From an uncultured Bradyrhizobium sp. (lineage in GTDB: Bacteria > Pseudomonadota > Alphaproteobacteria > Rhizobiales > Xanthobacteraceae), in contig NZ_CANSMR010000011.1 in assembly GCF_947648125.1 (NCBI RefSeq), positions 175,466-239,465 on the forward strand: a stretch of DNA of 64,000 nucleotides, given 5' to 3'. The position numbers and the translations under genes were made by a program. A model generated the notes under the pieces. That model was not told the origin of the DNA. It saw only the letters and a list, made by a program, of their open reading frames with translations, and made no database searches. Below, one piece after another: positions 1-64,000 of the stretch (positions are counted from its first letter, which is position 1; every line of letters starts with the position of its first letter).

Positions 1-60
1 GCTGATTCCACCGTTGCCTCCAAGGTCGATCTCGCGGGGTAAGCGGTGGACCTGATCGTT

Positions 61-166
61 CCGTCATCCTGAGGTGCGAGCGGAGCGAGCCTCGAAGGAT
101 GCACGGCCACCAGCCGGCCCGTCGACCCTTCGAGACGCGCTTCGCGAGCACCTCAGGGTGACGGTG
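61..166. repeat. Interspersed imperfect palindrome
   Basis: The left part reads gtcatcctgaggtgc and the right part gcacctcagggtgac, so the ends are inverted copies around a centre that also contains the inverted pair tcgaagga / cccttcgag. This resembles a repeat type widespread between genes in Bradyrhizobium (recalled, not searched). Bases 1-60 to its left show nothing recognisable. Confidence 0.7.
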
Positions 167-180
167 AGAGCGCGTTCGAA

Positions 181-1077
181 TTAGTGCAATCCGACCTGGC
201 CGGCCTCCCAGCCCAGCATCGCCTGCTTGCGGGTGATGCCCCAGTGATAGCCGGTCAGCGCGCCGCTCTTGCCGAGTGCGCGATGGCAGGGCACCACGAA
301 CGACACCGGATTGCGCCCGACCGCGGCGCCGACGGCGCGCGAGGCCTTCGGGCTGTTGATCTTGCTGGCGATGTCGGAATAGCTCACCGCGCGGCCCATC
401 GGGACCTTGAGCAGCGTTTCCCACACCCGCACCTCGAAGTCGGTGCCGATCAGTACGACGCGCAGCGGCTGGTCCGCCCGCCACAACCGCGTATCGAACA
501 CGCGCTGGGCCAGTGCGGTGGTGCCATCGGTGTCCTCGACAAAGGTCGCGTTCGGCCAGCGCCGCTTCATGTCGGCAAATGCGGTCTGCTCGTCGCCCGG
601 GTCGGCGAAGGCAAGGCCCGCGAGCCCGCGGTCTGTCGCGATCACGATCGCGGTGCCGAACGGCGAGGGGTGGAAGCCGAAGCGCAGCGTCATGCCGCCG
701 CCGCCGGTCTTCCATTCGCCGGGCGACATCGCCTCATGCGTGACGAACAGATCGTGCAGCCGTCCCGGGCCCGAGAGGCCTGAGTCGAGTGCCGCGTCGA
801 GCACGCTGGCGGAATCGCGCAGCAAGTTCTTGGCGTGGTCCAGCGTCAGCGCCTGCATGAAAGCCTTCGGCGTCAGCCCTGCCCAACGGCGGAACAGATG
901 GTGCAGTTCATCCGGCGTGACGGCAGCGGCATCGGCCATCGCTTCGATGGTCGGCTGCGTGCGCCAGTGCTCCGAGATGAACGCGATGGCACGCCGCACC
1001 GAGTCGTAGTCGCGCAGCGCGGCGCTCTGGAGGCCCGGCTTGGCCAGGCGCTGATCATGTATGGCGAGTGTCATCAT
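181..1077 (-). CDS. Ada-like AraC regulator fused to O6-alkylguanine-DNA alkyltransferase
   Basis: About 298 residues. The N-terminal 100-odd residues form an AraC-type helix-turn-helix region, and the C-terminal half is an Ogt/MGMT alkyltransferase with the active-site motif PCHR near residue 264, whose Cys accepts the alkyl group irreversibly. It repairs O6-alkylguanine and may regulate its own expression. The zinc-binding Cys-rich N-terminal domain of full-length Ada, which senses methylphosphotriesters, is absent, so this is the short AraC-Ogt form. Start codon uncertain: ATG at 1098, 1077 or 1074; no strong ribosome site marks any of them. It ends 57 bases before the end of the next minus-strand gene's region and is probably its own unit. 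Confidence 0.88.
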   Translation of the reverse strand: MMTLAIHDQRLAKPGLQSAALRDYDSVRRAIAFISEHWRTQPTIEAMADAAAVTPDELHHLFRRWAGLTPKAFMQALTLDHAKNLLRDSASVLDAALDSGLSGPGRLHDLFVTHEAMSPGEWKTGGGGMTLRFGFHPSPFGTAIVIATDRGLAGLAFADPGDEQTAFADMKRRWPNATFVEDTDGTTALAQRVFDTRLWRADQPLRVVLIGTDFEVRVWETLLKVPMGRAVSYSDIASKINSPKASRAVGAAVGRNPVSFVVPCHRALGKSGALTGYHWGITRKQAMLGWEAGQVGLH

Positions 1078-1134
1078 GGTGTCTGATTTAGGAGCCATGG
1101 CGCGTCCAAACCACCCGATTTCTGACAAGTTCGC

Positions 1135-1695
1135 TTAGGCGACAGGATTGTAGGTCGGGCCGCGCTTCGCAGCGTTCAGCGCAGCCGTCAAAGCTTTGGA
1201 AAAGCTTGCTTTTTCGTCCGGGCCCAGGAAGCTGCCGACGCTGACCCGGCGGCCCCGGGACACCAGATAAAGCCGCTCGATGCCGAATTCTTCATGCGAG
1301 ATCTGTTCGAACCGCACCCAGAGCGGATTGAGCACCCATTCCGCCACATGGCCGCGGTGACTGATCCTGCGCACCCGCAGTTCCGACGGTGTGACGGTGA
1401 TCTCTTCGCTCGCCTTGGCAGTGCGGAAATTGACCTTGAACGCCCAGTAGATCACCAGCGCGTCAAGACCGAAGAAGCCGAAGATCGGCCAGGCGCCCAG
1501 CCACCAGAACACCGCGCCGGCGATGAAGCTGACCACCGTGACGAACGACATCAGCACGATGAAGCCGGTGCGATTCAGCGATCGATGCGGCGTCAGCAGC
1601 GCCGAGAACAATTTCGGCTCCGCCTCGGGCGCATCGACGTCGAGGTCATTGGCCCTGGGGTCTTCGCCCGGATCAAAGTCGTTGCCTGCGGTCAT
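1135..1695 (-). CDS. DUF2244 family integral membrane protein
   Basis: 186 residues with two adjacent hydrophobic segments (about residues 43-63 and 68-87) followed by a soluble C-terminal domain. The family pattern of DUF2244 is recognisable: a short helical hairpin, then a conserved stretch around VTPSELRVRR and a WV-LNP motif. Function unknown. The start codon lies head to head with nth: CAT at 1693-1695 overlaps a possible ATG of nth at 1694, so whichever nth start is used there is no room for a promoter between them and each must be transcribed from inside the other. In many alphaproteobacteria DUF2244 genes sit next to nth (recalled). Confidence 0.85.
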   Translation of the reverse strand: MTAGNDFDPGEDPRANDLDVDAPEAEPKLFSALLTPHRSLNRTGFIVLMSFVTVVSFIAGAVFWWLGAWPIFGFFGLDALVIYWAFKVNFRTAKASEEITVTPSELRVRRISHRGHVAEWVLNPLWVRFEQISHEEFGIERLYLVSRGRRVSVGSFLGPDEKASFSKALTAALNAAKRGPTYNPVA

Positions 1696-1717
1696 GACGT
1701 ATCAGTATATCCCGTTC

Positions 1718-2494
1718 ATGGCCAAAATCATCCGCTCTCAACGCGCCAACACCTCAAGCGTTCGCTCCGCGCCGAAGAAGAAGGCCGTGAAAGCGGCAAC
1801 ACCGCAGCCCAAGCGCGCGGCAAAGAAGCCGGCCGCCAAGAAGGCCGCAAAACCAAAGCCATGGACGGCGGAGGAGGTCTACGAGGCCTTCGACCGGTTC
1901 CGCAAAGCCAATCCCGAGCCGAAGGGCGAGCTCGAGCATCTCAATCCCTACACGTTGCTGGTTGCGGTGGTGTTGTCTGCGCAGGCGACCGATGCCGGCG
2001 TCAACAAGGCGACGCGAGCGCTGTTTGCGATCGCCGACACGCCGGAGAAGATGCTTGAGCTCGGCGAAGACAGAGTGCGCGATTACATCAAGACCATCGG
2101 GCTCTATCGCAACAAGGCCAGGAACGTCATCGCGCTGTCCGAGAAGCTGATCGCCGAATTCGGCAGCAAGGTGCCGCGCACCCGCGCCGAAATCGAATCG
2201 TTGCCCGGCGCCGGCCGCAAGACCGCGAATGTCGTGCTCAACATGGCGTTCGGCGAACACACGATGGCGGTCGACACCCATGTGTTTCGCGTCGGCAACC
2301 GCACCGGTCTCGCGCCCGGCAAGACGCCGCTCGAGGTCGAGCTGGGATTGGAGAAGGTGATCCCGACGGAGTTCATGCTGCACGCCCATCACTGGCTGAT
2401 CCTGCATGGCCGCTATACTTGCCTCGCCCGCGGTCCGCGTTGCGACGTATGCCTGATCAATGACCTTTGCCGGTGGCCGGAGAAGACCGTCTGA
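1718..2494 (+). CDS. nth: Endonuclease III (DNA glycosylase/AP lyase)
   Basis: 258 residues from ATG 1718. Removes oxidised pyrimidines and cleaves the abasic site in base-excision repair. The helix-hairpin-helix LPGAGRKTANVV carries the catalytic Lys, VDTHVFRV carries the catalytic Asp, and the C terminus has the four-Cys iron-sulphur cluster spaced C-x6-C-x2-C-x5-C. The first 45 residues are a Lys/Ala-rich basic tail not found in the 211-residue E. coli enzyme; such tails are usual in Bradyrhizobium. An ATG at 1694 in frame would add eight residues and overlap the start of the divergent DUF2244 gene. Confidence 0.95.
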   Translation: MAKIIRSQRANTSSVRSAPKKKAVKAATPQPKRAAKKPAAKKAAKPKPWTAEEVYEAFDRFRKANPEPKGELEHLNPYTLLVAVVLSAQATDAGVNKATRALFAIADTPEKMLELGEDRVRDYIKTIGLYRNKARNVIALSEKLIAEFGSKVPRTRAEIESLPGAGRKTANVVLNMAFGEHTMAVDTHVFRVGNRTGLAPGKTPLEVELGLEKVIPTEFMLHAHHWLILHGRYTCLARGPRCDVCLINDLCRWPEKTV

Positions 2495-2562
2495 GCCATG
2501 ATCATCATCATGTGGTAAGTGACGCGCCCGGCGTTCGGCGCGTGTGATTGAGGGAGTGTGGT

Positions 2563-3714
2563 GTGGCAGAGCAGGTTCAAGACGGTCCGTCACAAGTCAG
2601 CCAGACCGCGTCCGCACCAGTGACAACACCAGCCAAGCCGCAGCCTGCGGCGAGCGGCTTCTGGGGCCGTTTCGCCATCCCGCTGTTCGCGGTGCTGGCT
2701 GCGCTTGTGTTCGTCGCGGCGGCGACCACGCATTGGGACGCCTGGGTCGGCAGCGCCACCATCCAGACCACCAACGATGCCTATGTGCGCGCCGAGTTGA
2801 CCCAACTCTCGAGCCGCGTGTCCGGCGAAGTGCTCACGGTTGCTATCTCCGATTTCCAGCGCGTCAAGGCCGGCGATCTGCTGGTGCAGATCGATCGTGC
2901 CGACTATCAGGCGCAGGTCGCGCAGGCCGAGGCGGGAGTGGTCGGCGCGCAGGCCGCGCTCGATAACCTCAACAACCAGGTCGAGCTGCAATATGCGACC
3001 ATTGCGCAGGCCGAGGCCTCGCGGTTGTCCGCGGAGGCGCAGCAGACCCTGGCACGCCAGGAGCAAGAGCGTCAGCAGTCGCTGTCGCAAACCGACGCCG
3101 GCACGCGGCAGCGGCTCGAGCAGGCCACCGCATCCTATGCCAAGTCGGAGGCCGACGTGCAGGCCAGCCGTGCGGTGATCGCAGCGCAGCGCCATCAGCT
3201 CGAGGTCCTGCAGGGCACCAAGAAGCAACGCGCCGCCGATCTCGACGCAGCCAAGGCGCTGCTGGCATCGGCCAGGCTCAAGCTTGGCTACACCAGGATC
3301 GCCGCGCCGTTCGACGGCGTCACCGGCGAGCGGCAGGTGCAGCCGGGCGATTACGTCAACATCGGCACCAATCTGATCAACGTCGTGCCGCTGCCGAACG
3401 TCTATGTGATCGCCAACTACAAGGAAACCCAGCTGACCAACGTCAAGCCGGGTCAGCCGGTCGAAGTCACCGTGGATACATTCTCCGGCCAGAAGTTGCG
3501 CGGCGTCGTCGAGCGCATCGCGCCGGCAAGCGGATCGCAATTCGCGCTGCTGCCGCCCGACAACGCCACCGGCAATTTCACCAAGGTGGTGCAGCGCATC
3601 CCGGTGCGCATCCAGTTCGACAAGGACCAGCCGTTGCTTGCGCGCCTGCTGCCGGGCATGTCGGTGGTGACGCGGATCAACACCGGCGAGGCGGTCGCCA
3701 ATGGCGGAAAATGA
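2563..3714 (+). CDS. HlyD/EmrA-type membrane fusion protein
   Basis: 383 residues from GTG 2563, chosen because agggag lies six bases upstream; a TTG at 2548 has none. One transmembrane helix (about residues 27-50) anchors the protein, followed by a split biotinyl-lipoyl domain, a long alpha-helical coiled-coil hairpin rich in Gln/Ala/Glu (about 95-215), and a beta-barrel region ending in a NYKETQL motif typical of EmrA. It bridges an inner-membrane pump to the outer membrane. The next gene, an EmrB-type transporter, starts inside its 3' end (14-base overlap), so the two are co-translated as an efflux pair. Confidence 0.92.
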   Translation: MAEQVQDGPSQVSQTASAPVTTPAKPQPAASGFWGRFAIPLFAVLAALVFVAAATTHWDAWVGSATIQTTNDAYVRAELTQLSSRVSGEVLTVAISDFQRVKAGDLLVQIDRADYQAQVAQAEAGVVGAQAALDNLNNQVELQYATIAQAEASRLSAEAQQTLARQEQERQQSLSQTDAGTRQRLEQATASYAKSEADVQASRAVIAAQRHQLEVLQGTKKQRAADLDAAKALLASARLKLGYTRIAAPFDGVTGERQVQPGDYVNIGTNLINVVPLPNVYVIANYKETQLTNVKPGQPVEVTVDTFSGQKLRGVVERIAPASGSQFALLPPDNATGNFTKVVQRIPVRIQFDKDQPLLARLLPGMSVVTRINTGEAVANGGK

Positions 3715-5329
3715 CGACCGTAACAGCGGCCCGGTCTCGCGCGGCGACGTCGCGCGCTATCCGGTGTTCGCCGTCGTTGCCGTGCTGCTCGGCGCGTTCC
3801 TGGCGAATTTCGACAGCCGCCTGACCTCGGTCGGCCTGCCCGACCTGCGGGGCGCGTTCTCGCTCACCTTCGACGAGGGCGCCTGGCTCTCGACCGCGGC
3901 GATCGGCTCGCAGATCTTCATCGCGCCCGCGGTGGCCTGGCTCGCCACCGTGTTCGGCCTGCGGCGTGTGCTCGGCATTCCGAGCCTGGTCTATGCCGTG
4001 ATCTCGCTGATCATCCCGTTTGTGCATGACTACACGACGCTGATCGCGCTCAGCATCGCCCACGGCATGCTGCTCGGCACCTTCGTGCCGGCGACGCTGA
4101 TGATCATCTTGCGCAACCTGCCGATCCGCTGGTGGCTGCCGGCGATCGCGATGTATTCGATCCGCGTCGGCTTCGCGCTGGATTCGTCGAGCTCACTGGT
4201 CGGCTTCTATGTCGAGCACCTCGGCTGGCAGTGGCTGTACTGGCAGGGCGTGGTGGTCGCGCCGCTGATGGGTTTGATGGTGTATCTCGGCACGCCGAAC
4301 GAGCCGGTCAATCGCGACCTGCTGCACCATGCCGATTGGGGCGGCATGCTGCTGCTCGGCGCTGGTCTGGGGATGGTTTATGCCGGGCTCGATCAGGGCA
4401 ACCGGCTGGACTGGCTGTCGTCGGGCACCGTGATGGCGCTCCTGATAGGGGGCGGGCTGTTGATCATCGCCTTCATGATCAACGAGACGGTCGCGCGCCG
4501 GCCGTGGGCGCATTTCAACGTGCTGTTCTCGCGCAATATCGGGCTCTCGCTGATCGTCATCCTCTTGTACACGCTGACCAGCCTGTCGAACTCGTCGCTG
4601 GTGCCGAACTTCCTCGGCGCCGTCGGCGTGCTGCGGCCGGAGCAGTCGGGCGCGCTGCTGTTCAGCTACGGTGCACTGCCGATGTTCGTGCTGGTGCCGA
4701 TCTCGATTGTCCTGTTGCGTCACTTCGATCCGCGCATGGTCGTGGTGCTCGGGTTCTCGGCATTCGCAGCCGCCAATCTCTGGGGCACGCAGCTGAGCCA
4801 TGTCTGGGCACGCGAGGATTTCGTCGGCATCGTCCTGCTTACGTCGATCGGGCAGGCGCTGACGCTGCTGCCGATCATCATCATGGCGCTGTCCAATTCC
4901 GACCCGTCGCGCGCGACCGCGTTCGCGGCTTATATCCAGATCATGCGGCTCGGCGGCGCCGAGATCGGCATCGCCCTGATGGGCACCTGGCTGCGCGTCC
5001 GCGAGCAGATCCATTCGAATTATCTCGGCCAGCACGTCCAGAACGGCGACGTCGACGTCGTCAACCTGCTGAAGCGGCTGGCGGGTGAATTTTCCGGCCA
5101 CGGCATCGGGGCGGCGACGGGACGTGCCATCGGCACGCTCGCGGCCCTCGTGCAGCGCGAGGCCAACACGCTCGCCTACATTGACGGCTTCTGGCTGTGC
5201 TTCTGGCTCGCGATCCTGGCGCTGTTCCTGGTCGCCTTGATCACGCGTGCGCCGCAAGGTCCGCTGTCGCCGGTGCCGCTTGGCTTTGTGAAGAACGTGC
5301 TGCGCAAGCCGGACGCCGCCGCGTCCTGA
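3701..5329 (+). CDS. DHA2-type MFS efflux transporter (EmrB-like)
   Basis: 542 residues, about 14 hydrophobic segments, ATG overlapping the end of the HlyD gene. The pairing with an EmrA-like adaptor and the 14-helix size place it in the DHA2 drug:H+ antiporter group. The N-terminal helix contains NFDSRLTSVGLPDL, a divergent form of the usual D-x-TIVNVALP motif of this group, so the substrate may differ from classical EmrB. Proton-driven export through a tripartite channel is inferred. It ends 146 bases before the polyketide synthase gene, on the same strand, and could export that product, though the third gene of that operon is also an exporter. Confidence 0.88.
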   Translation: MAENDDRNSGPVSRGDVARYPVFAVVAVLLGAFLANFDSRLTSVGLPDLRGAFSLTFDEGAWLSTAAIGSQIFIAPAVAWLATVFGLRRVLGIPSLVYAVISLIIPFVHDYTTLIALSIAHGMLLGTFVPATLMIILRNLPIRWWLPAIAMYSIRVGFALDSSSSLVGFYVEHLGWQWLYWQGVVVAPLMGLMVYLGTPNEPVNRDLLHHADWGGMLLLGAGLGMVYAGLDQGNRLDWLSSGTVMALLIGGGLLIIAFMINETVARRPWAHFNVLFSRNIGLSLIVILLYTLTSLSNSSLVPNFLGAVGVLRPEQSGALLFSYGALPMFVLVPISIVLLRHFDPRMVVVLGFSAFAAANLWGTQLSHVWAREDFVGIVLLTSIGQALTLLPIIIMALSNSDPSRATAFAAYIQIMRLGGAEIGIALMGTWLRVREQIHSNYLGQHVQNGDVDVVNLLKRLAGEFSGHGIGAATGRAIGTLAALVQREANTLAYIDGFWLCFWLAILALFLVALITRAPQGPLSPVPLGFVKNVLRKPDAAAS

Positions 5330-5475
5330 TTTGCGAACGGGGAGGCGCGGGTATCGCCGGCGGCCTGGCGCTACCGGGTCAATTTATAGTGAATGCGGCG
5401 CCCCCAGCTATCTCGCGGGCGTCTGAAATATTTTGCACGTGGCGTGGTTCCACAAACGGGGGAACTGGAGCCACG

Positions 5476-6537
5476 ATGATCGAGACCAGGCAGACGGCCG
5501 CGCTTGTTTCCATGGCGACGGCGGTTCCACCGCATCTGTTCCATCAGGGACAAATCCTGCAGGCCGCGCACGACCTTCTCGCCGACCGCTATCCCGAGTT
5601 CGAGACGCTCTCCAGCCTGTTCGCCAACACTGGCATCCAGCATCGCTACGGCGTGAAGCCGATCGAATGGTATCTCGAACGGCGCGGCTGGCCGGAGCGG
5701 ACGCAGGCGTTCCTGGAAGGCGCGGAGGCGCTGTTCGTCGATGCCGCCCGCAAGGCGCTTATGCGTGCCGACCTGACCGGCCGCGATATCGATGTCGTGG
5801 TCACAGTCTGCTCAACGGGCATCGCCACGCCGACGCTGGAGGCGCGCGTCGCCGGCCAGCTCGGCCTGCGGACCGATGTGTCGCGCGTGCCGGTGTTCGG
5901 CCTCGGCTGCGCGGGCGGCGTGTCGGGCCTGTCGATCGCGGCGCGGCTGGCGCAGGCGCAGCCGGGTGCGAATGTGCTGCTGGTCGCGCTCGAGCTGTGC
6001 ACGCTCGCGGTTCGTCACGATGAGCTCACCAAGGCGAATATCGTCGCGGCCAGCCTGTTCGGCGATGGCGCCGCGGCGATCGTGCTGCGCGCCGGCGACG
6101 GCGGTGCGACTCGGATCGAGGCGACGGCAGAAAAGCTGTGGCCGGATACGCTCGGCATCATGGGCTGGACGGTCGATCCGGAGGGATTCGGCGTCGTCTT
6201 CCAGCGTACCATTCCGGATTTCGTCCGCGACCATGTTGGACCGGCCGTTGCCGATATCCTGGCACGAATGGAGCTGACGGCCGATGATATCGACCGCTTC
6301 CTCTGCCATCCCGGCGGCACCAAGGTCATCGCCGCACTGGAGCGGGCGCTCGCGCTCGATCAGGGCACGCTCGATCACGAACGCGACGTCATCGCGGCTT
6401 GCGGCAACATGTCGGCCCCGACGGTTCTCTTTGTTCTCGAACGCGCCCGCGCCAAGGGCTTGCCGCCGCGCTCGCTGCTCACGGCACTCGGGCCCGGCTT
6501 CACGCTCAGCTGCGTCGCGCTCAGGCACGCGGCATGA
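5476..6537 (+). CDS. Type III polyketide synthase (chalcone/stilbene synthase family)
   Basis: 353 residues from ATG 5476, preceded by ggag at 5467-5470. A homodimeric ketosynthase that extends an acyl-CoA starter with malonyl-CoA and cyclises the chain. The catalytic triad is visible: Cys145 in GLGCAGGVSG, His278 in FLCHPGG, Asn311 in CGNMSAP. Bacterial relatives of this subgroup make long-chain alkylpyrones or alkylresorcinols (e.g. Bacillus BpsA). The stop overlaps the start of the next gene (ATGA, 6534-6537), a methyltransferase-like membrane enzyme, the same pairing as bpsA-bpsB. The product here is inferred, not shown by the sequence. The 146 bases upstream hold an AT-richer patch (tttatagtg near 5382) that may be a promoter. 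Confidence 0.92.
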   Translation: MIETRQTAALVSMATAVPPHLFHQGQILQAAHDLLADRYPEFETLSSLFANTGIQHRYGVKPIEWYLERRGWPERTQAFLEGAEALFVDAARKALMRADLTGRDIDVVVTVCSTGIATPTLEARVAGQLGLRTDVSRVPVFGLGCAGGVSGLSIAARLAQAQPGANVLLVALELCTLAVRHDELTKANIVAASLFGDGAAAIVLRAGDGGATRIEATAEKLWPDTLGIMGWTVDPEGFGVVFQRTIPDFVRDHVGPAVADILARMELTADDIDRFLCHPGGTKVIAALERALALDQGTLDHERDVIAACGNMSAPTVLFVLERARAKGLPPRSLLTALGPGFTLSCVALRHAA

Positions 6538-7046
6538 GCCTCGCTTCGGTCATCCTTGCGCTGGTCACCTTGCAGCGTCTCGGCGAGCTCGTGCTGTCGC
6601 GTCGCAACACGGAGCGGCTGCTGGCGCGCGGCGCGATCGAGGTCGGCGCCGGTCACTATCCGCTCATTGTGCTGGTTCACGCCGGCTGGCTGATCGCGCT
6701 GTGGATGTGGGGCCGCAACCAGGATGTCAACCTGGCGATGCTCGCGGCCTTTCTGTTGCTGCAAGGCCTGCGGCTGTGGATCCTCGCCGCGCTCGGGCCG
6801 CGATGGACCACGCGGATCATCGTCTTGCCGGGCGCGCCGCTGGTCGCATCCGGGCCGTACCGATATTTTCCGCATCCAAACTATGCGGTCGTCGTCGGTG
6901 AGATCGCGCTGCTCCCGCTCGCACTGCATCTGCCGGTGCTGGCGCTGATCCTCACCTTGCTCAATCTCGCGGTGCTTGCGATCCGGATTCGTGCCGAGAG
7001 CCATGCTCTCTCGGTTGCGGACTGGCCGCGCGTCAGCACGCCATGA
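6534..7046 (+). CDS. Isoprenylcysteine carboxyl methyltransferase-family membrane protein
   Basis: 170 residues with about five hydrophobic segments. The family signature is present near the C-terminal half: GPYRYFPHPNYAVVVGE, where HPNY and the following Glu form the S-adenosylmethionine-binding region of ICMT-like methyltransferases. In Bacillus, BpsB of this family O-methylates the alkylpyrones made by the adjacent type III synthase; the ATGA overlap with the synthase gene here suggests the same division of labour (inference). Its own stop overlaps the start of the MFS gene by four bases. Confidence 0.88.
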   Translation: MSLASVILALVTLQRLGELVLSRRNTERLLARGAIEVGAGHYPLIVLVHAGWLIALWMWGRNQDVNLAMLAAFLLLQGLRLWILAALGPRWTTRIIVLPGAPLVASGPYRYFPHPNYAVVVGEIALLPLALHLPVLALILTLLNLAVLAIRIRAESHALSVADWPRVSTP

Positions 7047-8611
7047 GCGACCGGGCGGAGCATCGCTCCGACAGCCCGTCGGCGGCGATCTGGGCAGGCT
7101 TCCTCCTGATGTGCTTCGGCATGTTCATGGCGATCCTCGACATCCAGGTCGTCGCGACCTCGCTGCCGACGATCCAGCGCGCGCTGGGGATTTCGCCTTC
7201 CGCGATGAGCTGGATCCAGACCGCCTATCTGATCGCGGAGGTGATCGCGATCCCGCTGACCGGACTGTTCACCCATGCGCTGTCGCTCCGATGGCTGTTC
7301 GCGATCGCCGTGAGCCTGTTCACCGTCGCCTCGGTCGGTTGCGCTTTCAGTGGCGGCTTTGCCGTGCTGCTGGTCTTTCGCGTGCTGCAGGGATTTTCCG
7401 GCGGCGTCCTGATCCCTGCGGTGTTCTCCGCCGTGTTCACGCTGTTTCCGGCACGGCTCCATGCGGTGGCGACCACGATCGGCGGCGTCGTCGCGGTGCT
7501 CGCACCGACCGTTGGACCGGTCGTCGGCGGCTGGATCACGCAGACCTGGTCGTGGCCGTGGCTGTTCCTGATCAACCTCGTTCCAGGAACGATTGCGGCC
7601 ACGGTCACGCCGCTGCTGCTTCCGAAAGAGAGCGTGAATCTCCGCGCGTTTGTCAGACTGGACACATGGTCGCTGGCTCTGCTCGCAGCGGCGCTCGCAA
7701 GCTTCATGATCGGTTTGAAGGAAGCGCCGCAGCGCGGCTGGGTCTCGATGCTTTGCCTGAGCCTGCTGATCGGAAGCATTGCCGGGATGGCGCTGCTGAT
7801 CCGGCGCACGCTCCGCGCGGCGTATCCGATCGCGCGATTGAACTTGTTCAGGCGGCGTTCGTTCGCGATCGGCTGCGCCCTGAGCTTCTGCCTCGGCATC
7901 GGCCTGTATGGATCGACCTATCTGATGCCGGTGTTCCTCGGCTTCGTCCGCCGCCATGATGCCTTCGAGATCGGCACCATCATGCTGGTCACGGGGGTTG
8001 CACAGCTGATCGCTGCGCCGCTCGCGGCAATCCTCGAAAGCCGCGTCGGCGCGCTCTTGTTGACTGCGACAGGCTTCGTCTTGTTCGCGCTCGGTCTCGG
8101 ACTGAGCGCCTTTCAGCCGCGCACGGCGGATTTCGGCGAGATGTTCTGGCCCCAGGTCGTGCGCGGTGTCGCGATCATGTTCTGCCTGCTGCCGCCGACG
8201 CGGATTGCGTTGGGCACCCTGCCGGAGGCGGAGGTTGCCGACGCCAGCGGATTGTTCAACCTGATGCGCAATCTGGGTGGCGCGATCGGGATCGCCTTGA
8301 TCGATACCATCCTCTATGGGCGAAGCCCGATCCATGGCGAGGCGTTTCGTGCGCGCCTGCTGGCGGGAGATGTCACGGCGGCACAGGCAATCGGGCTCGA
8401 TCCGAGATTGCTGATCGACCGTCCGCCGGGTCCGCCTGATGACGCGACGGTGGCGTTCATCCGGCCGCTGGTCGAGCGGGCGTCGCTCGCACTCAGCGTC
8501 AACGAGGCATGGGCGATGCTCGCCGGCGTGGCGGTCGCCGGGCTTCTGCTGGTGTTATTCGCGCGCGATCGGGCGCCTGCATCGCTGCCGGTGCCTCGGG
8601 ATGCGAGCTAG
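7043..8611 (+). CDS. DHA2-type MFS transporter, last gene of the polyketide operon
   Basis: 522 residues, about 14 transmembrane segments. The first helix has DIQVVATSLPTIQ, the DHA2 signature form (D-x-QVV/TIV-x-x-ALP), and motif C-like glycine/proline spacing (LAPTVGPVVGG) typical of antiporters follows in helix 5. It starts with ATGA overlapping the methyltransferase stop, so it belongs to the same transcript and probably exports the methylated polyketide (inference). Its TAG stop shares the palindrome CTAG with the stop of the convergent gene at 8608. Confidence 0.9.
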   Translation: MSDRAEHRSDSPSAAIWAGFLLMCFGMFMAILDIQVVATSLPTIQRALGISPSAMSWIQTAYLIAEVIAIPLTGLFTHALSLRWLFAIAVSLFTVASVGCAFSGGFAVLLVFRVLQGFSGGVLIPAVFSAVFTLFPARLHAVATTIGGVVAVLAPTVGPVVGGWITQTWSWPWLFLINLVPGTIAATVTPLLLPKESVNLRAFVRLDTWSLALLAAALASFMIGLKEAPQRGWVSMLCLSLLIGSIAGMALLIRRTLRAAYPIARLNLFRRRSFAIGCALSFCLGIGLYGSTYLMPVFLGFVRRHDAFEIGTIMLVTGVAQLIAAPLAAILESRVGALLLTATGFVLFALGLGLSAFQPRTADFGEMFWPQVVRGVAIMFCLLPPTRIALGTLPEAEVADASGLFNLMRNLGGAIGIALIDTILYGRSPIHGEAFRARLLAGDVTAAQAIGLDPRLLIDRPPGPPDDATVAFIRPLVERASLALSVNEAWAMLAGVAVAGLLLVLFARDRAPASLPVPRDAS

Positions 8612-9360
8612 ATCGAGGATACGTTGCTTCGCCGCGCCGGCTCGATCAGTTCGCGCCGCGGGCCTGACAGCCGCTTGTACATGTGCACCATGAACGCCAT
8701 CCCGAACAGCGGCGTCGCCAGATTGACGATCGGGATCGAGACGAAGGCGGCGATGAACAGGCCGGCGGTAAACACGGTCGCCGCATTCTCCTTGCGCATC
8801 GCCTTGGCGTCATCAGGCGAGCGGAAGCGCATCGCGGCGAGCTCGAAATATTCGCGGCCGAGCAGCCAGGCGGTCGCGATGAAGAAGATGATGAAGCCCG
8901 CGCCCGCGAACAGCACGAACGGTAGCGCGACGAGGTAGACCAGGACCGTCAGCAGCGCCGTCTTGACGCCCTCGATGGTCGCGAGCGTGACCGGCAGCGC
9001 CGTGCCGGGATGGTCGGCCGGATAGTGCTCGCGCTCGACATGATCGGCGACGTCGTCGACGAACAGGCTCGCCACCAGCGAGGTGATCGCGGGCATCAGG
9101 AAGATGCCGCCGAGCACGACGCCGAGGCCCGCCGAGATCGAGATGATCCAGGACAGCACGTGCAGGGTGGAATGGAAGTTGGGGCCGAGCATGCCTTCGG
9201 CCCAGACCTCGCCGGTGTCGGCAAACCAGCTCAGCAGTCGCTGCAATCCGATTGCCAGCACGGTGATCAGCACCAGCGCAAGCCCGATCGAACGCCACAG
9301 GATCGTGCGCATCGGCGGCGACAGGATTTGCGAAAGCGCCTTGACGGCGGCGTCGAACAT
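8608..9360 (-). CDS. EI24/CysZ-like integral membrane protein
   Basis: 250 residues from ATG 9360. Several long hydrophobic helices, with the EI24-family features: an early amphipathic stretch around MRTILWRSIGLALVLI, an aromatic-rich central membrane segment and a conserved LLGREYFELAAMR motif. CysZ of this family carries sulphate in enterobacteria; many alphaproteobacterial members have no proven substrate, and there are no cysteine-synthesis genes near here. It converges on the polyketide operon, with the last four bases (CTAG) shared by both stop codons. Confidence 0.85.
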   Translation of the reverse strand: MFDAAVKALSQILSPPMRTILWRSIGLALVLITVLAIGLQRLLSWFADTGEVWAEGMLGPNFHSTLHVLSWIISISAGLGVVLGGIFLMPAITSLVASLFVDDVADHVEREHYPADHPGTALPVTLATIEGVKTALLTVLVYLVALPFVLFAGAGFIIFFIATAWLLGREYFELAAMRFRSPDDAKAMRKENAATVFTAGLFIAAFVSIPIVNLATPLFGMAFMVHMYKRLSGPRRELIEPARRSNVSSI

Positions 9361-9442
9361 GACCGGGTTACCTCTGCAAAATGACGTGCGAGAGGTAGCC
9401 ACCCAATATGGCTTCGGCAAGTGCCGCTTGTGTCGCGGTCAC

Positions 9443-9507
9443 AGCGTTTTCGAGCGAAGTCCGCCCGCATTTAATGCGGGGTCCACGCCGGTTCGCGTCA
9501 AGAAAGC
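9443..9507. repeat. Interspersed repeat, cgttttcgagcgaag...ggttcgcgt family, with an inserted hairpin
   Basis: The outer parts gcgttttcgagcgaagt and ccggttcgcgtcaagaaagc match, in opposite orientation, the repeat at 55996-56039 and more loosely 49951-49996. In this copy the centre contains an extra perfect hairpin, cccgcat-tta-atgcggg at 9464-9480. Lying just past the stop of the MFS gene on the minus strand, the hairpin may help terminate its transcript, although no T run follows. Confidence 0.65.
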
Positions 9508-9508
9508 T

Positions 9509-10921
9509 TCAGGCGTCGAGCGGCTTGCCGCGGACGTTGGGTCCCCAGACACCGATCGTAATAATTACGATCACCATCGCCGCGGTGATCAGGCCGAACA
9601 CCCCGCTGACGCCGGCCTCCTTCAACATGAAGGCCACGATGAAGCCGGAGAAGGTCGCGCTGAGCCGGCTCATCGAATAGACGAGGCCCGCCGCGCGGGC
9701 CCGGATCGCGGTCGGGAACACCTCGGTCTGGTAGGCGTGATAGGCGTAGGACAGCGTCATGTTGGCGCCGGTCACCAGCACGCCGCTGGCGATCAGGAGC
9801 ACCGGCTCGGTGAGCTGCGCGAAGGCAAGGCCGAACACCGAGATCGCGGCGGCCGCGCCGCAAATGATCCATTTGCGCTCGAAGCGGTCGGCGAAGGTTG
9901 CGGCCAGCAGCGGCGCGAGCGGATAGGCGAAGGCGATGATGAAGGAATATTGCAGGCTCTTGGTGACGTTGATGCCCTTCTGAACCAGGAGCGCCGGAAC
10001 CCAGTTGGAGAAGCCGTAGACGCCGAACGCCTGGCACAGATTGAAGATCATGAAGAGCACGACGAGCGAGGCGTAGGGCGGCCGGAACAAATCGGCATAG
10101 CCGGTCTCGACCGCCGCACGTGCCGGCGCCATTACGGCTTTAACGGCAGGGCGCGGTGCGCCCGCAGGCGATGAGGCCTCGAGCCTCCGCATGATTGTCT
10201 CGGCCTCGGCAAGGCGGCCATGCCGGGCCAGCCAGAGCGGGCTTTCCGGCACGTAGAGCCGCAGCACCCAGATGATCATGCTGGCGGCGGCACCGATCAG
10301 CACCACCCAGCGCCAGCCATCGATGCCGTAAGGCGAGAGCGGCACCAGCCACCACGACAGCGCGGCGACGATCGGCACCGCCGAGAGCATGACGGCCTGG
10401 TTGATCGCAAAGGCGCGGCCGCGCATCCAGCTCGGCACCAGCTCGGTGATGTAGGCGTCGATGGTGATGACCTCGATGCCGATTCCGATTCCGGCGATGA
10501 AGCGCCACAGCAGCACCCCGCCAGGGGTGGTCTGGCACGCCATGATCACCGACGCCGCGCTGTAGAACAGCAGCGAATAAGTGAAGACGGCCTTGCGCCC
10601 GTAGCGATCGGCGAGGAAGCCGAGGCAGAAGGTGCCGATGAACAGGCCGGCGAAGGTCGCCGCGACGAAGGCGCCGATCCCGGAAAAGCCGAAGAAGGCC
10701 TGTGTCGTCGTGGTCATCAGCCCGCTGCGGGCGAGGCCCGGCGCGATATAGCCGGTGAAGAACAGATCGTAGATTTCGAAGCAGCCGCCGAGCGAGAGCA
10801 GAATCACAAGCCGCCAGACATAGCCTGAGGTGGGCAGCGCCTCGAGGCGCCGCGAAATCTCGTCCGGCCCGGCTGTCGTGTTGGCAAGATCGGCAACCGA
10901 GCCGAGTTCGACGGCGCTCAT
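9509..10921 (-). CDS. MFS transporter, metabolite:H+ symporter type
   Basis: 470 residues from ATG 10921, behind a good ribosome site (ggaggacc at 10932-10925 on the minus strand). Twelve predicted helices; the loop after helix 2 has GFLADRYGRKAVF and the helix-6 border has the sugar/aromatic-acid porter pattern PESPLWLARHGR. Members transport aromatic acids, dicarboxylates and related organic acids inward. It lies 155 bases downstream of a LysR gene on the same strand and close to a CoA-transferase and HMG-CoA-lyase-type gene, so it is probably the uptake step for the acid those enzymes consume (inference). A candidate operator lies upstream at 11017-11039. Confidence 0.9.
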   Translation of the reverse strand: MSAVELGSVADLANTTAGPDEISRRLEALPTSGYVWRLVILLSLGGCFEIYDLFFTGYIAPGLARSGLMTTTTQAFFGFSGIGAFVAATFAGLFIGTFCLGFLADRYGRKAVFTYSLLFYSAASVIMACQTTPGGVLLWRFIAGIGIGIEVITIDAYITELVPSWMRGRAFAINQAVMLSAVPIVAALSWWLVPLSPYGIDGWRWVVLIGAAASMIIWVLRLYVPESPLWLARHGRLAEAETIMRRLEASSPAGAPRPAVKAVMAPARAAVETGYADLFRPPYASLVVLFMIFNLCQAFGVYGFSNWVPALLVQKGINVTKSLQYSFIIAFAYPLAPLLAATFADRFERKWIICGAAAAISVFGLAFAQLTEPVLLIASGVLVTGANMTLSYAYHAYQTEVFPTAIRARAAGLVYSMSRLSATFSGFIVAFMLKEAGVSGVFGLITAAMVIVIITIGVWGPNVRGKPLDA

Positions 10922-11016
10922 GATGGTCCTCCCCGAATGCTCCAGCGGCCGCCTTTCTTGCGAAGGCGTGCCGGTTGCGCATGTTTGGCAGCCGGGTGCC
11001 AGAAATCCAGACGAAC

Positions 11017-11039
11017 ATATCGAAGGAATCGTTCGATAT
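11017..11039. promoter_or_regulatory. Inverted repeat, candidate LysR-type operator upstream of the MFS gene
   Basis: atatcgaa at 11017-11024 and ttcgatat at 11032-11039 are perfect inverted arms of eight bases around seven. A further ttcgata follows at 11041-11047. The site lies between the LysR gene end and the MFS start, about 95 bases upstream of the MFS ATG. The spacing fits the T-N11-A inverted repeats bound by LysR-family proteins; which protein binds is inferred. Confidence 0.5.
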
Positions 11040-11076
11040 TTTCGATAGCGCTGTTTCTGACGTGCTTGAAAGCGCT

Positions 11077-12000
11077 TCAGATCAAGAGCGTCGCCTCCCA
11101 CGCGCCGCGCCCGACCTGTTCGGCGATCAGGGAGCGGATCAGCCGGCACATCTCTTCCATCGCATAGGTCATCGGCCGGTTGCGCAAGCGGCAGAGATAG
11201 AGCGTCCGGCTCAGCCTGGGTTCGATCACCTCGCGTGCGACCAGCGATCGCGCTTTCAGCGGCTCGCTGACGAAGTGCGTCGTCGCGATCGTGCAGCCGA
11301 GACCCGCGGTCAAGGCGCCGATCATGCCGCTGGTCGAATTGAGGTGCAGGATGGCATTGGCCTCCAGCCGTTTCAGCGGCACGGGGTCGTCCAGCAAAGC
11401 GCGAGCCGACAGCCCGTGCCGCAGCAGGATCAGCGGCAGCTGCGCCACCTGTTCGAACGTGATCGGTCCCTTCTTGCCGATCAGCTTCTCGGTGCCGACG
11501 CAGAACATCTGCTCCTCCAGCACCGGCTCGGCGATCAGGTCCTTTTCCGACGGCGGATTGTAGACCAGCGCGAGGTCGACATCGGAGCTCATCAAATGCA
11601 GCAGCGTCGCGCCGGAGAGACTCTCGGTCAGCGACAGCTTCAGGTTCGGATATTTCGCCAGCACGGTCCGCATCAGCGGCACGCCGATCGCCTTCATGCC
11701 GGAATTGGCCATGCCGATCGAGATCTCGCCGGCAATTGCGCTGCCGCCTTCCTTGATCTCGCGCTCGGCCGCCGCCATCGCGCGCAGGATGATGCGGGCA
11801 TGCTCATAAAGCCGCTCGCCCGCCGCGGTCGGTTCCATGCCGCGCGGCTTGCGCTCGAACAGCGGCGTGGCGAACTCCGCCTCGAGATTGGCGATGTGGT
11901 GACTGAGCGCGGATTGCGCGACATTGGCCTGATCCGCCGCCCGCGACAGGTTGCGCTGCTCGTAAACCGCGATGAAATAGCGAAGCTGGCGTGAATCCAT
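11077..12000 (-). CDS. LysR-family transcriptional regulator
   Basis: 307 residues from ATG 12000. Residues 1-60 are the winged helix-turn-helix (MDSRQLRYFIAVYEQ, then AAxQANVAQSALSHHIANLE), and the rest is the two-lobed effector-binding domain. It is closest in look to the CynR/NAC-like group that respond to small organic acids. It is divergent from the CoA-transferase gene (121 bases apart) and 155 bases upstream of the MFS gene, so it probably controls both sides of this catabolic locus. Confidence 0.92.
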   Translation of the reverse strand: MDSRQLRYFIAVYEQRNLSRAADQANVAQSALSHHIANLEAEFATPLFERKPRGMEPTAAGERLYEHARIILRAMAAAEREIKEGGSAIAGEISIGMANSGMKAIGVPLMRTVLAKYPNLKLSLTESLSGATLLHLMSSDVDLALVYNPPSEKDLIAEPVLEEQMFCVGTEKLIGKKGPITFEQVAQLPLILLRHGLSARALLDDPVPLKRLEANAILHLNSTSGMIGALTAGLGCTIATTHFVSEPLKARSLVAREVIEPRLSRTLYLCRLRNRPMTYAMEEMCRLIRSLIAEQVGRGAWEATLLI

Positions 12001-12010
12001 TGTGGTTCTG

Positions 12011-12038
12011 CGTTCTAGAACGACGAATGCACTATTCG
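12011..12038. promoter_or_regulatory. Two inverted repeats in the LysR / CoA-transferase divergent promoter region
   Basis: cgttctagaacg at 12011-12022 is a perfect 12-base palindrome, and cgaat-gcact-attcg at 12024-12038 is a second inverted repeat. Both lie 11-38 bases upstream of the LysR start and about 85-110 bases upstream of the CoA-transferase start, where an autoregulating LysR protein would bind. The arms resemble, but do not equal, those at 11017-11039 (shared core TTCG). Confidence 0.45.
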
Positions 12039-12121
12039 ACAGATTATATTTTTCAGATAGCGTGCGGAAGCCTAACCTGCGCCGATCAGTCAAAACGAGC
12101 GCAACGAGCACGGAGAAACCG

Positions 12122-13291
12122 ATGACCGGGAGCGGACTGCCGCTGGAAGGCGTGAGGGTCGTCGAGATGACCCACATGGTGATGGGGCCGACCTGCGGGA
12201 TGATCCTGGCGCAACTCGGCGCCGAGGTGATCAAGGTCGAACCTCCTGCCGGCGACAAGACCCGCTCGCTCGGCGGCATGGGCGTCTCGTTCTTCCCGCT
12301 GTTCAATCGCGGCAAGCGCAGCGTCGTGCTCGATCTCGCCAAGCCCGAGGACCGCGACACCATGCACCGGCTGCTCGCGAGTGCCGACGTGTTCCTGGAG
12401 AATTTCCGCGACGGCCAGCTCGACAAGCAGGGTCTTGGGCCCGAGGAGCTGCGCGCGAAATATCCGCATTTGATCATCGCCGGCCACAAGGGCTTTCTGT
12501 CCGGCCCCTACGATCATCGCCCGGCGCTCGACGAGGTCGTGCAGATGATGTCGGGGCTCGCGGCGATGACCGGCACAAGGGAGAAGCCGCAGCGCGTCGG
12601 CTCCTCCGCCAACGACATCATGGGCGGCATGTTCGGCGTGATCTCGATCCTCGCCGCGCTCTACCAGAAGCGGGGCGGCAACAGGGGCGGCGCCGACATC
12701 CGCATCGGCCTGTTCGAGAACTGCCTGTTCCTGGTCGCCCAGCACATGGTCGAGTACGAGATGACCGGGCGCAAGCCGCGCTCGATGCCGGAGCGTGAGC
12801 ATGCCTGGCCGATCTACGACATCTTCGATGCCGCCGGCGGCGACCGTATCTTCATCGGGGTCGTCACCGAAGGCCATTGGCAGAGCTTTTGCCGCGAGTT
12901 CGGACTGACGGAATTCGCCGACGATCCGACGCTGCGCTCCACCACGGACCGCATCATGGCGCGCGACCGGATCATTCCGCGCGTCGCCGAGGTGATCAAA
13001 GGCTGGAACGTGGCCGACCTCTCGGCCAGGCTCGACGCGCTCAACATCTGCTTCTCGCCGATCAACCGGCCGGAGGATCTGCTGCAGGACCCGCATGTGC
13101 TGCGGCCCGGCGGGCTCGTCAACACCATCAATGCCGACGGCAAGCCGTTCCGCGTTCCGGCGCTGCCGGTCGAATGGAACGGCAGTAATATCGGCGAAGG
13201 CCTGAAAGTGCCGGTGCTTGGCGCCGATACCGATGCGGTCCGCGCCGAGCTCGCACAACAGAAGATTTCATCAACCGGAAACGCTGCGTGA
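12122..13291 (+). CDS. Class III (CaiB/BaiF-family) CoA-transferase
   Basis: 389 residues from ATG 12122, behind ggag. The N-terminal region has GVRVVEMTHMVMGPTCGM and the EVIKVEPPAGD motif of family III CoA-transferases, which move CoA between carboxylic acids through aspartyl-CoA intermediates. At the position where formyl-CoA transferase, CaiB and AMACR have the catalytic Asp (x-D-x-x-M/L), this protein seems to read I-R-I-G-L (near residue 196), so Arg replaces Asp if the by-eye alignment is right. It is followed after seven bases by an HMG-CoA-lyase-type gene, suggesting that the CoA ester formed is the lyase substrate. Confidence 0.88.
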   Translation: MTGSGLPLEGVRVVEMTHMVMGPTCGMILAQLGAEVIKVEPPAGDKTRSLGGMGVSFFPLFNRGKRSVVLDLAKPEDRDTMHRLLASADVFLENFRDGQLDKQGLGPEELRAKYPHLIIAGHKGFLSGPYDHRPALDEVVQMMSGLAAMTGTREKPQRVGSSANDIMGGMFGVISILAALYQKRGGNRGGADIRIGLFENCLFLVAQHMVEYEMTGRKPRSMPEREHAWPIYDIFDAAGGDRIFIGVVTEGHWQSFCREFGLTEFADDPTLRSTTDRIMARDRIIPRVAEVIKGWNVADLSARLDALNICFSPINRPEDLLQDPHVLRPGGLVNTINADGKPFRVPALPVEWNGSNIGEGLKVPVLGADTDAVRAELAQQKISSTGNAA

Positions 13292-13298
13292 GGCTGAC

Positions 13299-14246
13299 AT
13301 GACCCGCGTCCACGATATCTATCCCAACGACAAGGTAAGTTTGCGCGAAGTCGGCCTGCGCGACGGCCTGCAGCTCGTGAAGACATTCCCGTCGACCGCG
13401 GCGAAGCAGCGCTGGGTGCGCGACGAATATGCGGCCGGCGTCAGGCATTTCGAGGTCGGCTCGTTCCTGCCGGCCAAGACCTTTCCGCAATTCGTCGATG
13501 TCCGCGATGTCATCGCGACCATTGCCGCGCTGCCCGGCGCGCATGGTGTCGCGCTGGCGCTGAACGAACGTGGCGTCAACGAGGCGCTGGCCTCCGGCGT
13601 CGCCGAGATCGCCTCGGTGGTGTCGGCGACCGAGGAGCACAGCCAGGCCAATGCCAACCGCTCGCGCGAATCGGCGATCGCGAACATCAAGCGTCTCTGC
13701 GAGCTGCGCGACGCCAGCGCGCACAAACCGCTGGTCAATGCCGCGATCTCGATGGGGCTGGGCTGCTCGATCGTCGGCGCGGTCGATCCGAAGGAGGTGC
13801 TGCGCCTCACCGAGAAGCTCTACGAGGTCGGCGTCGACATGGTCGCGATAGCCGATACCGTCGGCTATGCCGGGCCGAAGCAGGTCGGCGAGCTGACGCG
13901 CGGAGCGGTGAAGATCGCCGGCTCCAAGCCGGTTTGCGTCCATCTGCACGACACCCGCGGCATGGGTATCGCCAACGCCTCCGCGGCGCTCGATGAGGGC
14001 GCCCGCGTGCTCGACGGTTCGCTCGGCGGCCTCGGCGGCTGCCCGTTCGCGCCGGGCGCCACCGGCAATGTCGTGTTCGAGGACCTCGTCTTCCTCTGCG
14101 AGAGCAAGCGATTTCCGACCGGCATCGATCTCGACCGCCTGGTCGAGGTGCGCGCGATCCTGAAGGCCGAGATGCCGAATGAGCAGCTCTATGGCGGCCT
14201 CGCCCGCGCCGGCCTGCCCCGCGGCACCAAGGCGAAGGCGGCGTAG
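13299..14246 (+). CDS. Hydroxymethylglutaryl-CoA lyase-type enzyme
   Basis: 315 residues from ATG 13299. TIM-barrel of the HMGL-like family: N-terminal LREVGLRDGLQ carries the metal-binding Arg-Asp pair, HLHDTRGMG carries the metal-binding His residues, and GGLGGCPFAPGATGN contains the signature Cys in the active-site loop. HMG-CoA lyase splits 3-hydroxy-3-methylglutaryl-CoA to acetoacetate and acetyl-CoA at the end of leucine breakdown. Here there is no isovaleryl- or methylcrotonyl-CoA gene nearby; the partner is a CoA-transferase, so free hydroxymethylglutarate or a related hydroxy acid may be the starting compound (inference). Confidence 0.9.
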   Translation: MTRVHDIYPNDKVSLREVGLRDGLQLVKTFPSTAAKQRWVRDEYAAGVRHFEVGSFLPAKTFPQFVDVRDVIATIAALPGAHGVALALNERGVNEALASGVAEIASVVSATEEHSQANANRSRESAIANIKRLCELRDASAHKPLVNAAISMGLGCSIVGAVDPKEVLRLTEKLYEVGVDMVAIADTVGYAGPKQVGELTRGAVKIAGSKPVCVHLHDTRGMGIANASAALDEGARVLDGSLGGLGGCPFAPGATGNVVFEDLVFLCESKRFPTGIDLDRLVEVRAILKAEMPNEQLYGGLARAGLPRGTKAKAA

Positions 14247-14307
14247 CGACACGCTCTCGGTCGTGCCGATGCCCACGCTTGCGGTGACGCTGGCAGCGAT
14301 GTTCTGA

Positions 14308-15906
14308 TCAGTCGCGCGTGCGGTGGATCGAGCTGAAGTCCTCGACATCGGGCTGCACAGGGGGTGTTTCGCGATAAGGCGGTACGATCAGCATCACGAC
14401 CCGCCGTGTCCGGCCGGGCCTGCCCAGCAGTGTCGCCCGGGCGTCGAACTCGGAGCGAAAGACGCCGGTTGCGCGCAACGTTGTGCGCTCCATCCAGCTC
14501 AGGCAGTCCGGCTGGTCGGCGAAGCACAATGCCGCCCAGCCGCGATCGAGCGTGGTCTTGCGCGGCAAGCCCCAAGTGTACTGGTAGGCAAACGGCCGAG
14601 CATAGCGCGGATGATCCGGGCTGTAGAAGGCGGCAGCGAAGGCGAGTGCGTCGTCGCCGCTGACGGCGGCGAGCGGCGTCCCGACTGCGTCGTGCCATCG
14701 TGCAGTGAGCTCGGTTGCGGCCGCGTGGTAGAAGCCGCGGCCTTCTTCATAGCCGTAAGCACTGCGATAGAGGGCGTGGATCGGCGCACCGCCGACGGCC
14801 GCGAGAATGGCGATGCTCGCCACCATGACGGCCAGGTTGACCGCGTAGAAGCGCTCGATCGGGTAGCTCGTTGCGCACACGATCAGAACGACGAACAGGA
14901 AGAGCCCCTGCACCGCCCAGAGCGAGGGCAGGTCGGTGCCGATTGCAAGCGAGACGATTACCGGAAACAGGATGGTTCCAATTGCGACTAGCAGCAGCAG
15001 ACGGAGCCCTGGGTTCATCGCGCCGAAATCCCCCGGCAGCCGCGCCAGCCGCGGTCCGGCGATGAACACCCACGTGACGGCCGGGATCGCGAGCGCCGCG
15101 ATCAGGCCCATGATGAAGTAGCTGACTTCCCACAGCGCGGCGACATGATCGGCGCCGGCATGCGCGAGCGCATAGTCGAACGGCGTTGCTCCCGTCGTGG
15201 CGAGCCAGTGCAGATGCGGGCCAAGCACGAGCATGCCGGCTAGTGCCGAGATCCAGGGCGAGGCTGACAGCAGATAGCGTCGGCGATCCGGATGCAGCAC
15301 GGCCGCGAACACGAAGCTTGCGACCAGGAAGATCGAATAATATTTGCCGAGCATCGCGAGTGCGCAGGCTGCGCCTGCCGCGATCGCCCAGCCGAGCTGC
15401 CTGGGCGCCTCGAACGCACGCTGGAAGCAGTAGGTAGCCAGCGGCCAGGCGGCCAGCAGCACCGTGTTCGCATTGAAGCGCTGGGCGTGGAATTGATAGA
15501 CCGGCAGCAGCATCAACAGCAGCAGCACGATCGCCCGCTTCTCGCCACGGACAAAGCGGCGGGCGATCAGGTCGACCGCCCACAGCGCCACCGCGGCGTT
15601 GACCATCGCCATCAGCTGCAGCGACCAGTCGGTCAGGGGGAAGATCGCGGTCCATCCCCGCGTGATCCAGCCCATCAACGGCGGATGCTTCGGGTATCCC
15701 CATGCGAGGTGCCGGCCGAGCGTCCAGGTCTCGAGCACGTCCGGATGCAGGCCGGCGCCGAGATAGGCGATGACGAGATACGCGGTCCAGATCGCAACAA
15801 AGAGGACAAGCAGAAGCGGGATCGACCACCCGGTCTCGATTCCCTCCAGCCATCTGATCAATGGACGGCGCCAGCGCGCCGGATCCTTATCCGACGCCGC
15901 GGCCAT
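14308..15906 (-). CDS. Glycosyltransferase family 39 (ArnT-like) membrane protein
   Basis: About 532 residues from ATG 15906 (an in-frame GTG at 15933 would add nine). Around ten or more transmembrane segments; the first periplasmic loop holds HPDVLETWTLGRHLAW followed by GYPKHPPLMGW, the arrangement of the GT39/PMT_2 family in which an acidic residue in that loop is catalytic. Such enzymes transfer a sugar from a polyprenyl-phosphate carrier to lipid A, glycans or proteins on the outer face of the inner membrane. The acceptor is unknown. No partner genes for sugar-lipid synthesis lie nearby. Confidence 0.86.
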   Translation of the reverse strand: MAAASDKDPARWRRPLIRWLEGIETGWSIPLLLVLFVAIWTAYLVIAYLGAGLHPDVLETWTLGRHLAWGYPKHPPLMGWITRGWTAIFPLTDWSLQLMAMVNAAVALWAVDLIARRFVRGEKRAIVLLLLMLLPVYQFHAQRFNANTVLLAAWPLATYCFQRAFEAPRQLGWAIAAGAACALAMLGKYYSIFLVASFVFAAVLHPDRRRYLLSASPWISALAGMLVLGPHLHWLATTGATPFDYALAHAGADHVAALWEVSYFIMGLIAALAIPAVTWVFIAGPRLARLPGDFGAMNPGLRLLLLVAIGTILFPVIVSLAIGTDLPSLWAVQGLFLFVVLIVCATSYPIERFYAVNLAVMVASIAILAAVGGAPIHALYRSAYGYEEGRGFYHAAATELTARWHDAVGTPLAAVSGDDALAFAAAFYSPDHPRYARPFAYQYTWGLPRKTTLDRGWAALCFADQPDCLSWMERTTLRATGVFRSEFDARATLLGRPGRTRRVVMLIVPPYRETPPVQPDVEDFSSIHRTRD

Positions 15907-16085
15907 CGCCGAGAAATTGATGAGCCAAAGCACCGTAAAACTACCGAATGAAAGCAGGCTTGAAGCGCGCGCACCCTAGTGATGCGAGCGCGAGAACTCA
16001 ACGGCGGAGCCGGACGATGAGACGAATTCCAGACCGGAGTCGAGGCGGCCGGCGCTCGACATGTCGAGCCTGACGCCTGCGCCCG

Positions 16086-16967
16086 TCATACCGGTGCGGT
16101 TTCCGCTGCAGTCACTTCCGCAGCCGGAAGCGCCGCCTCTTCGTCAATCGCTTCAGGAACGAGCGGCGGCGACTTGTGCTCTGGAAACACACTGAATTCG
16201 CCGGCTACCTCCTGGAGCGGCTTCTGCTTGTCGGCCCAGTGCAGGGCCGTGTAGTCGAAACCGTGCACGATGGTGGGTTTGACGACTTCGAAATAGGGCG
16301 AGATGTCGAAGTCGCGCGGCATGTAGAGCGAGGAATCGCGGATGTGCAGGATCTCGCGGCGCGCCTTGCGGCTCGCAGCACGCGTGATCTTGGGCAGGAT
16401 CGGATAGCGCACGGCGTCGAACGCCTGCGCGATCAGCGCCGAGCAGATGATCTTGGTCGGATCGCCGGAGCCGAACGCGATCATGCGGCGCCGCCAGCGC
16501 TGCGGGATCGGCAGCGGAAACAGGAAGCGCGCGAGATCGACGATGTTCTTGGTGTCGTAGCCGAAGCCGATGCGGTTGATGGCGTAGCGGCACACCGTGG
16601 TGCGGTCCTCGAAGGACAGCCCGACCGGTCGGCAAAGGCGGGTGTGATAGGACAGGTATTTTGACAGCGGCGCGGAGGTCACGCCTTCGCCGATATTGGC
16701 CTCGATCAGCACATGCTGTTCGCCGTCAGGCTCGAACGCACCGTCGATCGGTCCGACGAACAGCGCGGCATGCGACCAGGTCGATTGCGTGAGGTATTTG
16801 ATGATGCCGGAAATCCGGTTGTTGCCTTCGACCAGCAGCACATCGCCGGGCTGCATGATGCCCCGCAGATGGTCCGGGTCGCTCGGTGTGAACGGCTCGT
16901 AACCGGGGACTTCCTTCTGCAGGTACCCCGCGATCCATTTACCGACGGTATCGAGCATTACGCCCAT
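16086..16967 (-). CDS. YiiX/YebB-like NlpC/P60-fold cysteine hydrolase
   Basis: 293 residues. The permuted papain-like fold of the YiiX group is indicated by His66 in STWSHAALFVG, a Glu near residue 89 in LIEANIGEGV and the probable nucleophile Cys175 in KIICSALIAQAF. Family members are amidases or peptidases, some acting on lipids or cell wall; substrate unknown here. There is no signal peptide, only a short hydrophobic start (MGVMLDTVGKWIAGYL), so it may be cytoplasmic or membrane-associated. The last 40 residues are Ala/Glu-rich and low in complexity. 152 bases separate it from the GT39 gene and hold nothing recognisable. Confidence 0.8.
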   Translation of the reverse strand: MGVMLDTVGKWIAGYLQKEVPGYEPFTPSDPDHLRGIMQPGDVLLVEGNNRISGIIKYLTQSTWSHAALFVGPIDGAFEPDGEQHVLIEANIGEGVTSAPLSKYLSYHTRLCRPVGLSFEDRTTVCRYAINRIGFGYDTKNIVDLARFLFPLPIPQRWRRRMIAFGSGDPTKIICSALIAQAFDAVRYPILPKITRAASRKARREILHIRDSSLYMPRDFDISPYFEVVKPTIVHGFDYTALHWADKQKPLQEVAGEFSVFPEHKSPPLVPEAIDEEAALPAAEVTAAETAPV

Positions 16968-17165
16968 GGATTCCCCCCAGCGGTTCTACGACCGCTTCCG
17001 TTCACTTAATCATGGTCGCAAGCCGTTGCAATTTAGTTCATGCCATCAGCGGATCAATCATGATTGATTTACCATGAAGGTTGCTGCGGTCGGTGAGATG
17101 CGGCACAGTTCGCGAAGCGTTCCCATTCTCTGCAAGTCCCCGGAAACCATGCCAGAAGCTAAGTC

Positions 17166-18575
17166 ATGACAGTGACCCGCCGCGATATCCTGTCGGCGTC
17201 CGCAGCTCTTGCGCTGGCACCCGTACTGGGCGGCAGGGTTGTCGCTGCGCCGCTGCCGCGCGAGGCCGACATCGTCGTGATCGGCGCAGGTGCCGCGGGC
17301 ATTGCCGCGGCGCGACGGATCGCCGCCGCGAACCGCAAGGTGATCGTGGTGGAAGCGTCCGGCCAGGTCGGCGGTCGCTGTCAGACCGATGCCTCGACCT
17401 TCGACGTGCCGTTCGACCGCGGTGCGCGCTGGATGCACAATCCCGAAACCAATCCGATGATCCGGCTGGCGCGCGCCGCGGGCCTCGACATCGTTACGGC
17501 GCCCGCGGGCCAGAAGATTCGCATCGGCCGCCGCTATGCCCGCCCCGGCGAGACCGAGGAGTTTCTGGCGGCGCTGGTGCGCGCCAATCGTGCCATCGAC
17601 GACGCTTCGCGCAAGGCCGATATCGCCTGCGCCGCAGCCATGCCGAAGGATCTCGGCGATTGGGCCGGCACCGCGGAGTTCCTGCTCGGCGCCAATTTCA
17701 GCGGCAAGGATCTGAAGGACCTCTCGGCCGTTGACAAGGTGCGCGCGCAGGATCGCAACACCGCGATCGCCTGCCGGCAGGGGCTCGGTGCGCTGATCGC
17801 GAAGCTCGGCGAGCAGCTTCCGCTGGCGCTGTCGACGCCGGCGCAGCGCATCCTGTGGAGCAATCGCGACGTGATGGTCGAGACGCCCTCCGGCAAGATC
17901 ATCGCGCGCGCCGCCATCGTCACGGTGTCGAGCAACGTGCTCGCGAGCGGCAATATCAAGTTTGCGCCCGAGCTGCCGAAGCGCGCGCTCGACGCTGCCG
18001 CCAAGCTGACCCTCGGCAGCTACGATCGCATCGCGTTGCAGATCCCCGGCAATCCGCTCGGGCTGTCGCGCGACGACGTCATCATCGAGCAGAGCAATTC
18101 GACCAAGACGGCTTTGCTTTACGGCAACATCGCCGGCTCCTCGCTATGCACGATCGACGTCGCAGGCTCGTTCGGCCGCGATCTGTCCGCGCAGGGCGAG
18201 AAGGCGATGGCTGCTTTCGCGGTGGAGTGGCTGAGCAAACTCTATGGCAGCGAGGTCGGCGCCGCCGTGAAGAAGACCAGCGCGACGCGCTGGAATGCAC
18301 AGCCCTTCATCCTCGGCGCGATGTCGGCAGCTGTACCCGGCGCGCAGTTTTCCCGCAGGATCCTGTCCGAGCCGATCGGCGCGATGTATCTCGCGGGCGA
18401 GGCCACGCATGAGACGCTGTGGGGCACGGTCGACGGCGCCTGGGAAAGCGGCGAGCGCGCCGCCGATGCCGCGCTGCGCAGGATCGGCGGGGTGAAGGAT
18501 GCGACGCCGGAGCCCGCAGCGCCTGCGGCAAAGCGCAAGCACCGCGCGCCGCGCTCTGCCGGGCCGACGAATTGA
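17166..18575 (+). CDS. Exported flavin monoamine oxidase-family protein
   Basis: 469 residues. The N terminus TRRDILSASAALALAP has a twin-arginine-like signal (TRRD followed by a hydrophobic stretch), so export of the folded flavoprotein is likely. The dinucleotide-binding motif DIVVIGAGAAGIAAARRI and the following GGRC motif bind FAD; the C-terminal AGEATHETLWGTVDGA is the second FAD contact typical of amine oxidases and of tryptophan/lysine oxidases. It would oxidise an amine to an aldehyde plus ammonia and hydrogen peroxide; substrate unknown. The last 25 residues are basic and Pro/Ala-rich. Confidence 0.88.
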   Translation: MTVTRRDILSASAALALAPVLGGRVVAAPLPREADIVVIGAGAAGIAAARRIAAANRKVIVVEASGQVGGRCQTDASTFDVPFDRGARWMHNPETNPMIRLARAAGLDIVTAPAGQKIRIGRRYARPGETEEFLAALVRANRAIDDASRKADIACAAAMPKDLGDWAGTAEFLLGANFSGKDLKDLSAVDKVRAQDRNTAIACRQGLGALIAKLGEQLPLALSTPAQRILWSNRDVMVETPSGKIIARAAIVTVSSNVLASGNIKFAPELPKRALDAAAKLTLGSYDRIALQIPGNPLGLSRDDVIIEQSNSTKTALLYGNIAGSSLCTIDVAGSFGRDLSAQGEKAMAAFAVEWLSKLYGSEVGAAVKKTSATRWNAQPFILGAMSAAVPGAQFSRRILSEPIGAMYLAGEATHETLWGTVDGAWESGERAADAALRRIGGVKDATPEPAAPAAKRKHRAPRSAGPTN

Positions 18576-18636
18576 TGATTGGGTAGACTGGGCATCGCGG
18601 GTAGATGTTCGGGTAGGGTGCCACCTGACAACCGAT

Positions 18637-18769
18637 GTCGTCCCTGCGAAAGCAGGGACCCATAACCACTGAACTTAATTGCGGAAGCGAGCTGTGGCCC
18701 CAGCGTTGCGCCGCAATGATCGCCTGTGGTTATGGGTCCCGGGTCGCGCTTCGCTTGCCCGGGACGACG
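18637..18769. repeat. Long interspersed palindrome, copy 1
   Basis: gtcgtccctgcgaaagcagggacccataaccac on the left is answered by gtggttatgggtcccgg...gggacgac on the right. A second copy with the same ends and centre (ctgtggccccagcgtt) lies at 32508-32672. It fills the 214 bases between the amine oxidase and the convergent metallo-hydrolase gene. Confidence 0.8.
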
Positions 18770-18789
18770 GCGAGTTTGTTGCGTCGCCT

Positions 18790-19734
18790 TCACACCGGCA
18801 GCTTCAGCTCCATCAGATCCTTGGCGATCACGATGCGGCCCTTGAAATTCGTCTTCACGTCTCTCGTCCAGTCGTCGTCGGTGACATCAGGGTCGTCGCC
18901 GGGGACGAAATGGCTTAGCACCAGCGTCTTCACGCCGGCGGCGGCGGCGATGCGGCCGACGTCCTCGGTCGAGGTGTGGCTGTCGAGCAGATGCTTCTTC
19001 AGCGTCGCACCGTTCTTGGTCTTCGCGACCAGGCGATCGACCGCGGGAATGTAGAGGCATTCGTGCACCAGCACGTCGGCGTCCTTGGCGAATTCGGCAA
19101 GCTTCGGATTGTAGGCGGTGTCGCTGGAGAACACGATCGTGCCGTCGGGCGTCTCGAACTTGTAGGCGAAGTTGTCCGTGATCGGCGGATGCGGCGTGCG
19201 GAACGCGGTGACGGTGACGTCAGGCGTCTTCAAGACCACGCCGTCGTCGGTGATGTCTTTGGCGATCAGCAGTTTGCGGGGATCGGGCCGGCCTTCGTCC
19301 GCGATCCGGGTCTCGACGTCGAACTTGTTCAGCTCCCAATATTCCTTGGTCATCGCCTCGATGCCCTTGGGACCGAACGAATGGATCGGCGTCGAGAGCC
19401 CGGCCGCCCAGGCGTTGTAGAACAGATTGCCGTATTCCAGATTGTGATCGGAATGGTGATGGCTGATGAAGATGTACTTCACGGACGGGATCGGCACGCC
19501 GGCGTTGACCAGCTGCCGGCTGACGCCCATGCCGCAATCGATCACGAACGGCGTGTCGTTGACGACGACGAGATTGGCGGGGTTGGAGGCGCCGATGCCG
19601 ATCCGCGGCCCGCCCCTGGTGCCGAGGAACACGATCCGGGTGCGCGGCTTCGTGCCTTGCGCGCGTACCGCAGGTGCTGCGAGCAGTGCAGCGCTGCCGA
19701 GCGCCAGTTTCAATGCATTGCGGCGATCGATCAT
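18790..19734 (-). CDS. Exported metallo-beta-lactamase-fold hydrolase
   Basis: 314 residues from ATG 19734. The N terminus MIDRRNALKLALGSAALLAAP is a short Tat-like or Sec signal. HHHSDH at residues 92-97 is the zinc-binding signature of the MBL superfamily, with further His residues in VHECLY and LSHFVPG. The overall layout resembles RNase Z/arylsulphatase-type MBL enzymes, but export argues against tRNA processing, so an ester or phosphodiester outside the cytoplasm is more likely (inference). It converges on the amine oxidase gene, with a long palindrome between them. Confidence 0.88.
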   Translation of the reverse strand: MIDRRNALKLALGSAALLAAPAVRAQGTKPRTRIVFLGTRGGPRIGIGASNPANLVVVNDTPFVIDCGMGVSRQLVNAGVPIPSVKYIFISHHHSDHNLEYGNLFYNAWAAGLSTPIHSFGPKGIEAMTKEYWELNKFDVETRIADEGRPDPRKLLIAKDITDDGVVLKTPDVTVTAFRTPHPPITDNFAYKFETPDGTIVFSSDTAYNPKLAEFAKDADVLVHECLYIPAVDRLVAKTKNGATLKKHLLDSHTSTEDVGRIAAAAGVKTLVLSHFVPGDDPDVTDDDWTRDVKTNFKGRIVIAKDLMELKLPV

Positions 19735-19770
19735 GGTGTTCCCGCCCTCGTTCTTATTCTGAACGCGACC

Positions 19771-20547
19771 CTACCCGCCACGCAAAATGCCATCAAGCGC
19801 CGGCAGGCCGACGATGACGGCCGCGGCAATCAGCGCGTAGCAGATCGCGCGAAACACCTGCTCGCTGGCCTTGCCGAACAGCGAAGCGCCGAACCAGACG
19901 CCGATGCCGTAGATCGGGCCGACGATCAGCGAGAACTTGACCGATTCGATCGTGATCAATCCGGTGAACCAGTAGCTGACCAGCGAGAAGAAATCTGAGG
20001 CCCCGAAGAACAGCACGATGTTGGCGCGCGAGATCACCGACGAGATTGGGCGGCCCAGCCAGTAGGCGACGATCGGCGGGCCGCCGGTCTGCGCGAGGCC
20101 GCTGCAGAAGCCGGAGAGCCCGCCGACGCCGATCGAGAGCGCAGCGTGATCCTTGCCGTGGTAGCGCCAGCCCGATAGCAGCAGCACGAGCAGCGCCGCG
20201 ACGAAGCAGGAGATGATCCAGCGCGTGGTCACCGGCTCGAGCACGGTCAGGAAATAGGTGCCGATCGGAACGCCGACCAGCGCGCCTGCCACCATCACCG
20301 CGGTCGCCTTGCGATCGGCATGGGTCCAGGCGTTCGGCAGCAGCGGCGTGGCGGCGACGAAATCGATGATGAGCAGCAGCGCGGCCACCAGCCGCGGCGC
20401 TGCCACGCTGCTTGCCAGCGGCATGAAGATCAGCGCCGAGCCGAAGCCCGAGAAGCCGCGCGCCGTGCCCGACACGAAGGCAATCGCGCAGATCGCAAGC
20501 GCGATGCTGGTCGAGATGTCGGAGGGGAGCAGGGTGAAGGAGGTCAT
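19771..20547 (-). CDS. TauE/SafE-family (sulfite exporter type) membrane permease
   Basis: 258 residues and about eight hydrophobic helices. The two internally repeated halves each start with a glycine/proline-rich segment (GFSGFGSALIFMPLAS and SGFCSGLAQTGGPPIVAYWL), typical of the TauE/SafE family that moves small sulphur-containing or organic anions. The substrate is unknown. It lies 36 bases upstream of the exported MBL hydrolase on the same strand, so the two are likely one transcript, with the permease perhaps handling the hydrolase's substrate or product (inference). Confidence 0.88.
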   Translation of the reverse strand: MTSFTLLPSDISTSIALAICAIAFVSGTARGFSGFGSALIFMPLASSVAAPRLVAALLLIIDFVAATPLLPNAWTHADRKATAVMVAGALVGVPIGTYFLTVLEPVTTRWIISCFVAALLVLLLSGWRYHGKDHAALSIGVGGLSGFCSGLAQTGGPPIVAYWLGRPISSVISRANIVLFFGASDFFSLVSYWFTGLITIESVKFSLIVGPIYGIGVWFGASLFGKASEQVFRAICYALIAAAVIVGLPALDGILRGG

Positions 20548-20601
20548 GGGAGGGGCGAGAGAAAGGGGGCCAATCGCGCGGCAAGCGCACGTTCCATCAA
20601 T

Positions 20602-20777
20602 TCCCTCCCCCGCTTGCGGGGGAGGGTTAGGGTGGGGGCTCGCGCCGCGTTGGTGATTTCAAGGTGATGCACTAATTTCGCTGCTCCGCGCGCAGTCGTC
20701 GTCAGAGCAATCTGCCCCTTCCGAATAGTCCCTTGGTGGAGAGACCCCCAACCCTCCCCCGCAAGCGGGAGAGGGAG
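20602..20777. repeat. Two copies of the ccctcccccgcttgcgggggaggg repeat in opposite orientation
   Basis: Copy one is 20602-20641 and copy two, inverted, is 20740-20777. Each contains a short GC hairpin (ccccgc-ttg-cgggg type) flanked by gggtgggggct. More copies lie at 23226-23271, 23655-23699 and 23753-23808. These two fill the 251-base space between the permease gene and pheT; the middle of the space shows nothing recognisable. Confidence 0.8.
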
Positions 20778-20798
20778 TCGCGCAGCCTGCGTTGCGGC

Positions 20799-23207
20799 TC
20801 ACGCCCGCAGCGTGCCGCCGGTCTTCTTGGTCACCTCGGCGACCACCTTGGCGGCGACGGCGTCGATCTCCTGGTCGGTCATCGTCTTCTCGCGCGGCTG
20901 GATCGTCACTGCGATTGCGATCGACTTCTTGTCGGGATCGATGCCCTTGCCTTCGTAGACGTCGAACACGGTCACGTCCGCGATCAGCTTCTTGTCGACA
21001 TTCTGCGCCGCGCGAACGATGTCGCCGGCCTTGACGCTGCGGTCGACGATGAAGGCGAAGTCACGCGACACCGGCTGGAACGCCGAGAACTCCAGTACCG
21101 GCTTGGCGCGCGTCGCCCTCTGCTTGCCTTGCGGGATGCGCTCGAGGATGACCTCGAACACGAGCATCGGACCGTCGGCGCCGAGCGCCTCGGCGGCACG
21201 CGGATGCAGCTCGCCGAAATATCCGAGCACGTTCTGCGGGCCGATCTGGATGGTGCCGGAACGTCCCGGATGCAGCCAGGCGGGACCGCCCGGCACGATC
21301 TGCAGCGCCTGCATCGGCGCGCCGGCCGCCGCCAGCACGGCGAAAGCGTCGGCCTTGGCATCCATCGCATCGGCCGTGGCCGAGCCGGTCCAGAGCCGTC
21401 CGATTCCCTTCGACGAGGCGTAGCCATGGCGCACGCCGGAGGCGGCCACGAGCTGGTCTTCCGGGCGGTCACCACGGAACACCTGGCCGACCTCGAACAG
21501 CGCGACATCGGGGTAGCCGCGGTTGATGTTGGCCTGAGCCGCCGCGACGAGGCCGGGCAGCAGGCTCGGCCGCATGTCGGAGAGATCGGCCGCGATCGGG
21601 TTGGCGAGCACGAGCTCGCTCTGGCCGCCGCCGAACAGTTTTGCCGCGTCATTGGTGATGAACGACCAGGTCACGGCCTCCACCAGGCCGCGGACGCCGA
21701 GCGCGCGCTTGGCGCGGCGGGTGCGCTGCTGCATCGGTGTCAGCACCGGCTTGCGCGGCTCTTCGCCACGATCGAACGGCGTCATCGGCACCTTGTCGAC
21801 GCCGACGATGCGCACGATCTCCTCGACGATGTCGGCCTTGCCCTGCACGTCGGTGCGCCAGGACGGGACTGCGACCTTCACGACGGGGCCGTTGCCGGCC
21901 AGCATGAAGCCGAGCCGGGTGAGGATCAGCTTCACCTCGACCAGCGGCACCTCGATGCCGGCAAGGCGCTTGACCTCGCTGAGCGGGAAATCGATGACGC
22001 GATCCTCGCCGAACTGCTTGCCGACCACGACGTTCTCGGACGGCGTGCCGCCGCACAGCTCCAGCACCAGCTTGGTCGCGAGCTCGAGCCCGGGCACCAT
22101 GAAGGCCGGATCGACTCCGCGCTCGAAGCGGTAGCGCGCATCCGAATTGATGCCGAGCTTGCGGCCGGTCTGCGCGATGTTGATCTCGTTCCACAGCGCC
22201 GATTCGATCAGCACGTCCGTGGTGTTGTCGTCGCAGCCCGAGGCCTCGCCGCCCATGATGCCGGCAAGTGATTCGACGCCGTGCTCGTCCGCGATCACGC
22301 AGACATTGCTGTCGAGCGTGTAGGTGCGGCCGTCGAGCGCGAGCAGCGTCTCGCCATCTTTCGCGCGTCGTACGGTGAGGTTGCCCGTCACCTTCCTGGC
22401 GTCGAACACGTGCAGCGGACGTGCGCGGTCGTAGGTCATGAAGTTGGTGATGTCGACCAGCGCGTTGATCGGGCGCAGGCCGATCGAGGTCAGCCGCTTC
22501 TGCAGCCATTCCGGCGACGGACCGTTCTTCACGCCGCGCACCAGCCGTAGCGCGAAGCCCGGACACAACGCGACGTCTTCCACCTTGACCTGAACCGGGC
22601 AGGGGAATTCGCCTTTGATCGGCCTGATGCCCGGGTCCTTGAACTTGCCCATGTCGGCGGCGGACAGGTCGCGCGCGATGCCGTGCACGCCGGTGCAGTC
22701 CTGCCGGTTCGGCGTCAAATTGATTTCGATGACGGGATCGCCGAGCCCGGCCCAGTCGGCATAGCCCTTGCCGAGCGGCGCGTCGGCCGGCAACTCCATG
22801 ATGCCGTCGTGGTCTTCGGAGATCTGCAATTCGGCTGCCGAACATAGCATGCCGCGGCTCTCGACGCCGCGGATGGTGCCGACGCCGAGCGTGATGTCCT
22901 TGCCGGGAATGTAGGTACCGGGCGGCGAGAACACGCTGATCAGCCCGGCACGCGCATTCGGCGCACCGCACACCACCTGCACCGGCACGCCACCGTCGCC
23001 GGTGTCGACCATGCAGACGCGCAGCCGGTCGGCATTCGGATGCTGCTCGGCCGAGATCACGCGCGCGATGGTGAACGGCGCGAGCGCCTTCGCCTTGTCC
23101 TCGATGTTCTCGACCTCAAGCCCGATCATGGTGAGCTTGTCGGCGAGCTTGTCGAGCGGCTCGTCGGTCTCGAGATGTTCCTTCAGCCAGGAGAGGGTGA
23201 ACTTCAT
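20799..23207 (-). CDS. pheT: Phenylalanine-tRNA ligase beta subunit
   Basis: 802 residues, the usual bacterial length. Forms the alpha2-beta2 enzyme that charges tRNA-Phe. Domains in order: EMAP/OB tRNA-binding fold (about 40-150, with [17 protein letters not shown]), B3/B4 editing domain (about 215-390), B5 domain (about 400-475), catalytic-like core, and the C-terminal ferredoxin-like anticodon-binding domain ending in [14 protein letters not shown]. Its ATG overlaps the TGA of the DUF559 gene by four bases (ATGA, 23207-23204), so its translation is coupled to that unusual upstream gene instead of directly to pheS. Confidence 0.98.
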
Positions 23208-23638
23208 GACGATGACTTCTCCGGTCCCCTCTCCCGCTTGCGGGGGAGGGTCAGGGTGGGGGCTCTCTCCGCGATGGCAGCGGCAATTGTTTCGAGGACG
23301 CCTTCCCGATTTGTCAGGACGTCGTGATTGCTGAAGCGAAGCACTTTGAAGCCTTTCGCTTCAATGATGACCGAGCGCGCGGCATCGGCGCGCTCGCCTT
23401 CGTCCGAAAAGTGCTGACCGCCGTCGAGCTCGATCACCAACTTGGCTGCATGGCAGACGAAGTCGGCGATGTAGTTTTCGATTGGCACTTGGCGGCGGAA
23501 GGTTGTGCCGTTCAGGCGATTGCCGCGCAGCTCTGACCAGAGGATTCGCTCCACGTCGGTCGAGTTCCTGCGAAGAGCGCGTGCGTTAGAACGCAGTCTC
23601 TGGGAGACTTTCCAATCCGGATGTTCAGGATCGACCAT
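23204..23638 (-). CDS. DUF559 endonuclease-fold protein between pheS and pheT
   Basis: 144 residues from ATG 23638. The Vsr/restriction-like DUF559 fold is recognisable: [16 protein letters not shown], then [17 protein letters not shown] and [11 protein letters not shown], with the acidic D-x-(E-x-D) residues expected of a metal-dependent nuclease, ending in [10 protein letters not shown]. Cellular role unproven. The last 20 or so residues (around [12 protein letters not shown]) are encoded by an interspersed palindromic repeat, a second copy of which follows at 23753-23816 on the other side of the gene; the TGA overlaps the pheT ATG. No ribosome site as strong as those of pheS or pheT is seen. 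Confidence 0.82.
23226..23285. repeat. Palindromic repeat inside the 3' end of the DUF559 gene
   Basis: cccctctcccgcttgcgggggagggtcagggtgggggctctctccgcgatggcagcgg. The same sequence, in the same direction with few changes, recurs at 23757-23816, so the DUF559 gene and its leader are bracketed by direct repeats about 530 bases apart. The hairpin core is the same family as at 20602-20777. Confidence 0.85.
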
Positions 23639-23654
23639 CGGCAGCCCCTTTGCG

Positions 23655-23699
23655 GAGATACCCCCACCCCAGCCCTCCCCCGCAAGCGGGAGAGGGAGT
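23655..23699. repeat. Inverted copy of the same repeat, upstream of the DUF559 start
   Basis: ggagatacccccaccccagccctcccccgcaagcgggagagggag, opposite in orientation to the copies on either side. It lies 17-61 bases upstream of the DUF559 ATG. Confidence 0.8.
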
Positions 23700-23752
23700 T
23701 CGACCGTTCGCGACGATGGAATCTTCGTATCCACGCGAGCACACCCTATCCA

Positions 23753-23816
23753 TTCCCTCTCCCGCTTGCGGGGGAGGGGCAGGGAGGGGGCTCTCTCCGC
23801 GATGGCAGCGGGAGTT
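23753..23816. repeat. Direct-repeat partner of 23226-23285, next to the pheS stop
   Basis: ccctctcccgcttgcgggggaggggcagggagggggctctctccgcgatggcagcggg, ending five bases before the stop codon of pheS. The extended identity (ggctctctccgcgatggcagcgg) goes beyond the hairpin core shared by the whole family. Confidence 0.85.
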
Positions 23817-23820
23817 GGAT

Positions 23821-24903
23821 TCACGTACTCAATCCTCCCGCGATGGTCGGGATGTCGAGCGGCTTGAAGCCGTAGTGGTTGAGCCAGCGGATGTCGTTCT
23901 CGAACAGCTGGCGGAGGTCGGCGATGCCGTATTTCAGCATCGCGATGCGGTCGATGCCCATGCCCCAGGCAAAGCCCTGGTAGACGTCGGGATCGATGCC
24001 ACAGGCGCGCAGCACGTTCGGGTGCACCATGCCGCAGCCGAGGATCTCCATCCAGTCCTCGCCCTCGCCGAAGCGAATCTCGCCCTTATCGCGGCGGCAT
24101 TGGATGTCGACCTCGAGCGACGGCTCGGTGAACGGGAAGAACGACGGCCGGAACCGCATGTTGATGTGGTCGACCTCGAAGAACGCCTTGCAGAACTCGT
24201 GCAGGATCCACTTGAGGTGACCGAGATGCGAGCCCTTGTCGATCACGAGGCCTTCGACCTGGTGGAATTGCGGCGTGTGGGTCGCGTCCGAGTCGATGCG
24301 ATAGGTGCGGCCCGGGCAAATCACGCGGATCGGCGGCTTCTGGGTCAGCATGGTGCGCACCTGCACCGGCGAGGTGTGGGTCCGCAACAACATGCGCGTG
24401 CCGTCTTCCTTCGGATTGAAGAAGAAGGTGTCGTGCATCTCGCGTGCGGGATGGCCGATCGGGAAGTTCAGTTTTGTAAAGTTGTAGTCGTCGGTCTCGA
24501 TATCGGGACCTTCGGCGACTGCAAAGCCCATATCGGCGAAGATCGTGGTGAGCTCGTCCCAGACCTGGCTCAGCGGATGGATGCGGCCGGTCTCCGCCGG
24601 CGTCTCGCGCAGCGGCAGCGTGACGTCGATGGTCTCGGCTGCAAGGCGTGCATCGAGCGCGGCCGCTTTCAGCACGTCGCGCCTGGCCGCGAGCGCCTGC
24701 GTCACCGCGTCCTTGGCGAGGTTGATCTTGGCGCCCTCGGTCTTGCGCTCCTCCGGCGACATCTTGCCGAGGGTGGCGAGCAAGGCCGAGATCGAGCCCT
24801 TCTTGCCGAGCGCTGCGACGCGCACCGCCTCGAGGGCGGCCTCGTCAGCGGCCGAGGCGATCTGGTCGAGGATGGATGTTTCGAGCGTTGCGAGGTCGGA
24901 CAC
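23821..24903 (-). CDS. pheS: Phenylalanine-tRNA ligase alpha subunit
   Basis: 360 residues from GTG 24903, which gives the normal family length; longer readings would add sequence unlike PheS. N-terminal coiled-coil (to about 90), then the class II synthetase core with motif 2 in [12 protein letters not shown] and [10 protein letters not shown], and motif 3 in [18 protein letters not shown], where the final residues contact ATP. The Ala/Gly position that fixes phenylalanine specificity is in the wild-type context. 183 bases containing two repeats separate it from the DUF559 gene. Confidence 0.97.
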
Positions 24904-25098
24904 GGTCAATTCCTGCGCTGAGCATGATCCGGTAGGAAGAGCCGGCTTCCGGACCACGCGCCAAAATTCGGCTGGGTTGTCGCCGCCCGAAGGCCGTAAC
25001 GTCAAGCAAAAAGCCGGTCATTTCGGGCTTGTGGCCGGCGGCATTGAACCCCGCGCGGAGGTCGGGCTACCCAAGGGGAGTTCAAGGAGACCCACGCG

Positions 25099-25509
25099 AT
25101 GTTGCTGCGATCTTGCCTGGCCGTGCCGGCCGTCCTGTTCATGCTCGGTACGGCGCATGCCGCGACCGAGCAATGTCCCGCCAAATCGACCCAGATGGAC
25201 GACATCATCGCGGTGCTGGAGAAGGCGCCGAGCTGCAACCGCGCGATGAAGATCTTCGAGGCGTGCGAATACGGCGCCAGCGGAGACGTCCAGTTCGGTG
25301 CCGTGGTCGAGAAGAAATGCGAGGCGGACTTCCTGTCCGGCCTCAAAGGCGCGCCGAAGCGGGCGTATCAGCACGAGATGCAGGTCTGCGACCGCAAGTA
25401 CCGGAACGAATCCGGCACCATGTACATCTCGTTTACGGCGTTCTGCCGGGCGCAGGTCGCCCAGCGCTATTCGCAGAAGGCGCTGAAAGCGGGCGCCAAG
25501 GCCCGCTAA
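25099..25509 (+). CDS. Small exported Cys-containing protein of unknown function
   Basis: 136 residues from ATG 25099, behind aaggaga at 25084-25090. A clear Sec signal peptide (MLLRSCLAVPAVLFMLGTAHA, cleavage after AHA) precedes a mature domain with six Cys (in EQC, SCN, ACE, KKC, VCD and FCR), probably paired in three disulphides. The mature part is mostly helical by eye and the C terminus is basic. I do not recognise the family; similar signal-peptide proteins are common in Bradyrhizobium. It is divergent from pheS and convergent with rplT. Confidence 0.75.
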   Translation: MLLRSCLAVPAVLFMLGTAHAATEQCPAKSTQMDDIIAVLEKAPSCNRAMKIFEACEYGASGDVQFGAVVEKKCEADFLSGLKGAPKRAYQHEMQVCDRKYRNESGTMYISFTAFCRAQVAQRYSQKALKAGAKAR

Positions 25510-25527
25510 GAAGTCCCGCTAACGGGA

Positions 25528-25887
25528 TCAGGCAGCCAGCGCAGCCTTGGCCTTCTCGGCGATCGCCTGGAACGCAACCGGCTCGTGGATCGCGAGATCC
25601 GACAGCACCTTGCGGTCGACGACGACGCCCGACTTGGAGAGGCCGTTGATGAACACGCTGTAGGTCATGCCGAACGGACGGACCGCGGCATTGATGCGCT
25701 GGATCCAGAGCGCGCGGAAGGTGCGCTTCTTGCGCTTGCGGTCGCGGAATGCGTACTGGCCGGCCTTTTCGACGGCCTGCTTGGCAGTGCGGATGGTGTT
25801 CTTGCGGCGGCCGTAATAGCCCTTGGCGGCCTTGAAGACTTTCTTGTGCTTGGCGTGAGAGGTCACACCGCGTTTGACGCGAGACAT
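25528..25887 (-). CDS. rplT: 50S ribosomal protein L20
   Basis: 119 residues, normal length. Binds 23S rRNA early in assembly of the large subunit. The start [16 protein letters not shown] and the basic helical tail [19 protein letters not shown] are the L20 signature. 77 bases after rpmI, in the classical order infC-rpmI-rplT on the minus strand. A weak 5-base hairpin (tcccg-ctaa-cggga, 25514-25527) lies just past the stop. Confidence 0.99.
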
Positions 25888-25964
25888 GACGGAAATCCTT
25901 GAGATCTAGAAGAAGTGACGGGGCGCCGCGCGAGACGCGGCCGGGTTCAAGCGGATGAGCGCGA

Positions 25965-26165
25965 TCAGGCGTTCGGCAAGAAGTACTTCTTGACGTTGTC
26001 GCCGTCGGTCTTGAACAGCACGCGGGTGCCGCGGAGCTGACGGATCTGCTTCTTCGTCCGCTTGATCATGCCGTGGCGCTTGCCGCGCTGGGCGTGCATG
26101 ACTTTGCCAGTGGCGGTCACCTTGAAGCGCTTTTTAGCGCCCGACTTGGTCTTCAACTTGGGCAT
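25965..26165 (-). CDS. rpmI: 50S ribosomal protein L35
   Basis: 66 residues. Starts [21 protein letters not shown], the L35 signature, and ends in the conserved KKYFLPNA. A strong ribosome site (caggagag) precedes the ATG at 26165. The leader upstream (26166-26385) is long enough for regulation by L20 as in other bacteria, but I could not identify the L20-binding structure by eye. Confidence 0.99.
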
Positions 26166-26385
26166 TTAGCTCTCCTGTCGCCCAACACGAATATCGCCCA
26201 AAGAGGCGTTCGGCCGGCTAAAATGCTCGTTAGAGCGTTGAAAGTGCTGTGGTTTTTTCCGAATTGAAAGAACCTGCACTGAAACGTCGCCACGGCAGCC
26301 CTTGATCAGCCGGGCGGCGAAGGCCCGGCTTATGACAGAGGATCGGCGGTTTTGCAACGTTTCAGGTAGCCAAACTACGGAGCCG
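26166..26385 (-). other. Long leader upstream of rpmI-rplT
   Basis: 220 bases between the rpmI ATG and a palindromic repeat. It contains an AT-rich patch (gaaaaaaccacagc on the minus strand) and no open frame. The promoter of rpmI-rplT is likely here; no hexamers good enough to name were found. Confidence 0.4.
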
Positions 26386-26475
26386 TAGCCCGGATGGAGC
26401 GAAGCGAAATCCGGGGCAGGTCGAGCGGCGGACGCACCGCCCCCGGATCGTGCTGCGCTCCATCCGGGCTACGGG
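26386..26475. repeat. Palindrome gtagcccggatgg...ccatccgggctac
   Basis: Near-perfect inverted arms: gtagcccggatggagcgaagcg on the left and cgctccatccgggctac on the right. Its inner part also pairs (tccgggg / cccccgga). The element type is common between genes in Bradyrhizobium (recalled). Confidence 0.8.
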
Positions 26476-26495
26476 AGCTCCTCAGACATGAAACG

Positions 26496-26518
26496 GCCCG
26501 CCAGAGGGTCTGACGGGC
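26496..26518 (-). terminator. Hairpin after infC
   Basis: On the minus strand gcccgtcaga-ccc-tctggcgggc folds into a ten-pair stem with one G-U pair, about 32 bases after the infC stop. The following sequence has only a short T run, so termination may be partial, letting some transcript through to rpmI. Confidence 0.55.
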
Positions 26519-26550
26519 TGCTCCATTTTCAGCAAAGCGACTAATTCGAA

Positions 26551-27087
<537 letters not shown>

Positions 27088-27090
<3 letters not shown>

Positions 27091-27102
27091 GGGTAACTCT
27101 CC
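27088..27102 (-). promoter_or_regulatory. Ribosome site and ATT start codon of infC
   Basis: On the minus strand ggagag-ttaccc-ATT. A good Shine-Dalgarno with a discriminated start codon is the arrangement that makes infC autoregulated in enterobacteria. Confidence 0.85.
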
Positions 27103-27318
27103 AAAGTTGTGAAAGGGAAGGCGGATATTTTGAAGCAAGACGCTGCGACGGGCAAGCGAACTCGCTCTTTTACGCGGCAAAACCGTCAATTGCGAGGCAT
27201 TTTGGCCACGCCCGGCACATATAGCGAGCGCGCCTGCTCTGCAAGGCGGGCCTGCCGCCGTTGACCGCTGCCGCGCCACGATTGAAAAGCAGATCTCTGA
27301 CACGCGAGTGACCGAACC

Positions 27319-28134
27319 ATGAGCCAAGCCGCCACATCCGAACAGGAACCCGCCTTCATCGAGGTAGGCGAGGGCAGCGGGACGCGCCGGATCGCGGTGC
27401 GCGCCCGGGCAGCCAGCGGCCCCGGCAGCACAACTGGTGCGCCGGGGCTGTTCTGGCTCGGCGGCTTCAAGTCCGACATGACCGGCACCAAGGCGATCGC
27501 GCTCGATGCATGGGCCGCCGAGCACGGCCGCGGCTGCGTCAGGTTCGACTATTCCGGCCACGGCGAATCCGGCGGCGAGTTCGCCGACGGCACCATCGGC
27601 CGCTGGCTCGAGGAGAGCGTCGCCGTGTTCTCGCAATTCTGCCGCGGGCCGCAGGTCGTGATCGGGTCCTCGATGGGCGGCTGGATGGCGTTGCTGTTGG
27701 CGCGCGAGATCATGCGTCGCGGGAACGCGAAGGCGCAGCTCGCCGGCCTCGTGCTGATCGCGCCGGCGCCCGACTTCACAGAGGAATTGATGTGGAAGGG
27801 CTTCTCTCCGGAGATCCGCGCCGAGATCGAGACCAAGGGCGTGTGGCTCAGGCCATCCGAATATGGCGACGGCTCGCCCTATCCGATCACCCGCAATCTG
27901 ATAGAGGAGGGCCGCAACCACCTTTTGCTCGGAAGCAAGATCGACGTCGGCTGCCCGGTGCGTATCCTGCAGGGCGCGCAGGATCCCGACGTGCCGTGGA
28001 AGCACGCCTTCGCGCTGGTGCATCGCCTGCCGGCCGAGGACGTGGTGCTGACCATGATCCAGGACGGCGATCACCGCCTGTCGCGGCCGCAGGACATCGC
28101 GCGGATCATCGCCGCGGTGGCGGAGATCGGCTAA
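27319..28134 (+). CDS. Alpha/beta hydrolase
   Basis: 271 residues from ATG 27319. The nucleophile elbow is IGSSMGGW with Ser118; the acid is probably Asp in [11 protein letters not shown] and the His in DGDHRLSRP. The size and the [11 protein letters not shown] motif place it with the short acyl-thioesterase/ABHD10-like serine hydrolases. Substrate unknown. 228 bases upstream separate it from the divergent infC and contain the infC promoter. A SnoaL/NTF2-like gene follows after 23 bases on the same strand. Confidence 0.9.
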
Positions 28135-28157
28135 GCTCCCTGCACAGGGAGAAGCCA

Positions 28158-28628
28158 ATGAACACGACGACGATGCTGCGCGCGTTCTGCGACGCGGTCG
28201 AACGGCGCGACGGCAAGGCCTTCGCAAGTCTCTTCACCGAGGACGGCGTCTACCACGACGTGTTCTACGGCGCGTTCGAGGGCCACGCCAAAATCGCCGA
28301 GATGATCGACGACTGGTTCTACCGGACCGCGACCGATTTCCGCTGGGTGATGCACGACCCCGTCACTGACGGCGCAACGCTCTACGCGCGCTACACGTTC
28401 AGCTACCGTTCGACCTTGCCGGAAGCCAAGGGGGCGCGTGCGATGTTCGAGGGTGTCGCGATCATGCGGCTGCGCGACGGCAAGATCACGGAGTACCACG
28501 AGGTCGCCAACACCGCGCCGGCCTTCGTCGATCTGAACTTCGCGCCGGAGCGGATCGCCAAGATCGTCGGCAAGCAGGGTGCTGCGCTGAGGGCGCGGCC
28601 GGAGATGCAGCGGCATTTGGCCGAGTAG
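28158..28628 (+). CDS. NTF2/SnoaL-like fold protein
   Basis: 156 residues from ATG 28158, behind agggagaa. The pattern [20 protein letters not shown], then GVYHDVFYG and a cone of beta strands ([28 protein letters not shown]), is the NTF2-like fold used by ketosteroid isomerases, SnoaL cyclases and many small binding proteins. Role unknown; it may act with the adjacent hydrolase. Confidence 0.82.
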
Positions 28629-28631
28629 TTC

Positions 28632-28753
28632 GCCGTCATTGCGAGGAGCTCGCGACAAAATTGCAAAGCAATTTTGCGCTGAAGCGACGAAGCAATCCAT
28701 GCCACCGCATGCGCGGGCAAATGGATTGCTTCGCTTCGCTCGCAATGACGGTT
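28632..28753. repeat. Palindrome cgtcattgcgaggag...tcgcaatgacg
   Basis: Left arm ccgtcattgcgaggagc, right arm gcttcgctcgcaatgacgg, with inner inverted pairs caaaattgc/gcaattttg and gaagcaatcca/tggattgcttc. It fills the space between two convergent genes. Confidence 0.85.
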
Positions 28754-28761
28754 GTGAGGAC

Positions 28762-29559
28762 CTACGGCGGCGGTGGATTGGTCATCGGCTTGCGCTGGGC
28801 CAGCGCCGCCACGGTAGACGTACCGATCGGGCCCTGCTCGTCATAGAGCCAGCACTCGCCGATCGCGATGCCGTCGGTGGCGTGATGGTTGACGACCTCG
28901 AAGCCGATCCAGTTGCTCACCGGCAAGCGGTGCAGATAGATCGTGACGTCGCTGTTGATGTAGCCGAGGCCCTGATCGCCGGCATTGGCGAAGGGGCTCG
29001 CGAAATCCGCGCCGGTCGCGACGTGGACGAACGGCGTCATCTTCACGCCCGCGACGAGCTCGCGGACTTCGCTCATCCAGAGCCTTCGCTCGCCGAGCGA
29101 ACCCATGTAGCCGACGATCGGCCGCGTCTCCCATTTGCCGTTCATGCCGAGCCTCGGATCGGCCGGCTTCGGAATGTCAGCGGGCGCCGGCACGTTCCAG
29201 TTCGGCGGCGACCACACATTGCCGGGCGCATTTTCCGTCCTGCGCAACAACTGGCAGGAGGCGCGCGCCATGCTGGTGCCGCCGGATAAAAACTCGGCCT
29301 CGATCACCTTGATGCGGAGCCCGTCGCGCACGAGCTTGGTCCTCACCTCGACCGGCGTCGTGATGTTGGGCAGCCGAAACATGTCGACCGTGAGCCGTGC
29401 CGGGACGAAATCGTCGGAGCCGTGGCGCTCCTCGATGGCGAAGCCGAGCAGGCCGATCACGACGCGGCCATGCATCGATTCCGGACTCCACGGTCCGTTC
29501 GCAACTGACGTCGGCATGAAGCCGTCGCCATGTCTGGTGAAGAAGGGCTGGTTTGTCAT
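28762..29559 (-). CDS. Acyl-CoA thioesterase-family (double hot-dog) protein
   Basis: 265 residues from ATG 29559. Two hot-dog-like halves are suggested by the repeated helix-strand pattern (SPESMHGRVVIGLLGFAIEE and, later, GLGYINSDVTIYLHRLPV then WIGFEVVNHHATDGIAIGEC), similar to TesB-type and YbgC-like thioesterases but with a substituted catalytic His/Asp set. It may cleave an acyl-CoA or just bind one. It lies downstream of queG on the same strand; the 34 bases between them make co-transcription likely. Confidence 0.7.
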   Translation of the reverse strand: MTNQPFFTRHGDGFMPTSVANGPWSPESMHGRVVIGLLGFAIEERHGSDDFVPARLTVDMFRLPNITTPVEVRTKLVRDGLRIKVIEAEFLSGGTSMARASCQLLRRTENAPGNVWSPPNWNVPAPADIPKPADPRLGMNGKWETRPIVGYMGSLGERRLWMSEVRELVAGVKMTPFVHVATGADFASPFANAGDQGLGYINSDVTIYLHRLPVSNWIGFEVVNHHATDGIAIGECWLYDEQGPIGTSTVAALAQRKPMTNPPPP

Positions 29560-29593
29560 GGTTGCTGACCATGACGGGAACGCCGCGATGAAA

Positions 29594-30784
29594 TCAAGAG
29601 GCGGCTGCCGCGCGCCACTCCTGCTGCACCGTGACGTCGGGCTCGCCGCCGGCGCGCGACGCCAGCGCCGTGAATTCATCGCGGGCGATCAGCTGCGACA
29701 GCGCCCACACCGCGGCGCCGCGCACCAGCGGGCTTGCGTCGTCGAGCAAGCGCCGCGCCTCGCCGGCAAGGTTTGCCTCGCCGGAATTGCCGATCGCGAT
29801 CAGCACATTGCGAATGAAGCGGTCGCGGCCGATGCGCTTGACCGGCGATTTCGTGAACAGCGCGCGAAACGCGGCATCGTCGAGCCGCGCGAGATCGGCG
29901 AGCATAGGCGCGCGCAACGCATCGCGCGCCGCAAGCTTCTGCTCGCGGCCCGCCATCGCGAACTTGTTCCACGGACACACCGCGAGGCAATCGTCGCAGC
30001 CATAGATGCGGTTGCCGATGGCCTTGCGGAATTCGTGCGGGATCGGACCCTTGTTCTCGATCGTCAGATACGAGATGCAGCGCCGCGCATCGAGCTTGTA
30101 AGGAGCGGGAAACGCCGCGGTTGGACAAATGTCCTGGCAAGCGCGGCAGCTGCCGCAATGATCGGCTTCGCCCTCGTCGCGCGGCAGCTCGGTCGCGGAA
30201 TAGATCGCGCCGAGAAACAGCCACGAGCCGAATTCGCGCGACACCAGATTGGTGTGCTTGCCCTGCCAGCCGATGCCGGCTGCCTGTGCGAGCGGCTTCT
30301 CCATGACCGCGGCGGTGTCGACGAACACTTTCACCTCGTCGCCGGTCGCAGCAGTGAGCCAGCGCGCCAGAATCTTCAGCCGCTTCTTGATCACGTCGTG
30401 ATAGTCGTCGCCCTGCGCATAGACCGAGATCGCGCCCTGCGATCGGCGCGCGAGAATATCGAGCGGATCGTCATCGGGCCCGTAATTGACGCCGAGCATG
30501 ATGATCGAGCGCACGCCACCCCACAGCACGCGCGGGTCCGTGCGCCGCTCCGGACTGGCCGCGAGCCAGTCCATCTCGCCATGGCCGCCGGAGCCGAGAA
30601 ACGCGAGGAAATGCTTTCCGGCCTCGCGCGTCGCATCGGGCGTGGTGAAGCCGATGGCATCGAAGCCCAGCGCACGCGCCTCGCGCCCGAGCGCTGCCTT
30701 GAGATCGGACGGAGAGAGCCGGACCGTCTGGTTCAGAAGTCGAGGTCCACATAGGTGCGCGACGCCGGCACCCCCGCCAGCCAT
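29594..30784 (-). CDS. queG: Epoxyqueuosine reductase
   Basis: 396 residues from ATG 30784. Last step of queuosine synthesis: reduces epoxyqueuosine at position 34 of tRNA Asp/Asn/His/Tyr using cobalamin and two [4Fe-4S] clusters. Cluster Cys are in [12 protein letters not shown] and [24 protein letters not shown] and [12 protein letters not shown] are further family motifs, and a HEAT-like repeat closes the C terminus. No ATG, GTG or TTG exists between the GST stop and the conserved LSPSDLK start, so the first canonical codon lies 51 bases inside the GST gene; a CTG start at 30738 is the alternative. Confidence 0.93.
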
Positions 30785-31425
30785 TCGCTGAGCAGCGGGC
30801 GGAACGACGGGCGGGATTTCACCCGCGCGTACCACGCCTTTGCCGCGTCGTCCTCGCTCCATGGCACGTCGCCCAGATAGTCGATCGCCGAGAGATGCGC
30901 CGCGGCGGCGAGATCCGCGTAGGTGAGGCGGTCGCCGGCGAGATAGTTCCGCGTCTTCGCCAGCCAGCCGATATAGCTCAGATGATAGCGCACATTGACC
31001 TTGGCGGCGCGCATGATGTCGGGTGCCGGCGGGCCGCCGCCATTGTCCTCGCTCATGAAGCGCTTGTAGATCCGCTCGGTCACCAGCGGGTTGGAGGCTT
31101 CCTCGAAGAATTTCTCGTTGAACCACGCCATCAGCCGGCGCACCTCAACGCGCTCGGCCGTCGAGGTCGGCAACAACCGACGTTCGCCGGCATCGGGGCC
31201 ATGTGTCTCGTCGACATATTCGGCGATCACGGGAGCCCCCGGAATCGGCGGAAAGCCCTCGGCGATCAGGACCGGCGTGTTTGCCGCCGGATTGAGCGCC
31301 AGGAACGCCTCGCGCCGCTCCCAGACCCGTTCCTCCACCAGGCGCAGATCGAGGCCATACTCGCCGAGCACGAGGCGAATGAAGCGCGAATGCGGACAGA
31401 ACGGATGGTGATACAGCGTATACAT
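30733..31425 (-). CDS. Glutathione S-transferase-family protein
   Basis: 230 residues from ATG 31425. N-terminal thioredoxin-like fold with [11 protein letters not shown] (the Cys in this position suggests an omega- or beta-type GST with redox rather than conjugating chemistry), then the PVIAEYVDE substrate-Glu motif and the all-helical C-terminal domain with [19 protein letters not shown]. Its 3' end overlaps queG, so the two are translated as a coupled pair. Confidence 0.92.
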
Positions 31426-31687
31426 GAAGCCCTTGGTAGTGTCGTGGCGCTTAAGAAACCATCAACCTGTGTGACCTGACCTGTGAATTGGCCGGACCAG
31501 TTCCGCTCGTCTCTATGTCGCGTCGGCACGCAAACCGGTAGCCACCCCCGCAGATGGTGCGGGTCACAAAAACGCTATAGCCCAGCAAATCGGCCGGGTA
31601 ACCCATTGTTTGACGATTCTTTGCGATTGCGGCCTATGTGCGAATAAGCGAGAAGAATTCGGTTTTCCACACAGGGCAGATCAGATC

Positions 31688-32494
31688 ATGATGACGGATA
31701 TGCTGCGGGCGGTGATTCTCGGCATCGTCGAGGGCGTCACGGAGTTCCTGCCGGTTTCTTCGACAGGCCACCTGCTGCTCGCGGAACGCTTCTTCAATCT
31801 CGGCGAAGGCAATTTCTGGAAAAGCTTCGCGATCCTGATTCAGCTCGGTGCGATCCTTGCGATCCTCGTGCTCTACTTCACCAGATTGTGGCGCGTCGCG
31901 CTTGGCATGTTCTCCAATCCCGACGACCGTCGCTTCGTGATCGGCGTGCTGGTGGCGTTCCTGCCCGCGGTCGTGATCGGCCTGATCGCTGGCAAATACA
32001 TCAAGGAATTCCTGTTCAATCCGTGGGTGGTCTGCTTCACGCTGATCGTCGGCGGCGCCGTCCTGCTCTGGGTCGATCAGCTCGATCTCAAGGTGTACGA
32101 GGACGACGCGACCCGGTTCCCGCTGTTGATGTATTTCTGGATCGGCGTCGCGCAATGCCTGGCGATGATCCCCGGCGTGTCGCGCTCCGGCGCCAGCATC
32201 GTCGCCGCGATGCTGCTCGGCGCCGACAAGCGCTCGGCGGCGGAGTTCTCGTTCTTTCTCGCGATCCCGACCATGGTCGGCGCGTTCGCCTATGATTTCT
32301 ACAAGAACCGCGGCGACTTCACGTCGGACAATCTCAGCGTGATCGCGGTCGGCTTCGTGGTGTCGTTCATCACGGCGATGATCGTGGTGCGGGCCTTCCT
32401 CAACTTCGTGACCCGCCGCGGCTTCACCTTCTTTGCCTGGTGGCGCGTCATCGTCGGCACGCTCGGCCTGATCGCGCTGGCGATGGGAAGGTAA
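31688..32494 (+). CDS. uppP: Undecaprenyl-diphosphatase
   Basis: 268 residues from ATG 31688 (31691 and 31700 also possible). Recycles undecaprenyl pyrophosphate to the carrier lipid for cell wall and O-antigen, and gives bacitracin resistance (BacA). Signatures: EGVTEFLPVSSTGHLLL near the N terminus, with its catalytic Glu and Ser, and PGVSRSGASI in the second half, plus eight hydrophobic helices. 262 bases upstream separate it from the divergent GST gene and hold its promoter; I found nothing else there. Confidence 0.97.
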   Translation: MMTDMLRAVILGIVEGVTEFLPVSSTGHLLLAERFFNLGEGNFWKSFAILIQLGAILAILVLYFTRLWRVALGMFSNPDDRRFVIGVLVAFLPAVVIGLIAGKYIKEFLFNPWVVCFTLIVGGAVLLWVDQLDLKVYEDDATRFPLLMYFWIGVAQCLAMIPGVSRSGASIVAAMLLGADKRSAAEFSFFLAIPTMVGAFAYDFYKNRGDFTSDNLSVIAVGFVVSFITAMIVVRAFLNFVTRRGFTFFAWWRVIVGTLGLIALAMGR

Positions 32495-32507
32495 GGCGCG
32501 CTCCTCC

Positions 32508-32672
32508 GTCGTCCCTGCGAAAGCAGGGACCCATAACCACAGCTCTTTCAGTCGCGAAGAGCTGTGGCCCCAGCGTTCTACGCCTCAGGCATTCGTGGTT
32601 ATGGGTCCCGGCTCGCGCGGAGCCTGTCATCGGGCGCGCATTCGCGCGACCCGTTGGCTTGGCCGAGACGAC
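32508..32672. repeat. Long interspersed palindrome, copy 2
   Basis: Same as 18637-18769 at its outer arms and centre (gtccctgcgaaagcagggacccataaccac, ctgtggccccagcgtt, gtggttatgggtcccgg), but with an insertion of about 30 bases in the right half (around 32620-32655). Confidence 0.8.
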
Positions 32673-32685
32673 AAGTGGAGCGAGC

Positions 32686-33654
32686 CTACGCGCTCTTCTT
32701 CTGGAACTGGCCCGTGGCGCGGAAGCGCCAGAGATATTGCGGGGCGATCGCTTCGATCGAATCGGGCGTGATGCCGAGGCCGGCGAAAGTGAGACCAGCG
32801 GCCTTGGCGGCGTCGGACACCACATTGTCCGAACGCAGCATCGCGACCTGGTCCGGGGTCAGCGTGAACGGCCCCGGCGCGAATTGCAGGACATACGACT
32901 GCAGCTTGGCGATGCCGAACGGCAGCGGCGCCAGCATACGGTCGCGCTGGGTGATCTGGAGGATGATCTGCATCACCTCGCGCATGGTCAGCACTTCCGG
33001 CCCGCCGAGCTCGTAGGTCGCGCCCGGCTTCGCCTTGCCGTCGACGGCATCGGCCACGGCATCGGCGACGTCGGCGACATAGGCCGGCTGCAGCCTGTTG
33101 AGGCCGCCGCCGACCAGCGGCAGCACCGGCGACATCCGCGCCAGCGCCGCAAAGCGGTTGGTGAACTGATCCTCGGGCCCGAACAGCAGCGACGGCCGCA
33201 TGATGGTGGCCTGCGGCAGGGCCGCCTGCACCGCCTGCTCGCCTTCCGCCTTGGCACGGTAATAGCCCGACAGCGAATCCTTATCGGCGCCGATCGCCGA
33301 GACATGGACCATGCGGGCGCCGGCGGCGGCTGCCGCCTTGGCGATGGTCTCGGCGCCCTTCACCTGCACGGCGTCAAAACTCTGCCCGCCGCCCTCGGCC
33401 AGGATGCCGACCAGGTTGATGGCGATATGCGAATCACGCATCGCCGCCTCGACCGAGGCCGGGTAGCGCACATTGGCCTGGACGGCATGAATCTGCCCGA
33501 CGCGGCCGAGCGGCTGCAGATGGCCGGCCAGTTCAGGCCGCCGCACCGCGACTCGCACGCGGTAATCGCGCTTGCTGAGCGCCCGGACCACGTTCCGTCC
33601 CAGAAATCCGGATCCGCCGAATACCGTGACGAGCGTTTCCAGGTTCGATGCCAT
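32686..33654 (-). CDS. NAD(P)-binding epimerase-like protein, complex I NDUFA9 family
   Basis: 322 residues from ATG 33654. The extended-SDR Rossmann motif GGSGFLGRNVV begins at residue 13, followed by RVRVAVRRPELAG; the family has lost the catalytic Tyr-Lys pair of true SDR enzymes in many members. In mitochondria this family gives an accessory subunit of complex I; in bacteria its members are linked to quinone or membrane processes. I cannot say more from the sequence. A tRNA-Leu gene follows on the opposite strand. Confidence 0.86.
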   Translation of the reverse strand: MASNLETLVTVFGGSGFLGRNVVRALSKRDYRVRVAVRRPELAGHLQPLGRVGQIHAVQANVRYPASVEAAMRDSHIAINLVGILAEGGGQSFDAVQVKGAETIAKAAAAAGARMVHVSAIGADKDSLSGYYRAKAEGEQAVQAALPQATIMRPSLLFGPEDQFTNRFAALARMSPVLPLVGGGLNRLQPAYVADVADAVADAVDGKAKPGATYELGGPEVLTMREVMQIILQITQRDRMLAPLPFGIAKLQSYVLQFAPGPFTLTPDQVAMLRSDNVVSDAAKAAGLTFAGLGITPDSIEAIAPQYLWRFRATGQFQKKSA

Positions 33655-33761
33655 GAGGTCCATTCCTGCCGGATTCGAGAGCGATTGGGCGTATTTAGTG
33701 CCTCTCGCGATACGCCATCAGCCCAACCCTGTACAGGCTATTTGAATTTTCAATCGCGAAT

Positions 33762-33790
33762 TTGACAAGCGCGTAACCGATCCTTACTAA
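33762..33790 (+). promoter_or_regulatory. Promoter of tRNA-Leu
   Basis: TTGACA at 33762-33767, 17 bases, TACTAA at 33785-33790: close to the housekeeping consensus. It ends 12 bases before the tRNA. Confidence 0.8.
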
Positions 33791-33802
33791 GCCGCTCCAC
33801 AT

Positions 33803-33889
<87 letters not shown>

Positions 33890-33892
33890 CCC

Positions 33893-33917
33893 CCTTTTTA
33901 AGCGATTGAAATCGCTT
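33893..33917 (+). terminator. T run and hairpin after tRNA-Leu
   Basis: ccttttt directly after the tRNA is followed by the perfect hairpin aagcgatt-ga-aatcgctt at 33900-33917. The T run comes before the hairpin rather than after it, so the order is not that of a classical terminator. Confidence 0.4.
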
Positions 33918-34031
33918 GGTATCCGGAGGGTGGGTGCGGCGAAGCCGTAACCCGCGAGGGTCGAGCGGGGACTGTTGATCACGCCGGCAGGCCACTTTGC
34001 GTTCTGCCTTGCTCCAGCGATCGGTCCCGCT

Positions 34032-34424
34032 TCAACTGGGCCGATGCGGATACACCGTGATCCCGATCTCAGCGTCGGCCTGTCCTATCCGGAGCACCAA
34101 GTCAGCCGGGATCGTCGTGTCCAGCGCGGCACCATCGCATCCTCCCTCAAATCCGTAGGAGAAGGTCCGCGAGGTGCAGCCCTCCCAGAGCGCACGCATC
34201 GCGTCGGGAAGCGCATCAATGATCGCCAGGAACTGTTCTGTGCGCGACCGCGGATCCTGGGCGGGCTCGTCGCTGGCGAGCTCGAGGACGAGGAGAAACT
34301 GCCGTTCAAATTCCTGGTGCAAGACGACGAACACCCCTTGGTCCAGATGCGCGACGAGCGCACCGAGATCCGAGTTCGACTTCAGAACCAGGTCCAGATT
34401 CAGGAATTGAGCGGGTGTCGCCAA
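34032..34424 (-). CDS. Protein of unknown function next to the EF-G fragment
   Basis: 130 residues from TTG 34424, chosen because ggaagg lies six bases upstream; a TTG at 34457 is four bases inside the EF-G fragment stop and has no ribosome site. The sequence looks like a real folded protein: alternating strands (NLDLVLKSN, GVFVVLHQ, QFLLVLELASDEP), a helix (RTEQFLAIIDALPDAM) and a final strand pair (PADLVLRIGQADAEIGITVYP). It is not recognised; the size and beta-rich shape would suit an immunity or accessory protein, but there is no direct sign of that. The 142 bases between it and the tRNA are empty. Confidence 0.6.
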   Translation of the reverse strand: MATPAQFLNLDLVLKSNSDLGALVAHLDQGVFVVLHQEFERQFLLVLELASDEPAQDPRSRTEQFLAIIDALPDAMRALWEGCTSRTFSYGFEGGCDGAALDTTIPADLVLRIGQADAEIGITVYPHRPS

Positions 34425-34453
34425 GTTGTGCCTTCCGGAAGTGCTGAGCTGGG

Positions 34454-35356
34454 TCAACTTGGGCGCATCCCCACCGCAGGCCGAAATGGCGGATCGCCGC
34501 CACCGTTGGGCGGTGCTTCGGCATAGTGGTCGAACTGCATGGCGAAGGCTCCGCGTCCGCGGCTGATTGAGTGCAGGCTGTTCAGATATCCGAACATGTT
34601 CATGAGCGGCACCTTCGCGCCTAGAACGACGCCGTTGCGGTTGATGCCCTGACTCTCGAACTTGGCGCGCCGCAGGTTCAAATCGTGTGTGACTACGGCA
34701 AGGTAGTCCACCGGCGTCACCACTTCGACCTTCATGATCGGTTCGAGCAGAACGGACCTGCCCATCTGCAGCGCCTGGCGAAAGCAGGCGCGCGCCGCGA
34801 TTTCGAAGGCCAGCACCGACGAGTCGACGTCGTGGAACTTGCCGTCGATCAGCTGCACCTTGACGTCGACGACCGGGAAGCCCGCGACGACGCCGGAGGA
34901 CAGCACGCTCTCAAGACCCTTTTCGATGCCTGGTATGTATTCCTTCGGCACCGCACCGCCGACGATCTTCGATTCGAACTCGAAGCCCTTGCCGGCTTCG
35001 TTCGGTTCGACGATCAGGGTGACGGCCGCGAACTGGCCGGTACCGCCGCTCTGCTTCTTGTGAGTGTAGCTGTGCTCGACGCGCTTGGTCACACGCTCGC
35101 GGAACGCTACCTGCGGCGCGCCGATATTGGCGTCGACATTGTAGACGCGCTTGAGGGCCTCGATCTTGTTGTCGAGGTGAAGCTCGCTGACACCTTTCAG
35201 GATGGTTTGGCCGGATTCGTGATCGGTCGATACGCAAAAGGACGAATCCTTCGCGGCCAACTCGGCGAGTGCAGCATCGAGCTTCGCCCTATCGGCCTTC
35301 GTTTTGGGCTCGATAGCGATCTCGATAATGCCGGGCCGCTCGACGTGATCCACCAT
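34454..35356 (-). pseudogene. Elongation factor G fragment, domains III-V only
   Basis: 300 residues aligning with roughly the last 300 of [17 protein letters not shown] (domain III), [16 protein letters not shown] and [15 protein letters not shown] (domain IV), and [39 protein letters not shown] (domain V). The whole GTPase domain and domain II are missing, with only 66 bases before the next gene. Conserved spots are changed (GELHLDIK-like to SELHLDNK; the end of domain V lacks its usual form), and the last 20 residues after HYAEAP are unlike EF-G. It cannot hydrolyse GTP. It reads as a decaying remnant, although the frame is still open. Confidence 0.88.
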
Positions 35357-35422
35357 CGCAGCTGCATATCATAGAATCAGGAACAACGCCTGAAACGCCT
35401 GTACCCGGCAAACAATCTGCCT

Positions 35423-36697
35423 TCACACAACCCGCCGTCCCGCCCGCCGCGCGATCGGCTTCTGCACAAAATACATTGCGATCATCGAGATCATCGAGCT
35501 CGCTATGACGACGTAGCCGATCCGGTCGAAATGCAGCAGCGAGCCGCCCGGATTCTCGGCGACGATCGCGGCGGCAGCCACCGAGCCCAAGCCGCCTGAC
35601 AATTGCTGCACCGACGCGCTGATGGCGCTGAATGAGCCGCGCTGGCTGGCATCGGGGATCGCCGACATCAGCGCCTGCGACGGGATCATGCGCGAGAAGA
35701 TGCCGACGAACATCAGCACATTGACCACGATCGCGGTCAGCAGCGAGACGTGGCCGAGGTGGGTGTAGATCAGCACCATGATGGCCGACACCACGCAGCC
35801 GAAGATGAAGGTCGGATATTTGCCGAACGCATCGCTGGCGCGGCCGACCAGCGGTCCCATCAGGATGCTGAATAGGCCGGAGACCAGATAGATCGTCGGC
35901 AGATGGACGATGTCGATGCCGAGATTGTGCACGGTGAAGGCGCTGCCGAACGGCATCAGCATGAAGCCGCCGGTGGCCAGCAGCGTCGTGACCAAAAAGG
36001 CAAGCGTGTAGCGCGGCTGCGCGACGGTTGCGATCAAATGCTGGAACGGGTTGCTGTCGTGCTGAAGCTTGAGGTGCCCGTCGACCGGTTCCATCACCAG
36101 CGCGATGGTGGCGATCGCCGCAATCGACAGGCCGACGATGGCCACGAAGCAGATGTGCCAGTTCCAGTGATTGGCCAGGAAAAGTCCGGCGGGCACGCCG
36201 AGCACCTGGCTCGCGGCGAACGCGGTCTGGATGAAGCCCATCACCCGGCCGCGCAGATGCAGCGGGAACAGGTCGGTGACGATGGCGAGCACGACGGAGC
36301 CGATCACGCCGCCGAACAGGCCGGTGACGATGCGGCCGAGCAGCAGCACATGGAAATTCTGCGCCAGTGCGCACAGCACGGTGCCGAGCGTGAAGCCGAC
36401 ATAGAAGAACAGCAACAGCCGCTTGCGGTCGAAGCGATCGGCAAAGCCGGCGGCGAGGATGCCGGAAATGCCCGCCGCGAAGGCGTAGGCCGAGACCGCG
36501 ACGCCGAACTGCCCGGCCGTGATGTTGAGCGACGGCATCAGGATGGCGCCGAGCGGCGACATGATGATGAAGTCGAGGATCAGCGTGAACTGCGTGAACG
36601 CAAGCAGCGCGATCAGGAACGATTGATAGCGCGAAAAGCCGCGTTCCTGCGGCTCGTCGATCGGCGCGGCGATGGTCTGTTCCGACATGAGGCTCAT
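35423..36697 (-). CDS. MFS transporter
   Basis: 424 residues from ATG 36697 (36688 also possible). Twelve predicted helices; AAGFADRFDRKRLLLF is the loop 2-3 motif of the superfamily and FKIGQTAFAASQVLGVPAG-type proline spacing (here GFIQTAFAASQVLGVPAG) marks helix 5 of the DHA1 drug/sugar exporters. The nearest known group is the arabinose/chloramphenicol efflux type. Substrate unknown. It is divergent from the autotransporter gene. Confidence 0.86.
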   Translation of the reverse strand: MSLMSEQTIAAPIDEPQERGFSRYQSFLIALLAFTQFTLILDFIIMSPLGAILMPSLNITAGQFGVAVSAYAFAAGISGILAAGFADRFDRKRLLLFFYVGFTLGTVLCALAQNFHVLLLGRIVTGLFGGVIGSVVLAIVTDLFPLHLRGRVMGFIQTAFAASQVLGVPAGLFLANHWNWHICFVAIVGLSIAAIATIALVMEPVDGHLKLQHDSNPFQHLIATVAQPRYTLAFLVTTLLATGGFMLMPFGSAFTVHNLGIDIVHLPTIYLVSGLFSILMGPLVGRASDAFGKYPTFIFGCVVSAIMVLIYTHLGHVSLLTAIVVNVLMFVGIFSRMIPSQALMSAIPDASQRGSFSAISASVQQLSGGLGSVAAAAIVAENPGGSLLHFDRIGYVVIASSMISMIAMYFVQKPIARRAGRRVV

Positions 36698-37115
36698 TTC
36701 ACTGAAGGGTGTGGGCCGGCAACAGATAGGGAGGACGCAGCCGGATTTCATGGGGCGCGCGGGCAACAGTTCCATCGAAATCGAGAGATCGATGAGTGGC
36801 TTGGCCGTGCGTCCCGCACCAAAACTGGCGCGAGAATGCGGCCGGCGGGCACATCGAGACGATTGTTTCCGGTTGTGTCGATCAATAGTTGCAACGGGTG
36901 AGTGCTGTACTTCACAATCTCGAAAGCGTACGCACGTCAAGGATGTGAATCACGATGATACAGCTCATGGTTCCGTCTGTGGCGATGACGCAACAGATCG
37001 CTGCAAATCGTCTCAAGCTTGAACGGAGCGGATCAGCCGACGCTGAGAGTGGGGCAGGGGGTAACGGGTGGCGTGAGGCCGGGGGGTCGGGTTCGCGCCG
37101 AGGTTGGAGATGGGC
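36698..37115. other. 418-base divergent intergenic region
   Basis: Lies between the MFS gene (minus) and the autotransporter gene (plus) and must hold the promoters of both. No hexamers close to consensus, no repeats and no convincing small gene were seen. Confidence 0.4.
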
Positions 37116-39896
37116 ATGGTTTCATCGCGGCTCGCGGCGATCCTGTCGTGCACTCTGGGTGGCGGCTGTCTTTTGTCGGCCTCGCAGGCGTTCGCCGCCT
37201 GCGACAGTCTCGCGCCGGTGAGCGGTCAGACGGTGACCTGCTCAACCACGGCGCCGAATCCCTCTCCCGCAGGCGTGCAGGCCGCAGCCGGCAGCTCGAA
37301 CGTCATCGTGAACGTGCTGCAAGGCGCCGCCATCACGCCTGGCGCCGGTGCGACCGCGATCGGCCTTGTCTCCCGCAGCACCGCCACCAACAACGGCACG
37401 CTGACCATCAGCGGCGGCGGCACTGGAATCTTCGGCAGCGGCGACGGCAACGTCTTCACCAACGGCACGTCCGGCGTGATCACGACCACCGGCGCCGGCA
37501 GCAATGCGATCGCCGCCAGCAGCAACGGCAACACGCTGATCAACAACGGCACGATCACGACGCAGAACGGCACCTCGCGCGGGCTCGCCATCACCGGTCT
37601 CACGCAGCACAACAACAATACGCTGATCAATACCGGGACCATCACGACCCAGGGCCCGCAGTCGCACGGCATGTACGTGCAGACCGGCGACAGCAACACC
37701 TTCACCAACAGCGGCACCATCACCACCGCCGGCGCCGGCGCGCGTGCGATCTTCTCCGCCGGACAATTCATGACCATCACCAACACCGGCACGCTGCTGA
37801 CGACCGGCGGCGATGCCGGCGGCACCGCCAACAACACCGTCTTCATGCAAGGTAATGCTGCCGTGCTGCGCAACAGCGGCACCATCGAGGCGCGCGGCGT
37901 CAATGCTGACGGTGTGTTCTCCAACACTGCCGGTTCGTCGTTCACCGCGCGAATCGAGAACCTCGCCGGCGGCAAGATCATCAGCCAGTCCGGACCCGCG
38001 ATCCGCACGCTCAACGGCGCCACCACCATCGTTAATGCCGGTCTGATCGCCGGCAACAGCGGCACGGCGCTCGCGGGCGGCGGCGGGGCGGTGACGATGA
38101 TCCTGCAAACCGGCTCGCAGATTGTCGGCCTTGCCGATGGCGGTGGCGGCAACAACCAGGTGCGGCTGCAAGGCAGCGGCACGGCCGACAATGCATTCGC
38201 GCGATTCCAGACGCTGACGATGGAAGGCACTGACTGGACCTGGGCCGGCACCGGCACCTTCGCCAACACCTTCATCAACAGCGGTTCGCTGACGCTGCAG
38301 ACCTCGCTCACCGGCAATGTCTCGATCGCGGCCGGCACCAGCCTGCTGGCCGGTAACGGCGCCAATCCGTCGATCACGTCGTTTCCGGGCGGGCCGCCGG
38401 TCACCGTCACCAACGCCGGCGTGATCAACCTCACCAATGGCGGCGCCACCGCAGCGAACAGCCTGACGATTGCAGGCAACTATGTCGGCAATGGCGGCGG
38501 CCTTTATCTGCGCACCGTGCTCGGCGGCGACGGTTCGCCGTCGGATCGGCTGGTCATCTCCGGCGGCAATGCGTCGGGCTCGACCGCGGTGACCGTCACC
38601 AATGCCGGCGGCGCCGGCGCGCTGACCACCTCTGATGGCATCATGGTGGTGCAAGCCGTCAACGGCGGCAGCACGGCCCCAGGCGCATTCGGCCTCTCCA
38701 ACGCCGTCGTTGCCGGCGCCCACGAATATCTGCTGTTTCGCGGCGGCGTCTCCGCAGGCAGCGCCGACAATTGGTATTTGCGCTCGCAGCTCTTGCCCGG
38801 CACATCGTCGCCGTCGCCGCCGGCTGCACCCGCACCAACGCCACCGGCATCGCCCAACGTGGTGCCGCCGCCCGCGATGCTGCCGGCAGAGGACCTGTCG
38901 TCGCTGACGCCGCCGCCGGCAGGCGCCGCGCCGGTCGAGCTCTACCGCGAGGAGGTCGCAGTCTACTCGGCGTTGCCGCAGGTCGCGCAGAAGCTCGGGC
39001 TCGCGACGCTCGGCACCTTCCATCAGCGCCAGGGCGATCAAGCTTTGCTGACGAGTGGCGGCGAACAGCCGGCGGCATGGGCACGCGCATACGGCTCGCA
39101 CAGCTCGCAGAGCTGGGCCGGCACGGTCAGCCCTTCCTTCGACGGCACCATGGCCGGCGTGCAGGTCGGCCTCGATATCCTGCGCTTTGAATCCGCGCCC
39201 GGGCATCATGATCGTGCGGGCTTCTTCTATGCGTATGGCTGGGCCAGCGGCACCGTCAACGGCTTCGCGCTCGGCATGAACAACGTCCGCACCGGCACGC
39301 TCTCGATCGACAGCCAGAATGTCGGCGGCTACTGGACCCATATCGGCCCCTCAGGCTGGTATGTCGACGCCGTGCTGATGGGCAGCTTCTACGGTGCAAG
39401 CCCGCAGTCGGATCGTCAGGTCGGCGCGCTTGTGTCCGGCACCGGCGTCGCGGCGTCGCTGGAAACCGGCGTGCCGCTACAGCTGAACCACTTCCTCGCG
39501 ATCGAGCCGCAGGCGCAACTGATCTGGCAGCGCCAGTCGTTCGACAGCTTCCACGACATCTTCTCCAGCGTCGCGCCCGGCAGCGCCGACACGCTGACCG
39601 GCCGGCTCGGCGTGCGCGTTCCCGCGACCTTCATTGTCGGCACCGCCGAACTGCGTCCCTATCTCGAGGCCAATCTCTGGCACACGGCTGCCAATGACCG
39701 CAGCATCGCTTTCGCCACCACGGATCTGATCGGCGTGCAAAGCCGCGGCACCGCCGTCGAGATCGGCGCCGGCGTTACCGCGCAGCTCAATCGCACAATC
39801 AGCGCCTATGCGAGCGCGGGTTACACGACCTCGGTGGATAGCACCCGTCGCGACGACATCACCGGCCGGTTCGGGCTGCGCGTCAGCTGGCAATGA
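37116..39896 (+). CDS. Autotransporter outer-membrane protein with repetitive passenger
   Basis: 926 residues from ATG 37116 (ggag six bases upstream). Signal peptide MVSSRLAAILSCTLGGG... to ASQAFA, then a passenger of about 560 residues made of short beta-helix-like turns around NTLINNGTITT, NTFTNSGTITT and SGTI-x-T, very rich in Thr, Asn, Gly and Ala. A Pro-rich linker (about 585-620) leads to a beta-barrel domain of about 280 residues with alternating strands and aromatic girdles, ending GRFGLRVSWQ. It is a type V-secreted surface protein, probably an adhesin; no protease or passenger catalytic motif was seen. Confidence 0.9.
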   Translation: MVSSRLAAILSCTLGGGCLLSASQAFAACDSLAPVSGQTVTCSTTAPNPSPAGVQAAAGSSNVIVNVLQGAAITPGAGATAIGLVSRSTATNNGTLTISGGGTGIFGSGDGNVFTNGTSGVITTTGAGSNAIAASSNGNTLINNGTITTQNGTSRGLAITGLTQHNNNTLINTGTITTQGPQSHGMYVQTGDSNTFTNSGTITTAGAGARAIFSAGQFMTITNTGTLLTTGGDAGGTANNTVFMQGNAAVLRNSGTIEARGVNADGVFSNTAGSSFTARIENLAGGKIISQSGPAIRTLNGATTIVNAGLIAGNSGTALAGGGGAVTMILQTGSQIVGLADGGGGNNQVRLQGSGTADNAFARFQTLTMEGTDWTWAGTGTFANTFINSGSLTLQTSLTGNVSIAAGTSLLAGNGANPSITSFPGGPPVTVTNAGVINLTNGGATAANSLTIAGNYVGNGGGLYLRTVLGGDGSPSDRLVISGGNASGSTAVTVTNAGGAGALTTSDGIMVVQAVNGGSTAPGAFGLSNAVVAGAHEYLLFRGGVSAGSADNWYLRSQLLPGTSSPSPPAAPAPTPPASPNVVPPPAMLPAEDLSSLTPPPAGAAPVELYREEVAVYSALPQVAQKLGLATLGTFHQRQGDQALLTSGGEQPAAWARAYGSHSSQSWAGTVSPSFDGTMAGVQVGLDILRFESAPGHHDRAGFFYAYGWASGTVNGFALGMNNVRTGTLSIDSQNVGGYWTHIGPSGWYVDAVLMGSFYGASPQSDRQVGALVSGTGVAASLETGVPLQLNHFLAIEPQAQLIWQRQSFDSFHDIFSSVAPGSADTLTGRLGVRVPATFIVGTAELRPYLEANLWHTAANDRSIAFATTDLIGVQSRGTAVEIGAGVTAQLNRTISAYASAGYTTSVDSTRRDDITGRFGLRVSWQ

Positions 39897-40120
39897 TGGC
39901 GCGCTTGCGTGGGCGCTGTGGACTGCCCAAGCCATTGTCTCCGCTGCACAATGGCGCTAAACCCTGAACCATCTGTGCGTGCACAATGAGGTTCGCGTTG
40001 CCGGCGTTCCGCCTTGATGGGCTTTAAAGTCGAGGCGCAACAAGGCTTGATGCACGCTCGCCTGTCGGGGAATTGAACGATAGCTTGTCCCGAGAGCGAT
40101 TCGACGAGGTTTTTGACAGC

Positions 40121-40735
40121 ATGACCATCCGCCTGCATCGCGGCGACCTGCCTGATCTGTCCCGCTACACCGATTCAGTGGCAATCGACACCGAGACAAT
40201 GGGACTGCATCCGCATCGTGACCGGCTCTGCGTGGTGCAGATGTCGAACGGCGACGGCACCGCCGACGTGATCCAGATTCCGAAGGGACACACCGACTCG
40301 CCGAACCTGAAGGCGCTGCTCGCGAATCCTGCGATCACCAAGATCTTCCATTTCGCGCGGTTCGACGTCGCGGTGCTCTACAACACGTTCGGCGTGATGC
40401 CGGCTCCGGTGTATTGCACCAAGATCGCCTCGCGCCTGTCGCGCACCTACACCGACCGCCATGGCCTGAAGGATCTGGTGCGCGAAGTGTTGAACGTCGA
40501 ATTGTCGAAGCAGCAGCAGTCGAGCGACTGGGGTGCGCAAAGCCTGAGCGAGGCGCAGCTCGCCTATGCCGCGTCCGACGTGCTGCATTTGCATGCGCTG
40601 CGCGACAAGCTGAATGTCATGCTGGCGCGCGAGGGACGCACTGATCTCGCGAAAGCCTGCTTCGATTTCCTGCCGACGCGCGCGAGACTCGATCTCGACG
40701 GCTGGGAGGCCGAGGATATTTTCGCCCATTCGTGA
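40121..40735 (+). CDS. rnd: Ribonuclease D-type 3'-5' exonuclease
   Basis: 204 residues from ATG 40121. DEDD exonuclease motifs: AIDTETMGL (Exo I), FHFARFDVAVL (Exo II) and YAASDVLHLHAL (Exo III). The protein ends after the exonuclease domain, lacking the HRDC domains of the 375-residue E. coli enzyme, as is normal for the short alphaproteobacterial form. It trims tRNA and other structured RNA 3' ends. The 224 bases upstream hold nothing recognisable. Confidence 0.93.
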   Translation: MTIRLHRGDLPDLSRYTDSVAIDTETMGLHPHRDRLCVVQMSNGDGTADVIQIPKGHTDSPNLKALLANPAITKIFHFARFDVAVLYNTFGVMPAPVYCTKIASRLSRTYTDRHGLKDLVREVLNVELSKQQQSSDWGAQSLSEAQLAYAASDVLHLHALRDKLNVMLAREGRTDLAKACFDFLPTRARLDLDGWEAEDIFAHS

Positions 40736-40918
40736 TTTCGCCCGTTCATGATGGGCGCCGAATTCGTCGCAGCAGGGCCGGTTCCGCCCCGTTTCGGCCA
40801 AACTGTTCACGCGTGGTCCGGGTCGAAGTCGGCTTGGGGGGGCGCGACGCGAGGTCCGGGCTGCATATTGGGGCGGCTCCGGCTAGAATAGGGGCAATTC
40901 CGCGCCTCTGGAGCTCAG

Positions 40919-41644
40919 GTGAATTCGGTTCAGAATCCAGCCTATGTCACGGGCCTCGAGGCGCGCTTTGCCGCTGCCGCGCGGCACAGCCGCATGGTGC
41001 GGATCCTGCGCATCGCGGTGCCAGTGGTGGTGGGGCTGTCGATGGCCTCGATCATCTTCGTCTCGGTCTACAATCCATTCCGCGAACTGATCCCCAAGTT
41101 GCCGGTCGAGATGGATAATCTCGTCGTGTCAGGCACCAAGATCACGATGGAATCACCGCATATCGCCGGCTTCTCGGCCGACGGCCGGCCCTATGAAATG
41201 TGGGCCAAGGCGGCGATCCAGGACGTCACTGATCCCGATCATGTCGAGCTGAAGACGATCCGCGCCAAGGTGGCGCAGCAGGATCAGTCGACGGTGACGA
41301 TGGATGCGCGCACCGGCTTCTTCGACAACAAGAAGCAGCTGCTCGACCTGCGCCAGGATATCTTCCTGCAGTCGTCCACCGGCTATGAGGCCAAGCTGAC
41401 GCAGGCCTTCGTCGACATCAACAAGGGCAACGTGTCGTCGGACGAGCATGTCGACGTCAAGCTGCTCGAAGGCACGCTGACCGCCGACCGCCTCAGGATC
41501 TACAACAGCGGCGAGCTTGTGCGATTCGAAGGCAATGTCGTGATGTATCTGGACAAGCTCGGCGACAACAATCCGAGCCCGCCTGCCGAGCCCGCGCCTC
41601 CGCCGCCGCCACCGAAGCCGCGCAAATCCGCCAACCCGAAATGA
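40919..41644 (+). CDS. lptC: LPS export protein LptC
   Basis: 241 residues from GTG 40919 (gag/ggag upstream). One N-terminal transmembrane helix (about 28-50, RILRIAVPVVVGLSMASIIF) and a periplasmic beta-jellyroll with VVSGTKITMESPHIAGFSADGRPYEM; the C-terminal Pro-rich tail (PPPPPPKPRKS) is usual in Bradyrhizobium. LptC hands lipopolysaccharide from the LptBFG transporter to LptA. Its stop overlaps the lptA start (ATGA). Confidence 0.93.
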   Translation: MNSVQNPAYVTGLEARFAAAARHSRMVRILRIAVPVVVGLSMASIIFVSVYNPFRELIPKLPVEMDNLVVSGTKITMESPHIAGFSADGRPYEMWAKAAIQDVTDPDHVELKTIRAKVAQQDQSTVTMDARTGFFDNKKQLLDLRQDIFLQSSTGYEAKLTQAFVDINKGNVSSDEHVDVKLLEGTLTADRLRIYNSGELVRFEGNVVMYLDKLGDNNPSPPAEPAPPPPPPKPRKSANPK

Positions 41645-42381
41645 ATTTGATGATGAGACGTTTTCCGCACGGCATCGCAATTGCGGCCTTTCTGCTCACG
41701 CTGCTCGCAGCCGGCGCCGTGTCCGCGCAGGGCTCGATGAGCGGCGTTCCCAACGCCATGCAGGGCTTTTCGCAGAACCGCGACCAGCCGATCCAGATCG
41801 AGGCCGCCTCGCTCGAAATGCGGGACAAGAAGAAGGAGGCGACCTTCGCCGGCAATGTGAAGGTCGTGCAGGGCGACACGACCATGACCTCGAAGGTCCT
41901 GGTCGTGTTCTACGAGGACAAGTCGACACAAGCGCCCGCGCCGGCCGCGGGCGGCACCAAGGCTGCCGCCGCTCAGAAGGGCGCGCCGATGCAATCGGCG
42001 ACCCCGGGCCCCGGCGGCGCGTCCTCGATCAAGCGGCTGGAGGCGAAGGGCAATGTCGTCGTCACCCAGAAGGATCAGGTCGTCACCGGCGAGACTGCGA
42101 TCTTCGACACCAAGACCAATCTGATCACCATGCTCGGCGGCGGTGGCGGCCAGGTCGTGCTGACCCAGTGCCAGAACGTGCTGCGCGGCGACCGTCTGCT
42201 GGTCGACATGACCACCGGCGTCTCGCGGGTGGAATCCGACAGCGGCAAGGTGCAGGGCCTGTTCATCCAGTCGCAGGGCGCACAGAGCGGCAAGGGCGGC
42301 TGCGGCACGCCGGCCGCCCCCGGCACGGCCCCTGCAGCCCCGTCACCGCTTCAACTGCTTCCGGGTAGCAAGTCGAAATAG
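41641..42381 (+). CDS. lptA: LPS transport protein LptA
   Basis: 246 residues. Signal peptide (FPHGIAIAAFLLTLLAAGAVSA) followed by the OstA/LptA jellyroll: PIQIEAASLEMRDKKKEATFAGNVKVVQGDTTM and VRGDR-like strands at LRGDRLLVDMTTGVSRVES. A long Ala/Pro-rich insert (about residues 98-125) interrupts the fold, as in other Bradyrhizobium LptA. It forms the periplasmic bridge for LPS. Confidence 0.94.
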   Translation: MNLMMRRFPHGIAIAAFLLTLLAAGAVSAQGSMSGVPNAMQGFSQNRDQPIQIEAASLEMRDKKKEATFAGNVKVVQGDTTMTSKVLVVFYEDKSTQAPAPAAGGTKAAAAQKGAPMQSATPGPGGASSIKRLEAKGNVVVTQKDQVVTGETAIFDTKTNLITMLGGGGGQVVLTQCQNVLRGDRLLVDMTTGVSRVESDSGKVQGLFIQSQGAQSGKGGCGTPAAPGTAPAAPSPLQLLPGSKSK

Positions 42382-42645
42382 GCGCCACAAAGTAAACTTC
42401 ATGTAAGGCGAAGTAGAATCAATGAGTTAGATAATATTTTGCGACCGCGAGGTTGAAGCGCGCGGGGCGAGACTGTATCTACTCCAGCGGTCCGGCCGGA
42501 CGATGTGCCTTTGAGGGGGAGTCATGTTGGCCGGGACAGGGGCATCCATTCATTCAAGGCGCGGGTGATCGCGCTTTGCCGTGCGAATCGAGCGGTCCGC
42601 AGGCAAGGTCGCGGGATCACCGTGAAAGGCTGAAGCGAAGCGGGG

Positions 42646-43629
42646 ATGGTGGATTTTCTCGGCATGTTCCGGCGGCGCCCTGCGAAACGCAGTTCCGGAT
42701 TTGCGCGCGCGCATGACGACATCACGGCGCTCGACGATCAGTTCGGCGAGATGCTGACGTCACCCGTGCGCGACGCGCCGCCGATGGCGCGCGCCGCTCC
42801 GGTTCCCGCCGTCGAGCTGCCGCGATCGCAACCCGTCGCAGCGCCGGCCCCAGCGCGGGCGAGGCCGGCCAGGAACAACGCCGCTGCGCCGCAGCTCATC
42901 AAGCGGCCGGGCTATCTGGCTGTGCATAGCGTGGAAAAGAGTTTTGGCAGCCGCCAGGTCGTGCGCGGCGTCAGCATCTATGTGCGCCGCGGCGAGGCGG
43001 TCGGCCTGCTCGGACCCAACGGGGCCGGCAAGACCACCGTGTTCTACATGATCACGGGCCTGATCAAGGCCGATCGCGGCGCCATCGAGCTCGACGGCCA
43101 CGACGTCACCAAGCTGCCGATGTATCAGCGCGCCCGCCTCGGCATCGGCTATCTGCCGCAGGAAGCCTCGATCTTCCGCGGCCTGTCGGTCGAGCAGAAC
43201 ATCCGCGCAGTGCTCGAGGTCGTCGAGCCCTCGAAGAAGAGGCGCGAGCGCGAACTGGATTCGCTGCTCGACGAGTTCAACATCACGCGGCTGCGCAAGA
43301 GCCCGTCGATTGCACTGTCCGGCGGCGAGCGCCGCCGCGTCGAGATTGCGCGCGCGCTGGCGACGCGTCCGAACTACATGCTGCTCGACGAGCCGTTCGC
43401 CGGCATCGACCCGATCGCGGTCGGCGACATCCAGGACCTCGTCCGTCATCTCACCAACCGCGGCATCGGCGTGCTCATCACCGACCACAATGTTCGCGAG
43501 ACGCTCGGCCTGACCGACCGTGCCTATATCGTCTATGCCGGCGAGATCTTGACTGAGGGCAGCCCGGAGGAGATCGTTAACGATCCCGATGTACGCCGGC
43601 TTTACCTTGGCGAGGAATTCCGCCTCTAG
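42646..43629 (+). CDS. lptB: LPS export ABC transporter ATPase LptB
   Basis: 327 residues, about 85 longer than the E. coli form because of a low-complexity N-terminal region (Ala/Pro/Arg-rich) before the ATPase fold. Walker A GPNGAGKTT, the LSGGERRRVEIARAL signature, Walker B YMLLDEPFAG and the switch His in LITDHNVRETL are present. It powers LPS extraction. The 264 bases upstream, after lptA, hold only a 14-codon open frame (see rejected items) and a GC-rich stretch. Confidence 0.95.
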   Translation: MVDFLGMFRRRPAKRSSGFARAHDDITALDDQFGEMLTSPVRDAPPMARAAPVPAVELPRSQPVAAPAPARARPARNNAAAPQLIKRPGYLAVHSVEKSFGSRQVVRGVSIYVRRGEAVGLLGPNGAGKTTVFYMITGLIKADRGAIELDGHDVTKLPMYQRARLGIGYLPQEASIFRGLSVEQNIRAVLEVVEPSKKRRERELDSLLDEFNITRLRKSPSIALSGGERRRVEIARALATRPNYMLLDEPFAGIDPIAVGDIQDLVRHLTNRGIGVLITDHNVRETLGLTDRAYIVYAGEILTEGSPEEIVNDPDVRRLYLGEEFRL

Positions 43630-43719
43630 CCCAAATTTTGCATCCGTCAAGCCGTGTACATCCCAAGCGGACTAAGATAAGCAAGAATCGAGCCAATTTT
43701 TGGGATCGTTCTTGCCTCC

Positions 43720-45375
43720 ATGGCGCTGACGCAAAGACTAGAGTTCCGCCAGTCGCAGTCGCTGGTGATGACGCCGCAGCTGATGCAGGCGATCAAGCTG
43801 CTGCAACTGTCGAACCTGGATCTGTCGGCCTTTGTCGAGGAAGAGCTGGAGCGCAATCCGCTGCTCGATCGGGCGGCCGACGGGCCGGAACCGCCGGTGG
43901 CGGGCGAGCCGGCCATGGAGCGGCCGGACTACGGCGATTCCGACGGTTCCTCAAGCTATGGAGACGACGGCGACGCGTCCGACATGGCCGCAGGCTCGGG
44001 CGGCGAGGCCGCCTTTGAGCCCGGCCAGGAGGAATGGCTGAACCGCGACCTCGGCACCCGCGCCGAGATCGAGCAGACGCTTGATACCGGGCTCGACAAC
44101 GTGTTCTCCGAGGAGCCCGCCGAAGCCGCCGCGCGCGCCGCGCAGGATGCGCCACCGTCGGTCTATACCGAATGGGGTGGTGGCGCCTCCAGCGACGACG
44201 AATACAATCTCGAAGCCTTCGTGGCCGCCGAGCTGACACTTTCCGACCACCTCGCCGAACAGCTCGCGGTGGCGTTCTCGGCGCCGGCGCAGCGCATGAT
44301 CGGGCAGTATCTGATCGACCTGGTCGACGACGCCGGCTACCTGCCGGCCGATCTCGGCCAGGCCGCCGAGCGCCTCGGAGCGTCGCAGCAAGCGGTCGAC
44401 GAGGTCGTCGCGGTGCTGCAGAAGTTCGATCCGCCGGGCGTGTGCGCGCGAAACCTGAGCGAGTGCCTGGCGATTCAGCTCCGCGAGCTCGATCGCTACG
44501 ATCCGGCGATGCAGGCGCTGGTCGAGCATCTCGATCTGCTCGCCAAGCGCGACATCGCGGCGTTGCGAAAGCTGTGCGGCGTCGACGACGAAGACATCAC
44601 CGACATGATCGCGGAGATCCGCCGGCTCGATCCCAAACCCGGGCTGAAGTTCGGCACCGCGCGGACGCAGACCATGGTGCCCGACGTCTATGTGCGTCCG
44701 GGCCCCGACGGCGGCTGGCATGTCGAGCTCAACAGCGACACTCTGCCGCGCGTCCTGGTCAACCAGACCTATTACTCTGAACTGTCGAAGACGATCCGCA
44801 AGGATGGTGACAAGTCGTACTTCACCGACTGCCTGCAGAACGCGACCTGGCTGGTGCGCGCGCTCGATCAGCGCGCCCGCACCATCCTGAAGGTCGCAAC
44901 CGAAATCGTCCGCCAGCAGGACGGATTCTTCACCTATGGCGTCGCGCACCTCCGGCCGCTCAATCTGAAGGCGGTGGCGGATGCGATCCAGATGCATGAA
45001 TCGACGGTGTCGCGCGTCACCGCCAACAAATACATGGCGACCAATCGCGGCAGTTTTGAATTGAAGTATTTTTTCACCGCGTCGATCGCGTCCGCCGACG
45101 GCGGCGAGGCGCACTCGGCCGAAGCGGTGCGTCACCACATCAAGCAATTGATCGACGGCGAGGCGCCGTCGGCGATCCTGTCCGACGACACGATCGTGGA
45201 ACGTTTGCGCGCTTCGGGCATTGATATTGCCCGCCGCACCGTCGCGAAGTACCGCGAGGCGATGCGGATACCATCCTCGGTGCAGCGCCGCCGTGACAAA
45301 CAGAGCATGCTCGGTAATGCCCTTTCGGCTCCTGCCTCCTCGCCCGACCGCTCGCGCGATACAGCCCCCGTTTAG
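43720..45375 (+). CDS. rpoN: RNA polymerase sigma-54 factor
   Basis: 551 residues. Region I is the Gln/Leu-rich start QSQSLVMTPQLMQAIKLLQLSN; region II is acidic; region III includes the core-binding and DNA-binding helix-turn-helix, and the C terminus carries the RpoN box ARRTVAKYREAMRIPS. Directs nitrogen-fixation, nitrogen-assimilation, C4-dicarboxylate and flagellar-type promoters, with activator ATPases. It follows lptB by 90 bases and is followed by hpf and ptsN, the conserved rpoN cluster. Confidence 0.98.
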   Translation: MALTQRLEFRQSQSLVMTPQLMQAIKLLQLSNLDLSAFVEEELERNPLLDRAADGPEPPVAGEPAMERPDYGDSDGSSSYGDDGDASDMAAGSGGEAAFEPGQEEWLNRDLGTRAEIEQTLDTGLDNVFSEEPAEAAARAAQDAPPSVYTEWGGGASSDDEYNLEAFVAAELTLSDHLAEQLAVAFSAPAQRMIGQYLIDLVDDAGYLPADLGQAAERLGASQQAVDEVVAVLQKFDPPGVCARNLSECLAIQLRELDRYDPAMQALVEHLDLLAKRDIAALRKLCGVDDEDITDMIAEIRRLDPKPGLKFGTARTQTMVPDVYVRPGPDGGWHVELNSDTLPRVLVNQTYYSELSKTIRKDGDKSYFTDCLQNATWLVRALDQRARTILKVATEIVRQQDGFFTYGVAHLRPLNLKAVADAIQMHESTVSRVTANKYMATNRGSFELKYFFTASIASADGGEAHSAEAVRHHIKQLIDGEAPSAILSDDTIVERLRASGIDIARRTVAKYREAMRIPSSVQRRRDKQSMLGNALSAPASSPDRSRDTAPV

Positions 45376-45385
45376 GTTACTTCTA

Positions 45386-45428
45386 GAGCATGACCCCGTC
45401 CGAGCACGGGCAGGATCATGCGCTCGTT
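45386..45428. repeat. Degenerate agcatgatc...gatcatgct repeat
   Basis: agagcatgaccccgtccgagcacgggcaggatcatgcgct: decayed inverted arms of the same family as 58931-58974. Confidence 0.5.
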
Positions 45429-45560
45429 GCGTTCGCGTCAAATCGCGATAGTCTCAATCTTTCCTGGCGAAGCGTCGTCCAGCAAGGGAGGTGACCGGAA
45501 GCCCAGCAAACATCATGCTCCTGCAAGAGTGATCGAGGCATCCAGCAATTGAGGCATCAA

Positions 45561-46160
45561 ATGACCCTTCGAATCTCGGGAAAGAGCATCAGCATCGGCG
45601 AGGCGCTTCGTGCGCGCGTCAGCGAGCGCACCGACGAGGTCCTGCGAAAGTATTTTGATGGCAACTATTCCGGTCACATCACGCTGAGCAAGGATGGCTT
45701 CGGCTTCCGCACCGACTGCTCGCTGCATCTGGATTCCGGCATCACGCTGGAAGCCGAATCCAACGCCGCCGACGCCTATGCCAGCGCGGACGCCGCGCTG
45801 CTGATGATCGAGAAGCGCCTGCGCCGCTATAAGAGCCGGCTCAAGGACCGCTCGGCCCGCAAGACCTATGCCGCGAACGCTGCGCTTGCCGAATTGAACG
45901 GCGTCGGGCTCGACGCGCCGAGCTACATCATCGAGGCGCCCGAGAACGAGGACGAGGTCACCGAGTACAGCCCGGTGATCATTGCCGAGGCAACCACTGC
46001 GCTGAAGCGGCTGTCGGTCAGCGAAGCCGTCATGGAGCTCGATCTGACCGGCGCCTCCTGCCTGGTATTCCAGCATGGCGGCAGTGGCCGGTTGAACATC
46101 ATATACCGCCGTACGGACGGCAATGTCGGCTGGGTCGATCCGCCGGCGGTGAGCCCTTGA
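45561..46160 (+). CDS. hpf: Long-form ribosome hibernation promoting factor
   Basis: 199 residues from ATG 45561. N-terminal RaiA/YfiA fold (MTLRISGKSISIGEALRARV, with KRLRRYKSRLKDRS) binds the 30S decoding site; the C-terminal domain (SVSEAVMELDLTGASCLVFQH with NIIYRRTDGNVGWV) makes the dimer that joins two ribosomes into 100S particles in stationary phase. The gene sits between rpoN and ptsN as usual. Confidence 0.95.
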   Translation: MTLRISGKSISIGEALRARVSERTDEVLRKYFDGNYSGHITLSKDGFGFRTDCSLHLDSGITLEAESNAADAYASADAALLMIEKRLRRYKSRLKDRSARKTYAANAALAELNGVGLDAPSYIIEAPENEDEVTEYSPVIIAEATTALKRLSVSEAVMELDLTGASCLVFQHGGSGRLNIIYRRTDGNVGWVDPPAVSP

Positions 46161-46390
46161 GGATATATGGCAGATGGCATTGACGTCCGAAGCCAGCCCT
46201 GCTTATGGTCCGCCGCCTCCGGCAATAAGGGGGCGGAACAGGGTTCGCAGGTGTTGGCACCGCCGATACGTTGGAGTAGAAGCCCTGCCAGCTGGACCCG
46301 GGCTAAGCCCGCATCCCACCTCAACTTCTTGACGCCGCCGCTGTAAAGCCTATTTCGCAACCTGACGGTCATTCACCTCGGAACGTCCCA

Positions 46391-46852
46391 ATGCCGATTA
46401 CCGATCTGGTCGCACCCGAGGCGATTCTCCCGGCTTTGAAAGTCATCAGCAAGAAGCAGGCGCTGCAGGAACTCGCCGCGCGTGCTTCCGCTTTGACCGG
46501 GCAGAACGAACGCGCCATTTTCGAGGTGCTGCTGCAGCGCGAGAAACTCGGCACCACGGCGGTCGGCTATGGTGTTGCCATTCCGCACGGCAAGCTGCCC
46601 AAGCTGGAGAAGCTGTTCGGCTTCTTCGCTCGCCTCGAGCGCCCGATCGATTTCGAGGCGATGGATGGCCAGCCGGTCGATCTGATCTTCCTGCTGCTCG
46701 CGCCGGAAGGCGCCGGTGCCGATCACCTCAAGGCGCTGGCGCGCATCGCCCGCCTGCTGCGCGACCAGGACGTCGCCAAGAAGCTGCGTGCCTCGCGCGA
46801 CGCGCAGGCGATCTACTCGGTGCTCGCGCTGCCGCCGGCGAGCGCGGCGTAA
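46391..46852 (+). CDS. ptsN: Nitrogen-PTS regulatory protein IIA(Ntr)
   Basis: 153 residues. The PTS EIIA-2 fold with phosphorylated His66 in GVAIPHGKLPKLEK. Phosphorylated by EI-Ntr and NPr, it regulates potassium uptake, nitrogen metabolism and other proteins by its phosphorylation state. The 230 bases between hpf and ptsN contain a GC-rich hairpin-forming stretch (near 46210-46235) and no clear gene. Confidence 0.96.
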   Translation: MPITDLVAPEAILPALKVISKKQALQELAARASALTGQNERAIFEVLLQREKLGTTAVGYGVAIPHGKLPKLEKLFGFFARLERPIDFEAMDGQPVDLIFLLLAPEGAGADHLKALARIARLLRDQDVAKKLRASRDAQAIYSVLALPPASAA

Positions 46853-46965
46853 TCAACCGCATTCGCGAATTCGTTCGCGCGATTGACATCAGTGCGTAGT
46901 CAATACGTCACGCATTGACGCATGCCGATGCGCAATCGTCGGGCTACGAAGCGTTCGTAAATCTA

Positions 46966-47604
46966 TCAGCAGATCGTCGGCAGCAGGCGGCGGACTTCGT
47001 CGAGCAGGTCGGGGATGGCCTTCTCGTCGCTGGCGAGGTGTCTGAGCAGCGCGCTCTGGAACAGGCCGTCGAACAGCGCGTAGAGCGCCGCCGGAGACGA
47101 TGCCGGCTTCCTGTTGCCCAACTCCGCGTAGCGCGTGGCGATACGCCAGATCATCGCTTCCAGGCTCTTGTCGATCTCGAGCACGTCCTTGCGAAACGCC
47201 GGCTCGAACATCGCCTGCGAGCGCAGATCGTACCAGAGCCGGTGCATGCGCGCTTCGTCCTGCAACGTCGCCGCGAGCTTGGCGAGGAAGCCTTCGGTCA
47301 ATTCGTCGCGGCTTTGTGCCGTCGTCACCACCTCGTCGTAGCGCGTCACGCATTTCGCCTTGTAGTGACGGACGCAGCAGCAGATCAGATCGAGCTTGTC
47401 GCTGAAGTAGTAGTGAAACACGCCGTGCGTGAAGGCGGAGTTCTGCGCGATCTCGCGCAGGCTGGTGCGCGCGAAGCCGAGCTCGCCGAGCGTCTCCAGC
47501 GCGGCTTCCGCAAGCTCGACGCGGCGTGCGTTGAACTTCTCGTCGCGCAGCGTCTCGGCTGCCACCGCCACGCGTTGGGCCGCTCCTGTCGCTTGCCGCG
47601 CCAT
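46966..47604 (-). CDS. TetR-family transcriptional regulator
   Basis: 212 residues from ATG 47604. The N-terminal helix-turn-helix reads AEAALETLGELGFARTSLREIAQNSAFTHGVFHYYFSDK; the C-terminal helical domain, which binds the effector, is Cys-rich at its start (LICCCVRHYK). It is divergent from the SDR gene, with a double palindromic operator in between, and probably represses that catabolic operon until its substrate or a CoA thioester is present. Confidence 0.93.
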   Translation of the reverse strand: MARQATGAAQRVAVAAETLRDEKFNARRVELAEAALETLGELGFARTSLREIAQNSAFTHGVFHYYFSDKLDLICCCVRHYKAKCVTRYDEVVTTAQSRDELTEGFLAKLAATLQDEARMHRLWYDLRSQAMFEPAFRKDVLEIDKSLEAMIWRIATRYAELGNRKPASSPAALYALFDGLFQSALLRHLASDEKAIPDLLDEVRRLLPTIC

Positions 47605-47686
47605 CTCGTGCCTTTCCTGTTTCTTCCCTGCAGCAACTTATACCGCGGCGACCGCGGCGCGCTCCATCTCTTCACAATCATCCTCT

Positions 47687-47722
47687 TTGACACTTGTCAA
47701 ATTCAGGCTTGACAAGTGTCAA
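47687..47722. promoter_or_regulatory. Double palindromic operator of the TetR regulator
   Basis: TTGACACTTGTCAA at 47687-47700 and TTGACAAGTGTCAA at 47709-47722 are exact reverse complements of each other, and each is itself nearly palindromic (ttgaca-x-x-tgtcaa). The eight-base spacer is attcaggc. TTGACA is also a -35 hexamer, so binding would block a promoter. Such 14-base palindromes suit TetR dimers. Confidence 0.75.
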
Positions 47723-47937
47723 GTTCCTGGACGAGGGTTGGCCCAATAATTTGGACAACCGTCAAGACGGCTGACCTAACGACATCAAGGAGGAAATGCA
47801 CTGCCGGGCGCGCCAACGCTGCGCCCCGCCGACGCCGGCCGCCACCACCAATGCGCTGAGAATCTGTAGACCGCCGGCCCGTGCTGCCGCCGGCGGCGGC
47901 ACCGATCAAAATCACCAAGCAAAGGGAGGACTACGTC

Positions 47938-48741
47938 ATGAGTGCGAAGAGCCTTGAAGGCAGGAAAGCCCTGGTCACCGGCGGCGCCCGGGGAATTGGC
48001 GCAGCCATCGCGCAGGCGCTGGCGCGGTCCGGCGCCGCGGTCATGATCGGCGACATCCTCGACGATGCCGGCAAGGCCAGCGCCGCGGAGATCGCCAAGG
48101 CCGGTGTCAAAACCGGCTTCGTCAAGCTCGACGTCACCGACGATGCGCAATGGGAACGGGCCGCCGCCGCGACGGTCGAAACCCTCGGCGGCTACGACAT
48201 CCTGATCAACAATGCCGGTATCGAGATCACCTCGCTGGTCGCCGACATCAAGGCCGAGGACGCGCGCCGCATGTGCGAGGTCAACATCGTCGGCACCGTG
48301 CTCGGCATGAAGCACGCCTTCCGCGCGATGCGGCCGGGCGGAGCCGCGGGCAAGGGCGGCGCGGTCGTCAACATCGCTTCGGTCGCGGCGACGATCGCCT
48401 TCCCGAGCATCGCCGTCTACTCCGGCACCAAATCCGCGGTCGATCGCATGACGCGGGTCGGCGCGATGGAAGCCGGCAAGCTCGGCTATGGGGTGCGGGT
48501 GAACTGCATCTATCCCGGCCTGATCCCGACCGACATGGGTCTGCAGCTCGCCAATGACATCGTGAAGATCGGCCTCGCGCCCGACGTCAATGCCGCCGTC
48601 GGCTCGGTGGTGGAGCAGACGCCGCTCGGCAAGCTCGCCGAGGTCTCCGACATCGCCGACGCCGCGGTGTTCCTGTGCTCGAACGAGGCCCGCTTCATCA
48701 CCGGCATCGGTCTGCCGGTCGATGGCGGCATGGGCATGTAG
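47938..48741 (+). CDS. SDR-family NAD(P)-dependent dehydrogenase
   Basis: 267 residues from ATG 47938, behind gggagga. Rossmann motif ALVTGGARGIGAAIAQAL, NNAG at about 95, and the catalytic Ser-Tyr-Lys set with YSGTKSA at 161-167. The closest shape is of 3-alpha(20-beta)-hydroxysteroid and cyclohexanol/terpene-alcohol dehydrogenases. It is the first gene of a short unit with the saccharopine-like enzyme (36 bases on) and the ligase; the 333 bases before it hold the TetR operators. Confidence 0.93.
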   Translation: MSAKSLEGRKALVTGGARGIGAAIAQALARSGAAVMIGDILDDAGKASAAEIAKAGVKTGFVKLDVTDDAQWERAAAATVETLGGYDILINNAGIEITSLVADIKAEDARRMCEVNIVGTVLGMKHAFRAMRPGGAAGKGGAVVNIASVAATIAFPSIAVYSGTKSAVDRMTRVGAMEAGKLGYGVRVNCIYPGLIPTDMGLQLANDIVKIGLAPDVNAAVGSVVEQTPLGKLAEVSDIADAAVFLCSNEARFITGIGLPVDGGMGM

Positions 48742-48777
48742 CAACAAAGCCGACAACAAGCATTTCGGAGGATCGCA

Positions 48778-49908
48778 ATGAGCGAGAAGAAGCCCGTCAT
48801 CGTCTATGGCGCGTCCGGCTACACCGGCCGGCTGGTCTGCGAATATCTGCGCGAGTACAACATCCCCTTCATCGCCGCCGGCCGCAGCGGCGAGAAGCTC
48901 AATGCCGCGATGAAGTCGAACGTGGCCGGCATCGAGACTGCCGACTACGAGGTGGTTTCAGTGCCGCACACCGTGGCCGCGCTGACCGAGTTGTTCAAGG
49001 GCGCCTCGGTGGTGCTCAACACCGTGGGCCCGTTCGCCAAGTTCGGTGGCGAGGTGGTGCAGGCCTGCCTGGCTGCCAAGTGCCACTACACCGACACCAC
49101 GGGCGAGCAGGACTGGCTGATCATGCTCGAACAGGAGTTTGGCGCGAAGTTCGCCAATGCCGGCCTGCTGCTCGCGCCGGGCATCGCGCAGATGTACACC
49201 ACCGGCGAGATCGCCGCGCAGCTGTGCCTGGAGACGCCCGGCCTCGACACGCTTGATATCGCCGTGTTCTGGGGCGGCAGCCCAACGATCGCCTCGACGC
49301 AGACCATCCTGGTCAACGCTGCGATGGCCAAGGCCTACTATCTGGAGCAGAACAAGTACGTCGAGCATCAGCCCGATGCCGGCCTCACCAACCTCGCCAT
49401 CCCCGGCCAGCACGAGCTGGCGCTGGCGCTGCCCTGGGGCGGCACCTCGCACCCGGTGTGGTTCAAGCGCGATCCGCGCGTGGCCAATGTGAAGGTGCTG
49501 GGCGGCGTGTTCAACCGCGCGCTGATGCTGGGCGTGCCGCAGATCGTCGCCGCCGCGCTGGAGGCGACCAAGGACATGAAGCCCGACGAGCGCTACGCCG
49601 CGCTGGCGCAGACCGCGGCCGGCGTGATGAACACCATGCCGCCGCGCGAGAACCCGCGCGTCAACAAGTCGATGGATTCGGTGTACGCCTCCGGCCCACT
49701 GGGGCGCGCGCATTGCGTGATCTACGGCAACAGCAACTACAAGCAGACCGGTATGCTACAGGCCTTTGCCGCGGCGTACCTGCTGCAGCAGCCGCCCAAG
49801 CGCGTGGGCTTCGCCTCCGGCTGCCAGGCGTTCGGCCATCACGAGCTGCTCGGGCAATTGCGCAGCTTCGGCCTGGTCGGCAAGCCGGTGCTGACCGTGC
49901 ATGATTGA
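48778..49908 (+). CDS. Saccharopine dehydrogenase/trans-acting enoyl reductase-like protein
   Basis: 376 residues from ATG 48778. Rossmann motif VIVYGASGYTGRLVCEYL, then AAGRSGEKL and VLNTVGPFAKFGGEVVQACL, as in saccharopine reductases and mycobacterial trans-acting enoyl reductases, which act on a thioester or imine double bond. Valine codons differ from the neighbours: by eye about 22 GTG to 7 GTC here against about 8 GTG to 19 GTC in the SDR gene just before it, so the gene may have been transferred. Function in the pathway unknown. Confidence 0.83.
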   Translation: MSEKKPVIVYGASGYTGRLVCEYLREYNIPFIAAGRSGEKLNAAMKSNVAGIETADYEVVSVPHTVAALTELFKGASVVLNTVGPFAKFGGEVVQACLAAKCHYTDTTGEQDWLIMLEQEFGAKFANAGLLLAPGIAQMYTTGEIAAQLCLETPGLDTLDIAVFWGGSPTIASTQTILVNAAMAKAYYLEQNKYVEHQPDAGLTNLAIPGQHELALALPWGGTSHPVWFKRDPRVANVKVLGGVFNRALMLGVPQIVAAALEATKDMKPDERYAALAQTAAGVMNTMPPRENPRVNKSMDSVYASGPLGRAHCVIYGNSNYKQTGMLQAFAAAYLLQQPPKRVGFASGCQAFGHHELLGQLRSFGLVGKPVLTVHD

Positions 49909-49950
49909 GCTTGAGCCCCGATTGGATCGGGGCTCAACACTCCGTCCCCT

Positions 49951-49996
49951 GAAGCGTTTTCGTCAAGCGGACCGGTATCCAATTGCTCGAAAACGC
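49951..49996. repeat. Interspersed repeat, gcgttttcg...ccggtatcc...tcgaaaacgc family
   Basis: gaagcgttttcgtcaagcggaccggtatccaattgctcgaaaacgc: arms pair at cgttttcg/cgaaaacg. Related to 9443-9507 and 55996-56039. It fills part of the 142-base gap before the ligase. Confidence 0.7.
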
Positions 49997-50050
49997 CGCC
50001 TCCGCGGGTGACGCAGTAGCGCGTCACCCGCCTCTTGCGCGAGACCTGCC

Positions 50051-51589
50051 ATGCGCTTCATCGATTATCTCGACAAGGGTGCCTCGCTCGGCGCCGATGC
50101 GCCGTGTCTCACCATGGACGGCCGCGACCTCAGCTATGGCGAGGTGCAGCGGCTGAGCTACCGGATCGGGCGCGGGCTCGAGCGATCGGGCATCGCTCCC
50201 GGCGAGAAGGTCGCGATCCTGTCCAGCAACGATCCGCTCGCGTTCGCCTGCGTGTTCGGCATCTCGCGTGCGGCCGCCGTGTGGTGTCCGATCAATCCGC
50301 GCAACGAGGCGACCGAGAACAAGTTCATTCTCGATCAGTTCGATTGCAGCCTGCTGCTATTTCATTCGAGCTTCGCGCCGATGGTCGAGGCCGTGAGGCA
50401 GGATCTGCCCAAGCTGCGCGCGCTGGTCTGCCTCGATACCGAGCTGCCGTTTGCGCCGTCGTTCGACCGCTGGCTCAGCGATCTCGCCGATGATGTCTAT
50501 CAGCGCGACACGATCGACGATCTCGCGATGATCCCGGGCACCGGCGGCACCACCGGCAAGCCGAAGGGCGTGATGCTCTCCGGCCGCAACATCGAGGCGA
50601 TGACGGCGCTGACCCTGATGGGCTACCCGTTCAAGGGCCGTCCGATCTATCTCGCGCTGGCGCCCCTGACGCATGCCGCCGGCGTGCTTTGTTTCCCGAT
50701 CATGACGCTGGGCGGCCGTGTCGTGATCATGCACCACCCTGACATCGGCGAGTTCCTAGCGCTGATCGAGCGCTATCGCGTCACGCACACGTTCCTGCCG
50801 CCGACCGTGATCTACATGCTGCTCGATCATCCCAGGCTCGATGCAGCCGATCTCACCTCGCTGCAATGCTTCTGGTATGGCGCGGCACCGATTTCGGCAA
50901 CGCGGCTCGCCGAGGCCCTGAAGCGGATCGGGCCGATGGCGCAGCTGTTCGGCCAGACCGAGGCGCCGATGATGATCTCGATGATGGCGCCCGCCGATCA
51001 TTACAATCCGGACGGCAGCATTGCGATGGAGCGCCTTGCCTCCGCGGGGCGGATCGGCCCGCTGGTGCAGGCCGGCATCATGGATGGCGACGGCAAGCTG
51101 TTGCCGGCGGGATCGCGGGGTGAGATCGTGGTGCGCGGTTCGCTTGTCATGGAAGGCTACTACAAGAACCCGGAGGCCACGCGCGAAGCCTCGGCGCATG
51201 GCTGGCACCACACCGGCGATATCGGATACATCGGTGGCGACGGCTATCTCTACATCGTCGACCGCGCCAAGGACATGATCATCACCGGCGGCTTCAACGT
51301 CTATTCGATCGAGGTCGAGAATGCCTTGCGTGCGCACGAGGCGGTGCAGGATTGTGCTGTCATCGGGCTCCCTGACGACAAATGGGGCGAGCGCATCGTC
51401 GCCGTGGTGCAGCCGCGCGCCGGCCACACCGTCGATGCGACGGCGCTGGCTGCGTTCGTCAAGCAGCAGGTCGGCAGCATCAAGACGCCGAAGCAGATCG
51501 AGGTCTGGAACGATCTTCCGCGGTCCAAGGTCGGCAAGGTGCTGAAGCCGGACATCCGCGCGCGTTTGGCGGAGCGTTCAGGCAGCTAG
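50051..51589 (+). CDS. Acyl-CoA synthetase/AMP-dependent ligase
   Basis: 512 residues. ANL-family motifs in order: MIPGTGGTTGKPKGVM (P-loop, A3), YGAAPISATRLAEA, LFGQTEAPMM (A5), GWHHTGDIGYIGGDGYLYIVDRAKDMIITGG (A7-A8) and the C-terminal Lys in PRSKVGKVLKP (A10), which forms the adenylate. It converts a carboxylic acid to its CoA ester. Together with SDR, saccharopine-like and TetR genes it suggests degradation of a cyclic or branched alcohol/acid (inference). Confidence 0.93.
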   Translation: MRFIDYLDKGASLGADAPCLTMDGRDLSYGEVQRLSYRIGRGLERSGIAPGEKVAILSSNDPLAFACVFGISRAAAVWCPINPRNEATENKFILDQFDCSLLLFHSSFAPMVEAVRQDLPKLRALVCLDTELPFAPSFDRWLSDLADDVYQRDTIDDLAMIPGTGGTTGKPKGVMLSGRNIEAMTALTLMGYPFKGRPIYLALAPLTHAAGVLCFPIMTLGGRVVIMHHPDIGEFLALIERYRVTHTFLPPTVIYMLLDHPRLDAADLTSLQCFWYGAAPISATRLAEALKRIGPMAQLFGQTEAPMMISMMAPADHYNPDGSIAMERLASAGRIGPLVQAGIMDGDGKLLPAGSRGEIVVRGSLVMEGYYKNPEATREASAHGWHHTGDIGYIGGDGYLYIVDRAKDMIITGGFNVYSIEVENALRAHEAVQDCAVIGLPDDKWGERIVAVVQPRAGHTVDATALAAFVKQQVGSIKTPKQIEVWNDLPRSKVGKVLKPDIRARLAERSGS

Positions 51590-51758
51590 GGCGGCGCTTG
51601 ATAGTGACGCTGTCGACCTGACGCTGTTGCCGCACCGGGTTTTAAACGCTCGCTATTCGCCGGCCTTGAGCGTAGAGTCGCGTCATCACCGCCCATCCAC
51701 GGCATCCACCGGTGACTGAGGGTAACGTAGGGCTCCCGCCAACAGATGAGGAGCATAC

Positions 51759-51857
51759 GTGTCTGGATTTCGTCTGGCCGATTGGATCGTGCCGCCGGTG
51801 ATCGTTCCCCTGTTTCTTCTGCTCCTGGTGGCCGCTGCCGCCCTCCTGCATGGATAG
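51759..51857 (+). CDS. 32-residue single-pass membrane peptide
   Basis: GTG start with gaggag five bases upstream (51748-51753). The product is a short polar start (SGFRLADW) followed by one hydrophobic helix (IVPPVIVPLFLLLLVAAAALL), ending HG. Too short for standard gene finding; the ribosome site and clean hydrophobic helix make it credible. Confidence 0.5.
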   Translation: MSGFRLADWIVPPVIVPLFLLLLVAAAALLHG

Positions 51858-52002
51858 GGCGCGCAACGATGAATTCGGCAGTGCCGGCGTTTGGCCACGC
51901 CAGGCCGCCGCTTGATGCGACCGGCAACGCGCAAGCGCGCAGTCGGCGCACAACCAAAATCATGAAATGCTCAGTGTGATGATCGCCCGGAAAGGCACCT
52001 GT

Positions 52003-52254
52003 ATGAAAACGCTTCTATTCGCCGCGGTTGCGGCCGGCCTGATTGCACAAGGCGCGCTCGCCGCAGAACCGGCCTGCCACAAGATCGAAGGCACGGTCGG
52101 TCGTCTCGCCTGCTACGATGCCGCGTTCCCTCCGATGGTCAAGAAGCCTCCGGCCATCGATAGCAACGTGCCGCGATCCGAATACAAGGACCCGTTGATC
52201 GCGGAAGATGCCCGCGTTGCGGCGAAGCTGAAAAACATCTGTCGCGGTTGTTGA
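52003..52254 (+). CDS. Small exported protein with RLACYDAA motif
   Basis: 83 residues from ATG 52003 (the frame also opens at 51967). Signal peptide MKTLLFAAVAAGLIAQGALA, then a short mature domain with IEGTVGRLACYDAAF, a motif found in several small periplasmic proteins and type VI accessory proteins, and a C terminus KNICRGC with paired Cys. Function unknown. Confidence 0.65.
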   Translation: MKTLLFAAVAAGLIAQGALAAEPACHKIEGTVGRLACYDAAFPPMVKKPPAIDSNVPRSEYKDPLIAEDARVAAKLKNICRGC

Positions 52255-52345
52255 GATTTGCGACGGGATGCGCGAGTGGCCGGCGAGGAGCGCACCGCTT
52301 CGTCCTTGGCGTCACCGCGTCCGATGGCCGGCTGAAGGAGCCTTG

Positions 52346-52588
52346 ATGGCAAGCGAAATAACCTACGTCGTGCAGGCGTTCAACGCCGGCAAGGGTGGAA
52401 ATCTGAAGCCGGACCCTCCGATCGTCTGCAAATCGGCAAGCGGCGCTCTCCGAACGGCGGAGAGGCTGGCATTGAGCGCACTCGCGGTCGTCGCATTCTC
52501 GTCCACCGGCGATCCCGAAATGGGCGACTATGACGATGAGCCGGTGGTCTTCTTCCGGAAAGGCGATCTTCCGGCGGTGTTCGGCTAA
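52346..52588 (+). CDS. 80-residue protein of unknown function
   Basis: From ATG 52346, behind aaggag (52335-52340). Soluble, beta-alpha-beta look: EITYVVQAFNAG, ALRTAERLALSALAVVAFS, DDEPVVFFRKGDLP. Proteins of this shape are common in rhizobia (recalled), without known role. Confidence 0.65.
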   Translation: MASEITYVVQAFNAGKGGNLKPDPPIVCKSASGALRTAERLALSALAVVAFSSTGDPEMGDYDDEPVVFFRKGDLPAVFG

Positions 52589-52625
52589 AGGCCCGGTTGC
52601 GAAGGCTACGTACGGGAGGACCCAG

Positions 52626-52826
52626 ATGAGCGAACGGCTTGAAACGCTGAAGAAGGCCCGTGATCGCATGATCGAGGACAGGGACACACATGCGAAAGTG
52701 TTGGCCGCTCCGTTCGATCGTGACAAGGCGGAGCGGGCGCGCAGCAAGTTCGTCGAGGTTCAAGCGTTGATCGAAGCCCTTGACCGCGCCATCAGCGCGG
52801 AGAACTCAGTTTCAGCAAGGGACTGA
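52626..52826 (+). CDS. 66-residue charged coiled-coil protein
   Basis: From ATG 52626, behind gggagga. Almost entirely helical and rich in Arg, Glu, Lys and Asp (ERLETLKKARDRMIEDRDTH; DKAERARSKFVEVQALIEAL). It is 37 bases after the preceding gene, so probably co-transcribed. Function unknown. Confidence 0.6.
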   Translation: MSERLETLKKARDRMIEDRDTHAKVLAAPFDRDKAERARSKFVEVQALIEALDRAISAENSVSARD

Positions 52827-52931
52827 AACCGGATGCCGCGCGCGGCGGGCCTGAACGTGTATTGACAACCGGCCGTGGCGCCAGAAAAATCCGGGGGTCA
52901 TCGTTCTGCATCCGACCCTTGGGGATAACCG

Positions 52932-53279
52932 ATGTCCCTCGATTTCCGCTTCCATCGCGCTCCCATCGACGTTCTCGCTTACGAGCTCGCCGAGGAGAAG
53001 GCCTCCGCGCTGGGACGCATGGGTCGCGCGCTGGAGCGGGCTCTCGCCAAGCTGCGCGAGTTCGATGCTGCCCATCCACGCGCCGAAGCACCGGCATCCG
53101 CACAACAGGCGCGGCGCATCCTGGTGCGGGAAGCCGGCCACGCGCTCTGGATGTTTGTGGTGCAGCGGGAAGCTTGCGGTATGCGCGACAGCCGCGCGAT
53201 CATGCGCACCTACAATGTGCCCGGCGAAGTGCAGCACTGCATGGGCCCGATGCTCGCCACGTCGACCGCATCGCCATAA
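52932..53279 (+). CDS. 115-residue protein of unknown function (DUF6665-like)
   Basis: From ATG 52932. Helical first half (YELAEEKASALGRMGRALERALAKLREFD), then LVREAGHALWMFVVQREACGMRD and a C-terminal MRTYNVPGEVQHCMGP. The helical pattern and central REAGHALWMF motif recall DUF6665 proteins of rhizobia (not certain). Confidence 0.6.
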   Translation: MSLDFRFHRAPIDVLAYELAEEKASALGRMGRALERALAKLREFDAAHPRAEAPASAQQARRILVREAGHALWMFVVQREACGMRDSRAIMRTYNVPGEVQHCMGPMLATSTASP

Positions 53280-53581
53280 AGGCGCGGACCGCCACCGCGC
53301 TGCAGCAGTCGCCGACGAGAAGTTCGACGGCAGTGGCACAGACCAAGGTCGAATTTACCGAACCGGCCGAGGGACTAGATTTCGTCAGGCAAGACCGTGT
53401 CACGAAGGGATGTCGTACTCCCGCGATGGCGATCGGTTAGGCCGCGCGCGATCCGGGACCGGCTTCCCCAAGGCCTGCATGGGCACGCCCCGCGCATTTG
53501 CGGCCCTGCCCCAACCAAACAAATAACCGGGCATCGATACCTCCGTCCGCTGCGTGGACGAGGGATGAAACGCATTCCAGA

Positions 53582-53602
53582 TGGCCCGAACATGTCGGGC
53601 CA
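53582..53602 (+). promoter_or_regulatory. Hairpin immediately upstream of the MHS transporter ribosome site
   Basis: tggcccga-acatg-tcgggcca is a perfect eight-pair stem; its last base abuts agggag, the ribosome site for ATG 53615. The 335 bases from 53280 hold this hairpin and a smaller one (cgtcc-gctgcgt-ggacg, near 53548-53564) and no gene. It may be an RNA-level control of the transporter (inference). Confidence 0.45.
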
Positions 53603-53614
53603 GGGAGATGTACG

Positions 53615-54946
53615 ATGACGACATTGGACATTGCAGTCGCCCCGCTCCCGGAAGCCGAGCATCAGGCGCAATTGCGGCGCGCATTGATTGCCAGCACGGT
53701 AGGCACCACCATCGAATGGTACGACTTCCTGCTCTACAGCACGGTGACCGGCCTGGTCTTCGGCAAGCTGTTCTTTCCCAAGTCCGATCCCCTGGTTGGC
53801 GTGCTGGAGGCGTTCGCCATCTACACGGTGGGCTTCATCGCGCGGCCGATCGGCGCCGCGATCTTCGGCCACTTTGGTGATCGCATCGGCCGCAAGGCGA
53901 CGCTGATCGCCACGTTGCTGTTGACCGGAATTGCCACCGCGGCGGTCGGCGTCGTCCCCACCTATGACCAAATCGGCATCTGGGGAGCCGTCATCCTGAC
54001 CGTCATCCGCTTCCTCCAGGGCGTCGGCGTCGGCGGCGAGTGGGGCGGCTCGGTGCTGCTCTCGATGGAGTGGGCGCGAACCAACCAGCATCGCGGCTTC
54101 ATCACCTCGTGGCCGCAGCTCGGCGGTCCCGCCGGGTTGCTGCTGGCAAACATCGCGGTGCTGGTGTTCAGCCGCATCTCCGGCGACCAGTTCCTGGTCT
54201 GGGGCTGGCGCATCCCGTTCCTGCTCAGCCTCGTGATGATCGCGATCGGGCTCTACATCCGGCTCGGCATCATGGAGACGCCGACGTTCCGGCGGATCGT
54301 GGCCGAGAATCGCGTCGCGCGAGTCCCGGTGATCGAGGTGATCAAGCGCCAGCCGCGGTCGATCATCCTCGCCGCGTTGGCGCGGATGGCCGAACAGGCG
54401 CCAGCCTACATCTATCTCGCGTTCGTGTTCGCCTACGGCACCCAGGTCATCCATCAGGACCGCGACTTCCTGCTGATCTGCCTGATCTGTGCCGGTCTCG
54501 TCTCGCTCGTTACCATCCCGCTGGCCGGGCACCTGTCGGATCGCATCGGGCGCAAGCGGATGTATCTGATCGGCTCGGTCCTGACCGGGCTGTTCGGCTT
54601 CGCCTATTTCGGCCTGCTGAACACGGCGGCGCCGGCGCTGATCTTCATCGCCATCGTGCTGTCATTCGTGCCGCACGACCTGATGTATGGGCCGCAAGCG
54701 GCGCTGATCGCCGAATGCTTCACGCCGCGGCTGCGCTACAGCGGCTCCTCGATCGGCTACCAGCTCTCCTCGGTCATATCAGGCGGGCCGGCACCGTTGA
54801 TCGCCACCGCGCTGCTGGCCGCGACCGGCTCCGGCTACGTGATCGCGCTCTATATCCTGTTCTGTGCGGTGGTCAGCATTGTCGCGACCGCCTTGATGCC
54901 CGACTACACCAACAAGGACATTTCCGAGGAGCACGACAGGCCCTGA
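53615..54946 (+). CDS. MHS-family MFS transporter
   Basis: 443 residues from ATG 53615. The first helix has STVGTTIEWYDFLLYSTVTG, with GTTIEWYDF the hallmark of metabolite:H+ symporters (ProP, KgtP, ShiA group), and the 2-3 loop has GHFGDRIGRKATL. These import organic acids or osmolytes such as shikimate, alpha-ketoglutarate or proline/betaine. Substrate unknown. It faces DUF1150 across a terminator. Confidence 0.93.
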   Translation: MTTLDIAVAPLPEAEHQAQLRRALIASTVGTTIEWYDFLLYSTVTGLVFGKLFFPKSDPLVGVLEAFAIYTVGFIARPIGAAIFGHFGDRIGRKATLIATLLLTGIATAAVGVVPTYDQIGIWGAVILTVIRFLQGVGVGGEWGGSVLLSMEWARTNQHRGFITSWPQLGGPAGLLLANIAVLVFSRISGDQFLVWGWRIPFLLSLVMIAIGLYIRLGIMETPTFRRIVAENRVARVPVIEVIKRQPRSIILAALARMAEQAPAYIYLAFVFAYGTQVIHQDRDFLLICLICAGLVSLVTIPLAGHLSDRIGRKRMYLIGSVLTGLFGFAYFGLLNTAAPALIFIAIVLSFVPHDLMYGPQAALIAECFTPRLRYSGSSIGYQLSSVISGGPAPLIATALLAATGSGYVIALYILFCAVVSIVATALMPDYTNKDISEEHDRP

Positions 54947-54970
54947 TGGAGTGATCCAAACGACGTCCGC

Positions 54971-55019
54971 AAAAAAATGCGCGGGCCGCCTCGATCGGTG
55001 TCGAGGCAGGCCCGCGCAT
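54971..55019 (-). terminator. Rho-independent terminator
   Basis: atgcgcgggcc (54977-54987) pairs with ggcccgcgcat (55009-55019); inner arms gcctcga/tcgaggc continue the stem. On the minus strand the hairpin is followed by seven T (54977-54971), so it ends the DUF1150 transcript and shields the convergent transporter gene. Confidence 0.9.
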
Positions 55020-55049
55020 TGAACTCGCGGATGCTGAATTAGCCGTGCG

Positions 55050-55316
55050 CTAGTGGACGCTGACGGCTTGCAGCTCGTTGCTCCAGGCGTTCGCGATCGC
55101 GGCTTCGCGGCTGTCGGTCAGCATGATCGGCGTGCCGTCGGCGGCATGCAGTGCGAACAGCTTGAGGCCCGGCGCGATCTTCGGCGCCTGCGGAAAAAGA
55201 TCCGGCACGTCCTCGGAACGGACCTGCTTTACATAGGCGATATGGCCCTCGCCCAGATGGGCCAGCGCTTCCGGCGTGACGCTGTCGGATTGGAAGATGA
55301 TACTCGCTTCACTCAT
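55050..55316 (-). CDS. DUF1150 family protein
   Basis: 88 residues. The DUF1150 signature is seen: SVTPEALAHLGEGHIAYVK, LFALHAADGTPIMLTDSREAAIANAW. Unknown role, but in rhizobia these genes accompany small heat-shock genes (recalled). It is 50 bases downstream of the Hsp20 gene on the same strand, so it is in the heat-shock transcript. Confidence 0.88.
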   Translation of the reverse strand: MSEASIIFQSDSVTPEALAHLGEGHIAYVKQVRSEDVPDLFPQAPKIAPGLKLFALHAADGTPIMLTDSREAAIANAWSNELQAVSVH

Positions 55317-55366
55317 GGTCTCGACTCCTCAGTCAGATAAGCGGTCGAGTCCGCTCGTTGTTTCTA

Positions 55367-55792
55367 TTATTCGTGTTCATTGATAGCGATTGTCTTAACG
55401 ACCCGTTCAGGTTCCGGCCTGGCCAGGTCGATCGACAACAACCCGTTCTTCAGATCCGCGCCCAGCACCTGCATCCCCTCCGCCAGCACGAAGGTGCGCT
55501 GGAAGTGGCGCGCGGCAATACCGCGATGGATGTATTGCCGAGCCTTGTCGTCCTGCTGGCGGCCGCGGATGACGAGCTGATTTTCCTCAATAGTTACATC
55601 GAGTTGGTCGCGGGTGAAGCCCGCCACCGCCAACGTGATGCGGAGCCGCTCGGGCTGCCCGTTGGTACGGTCGCACCGCTCGATATTGTACGGAGGATAG
55701 CCGTCAGCGCCCTTCACGACGCGGTCGAGCGCACGCTCGATCTCGTCGAATCCCAGAAGGAACGGACTGGACAACGATGGAACACGAGACAT
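55367..55792 (-). CDS. Small heat-shock protein (Hsp20/IbpA class A)
   Basis: 141 residues from ATG 55792. The alpha-crystallin domain (about 35-130) has the strands YNIERCDRTNGQPERLRITLAV, QLVIRGRQQ, and the C-terminal IxI-like element is near the end; the N terminus SLSSPFLLGFDEIERALDRV is the class A form. An ATP-independent holdase that traps unfolding proteins. It sits behind an RpoH-like promoter and a leader able to mask its ribosome site. Confidence 0.94.
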   Translation of the reverse strand: MSRVPSLSSPFLLGFDEIERALDRVVKGADGYPPYNIERCDRTNGQPERLRITLAVAGFTRDQLDVTIEENQLVIRGRQQDDKARQYIHRGIAARHFQRTFVLAEGMQVLGADLKNGLLSIDLARPEPERVVKTIAINEHE

Positions 55793-55868
55793 TACAAAGT
55801 CCTCTCGAAGCGACTTTGAGGGGCCCTTGCGGCACCCCATGCAACCGGCGGGCCGCTTGCCCGTCGGT
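55793..55868 (-). promoter_or_regulatory. ROSE-like RNA thermometer in the Hsp20 leader
   Basis: The minus-strand leader folds its last part as caaagtc-gcttcgagag-gactttg: a seven-pair stem whose right side contains agagga, the ribosome site, seven bases before the ATG. The inner loop can also pair ctTCGag, leaving a G opposite G, as in the G-G pair of ROSE elements. Upstream hairpins (ggggtgccgcaagggcccc; gcggcccgccggttgc) give the multi-stem shape of ROSE leaders of Bradyrhizobium small heat-shock genes. Heat would melt the last stem and permit translation. Confidence 0.65.
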
Positions 55869-55876
55869 CATAAGCC

Positions 55877-55906
55877 AATATGGGAGTGATCTGGATAGCG
55901 TTCAAG
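55877..55906 (-). promoter_or_regulatory. RpoH (sigma-32)-type promoter of Hsp20
   Basis: On the minus strand CTTGAA (55906-55901), 16 bases, CCCATATT (55884-55877). Both boxes match the heat-shock consensus CTTGAA / CCCCATnT well. Transcription would start near 55868. Confidence 0.7.
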
Positions 55907-55933
55907 CGCCTCTGAAACCAGCGTAAATGCCGC

Positions 55934-55978
55934 CTGGAGCATACCGGCTCTGATTAAATCAGAACCGGTATGCTCCAG
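55934..55978. repeat. 45-base near-perfect palindrome followed by a T run
   Basis: ctggagcataccggctctgat pairs with atcagaaccggtatgctccag with one mismatch. On the plus strand six T follow within four bases, as in a terminator, but there is no plus-strand gene to end; the form resembles an interspersed repeat. It separates Hsp20 from ugp. Confidence 0.75.
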
Positions 55979-55995
55979 CCTTTTTTGTCTTAGCC

Positions 55996-56039
55996 GCGTT
56001 TTCTTCACGCGAACCGGTGTCCACTTCGCTCGAAAACGC
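55996..56039. repeat. Interspersed repeat gcgttttcttcacgcgaaccgg...cgctcgaaaacgc
   Basis: Third copy of the family at 9443-9507 (opposite orientation) and 49951-49996. Its outer arms gcgttttc/gaaaacgc pair. Confidence 0.75.
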
Positions 56040-56070
56040 GCCAGCATGGCCCCCGATCGCTCCTGATCGG

Positions 56071-57153
56071 TTACGGGCCGACGCGCTTGCGGCCGTCAGC
56101 GGTAAAAAGATGCAGTTTGTCGCGCGGCGCGACCGCCCGGATCTGCTCGCCGATCGCAGGCCCGGTGGCGCCGGGAACCCGGACGATCACTTCGCCGGGC
56201 GGCAGCTCGCCAGGATTGGCGGCGATGGCCCGTTCCTCGCGCTGGCGGCTGCCATAGACGAAGGTCTCGGCGCCGACATGCTCGATCGCCTCGACCGTCA
56301 GGCCGAGCGCGACGCCGCCGGATGCGGTCTCGCCGGTGATCACGAAATCCTCCGGCCGGATGCCGACGATGCCGGCGCCATCGGCGCCCGCGATCTGGGA
56401 CGTCAGCTCGTCCGAACGCAGCGGCATCAGGTTCATCGGGGGCGCGCCGATGAAGGAGGCGACGAAGGTGGTCGCCGGCTTCTGGTAGATATCCAGCGGA
56501 TTGCCGATCTGCTCGACCTGGCCGCCATTCATCACCACGAGGATGTCGGCGAGCGTCATCGCCTCGAGCTGGTCGTGGGTGACGTAGATCGAGGTGGTGT
56601 TGAGCCGGCGCTGCAGCTTGCGGATCTCGACCCGCATCGCGATGCGCAGCTTGGCGTCGAGGTTCGACAGCGGCTCGTCGAACAGGAAGACTTTCGGCTG
56701 GCGCACGATGGCGCGGCCCATCGCGACGCGCTGGCGCTGGCCGCCGGAGAGCTGCCGCGGCTTGCGCTCCAGCATCGGCGAGAGCTCGAGGACGCGCGCG
56801 GCTTCCTCGACGCGGGTCTTGATCTCGGCTTCGGCCATGCCGCGGTTGCGCAGGCCATAGGCCATGTTGTTGTAGACGCTCATATGCGGATAGAGCGCGT
56901 AGTTCTGGAACACCATCGCGATGTCGCGATCGGCGGGCTCGATCTGGTTGACGACGCGGCCGCCGATGTCGATCTCGCCGCCGGTGATGGTCTCGAGGCC
57001 AGCGACCATGCGCAGCAGCGTGGACTTGCCGCAGCCACTTGGCCCGACCAGCACGCAGAACTGGCCGTCGCCGACGTCGACATCGACGCCCTTGATGGCC
57101 TCGAAGCCGCCGGGATAGGTCTTGCGGACGCTGCGCAGCGTGACGTTGGCCAT
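56071..57153 (-). CDS. ugpC: Glycerol-3-phosphate ABC transporter ATPase
   Basis: 360 residues from ATG 57153. Walker [10 protein letters not shown], signature [15 protein letters not shown], Walker [16 protein letters not shown], then a C-terminal TOBE/OB region ([11 protein letters not shown]). Drives import of sn-glycerol-3-phosphate for phosphate and carbon. The ATG overlaps the stop of ugpE by one base. Confidence 0.95.
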
Positions 57154-58001
57154 TACTTTTCCGTCTCCACCAATCCGCGCACGAACAGTTTCTGCATCAC
57201 GACGACGACGAACACCGGCGGCAGCATCGCGAGCAGCGCAGTCGCCATCACCACAGGCCATTCGGTCAGCGCATCGGTCGTGGTGATCATCTTGCGGATG
57301 CCGACCTGGATGGTCTGCATGTCGTCGCGCGTGGTGATCAAAAGCGGCCAGAGATATTGATTCCAGCCGAGGATGAACAGGATCACGAACAGCGCGGCCA
57401 TGTTGGTGCGCGACAGCGGCAGCAGCGTATCCCAGAAGAAGCGGAACGGGCCCGCGCCGTCGATGCGCGAGGCTTCCAGCAATTCATCCGGCACGGTCAT
57501 GAAGAACTGCCGGAACAGCAGCGTCGCGGTGGCCGAGGCGATCAGCGGCAGCGACAGGCCGGCATAGCTGTCGAGCAGATGCAGATCGGCGACGATCTTG
57601 TAGGTCGGATAGATGCGCACCTCGACCGGTAGCATCAATGTGATGAAGATGATCCAGAAGATCGCCATCCGGAACGGAAAGCGGAAATAGACGATCGCAT
57701 ATGCCGAGATGATCGAGATCGCGATTTTGCCGACCGCGATCAGCAGCGCCATGATCAGCGAGTTCAGCATCATGTTGAGCACCGGCTCGCGGGTCGAGCC
57801 GCTCGTGCCGACAAACAACGTCTGGTAGTAGGTCTCGAAAAAATGGCCGCCGGGCAACAGCGACATCTGGCCATTGGCGATGACGGCATTGTCCTGGGTC
57901 GAGGCGACGATCGCCAGATAGACCGGGAAGGCGACGATCGCGATCCCGATCCACAGGATGATGTGGGCCAGATAGCGCTGGAAGCCCTCTTCCTCGACCA
58001 T
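57153..58001 (-). CDS. ugpE: Glycerol-3-phosphate ABC transporter permease
   Basis: 282 residues from ATG 58001. Six helices and the binding-protein-dependent permease loop [23 protein letters not shown] (EAA motif). Pairs with UgpA to form the channel. Its ATG shares bases with the stop of ugpA (TGATG), so the subunits are made together. Confidence 0.95.
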
Positions 58002-58882
58002 CAGTAGGTCACCTTGCGTTCGACGAAGCGGAACTGGATGCCCGTCAGCATGACGACGATGACCATCAGGATGACCGACTGTGCCGCGGAGGAGCCGAGA
58101 TTGCCGCCGAGCAGGCCATCCGTATAGACCTTGTAGACCAGCGTTTCGGTCGCCTTGCCGGGGCCGCCGCGGGTCATCGTGTCGATGATGCCGAAGGTGT
58201 CGAAGAAGGCGTAGACGATGTTGATGACCAGCAGGAAGAAGATGGTCGGCGACAGCAGCGGGAAGATCACGGTCCAGAACCGCCGCATCGGGCGGGCGCC
58301 GTCGATCGCGGCGGCCTCGATCACGCTCTTCGGGATGCTCTGCAGCCCGGCGAGGAAGAACAGGAAATTGTAGGAGATCTGCTTCCAGGCCGCGGCGAGG
58401 ATGATCAGGGCCGCCGCCTGATCGCCGTTGAGCAGCGGATTCCAGTCGACGCCCATGGCGCGCAGATAGCGCGAGAGCACGCCGAGCGAGGGGTGCAGCA
58501 TGAACACCCAGAGCACGCCGACCACCGGCGGGGCGACGGCGTACGGCCAGATCAGCAGTGTGCGGTAGAGCGTCGAGCCGCGCAGCGGTTTGTCGGCCAT
58601 GACAGCGAGCAGCAGTGCGAAAGACAGCGAGGACACCGCGATCGCAAACGAGAACGCGAAGGTTCGGACGATCGCCGCGAAATAGGCCGGCTCCTTGAAC
58701 AATTCGAGATAGTTCTCGAACCACACGAAGGTGGTCGAAAGGCCGAAGGCGTCCTGCAGCAGGAAGGATTGGATCACCGCCTGCGCGGCCGGCCAGTAGA
58801 AAAAGATCAGGACGATCGCGAGTTGCGGGGCAACCAGCGCGTAAGGCAACAGCTTTGATTGGAAAATCGATTGCTTTTGCAT
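58001..58882 (-). CDS. ugpA: Glycerol-3-phosphate ABC transporter permease
   Basis: 293 residues from ATG 58882. Six helices; the EAA loop is [24 protein letters not shown]. The start [19 protein letters not shown] resembles UgpA of E. coli. It follows ugpB after 160 bases that include a repeat, which is longer than the other spacings in the operon. Confidence 0.95.
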
Positions 58883-58930
58883 GATCTCGGAAGAATTGGC
58901 AGGCCGCGCGCTGCGGCCTGCCGGGTGCCT

Positions 58931-59033
58931 AAAGCATGATCCGGAAAAGTGCGAAGCGGTTTTCCGAACAGATCATGCTCAAACAAGAAGCTAAAGCGCG
59001 GTGACGATTCAACCGATCTTCATCGCGCTTTAG
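58931..59033. repeat. Repeats between ugpB and ugpA
   Basis: 58931-58974: agcatgatccggaaaag...cggttttccgaacagatcatgct, an imperfect palindrome. 58991-59033: ctaaagcgcg...cgcgctttag, ten-base inverted arms around 23. Inside the transcript these could protect or cut the mRNA, changing the amount of UgpB relative to UgpA (inference). Confidence 0.75.
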
Positions 59034-59042
59034 TACATCATG

Positions 59043-60359
59043 TCAGTGGACGGCGGTCTTTTCAAACTGCCGCAGCATCTGGTTGCCGCGCTCGACGGCT
59101 GAGTCCAGCGCCTGCTTGGCGGTCTTCTTGCCGGCCAACGCCTGCTCGATCTCTTCCGACCACATGTCGCGCAGCTGCACCATGTTGCCGAGGCGCAGAC
59201 CGCGGGAATTCTCGGTCGGCTCCTTGTTGGTGAGCTCGAGCAGCGGAGTCTCCAGATAGGGCTGGTCTTTGTAGAAGCCCTCTTCCTTGGCCTTGGCGTA
59301 GGCTGCCTTGGTGATCGGCAGATAGCCCGAGGCCTTGTGGATCCAGACCTGGCGGTCGGTGTCCGAGAGGAAGGTCAGGAACTTGGCCACGCCCTTGTAT
59401 TCGACGGCCGACTTGCCGCCCATCACCCAGAGCGAGGCGCCGCCGATGATCGAGTTCTGCGGCGCGCCCTTGACGTCGGGATAATAGGGCATCGGCGCGG
59501 CGGTGAAGTTGAACTTGGCCTGCGCCTTGACGTTGCCGAAGAAGGCCGACGAGGTCAGGTAGATCGGGCACTCACCCGCGGTGAAGCGGCCCTCGCCGGT
59601 GTTGGTGCGGCCGGCGTAGTCGTAGGTCTTGTCCTTCTGCAGCTCGACCAGGTTCTCGAGATGCTTGACCTGCAGCGGGCCGTTGAATTCGAGCACGGTG
59701 TCGAAGCCGTCGAGCCCGTTGGCCTTGCTGGCGAGCGGCACGTTGTGCCAGGCCGAGAGCTGCTCGAGATTGACCCAGGTGACCCACGAGCCGGAGAAGC
59801 CGCAGGTGGTGTAGCCGGCCGCCTTCAGCTTCTTGGCGTCCTCGAACACTTGCGGCCAGGTCTTCGGGATCTCCGCGATGTTGGCCTTCTTCAGCGCATC
59901 GAGATTGACCCACATCACGGTCGACGACGAGTTGAACGGGAACGACAGCATCTCGCCCTTCGAGGTCGAGTAGTAGCCGGTGATCGCGGGCAGATAGACG
60001 CTAGGATCGAACTTCTCGCCGGCGTCGGCCATCAGCTTGTAGACCGGTTTGACGGCGCCGGTGGCGGCCATCATCGTCGCGGTGCCGACCTCGAACACCT
60101 GCATGATGTGCGGCGCGTTGCCGGCGCGGAATGCGGCGATGCCGGCATTCATGGTGTCGGCGTAGCCGCCCTTGTAGGTCGGGATCACCTTGTAATCGGA
60201 CTGCGAGGCGTTGAAGTCGTTGGCCAGCTTGACGATGACGTCGTTGTTGGCGCCGGTCATCGCGTGCCACCACTGAATCTCCGTCACCGCAAACGCAGGC
60301 GACGCGAATACAAGCGTGGCAGCGGCTGCCGCAGCAGCGCCTAATCGTCGAAAATTCAT
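59043..60359 (-). CDS. ugpB: Glycerol-3-phosphate-binding periplasmic protein
   Basis: 438 residues from ATG 60359 (a TTG lies just before). Signal peptide MNFRRLGAAAAAAATLVFASPAFA, then a solute-binding protein with YKGGYADTMNAGIAAFRAG, VFEVGTATMMAATGAVKPVY, IIGGASLWVMGGKS and KASGYLPITKAAY, all close to E. coli UgpB. It gives the transporter its specificity. A Pho-box lies upstream at 60416-60433. Confidence 0.96.
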   Translation of the reverse strand: MNFRRLGAAAAAAATLVFASPAFAVTEIQWWHAMTGANNDVIVKLANDFNASQSDYKVIPTYKGGYADTMNAGIAAFRAGNAPHIMQVFEVGTATMMAATGAVKPVYKLMADAGEKFDPSVYLPAITGYYSTSKGEMLSFPFNSSSTVMWVNLDALKKANIAEIPKTWPQVFEDAKKLKAAGYTTCGFSGSWVTWVNLEQLSAWHNVPLASKANGLDGFDTVLEFNGPLQVKHLENLVELQKDKTYDYAGRTNTGEGRFTAGECPIYLTSSAFFGNVKAQAKFNFTAAPMPYYPDVKGAPQNSIIGGASLWVMGGKSAVEYKGVAKFLTFLSDTDRQVWIHKASGYLPITKAAYAKAKEEGFYKDQPYLETPLLELTNKEPTENSRGLRLGNMVQLRDMWSEEIEQALAGKKTAKQALDSAVERGNQMLRQFEKTAVH

Positions 60360-60415
60360 CAAAGGCCCCTCCCGGTTGGAACGTCATCTTTCGTTGCGCG
60401 CGTTATCAGCGCCGG

Positions 60416-60433
60416 ATGACGTTCAAATGACCG
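60416..60433 (-). promoter_or_regulatory. Candidate PhoB box upstream of ugpB
   Basis: On the minus strand CGGTCAT-TTGA-ACGTCAT: two GTCAT repeats 11 bases apart, as in the Pho box (CTGTCAT-N4-CTGTCAT). Seven bases downstream lies TGATAA, a plausible -10 element at the usual distance. The ATG of ugpB is 57 bases from the box. Ugp genes are PhoB-controlled in enterobacteria and rhizobia. Confidence 0.65.
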
Positions 60434-60512
60434 TATAAACGAAAGCCATCGTAGGGGGGAAGCCGCGACAAAGGGAAGCGGTAAAAAAGGCGGAGATCGC
60501 AGCCCATGTGCG

Positions 60513-60546
60513 TGCGGTGCAACGCCGGACGCGACGTTGCACCGCA
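60513..60546 (-). terminator. Hairpin after the second CoA-transferase
   Basis: tgcggtgcaacg pairs perfectly with cgttgcaccgca around ten bases. On the minus strand it starts 20 bases after the stop at 60566; a T run (ttttttacc) comes 25 bases later. It would separate CoA-transferase from ugp transcription. Confidence 0.65.
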
Positions 60547-60565
60547 GGGCTGACGGGTGGTTGCG

Positions 60566-61771
60566 TCAGCGCTTGCGCTGGGGGCCGCAGACCACGCCCT
60601 TGTCGACCAGGCCGTTGATCTCATCCTTGGAGTAGCCGAACTCGCCGAGCACTTCCGCAGCGTGCTGGCTGAACTTCGGCGGCGTGCGGCGCAGACTCGG
60701 CTTGGTGCGTTCGAGCCGGATCGGCGAGGCGACGCCCTTGTACCAATCCTTCTCGATAACGTCGCCGCGATGGATCGTGTGCGGGTTGGTCAGCGCCTGG
60801 TCGATCTTCTGCACCGGGCCCGCCGGCAGGCCGGCGGCGAGCAGCCGGTTGCACAGCGGCTCGGCCTCGTGCTGGCTGAAGACAGCGGCAAGCTCGGCCC
60901 GCAGCGCATCGCGGTTGGCGATGCGGTCCTTGTTGCGGGCGAATCTCGGATCGGTGCCAAGCTCCGGCTTGCCGATCTCCTTGGCGAGCTTGCGGAAGGT
61001 GCCGTCATTGCCGACGCCGATGAAGATGTTGTCGGTCTTGGTCGGGAAGATCGCGTAAGGCACGAGGTTCGGATGCTCGTTGCCGGTGAGCTGTGGCGGC
61101 TTGCCATGCATGAAATAGTTCGCGGTGTGCGGATGCATGATCGCAAGCCCGGTCTCGTATAGCGTGGTCTCGATGAACTGGCCGAGCCCCGAGCGCTGCC
61201 GCTCCGACAATGCCATCAGGATGCCGATCGCCGCATAAAGCCCGGTGGTGATGTCGACCAGCGGCACGCCGATGCGCATCGGGCCGCTCTCCGGCGAGCC
61301 GGTCGCCGCGATCATGCCGGTCATCGCCTGGATGATCGCGTCATAGCCGGGATTGCCGCCGCGCGGGCCATCGGCGCCGAAGCCGGAGATCCGGCAATGC
61401 ACGAGGCGCGGAAATTTCGCGCGCAGCACGTCGTTGCCGATGCCCCATTTGTCGAGCGTGCCCGGCTTGAAATTCTCGATCAGCACGTCGGCGGTCTCGA
61501 GCATCTTCATCAGCACCGCGCGGCCACCCTCGGAGGCGAGGTCGAGGCCGATCGAGCGCTTGTTGCGGTTGATGCCGACGAAATAGGCCGCGTCTTCCTC
61601 ATGGAAGGGAGGGCCCCAGTCGCGCACCTCGTCGCCGGCGGGCGGCTCGACCTTGATGACGTCGGCGCCGTGGTCGGCCAGGATCTGGGTGCAATACGGG
61701 CCGCCGAGCACGCGCGTCAGATCGATCACACGCAGTCCGGTCATCGCGCCCGTCGCCGCTGGGGTATTCAT
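60566..61771 (-). CDS. Class III CoA-transferase (second copy)
   Basis: 401 residues from ATG 61771. Family motifs LRVIDLTRVLGGPYCTQIL, ADVIKVEPPAGDEVRDWGP, NRNKRSIGLDL and GYDAIIQAMTGMIAATG. Where the catalytic Asp is expected (x-D-x-x-L) it reads F-I-E-T-T-L-Y-E, so Glu may serve (by-eye alignment). It differs from the gene at 12122 in most positions. It lacks an obvious enzyme partner; 215 bases separate it from the upstream ohr gene, and a hairpin separates it from ugpB. Confidence 0.88.
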   Translation of the reverse strand: MNTPAATGAMTGLRVIDLTRVLGGPYCTQILADHGADVIKVEPPAGDEVRDWGPPFHEEDAAYFVGINRNKRSIGLDLASEGGRAVLMKMLETADVLIENFKPGTLDKWGIGNDVLRAKFPRLVHCRISGFGADGPRGGNPGYDAIIQAMTGMIAATGSPESGPMRIGVPLVDITTGLYAAIGILMALSERQRSGLGQFIETTLYETGLAIMHPHTANYFMHGKPPQLTGNEHPNLVPYAIFPTKTDNIFIGVGNDGTFRKLAKEIGKPELGTDPRFARNKDRIANRDALRAELAAVFSQHEAEPLCNRLLAAGLPAGPVQKIDQALTNPHTIHRGDVIEKDWYKGVASPIRLERTKPSLRRTPPKFSQHAAEVLGEFGYSKDEINGLVDKGVVCGPQRKR

Positions 61772-61940
61772 GGAAACAACCTTCGCTCAGTTGGGATCAG
61801 AAATCCCAGAGCTAACGGTCTTCAGGCGAGGCAGCAATGCTTCCGTCGGCGCAGGCCCATGCAGCAGGCGGCGCGTGCGTTCGCCACGCGAACTGAAAAG
61901 AGCGAACTGGCATCCGCAATGCAATGATCCGCTGAAACGC

Positions 61941-61973
61941 AATAGTCCGCCACGCGGCACGTGGCGGACTATT
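61941..61973 (-). terminator. Hairpin after ohr
   Basis: aatagtccgccacg pairs perfectly with cgtggcggactatt around five bases: a 14-pair stem ending 14 bases past the ohr stop. There is only tt after it on the minus strand. The remaining 61772-61940 has no gene. Confidence 0.7.
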
Positions 61974-61986
61974 GGCAGTCGGTGAA

Positions 61987-62412
61987 TTAGACGACGCTCA
62001 GCTTGACGTCGACATTGCCGCGGGTCGCGTTGGAATACGGGCACACCTGGTGGGCCTTCTCGACCAGCGCTTCGGCGTCGGCGCGGGACAGGCCGGGCAG
62101 CGAGACGGCGAGATCGACGGCGAGGCCGAAGCCGCCTTCCGAACGCGGGCCGATGCCGACCGTCGAGGTCACCGAGGCGTCCGCGGGAACCTTGGGGCCG
62201 CCCTGGGAAGCCACGAACTTCATGGCGCCGATGAAGCAGGCGGCATAGCCGGCTGCGAACAGCTGCTCCGGATTGTTGCCGGCGCCACCGCCGCCACCGA
62301 GCTCCTTCGGGGTCGTCAGCTTGACGTCGAGCGCGCCGTCGAGGGTTGCCGCATGGCCGTCGCGGCCGCCGGTTGCCTTGGCGCTGGTCTTGTAGAGCAC
62401 ATTCACAGACAT
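61987..62412 (-). CDS. ohr: Organic hydroperoxide resistance protein
   Basis: 141 residues from ATG 62412. Ohr/OsmC fold with the two redox Cys: Cys59 in [12 protein letters not shown] and Cys124 in [13 protein letters not shown]. Reduces organic hydroperoxides with lipoyl-linked electrons. Divergent from the MarR-type ohrR gene across 170 bases with several TTG-N4-CAA palindromes. Confidence 0.96.
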
Positions 62413-62478
62413 CGTGGTCTCCCTTGGGTTTGGACTTGGGTAGTTTCGACTTGGGTTTGAATTCGACGGGGATGTGTA

Positions 62479-62541
62479 TTGCACGCAGTTAGATTGTGCA
62501 CAATATAAAATATGCGGCCTCACATTTAATTGTTCGCAATT
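62479..62541. promoter_or_regulatory. Three TTG-N4-CAA operator-like boxes between ohr and ohrR
   Basis: Boxes: TTGCACGCAG (62479-62488, imperfect), TTGTGCACAA inside attgtgcacaat (62493-62504, a perfect palindrome) and aattgttcgcaatt (62528-62541). OhrR proteins bind AT-rich palindromes of this kind. The first two are 15 bases apart, close to 1.5 helix turns. Confidence 0.65.
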
Positions 62542-62582
62542 GAATTCGCGGTCCCGAAAGCCCAGAATGACCCGGAAACGAG

Positions 62583-63062
62583 ATGGATTCGATGGGAATC
62601 ATGGTCAGGAAACAGACGGCGGCGGATCAGGCGCTGCGGCTCGATAACCAGATCTGCTTTGCGGTCTATTCGACCGCGCATGCCTTCAACCGCGTCTACA
62701 AGCCGCTGCTCGACCGGCTCGGCCTGACCTACCCGCAGTATCTCGTGATGCTGGCGCTGTGGGAACGCGACGACGTGCCGGTGAAGGACCTCGGCGAGCG
62801 CCTGTTCCTGGATTCCGGCACGCTGACGCCGCTGCTGAAGCGACTGGAAGCGGCGGAGCTGATCAGGCGGACCCGCAGCACCGAAGACGAGCGGGTCGTG
62901 CTGATCGCGCTGACGCCGCAGGGCCACGCGCTGCGTGAAAAGGCCAAAGCCGTTCCGCAGTCGATCCTCGCAGCCTCCGACTGCACGGTCGGTGAGTTGC
63001 TAGCGATGAAGGACGAGATCGTCGCACTGCGCGACCGACTGAATGCGGTGCTGGGGGAGTAG
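62583..63062 (+). CDS. ohrR: MarR-family peroxide-sensing repressor OhrR
   Basis: 159 residues from ATG 62583 (62592 and 62601 are alternatives). The redox-sensing Cys25 is in [14 protein letters not shown]; the winged helix is [21 protein letters not shown] and [10 protein letters not shown]. Peroxide oxidises the Cys and releases the operator, allowing ohr expression. It probably represses itself as well. Confidence 0.94.
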
Positions 63063-63086
63063 CAGGCGTGGAACGCGGCGCACCCG

Positions 63087-63275
63087 TTATGGCAGCACCG
63101 GCACTCGGCAAGTTGCGCACTGGAAATCGCTGCCGCGCTCGTCGTGACAAATCTCGAAGCCCTCCGGGACCAGATCGATCCGGTTTCTGAAGGGCGCGAT
63201 TTCCGAGAGCCGGGCATGGCCCGTGCGCTGGCACCCGGGGCACCGCAAGAATTCCGTCCAGGTGGAATTGCGCAT
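63087..63275 (-). CDS. Small zinc-ribbon protein
   Basis: 62 residues. Two CxxC pairs (RCPGCQRT and QCATCRV) about 40 residues apart make a zinc ribbon, around a short FRNRIDLVPEGFEICHDERG segment. The start and ribosome site are weak, but the spacing is regular. The 137 bases on to the GIY-YIG gene are empty. Confidence 0.5.
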   Translation of the reverse strand: MRNSTWTEFLRCPGCQRTGHARLSEIAPFRNRIDLVPEGFEICHDERGSDFQCATCRVPVLP

Positions 63276-63413
63276 GGCTTGGCGTCCGTTGGCGCCGGAC
63301 CAGGTAGCAAGCGATGGGCACTCGAGCTTTGTTCTGGATCAAAAATGCGGGGCGGAGGTCGTCGCGCTGCGCGAGAGGCTGAATGCGATGTTGGGGCAGC
63401 AGGGCGGTGGTTG

Positions 63414-63659
63414 CTAGAGGCGCTTCTTGGCGAAGGCGCGGCCACTGTGGGACTTGAGGTATTTCTCGAACGCCAGGGCTTTGTACTTGTCGGGAAAAGC
63501 GCAGTACCAGACGAGCTGCCAAGGCTTGAATTTTGAGGTGTGCGCGGACTTGCCGGCATTGTGCTCGGGAATCCGTCGCTTCAGATCCTCGGTGGCGCCA
63601 ATGTATTCCTGATCAGGGAAGTTGATGCTGCGGATAATGTAGACGTACCACATTCGCAT
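63414..63659 (-). CDS. GIY-YIG nuclease-domain protein
   Basis: 81 residues from ATG 63659 (or 63653). The GIY-YIG core is seen as WYVYIIRS and EYIGATEDLKRRIPEHN, with the Arg in LKRRI and the later Glu in FEKYLKSHSG. Such stand-alone domains act as nicking or structure-specific nucleases, often of unknown role. It lies beside a 132-base tandem repeat. Confidence 0.85.
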   Translation of the reverse strand: MRMWYVYIIRSINFPDQEYIGATEDLKRRIPEHNAGKSAHTSKFKPWQLVWYCAFPDKYKALAFEKYLKSHSGRAFAKKRL

Positions 63660-63690
63660 CCACTGAAGCTGGGCGGGATAGGTGGATTGA

Positions 63691-64000
63691 CCAGTCCGTC
63701 TTCGCTCTTCGGGCTACGCCGGACACCACGCTTCGCCCTTCGGGCAACTCGTAGCTGCGCCACGCGCAGCAACGTAGCGTATCGCCGCGGGAGGGATTGA
63801 TAGAGCAAGTAGGCCAATTGAACCAGTCCGTCTTCGCCCTTCGGGCTACGCCGGACACCACGCTTCGCCCTTCAGGCAACTCGTGGCTGCGCCACGCGTA
63901 GCAACGTAGCGTATCGCCGCGGGAGGGATTGATAGAGCAAGTAGCCCAATTGAACCAGTCCGTCTTCGCCCTTCGGGCTACGCCGGACACCACGCTTCGC
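63691..64000. repeat. 132-base tandem repeat, cut by the window end
   Basis: Units start at 63691, 63823 and 63955 (ccagtccgtcttcg), spaced exactly 132 bases, with a few differences; the third is truncated by the end. Since 132 is a multiple of three, the minus strand stays open through it, which gives a false reading frame. Flanking GC hairpins (cttcgggctacgccggac, cgccgcgggaggg) mark each unit. Confidence 0.9.

Follow-up and report, generated by a model that had tools for sequence, protein, structure and literature searches.

A type III polyketide synthase followed directly by a membrane methyltransferase and a transporter raises the question of whether these genes constitute a single unit that makes a methylated polyketide lipid and moves it out of the cell and, if so, where that unit ends. 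Such an arrangement is found in the window, i.e., the whole 64,000-nucleotide stretch of DNA from an uncultured Bradyrhizobium sp. that was analyzed here. Our preferred reading, with a probability of about three in four, is an operon of the BpsAB type for an aliphatic polyketide, with an exporter coupled to it. The observations behind this reading are the gene families, their catalytic residues, the gene overlaps, the conserved order, inheritance as a block and the independence of the EmrAB genes upstream, each of which we consider below.

Architecture of the locus

The layout of three overlapping genes proposed in the first-pass annotation was recovered with exact coordinates, including both ATGA overlaps, and EmrA- and EmrB-like genes do lie upstream, as it had noted (Table 1). 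Since both ATGA junctions recur in relatives, they cannot be put down to chance. A scan of positions 2400-9500 found no sigma-70-like site (mean in shuffled sequences 0.9) and nine terminator-like matches (shuffle mean 3.8, sd 2.1), one of which falls in the gap between EmrB and the synthase.

Table 1. Features of the synthase locus and its flanks (positions within the window)
Feature	Coordinates	Strand	Remarks
nth (endonuclease III) frame	1523..2494	+	left edge of the variable slot; start uncertain; from synteny, name read from protein
EmrA-like periplasmic adaptor	2548..3714	+	neighbour outside the three-gene unit; true start uncertain
EmrB-like MFS permease	3701..5329	+	neighbour outside the three-gene unit
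Type III polyketide synthase	5476..6537	+	353 aa; ATG 5476, stop ends 6537; Cys145-His278-Asn311, Trp231
ATGA start/stop overlap, synthase to methyltransferase	6534..6537	+	
ICMT-like (BpsB-like) integral-membrane methyltransferase	6534..7046	+	170 aa; HPNY 114-117, RWTTR 90-94
ATGA start/stop overlap, methyltransferase to transporter	7043..7046	+	
DHA2-type (EmrB subfamily model) MFS transporter	7043..8611	+	522 aa; ATG 7043, stop ends 8611
EI24/CysZ-like membrane protein	8608..9420	-	right edge of the variable slot; from synteny, name read from protein

All three products fall into recognizable families. The synthase scores above the cut-offs of both type III polyketide synthase domains (PF00195, 73.6 bits; PF02797, 51.9 bits; cut-off 27 each). 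The methyltransferase matches PF04140 with 84 bits (cut-off 24) and, in a profile search, the solved ICMT structure 4a2n (E 7.7e-6), while a single-sequence search of the PDB gave no match at E <= 1; the HPNY motif previously read in it is present. It scores far below the equivalog for true protein-S-isoprenylcysteine O-methyltransferases (NF040696; 20.8 bits vs a cut-off of 160). The transporter matches PF07690 and, with 359.9 bits against a cut-off of 230.2, the DHA2 EmrB subfamily model TIGR00711. A simple hydropathy threshold gives 10 clear peaks; 14 membrane helices are typical of the DHA2 family.

Conservation of the gene order and the place of the transporter

The expectation that the gene order would be conserved elsewhere is borne out. 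In every one of the 79 named relatives with a readable locus, the ICMT-like methyltransferase directly follows the synthase, with a 4-base overlap in 67 of 77. All 32 readable named Bradyrhizobium loci have the MFS gene next (28 with a 4-base overlap), as do 52 of 76 readable loci overall, a count that takes in L054 and L075, the latter with MFS matches in two frames. It stands third in 36 of the 38 Bradyrhizobium regions read, the remaining two having been chosen because the MFS is missing there. The protein distances of synthase, methyltransferase and transporter run parallel (r 0.92-0.93), and the three genes are present or absent as a block. The reading of the locus as one operon draws on overlaps, conserved order and block-wise presence alike, and the trio acts as a single cassette in the slot between nth and the membrane-protein gene. 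A recent horizontal arrival of this cassette is not supported, as synthase distances track those of the flanks at the nth slot (synthase-Ada r 0.95, synthase-Nth 0.88, synthase-EI24 0.93) as well as the flanks track each other (r 0.88-0.93; 44 loci, 42 distinct).

The MFS is not obligatory: another position follows the pair, or none with an MFS, in all of the 4 Nitrobacter and 6 sphingomonad loci and in 9 of the 12 from the Rhodobacterales group. Among the 24 of 76 loci that keep the pair without the MFS next to it, two have an opposite-strand MFS match, one of which (L090, 61%) lies right beside the synthase. Within Bradyrhizobium, genomes G041 and G137 have no MFS next to the pair. Four close relatives of the transporter (63-66%) map to a secDF-like locus, in whose vicinity no synthase was seen. 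The idea that this MFS is strictly bound to the synthase was therefore dropped.

These exceptions bear on an alternative whereby the pathway would comprise the synthase and methyltransferase only, with the lipid staying in the membrane, as do the alkylresorcinols of Azotobacter cysts, and the MFS being a general drug pump that confers resistance or merely resides alongside. Multidrug pumping is indeed common among DHA2 pumps, and the 24 loci without the MFS and its four unlinked relatives are what such a pump would lead one to expect. Against it stand the unbroken co-occurrence in the readable named Bradyrhizobium loci, the block-wise presence and absence of the three genes and the reappearance of the transporter beside another kind of synthase in Bradyrhizobium G159, where an MFS 66% identical to that of the window belongs to a second cluster, of synthase, class I methyltransferase, FAD oxidoreductase and MFS. 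Hence, we consider the drug-pump explanation rather unlikely, and the earlier suggestion that the MFS is the likely exporter of the product stands, its support being gene linkage.

The synthase and its starter

The Cys-His-Asn triad lies at the positions first assigned to it and, like Trp231, is kept in all 136 relatives inspected (132 distinct). The nearest solved structure is M. tuberculosis PKS11 (phmmer E 3.6e-52; profile E 8.5e-76), whose Trp230 aligns with Trp231. The available text of PMC5916927 discusses this position as a resorcinol determinant and groups PKS11, deposited as an alpha-pyrone synthase, with resorcinol formers. We had entertained Trp231 as proof of resorcinol formation and abandoned it, because the R. 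etli and B. velezensis enzymes, whose types reportedly yield chiefly pyrones, have it too. The product ring is most likely an alkylpyrone or an alkylresorcinol/resorcylic acid.

Alternatively, the synthase might take small starters such as acetyl-CoA to give a soluble polyketide, e.g., a heptaketide pyrone, rather than a lipid, with the methyltransferase and pump acting on it. Against this, ICMT-type enzymes act on membrane-bound substrates. A known enzyme for comparison is the synthase of R. etli p42d, which is 60.0% identical to that of the window with the same triad and Trp, and which is probably RePKS, judging by species and name. RePKS is reported to convert acetyl-CoA plus six malonyl-CoA to a heptaketide pyrone, but also to accept C4-C18 acyl-CoA (PMC6274091). 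Moreover, the p42d gene stands alone, with no methyltransferase or MFS match in the 17 kb region read (E <= 1e-3). We judge a small-starter pathway at the window locus to be improbable. Counting against the operon reading itself, 43 of 45 synthase-bearing Rhizobium plasmid records have no methyltransferase match at E <= 1e-15, which indicates that the synthase can occur by itself.

EmrAB as an independent neighbour

The first-pass annotation had also raised a role for EmrA/EmrB in export, and this part of its proposal is not supported. Of 195 Bradyrhizobium genomes, 114 have an EmrB match (E <= 1e-150), and the synthase is absent from 72 of these 114; conversely, 15 of the 57 synthase genomes lack an EmrB match at the same threshold. 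In 20 of 20 regions picked from those 72 genomes, EmrAB alone occupies the nth slot; of the 22 cassettes that do lie in this slot, 8 lack an adjacent EmrAB. A single five-gene unit for biosynthesis and export could appeal to adjacency in 14 of the 33 regions read (12 upstream, 2 downstream) and to a weak co-occurrence of EmrB and synthase across genomes (odds ratio 2.57, Fisher p 0.0065, kinship ignored), but it is highly improbable given these distributions and the 146-base gap between EmrB and the synthase with its terminator-like match at 5362-5380. EmrAB was therefore dropped as a member of the unit; it is a neighbour, independent of the three genes.

A predicted pathway and its implications

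With the operon thus confined to three genes, a BpsAB-type pathway with a coupled exporter may be envisaged as follows. The synthase would load a fatty acyl starter on Cys145, add a few malonyl or perhaps methylmalonyl units to it and cyclize the chain to an alkylpyrone or alkylresorcinol/resorcylic acid. At the membrane, the ICMT-like enzyme is predicted to methylate a ring oxygen using S-adenosylmethionine. The MFS, probably made by coupled translation from the same message as the other two, could then expel the methylated lipid from the cytoplasm or the inner leaflet by proton exchange. Extending this, we tentatively propose that the export of methylated alkylpyrones/alkylresorcinols is the dedicated task of this MFS clade, that at least two distinct clusters with a type III synthase have recruited it, and that an alphaproteobacterial secretion cassette was thereby built from the membrane-lipid pair of synthase and ICMT. 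If so, the product would act outside the cell, e.g., as a signal or antimicrobial.

A role specific to Nod-independent symbiosis was considered and dropped: the relatives include B. embrapense, B. tropiciagri and B. pachyrhizi, which we take to be nodulating species of another clade, and a BRADO0151 mutant has no symbiotic defect. Genome G179, presumably that of strain ORS278, has a synthase at 165172-166215 that is 76% identical to that of the window, with EmrB elsewhere in the genome; from this position and the presumed identity of the strain, BRADO0151 is likely its orthologue. In the available part of PMC3899966, BRADO0151 of Bradyrhizobium ORS278 is named a type III synthase whose Tn5 mutants were unaltered in symbiosis, and the 2011 gene set behind the Nod-independent idea is described as the subtraction of one genome, USDA110.

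In Bacillus, type III polyketide lipids have effects on biofilm and sporulation (PMC5686519), and in Azotobacter on the cyst coats. ABC transporter genes lie downstream of one mycobacterial cluster (PMC5916927), and the portions of the cited literature at hand describe no exporter test for these lipids. A small, conserved, overlapping unit in nodule and soil bacteria offers a direct test site for their secretion, and the comparison of presence and absence across genomes tells the likely partner, the MFS, from the neighbour, EmrAB.

Comparison with known systems

Operons with ring oxidation provide one point of reference. In the mycobacterial pks10 system, a three-gene operon of M. smegmatis yields products that are O-methylated and oxidized to quinones (PMC5916927, in part), whereas the window operon has no FAD oxidoreductase of the srs/pks10/hid type: its third gene is the MFS and its flanks are EmrB and the membrane-protein gene. 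The cyanobacterial hidABC and the planctomycete methyltransferase-oxidoreductase-synthase operons likewise join a synthase with a methyltransferase, with an alkylresorcinol product, but differ in gene order and possess an oxidoreductase; the paper on them does not contain 'MFS' and uses 'transporter' once, of another gene (PMC10896814). Hid-like gene content does occur in Bradyrhizobium, namely in the G159 cluster and not at the window locus.

A close parallel is bpsA-bpsB of Bacillus, the analogy drawn in the first-pass annotation, which direct alignment upholds. The B. velezensis pair is probably bpsA-bpsB, since it neighbours a dynamin gene as those two genes do; only its methyltransferase is annotated in the record. 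Its synthase is 35.4% identical to that of the window (over 297 positions, those of the open part of the frame) and its methyltransferase 37.3%, with HPNYAVV common to both; gene order, families, catalytic residues and the Trp at 231 are shared as well. Bacillus makes several triketide pyrones, and resorcinol in small amounts (PMC5686519). Unlike the window, the Bacillus pair has no MFS after it. The three-gene block is a well-conserved one, in which the pairing of synthase and ICMT was already known and the coupled exporter is the main new feature.

A conserved three-gene operon

Judged from the window and its relatives, the operon is real and conserved and belongs to a known type, a BpsAB pair with a coupled probable exporter. 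The gene positions and the two ATGA joins proposed in the first-pass annotation hold in the window sequence, the joins being 4-base overlaps at 6534-6537 and 7043-7046, and the claimed Cys145, His278 and Asn311 of the synthase and HPNY motif of the methyltransferase are all present in the window proteins and the alignment of their relatives. A simple hydropathy scan of the transporter gives 10 peaks; 14 helices were first proposed. In the genome that holds the window, PF00195 matches once, as does the window methyltransferase (E <= 0.001). Beside the slot, the variable stretch between nth and an EI24-like gene, lie an MFS gene of another type, a LysR-type regulator, and CoA-transferase-like and HMG-CoA-lyase-like frames (named from reading of the frames), possibly a catabolic cluster.

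Positions of the genes and loci discussed
Feature	Record	Positions	Strand	Domain matches
nth	window	1523-2494	+	
EmrA-like gene	window	2548-3714		
EmrB-like gene	window	3701-5329		
Type III synthase (PKS)	window	5476-6537	+	PF00195/PF02797
ICMT-like methyltransferase	window	6534-7046	+	PF04140
MFS transporter	window	7043-8611	+	PF07690 + TIGR00711
EI24-like gene	window	8608-9420	-	
Possible catabolic cluster	window	9509-14246		
Synthase, R. etli p42d	L233	7998-9050		
ICMT-dynamin stretch, B. velezensis AP3 plasmid	L237	2400-4498		
Different synthase cluster, G159	L206	5492-10248		
Locus with RND-type pump, G041	L242	90-7175		
Two synthase + MFS copies	G145:C1	2738280; 3038329		

Gene order across relatives

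For the scan of named genomes the best 80 of 125 relatives were taken, a sample biased to close kin. The methyltransferase comes directly after the synthase in all 79 readable loci, with spacings of -4 to +18 bases (L061, cut by a contig end, is left out), and the 4-base overlap itself recurs in 67 of the 77 fully readable loci of these best 80. The MFS gene comes next in 52 of 76 readable loci of the same set, four loci cut by contig ends being left out. By our own grouping of record titles, it does so in 32/32 Bradyrhizobium (including two alphaproteobacterial MAGs assigned there by similarity), 8/8 Reyranella-like loci, 9/14 others, 3/12 Rhodobacterales-group loci (in L075, one of the three, the MFS is split over two frames; the group includes an unplaced MAG), and none of the readable named loci of sphingomonads (0/6) or Nitrobacter (0/4). 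Two of the 24 loci where it does not come next carry an MFS on the opposite strand: that of L090 is 61% identical and adjoins the synthase, that of L088 is distant. The constant pair is thus the core, which the exporter often joins as third member.

The synthase finds 101 plasmid records at E <= 1e-30, 45 from Rhizobium, and the methyltransferase 17 at E <= 1e-15, two from Rhizobium; at these cut-offs many Rhizobium plasmids carry the synthase without the methyltransferase. In the 17 kb read of R. etli p42d neither methyltransferase nor MFS was found, whereas the complete set of three genes stands in order in R. lusitanum and Rhizobium sp. BG4. The ICMT-dynamin stretch on the B. velezensis AP3 plasmid record is preceded by a synthase-like frame open only over its later part and unannotated in the record's table.

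Presence and absence within Bradyrhizobium

A synthase orthologue (at least 68% identity) occurs in 57 of 195 Bradyrhizobium genomes, including G033 and G049, each matching in pieces. With EmrB counted as present at E <= 1e-150, 42 genomes have both synthase and EmrB, 15 the synthase only, 72 EmrB only and 66 neither, the last being excluded from the slot comparison. All 33 orthologue regions read first have PKS-ICMT-MFS (the MFS of L174 as two matched pieces). In 22 of them the cassette lies between nth and the EI24-like gene, with EmrAB to its left in 12, to its right in 2 and absent in 8; the other 11 regions read gave no nth or EI24 match. Twenty regions picked around EmrB, from the 72 genomes with EmrB and without synthase, all read nth-EmrA-EmrB-EI24, with no cassette. 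Comparison of slots with and without the cassette shows three genes that behave as a single block, present or absent together. The further suggestion that EmrA/EmrB serve this operon is not supported, given that EmrAB stands alone in all 20 of those slots and that so many genomes have EmrB without the synthase.

For PKS, ICMT and MFS distances, taken from 54 loci of which 52 are distinct (L187, its best hit below the score limits, excluded), the correlations are 0.92-0.93, and at the slot PKS distances track the flanking genes as closely as the flanks track each other. The simplest reading is that the cassette has long been present and was lost repeatedly, with additional copies at other sites. 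G145 bears two synthase and MFS copies of equal scores, about 300 kb apart.

Among the matches listed, MFS homologues in the genus form two groups, 61 at 63% identity or more (60 genomes) and the rest at 45% or less, with none between; by eye, 55 of those 60 genomes have a listed synthase orthologue. The close MFS of G159 sits in a different synthase cluster (type III synthase, class I methyltransferase, FAD oxidoreductase, MFS), similar to the hid-type in gene content but different in gene order; its synthase is 31% and its MFS 66-67% identical to the window counterparts. In G194, G020, G075 and G127 (L229-L232) the close MFS (63-66%) is at a secDF-like locus, where no synthase was seen near it; its neighbours, named from reading, are LysM/peptidase-like, ATPase-like and secD/secF-like genes. 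Five further orthologue regions include three with the MFS (L244-L246) and two without (L242 of G041, L243 of G137); these two genomes have the PKS-ICMT pair and no close MFS among the matches listed. Downstream of the pair in G041, and on its strand, are an adaptor and an RND-type pump frame (named from reading); only an adaptor-like match was seen besides the pair in G137. The exporter may have been exchanged at these loci.

Relation to known systems

Over 45 aligned methyltransferases 28 columns are invariant, including R90-W-T-T-R94, H114-P-N-Y117, E123, R151 and E155. Their profile matches the ICMT structure 4a2n (E 7.7e-6); the single sequence gave no match to solved structures at E <= 1. 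Because the window methyltransferase falls short of the curated cut-off that marks true isoprenylcysteine methyltransferases, we file it as an ICMT-fold, BpsB-like enzyme and not an isoprenylcysteine enzyme. Titles cited in PMC5916927 describe methylation by the Bacillus enzyme and Streptomyces SrsB. Among matches listed from the open-licence literature, none described the three-gene unit by title or start of abstract, and no paper there mentioned a type III polyketide synthase together with isoprenylcysteine and a major facilitator; this is a weak sign of novelty, because the search covered open-licence literature only. PMC3899966 names BRADO0151, which we infer to be the orthologue of the window synthase, among type III synthases; Tn5 insertions in this gene, and in two further ones, are reported there to leave symbiosis unaltered.

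Further Bradyrhizobium synthases stand at 31-37% identity to the window enzyme among the 195 genomes. L200-L205 form a separate family, about 35% identical, with no window ICMT or MFS match in the regions read; the L204 synthase adjoins two inverted copies of a transposase-like frame.

The nearest solved structure to the window synthase is PKS11, whose Trp230 aligns with Trp231. Excerpts tie this position to resorcinol formation (PMC5916927) and describe it for ArsB Trp281 (PMC6274091). Trp231 is present in 136/136 relatives (132 distinct) and in 6/7 more distant synthases, L204 having Leu. It is shared by the R. etli p42d synthase (60.0% identical to the window enzyme) and a B. velezensis BpsA-like frame (35.4%), and excerpts report the R. 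etli enzyme RePKS, probably the p42d synthase, as a pyrone synthase (PMC6274091) and bpsA-bpsB as yielding triketide pyrones and, in small amounts, resorcinols (PMC5686519). Since enzymes of types reported to make pyrones also have it, Trp231 decides no ring type. The alphaproteobacterial RpsA of Rhodospirillum centenum, for which PMC6274091 reports dimethylpyrones, dimethylresorcylic acids or both, formed with incorporation of methylmalonyl units, shows that a single enzyme can give either kind of product. The pathway is as expected for a BpsAB-type operon, and the exporter link is its testable part.
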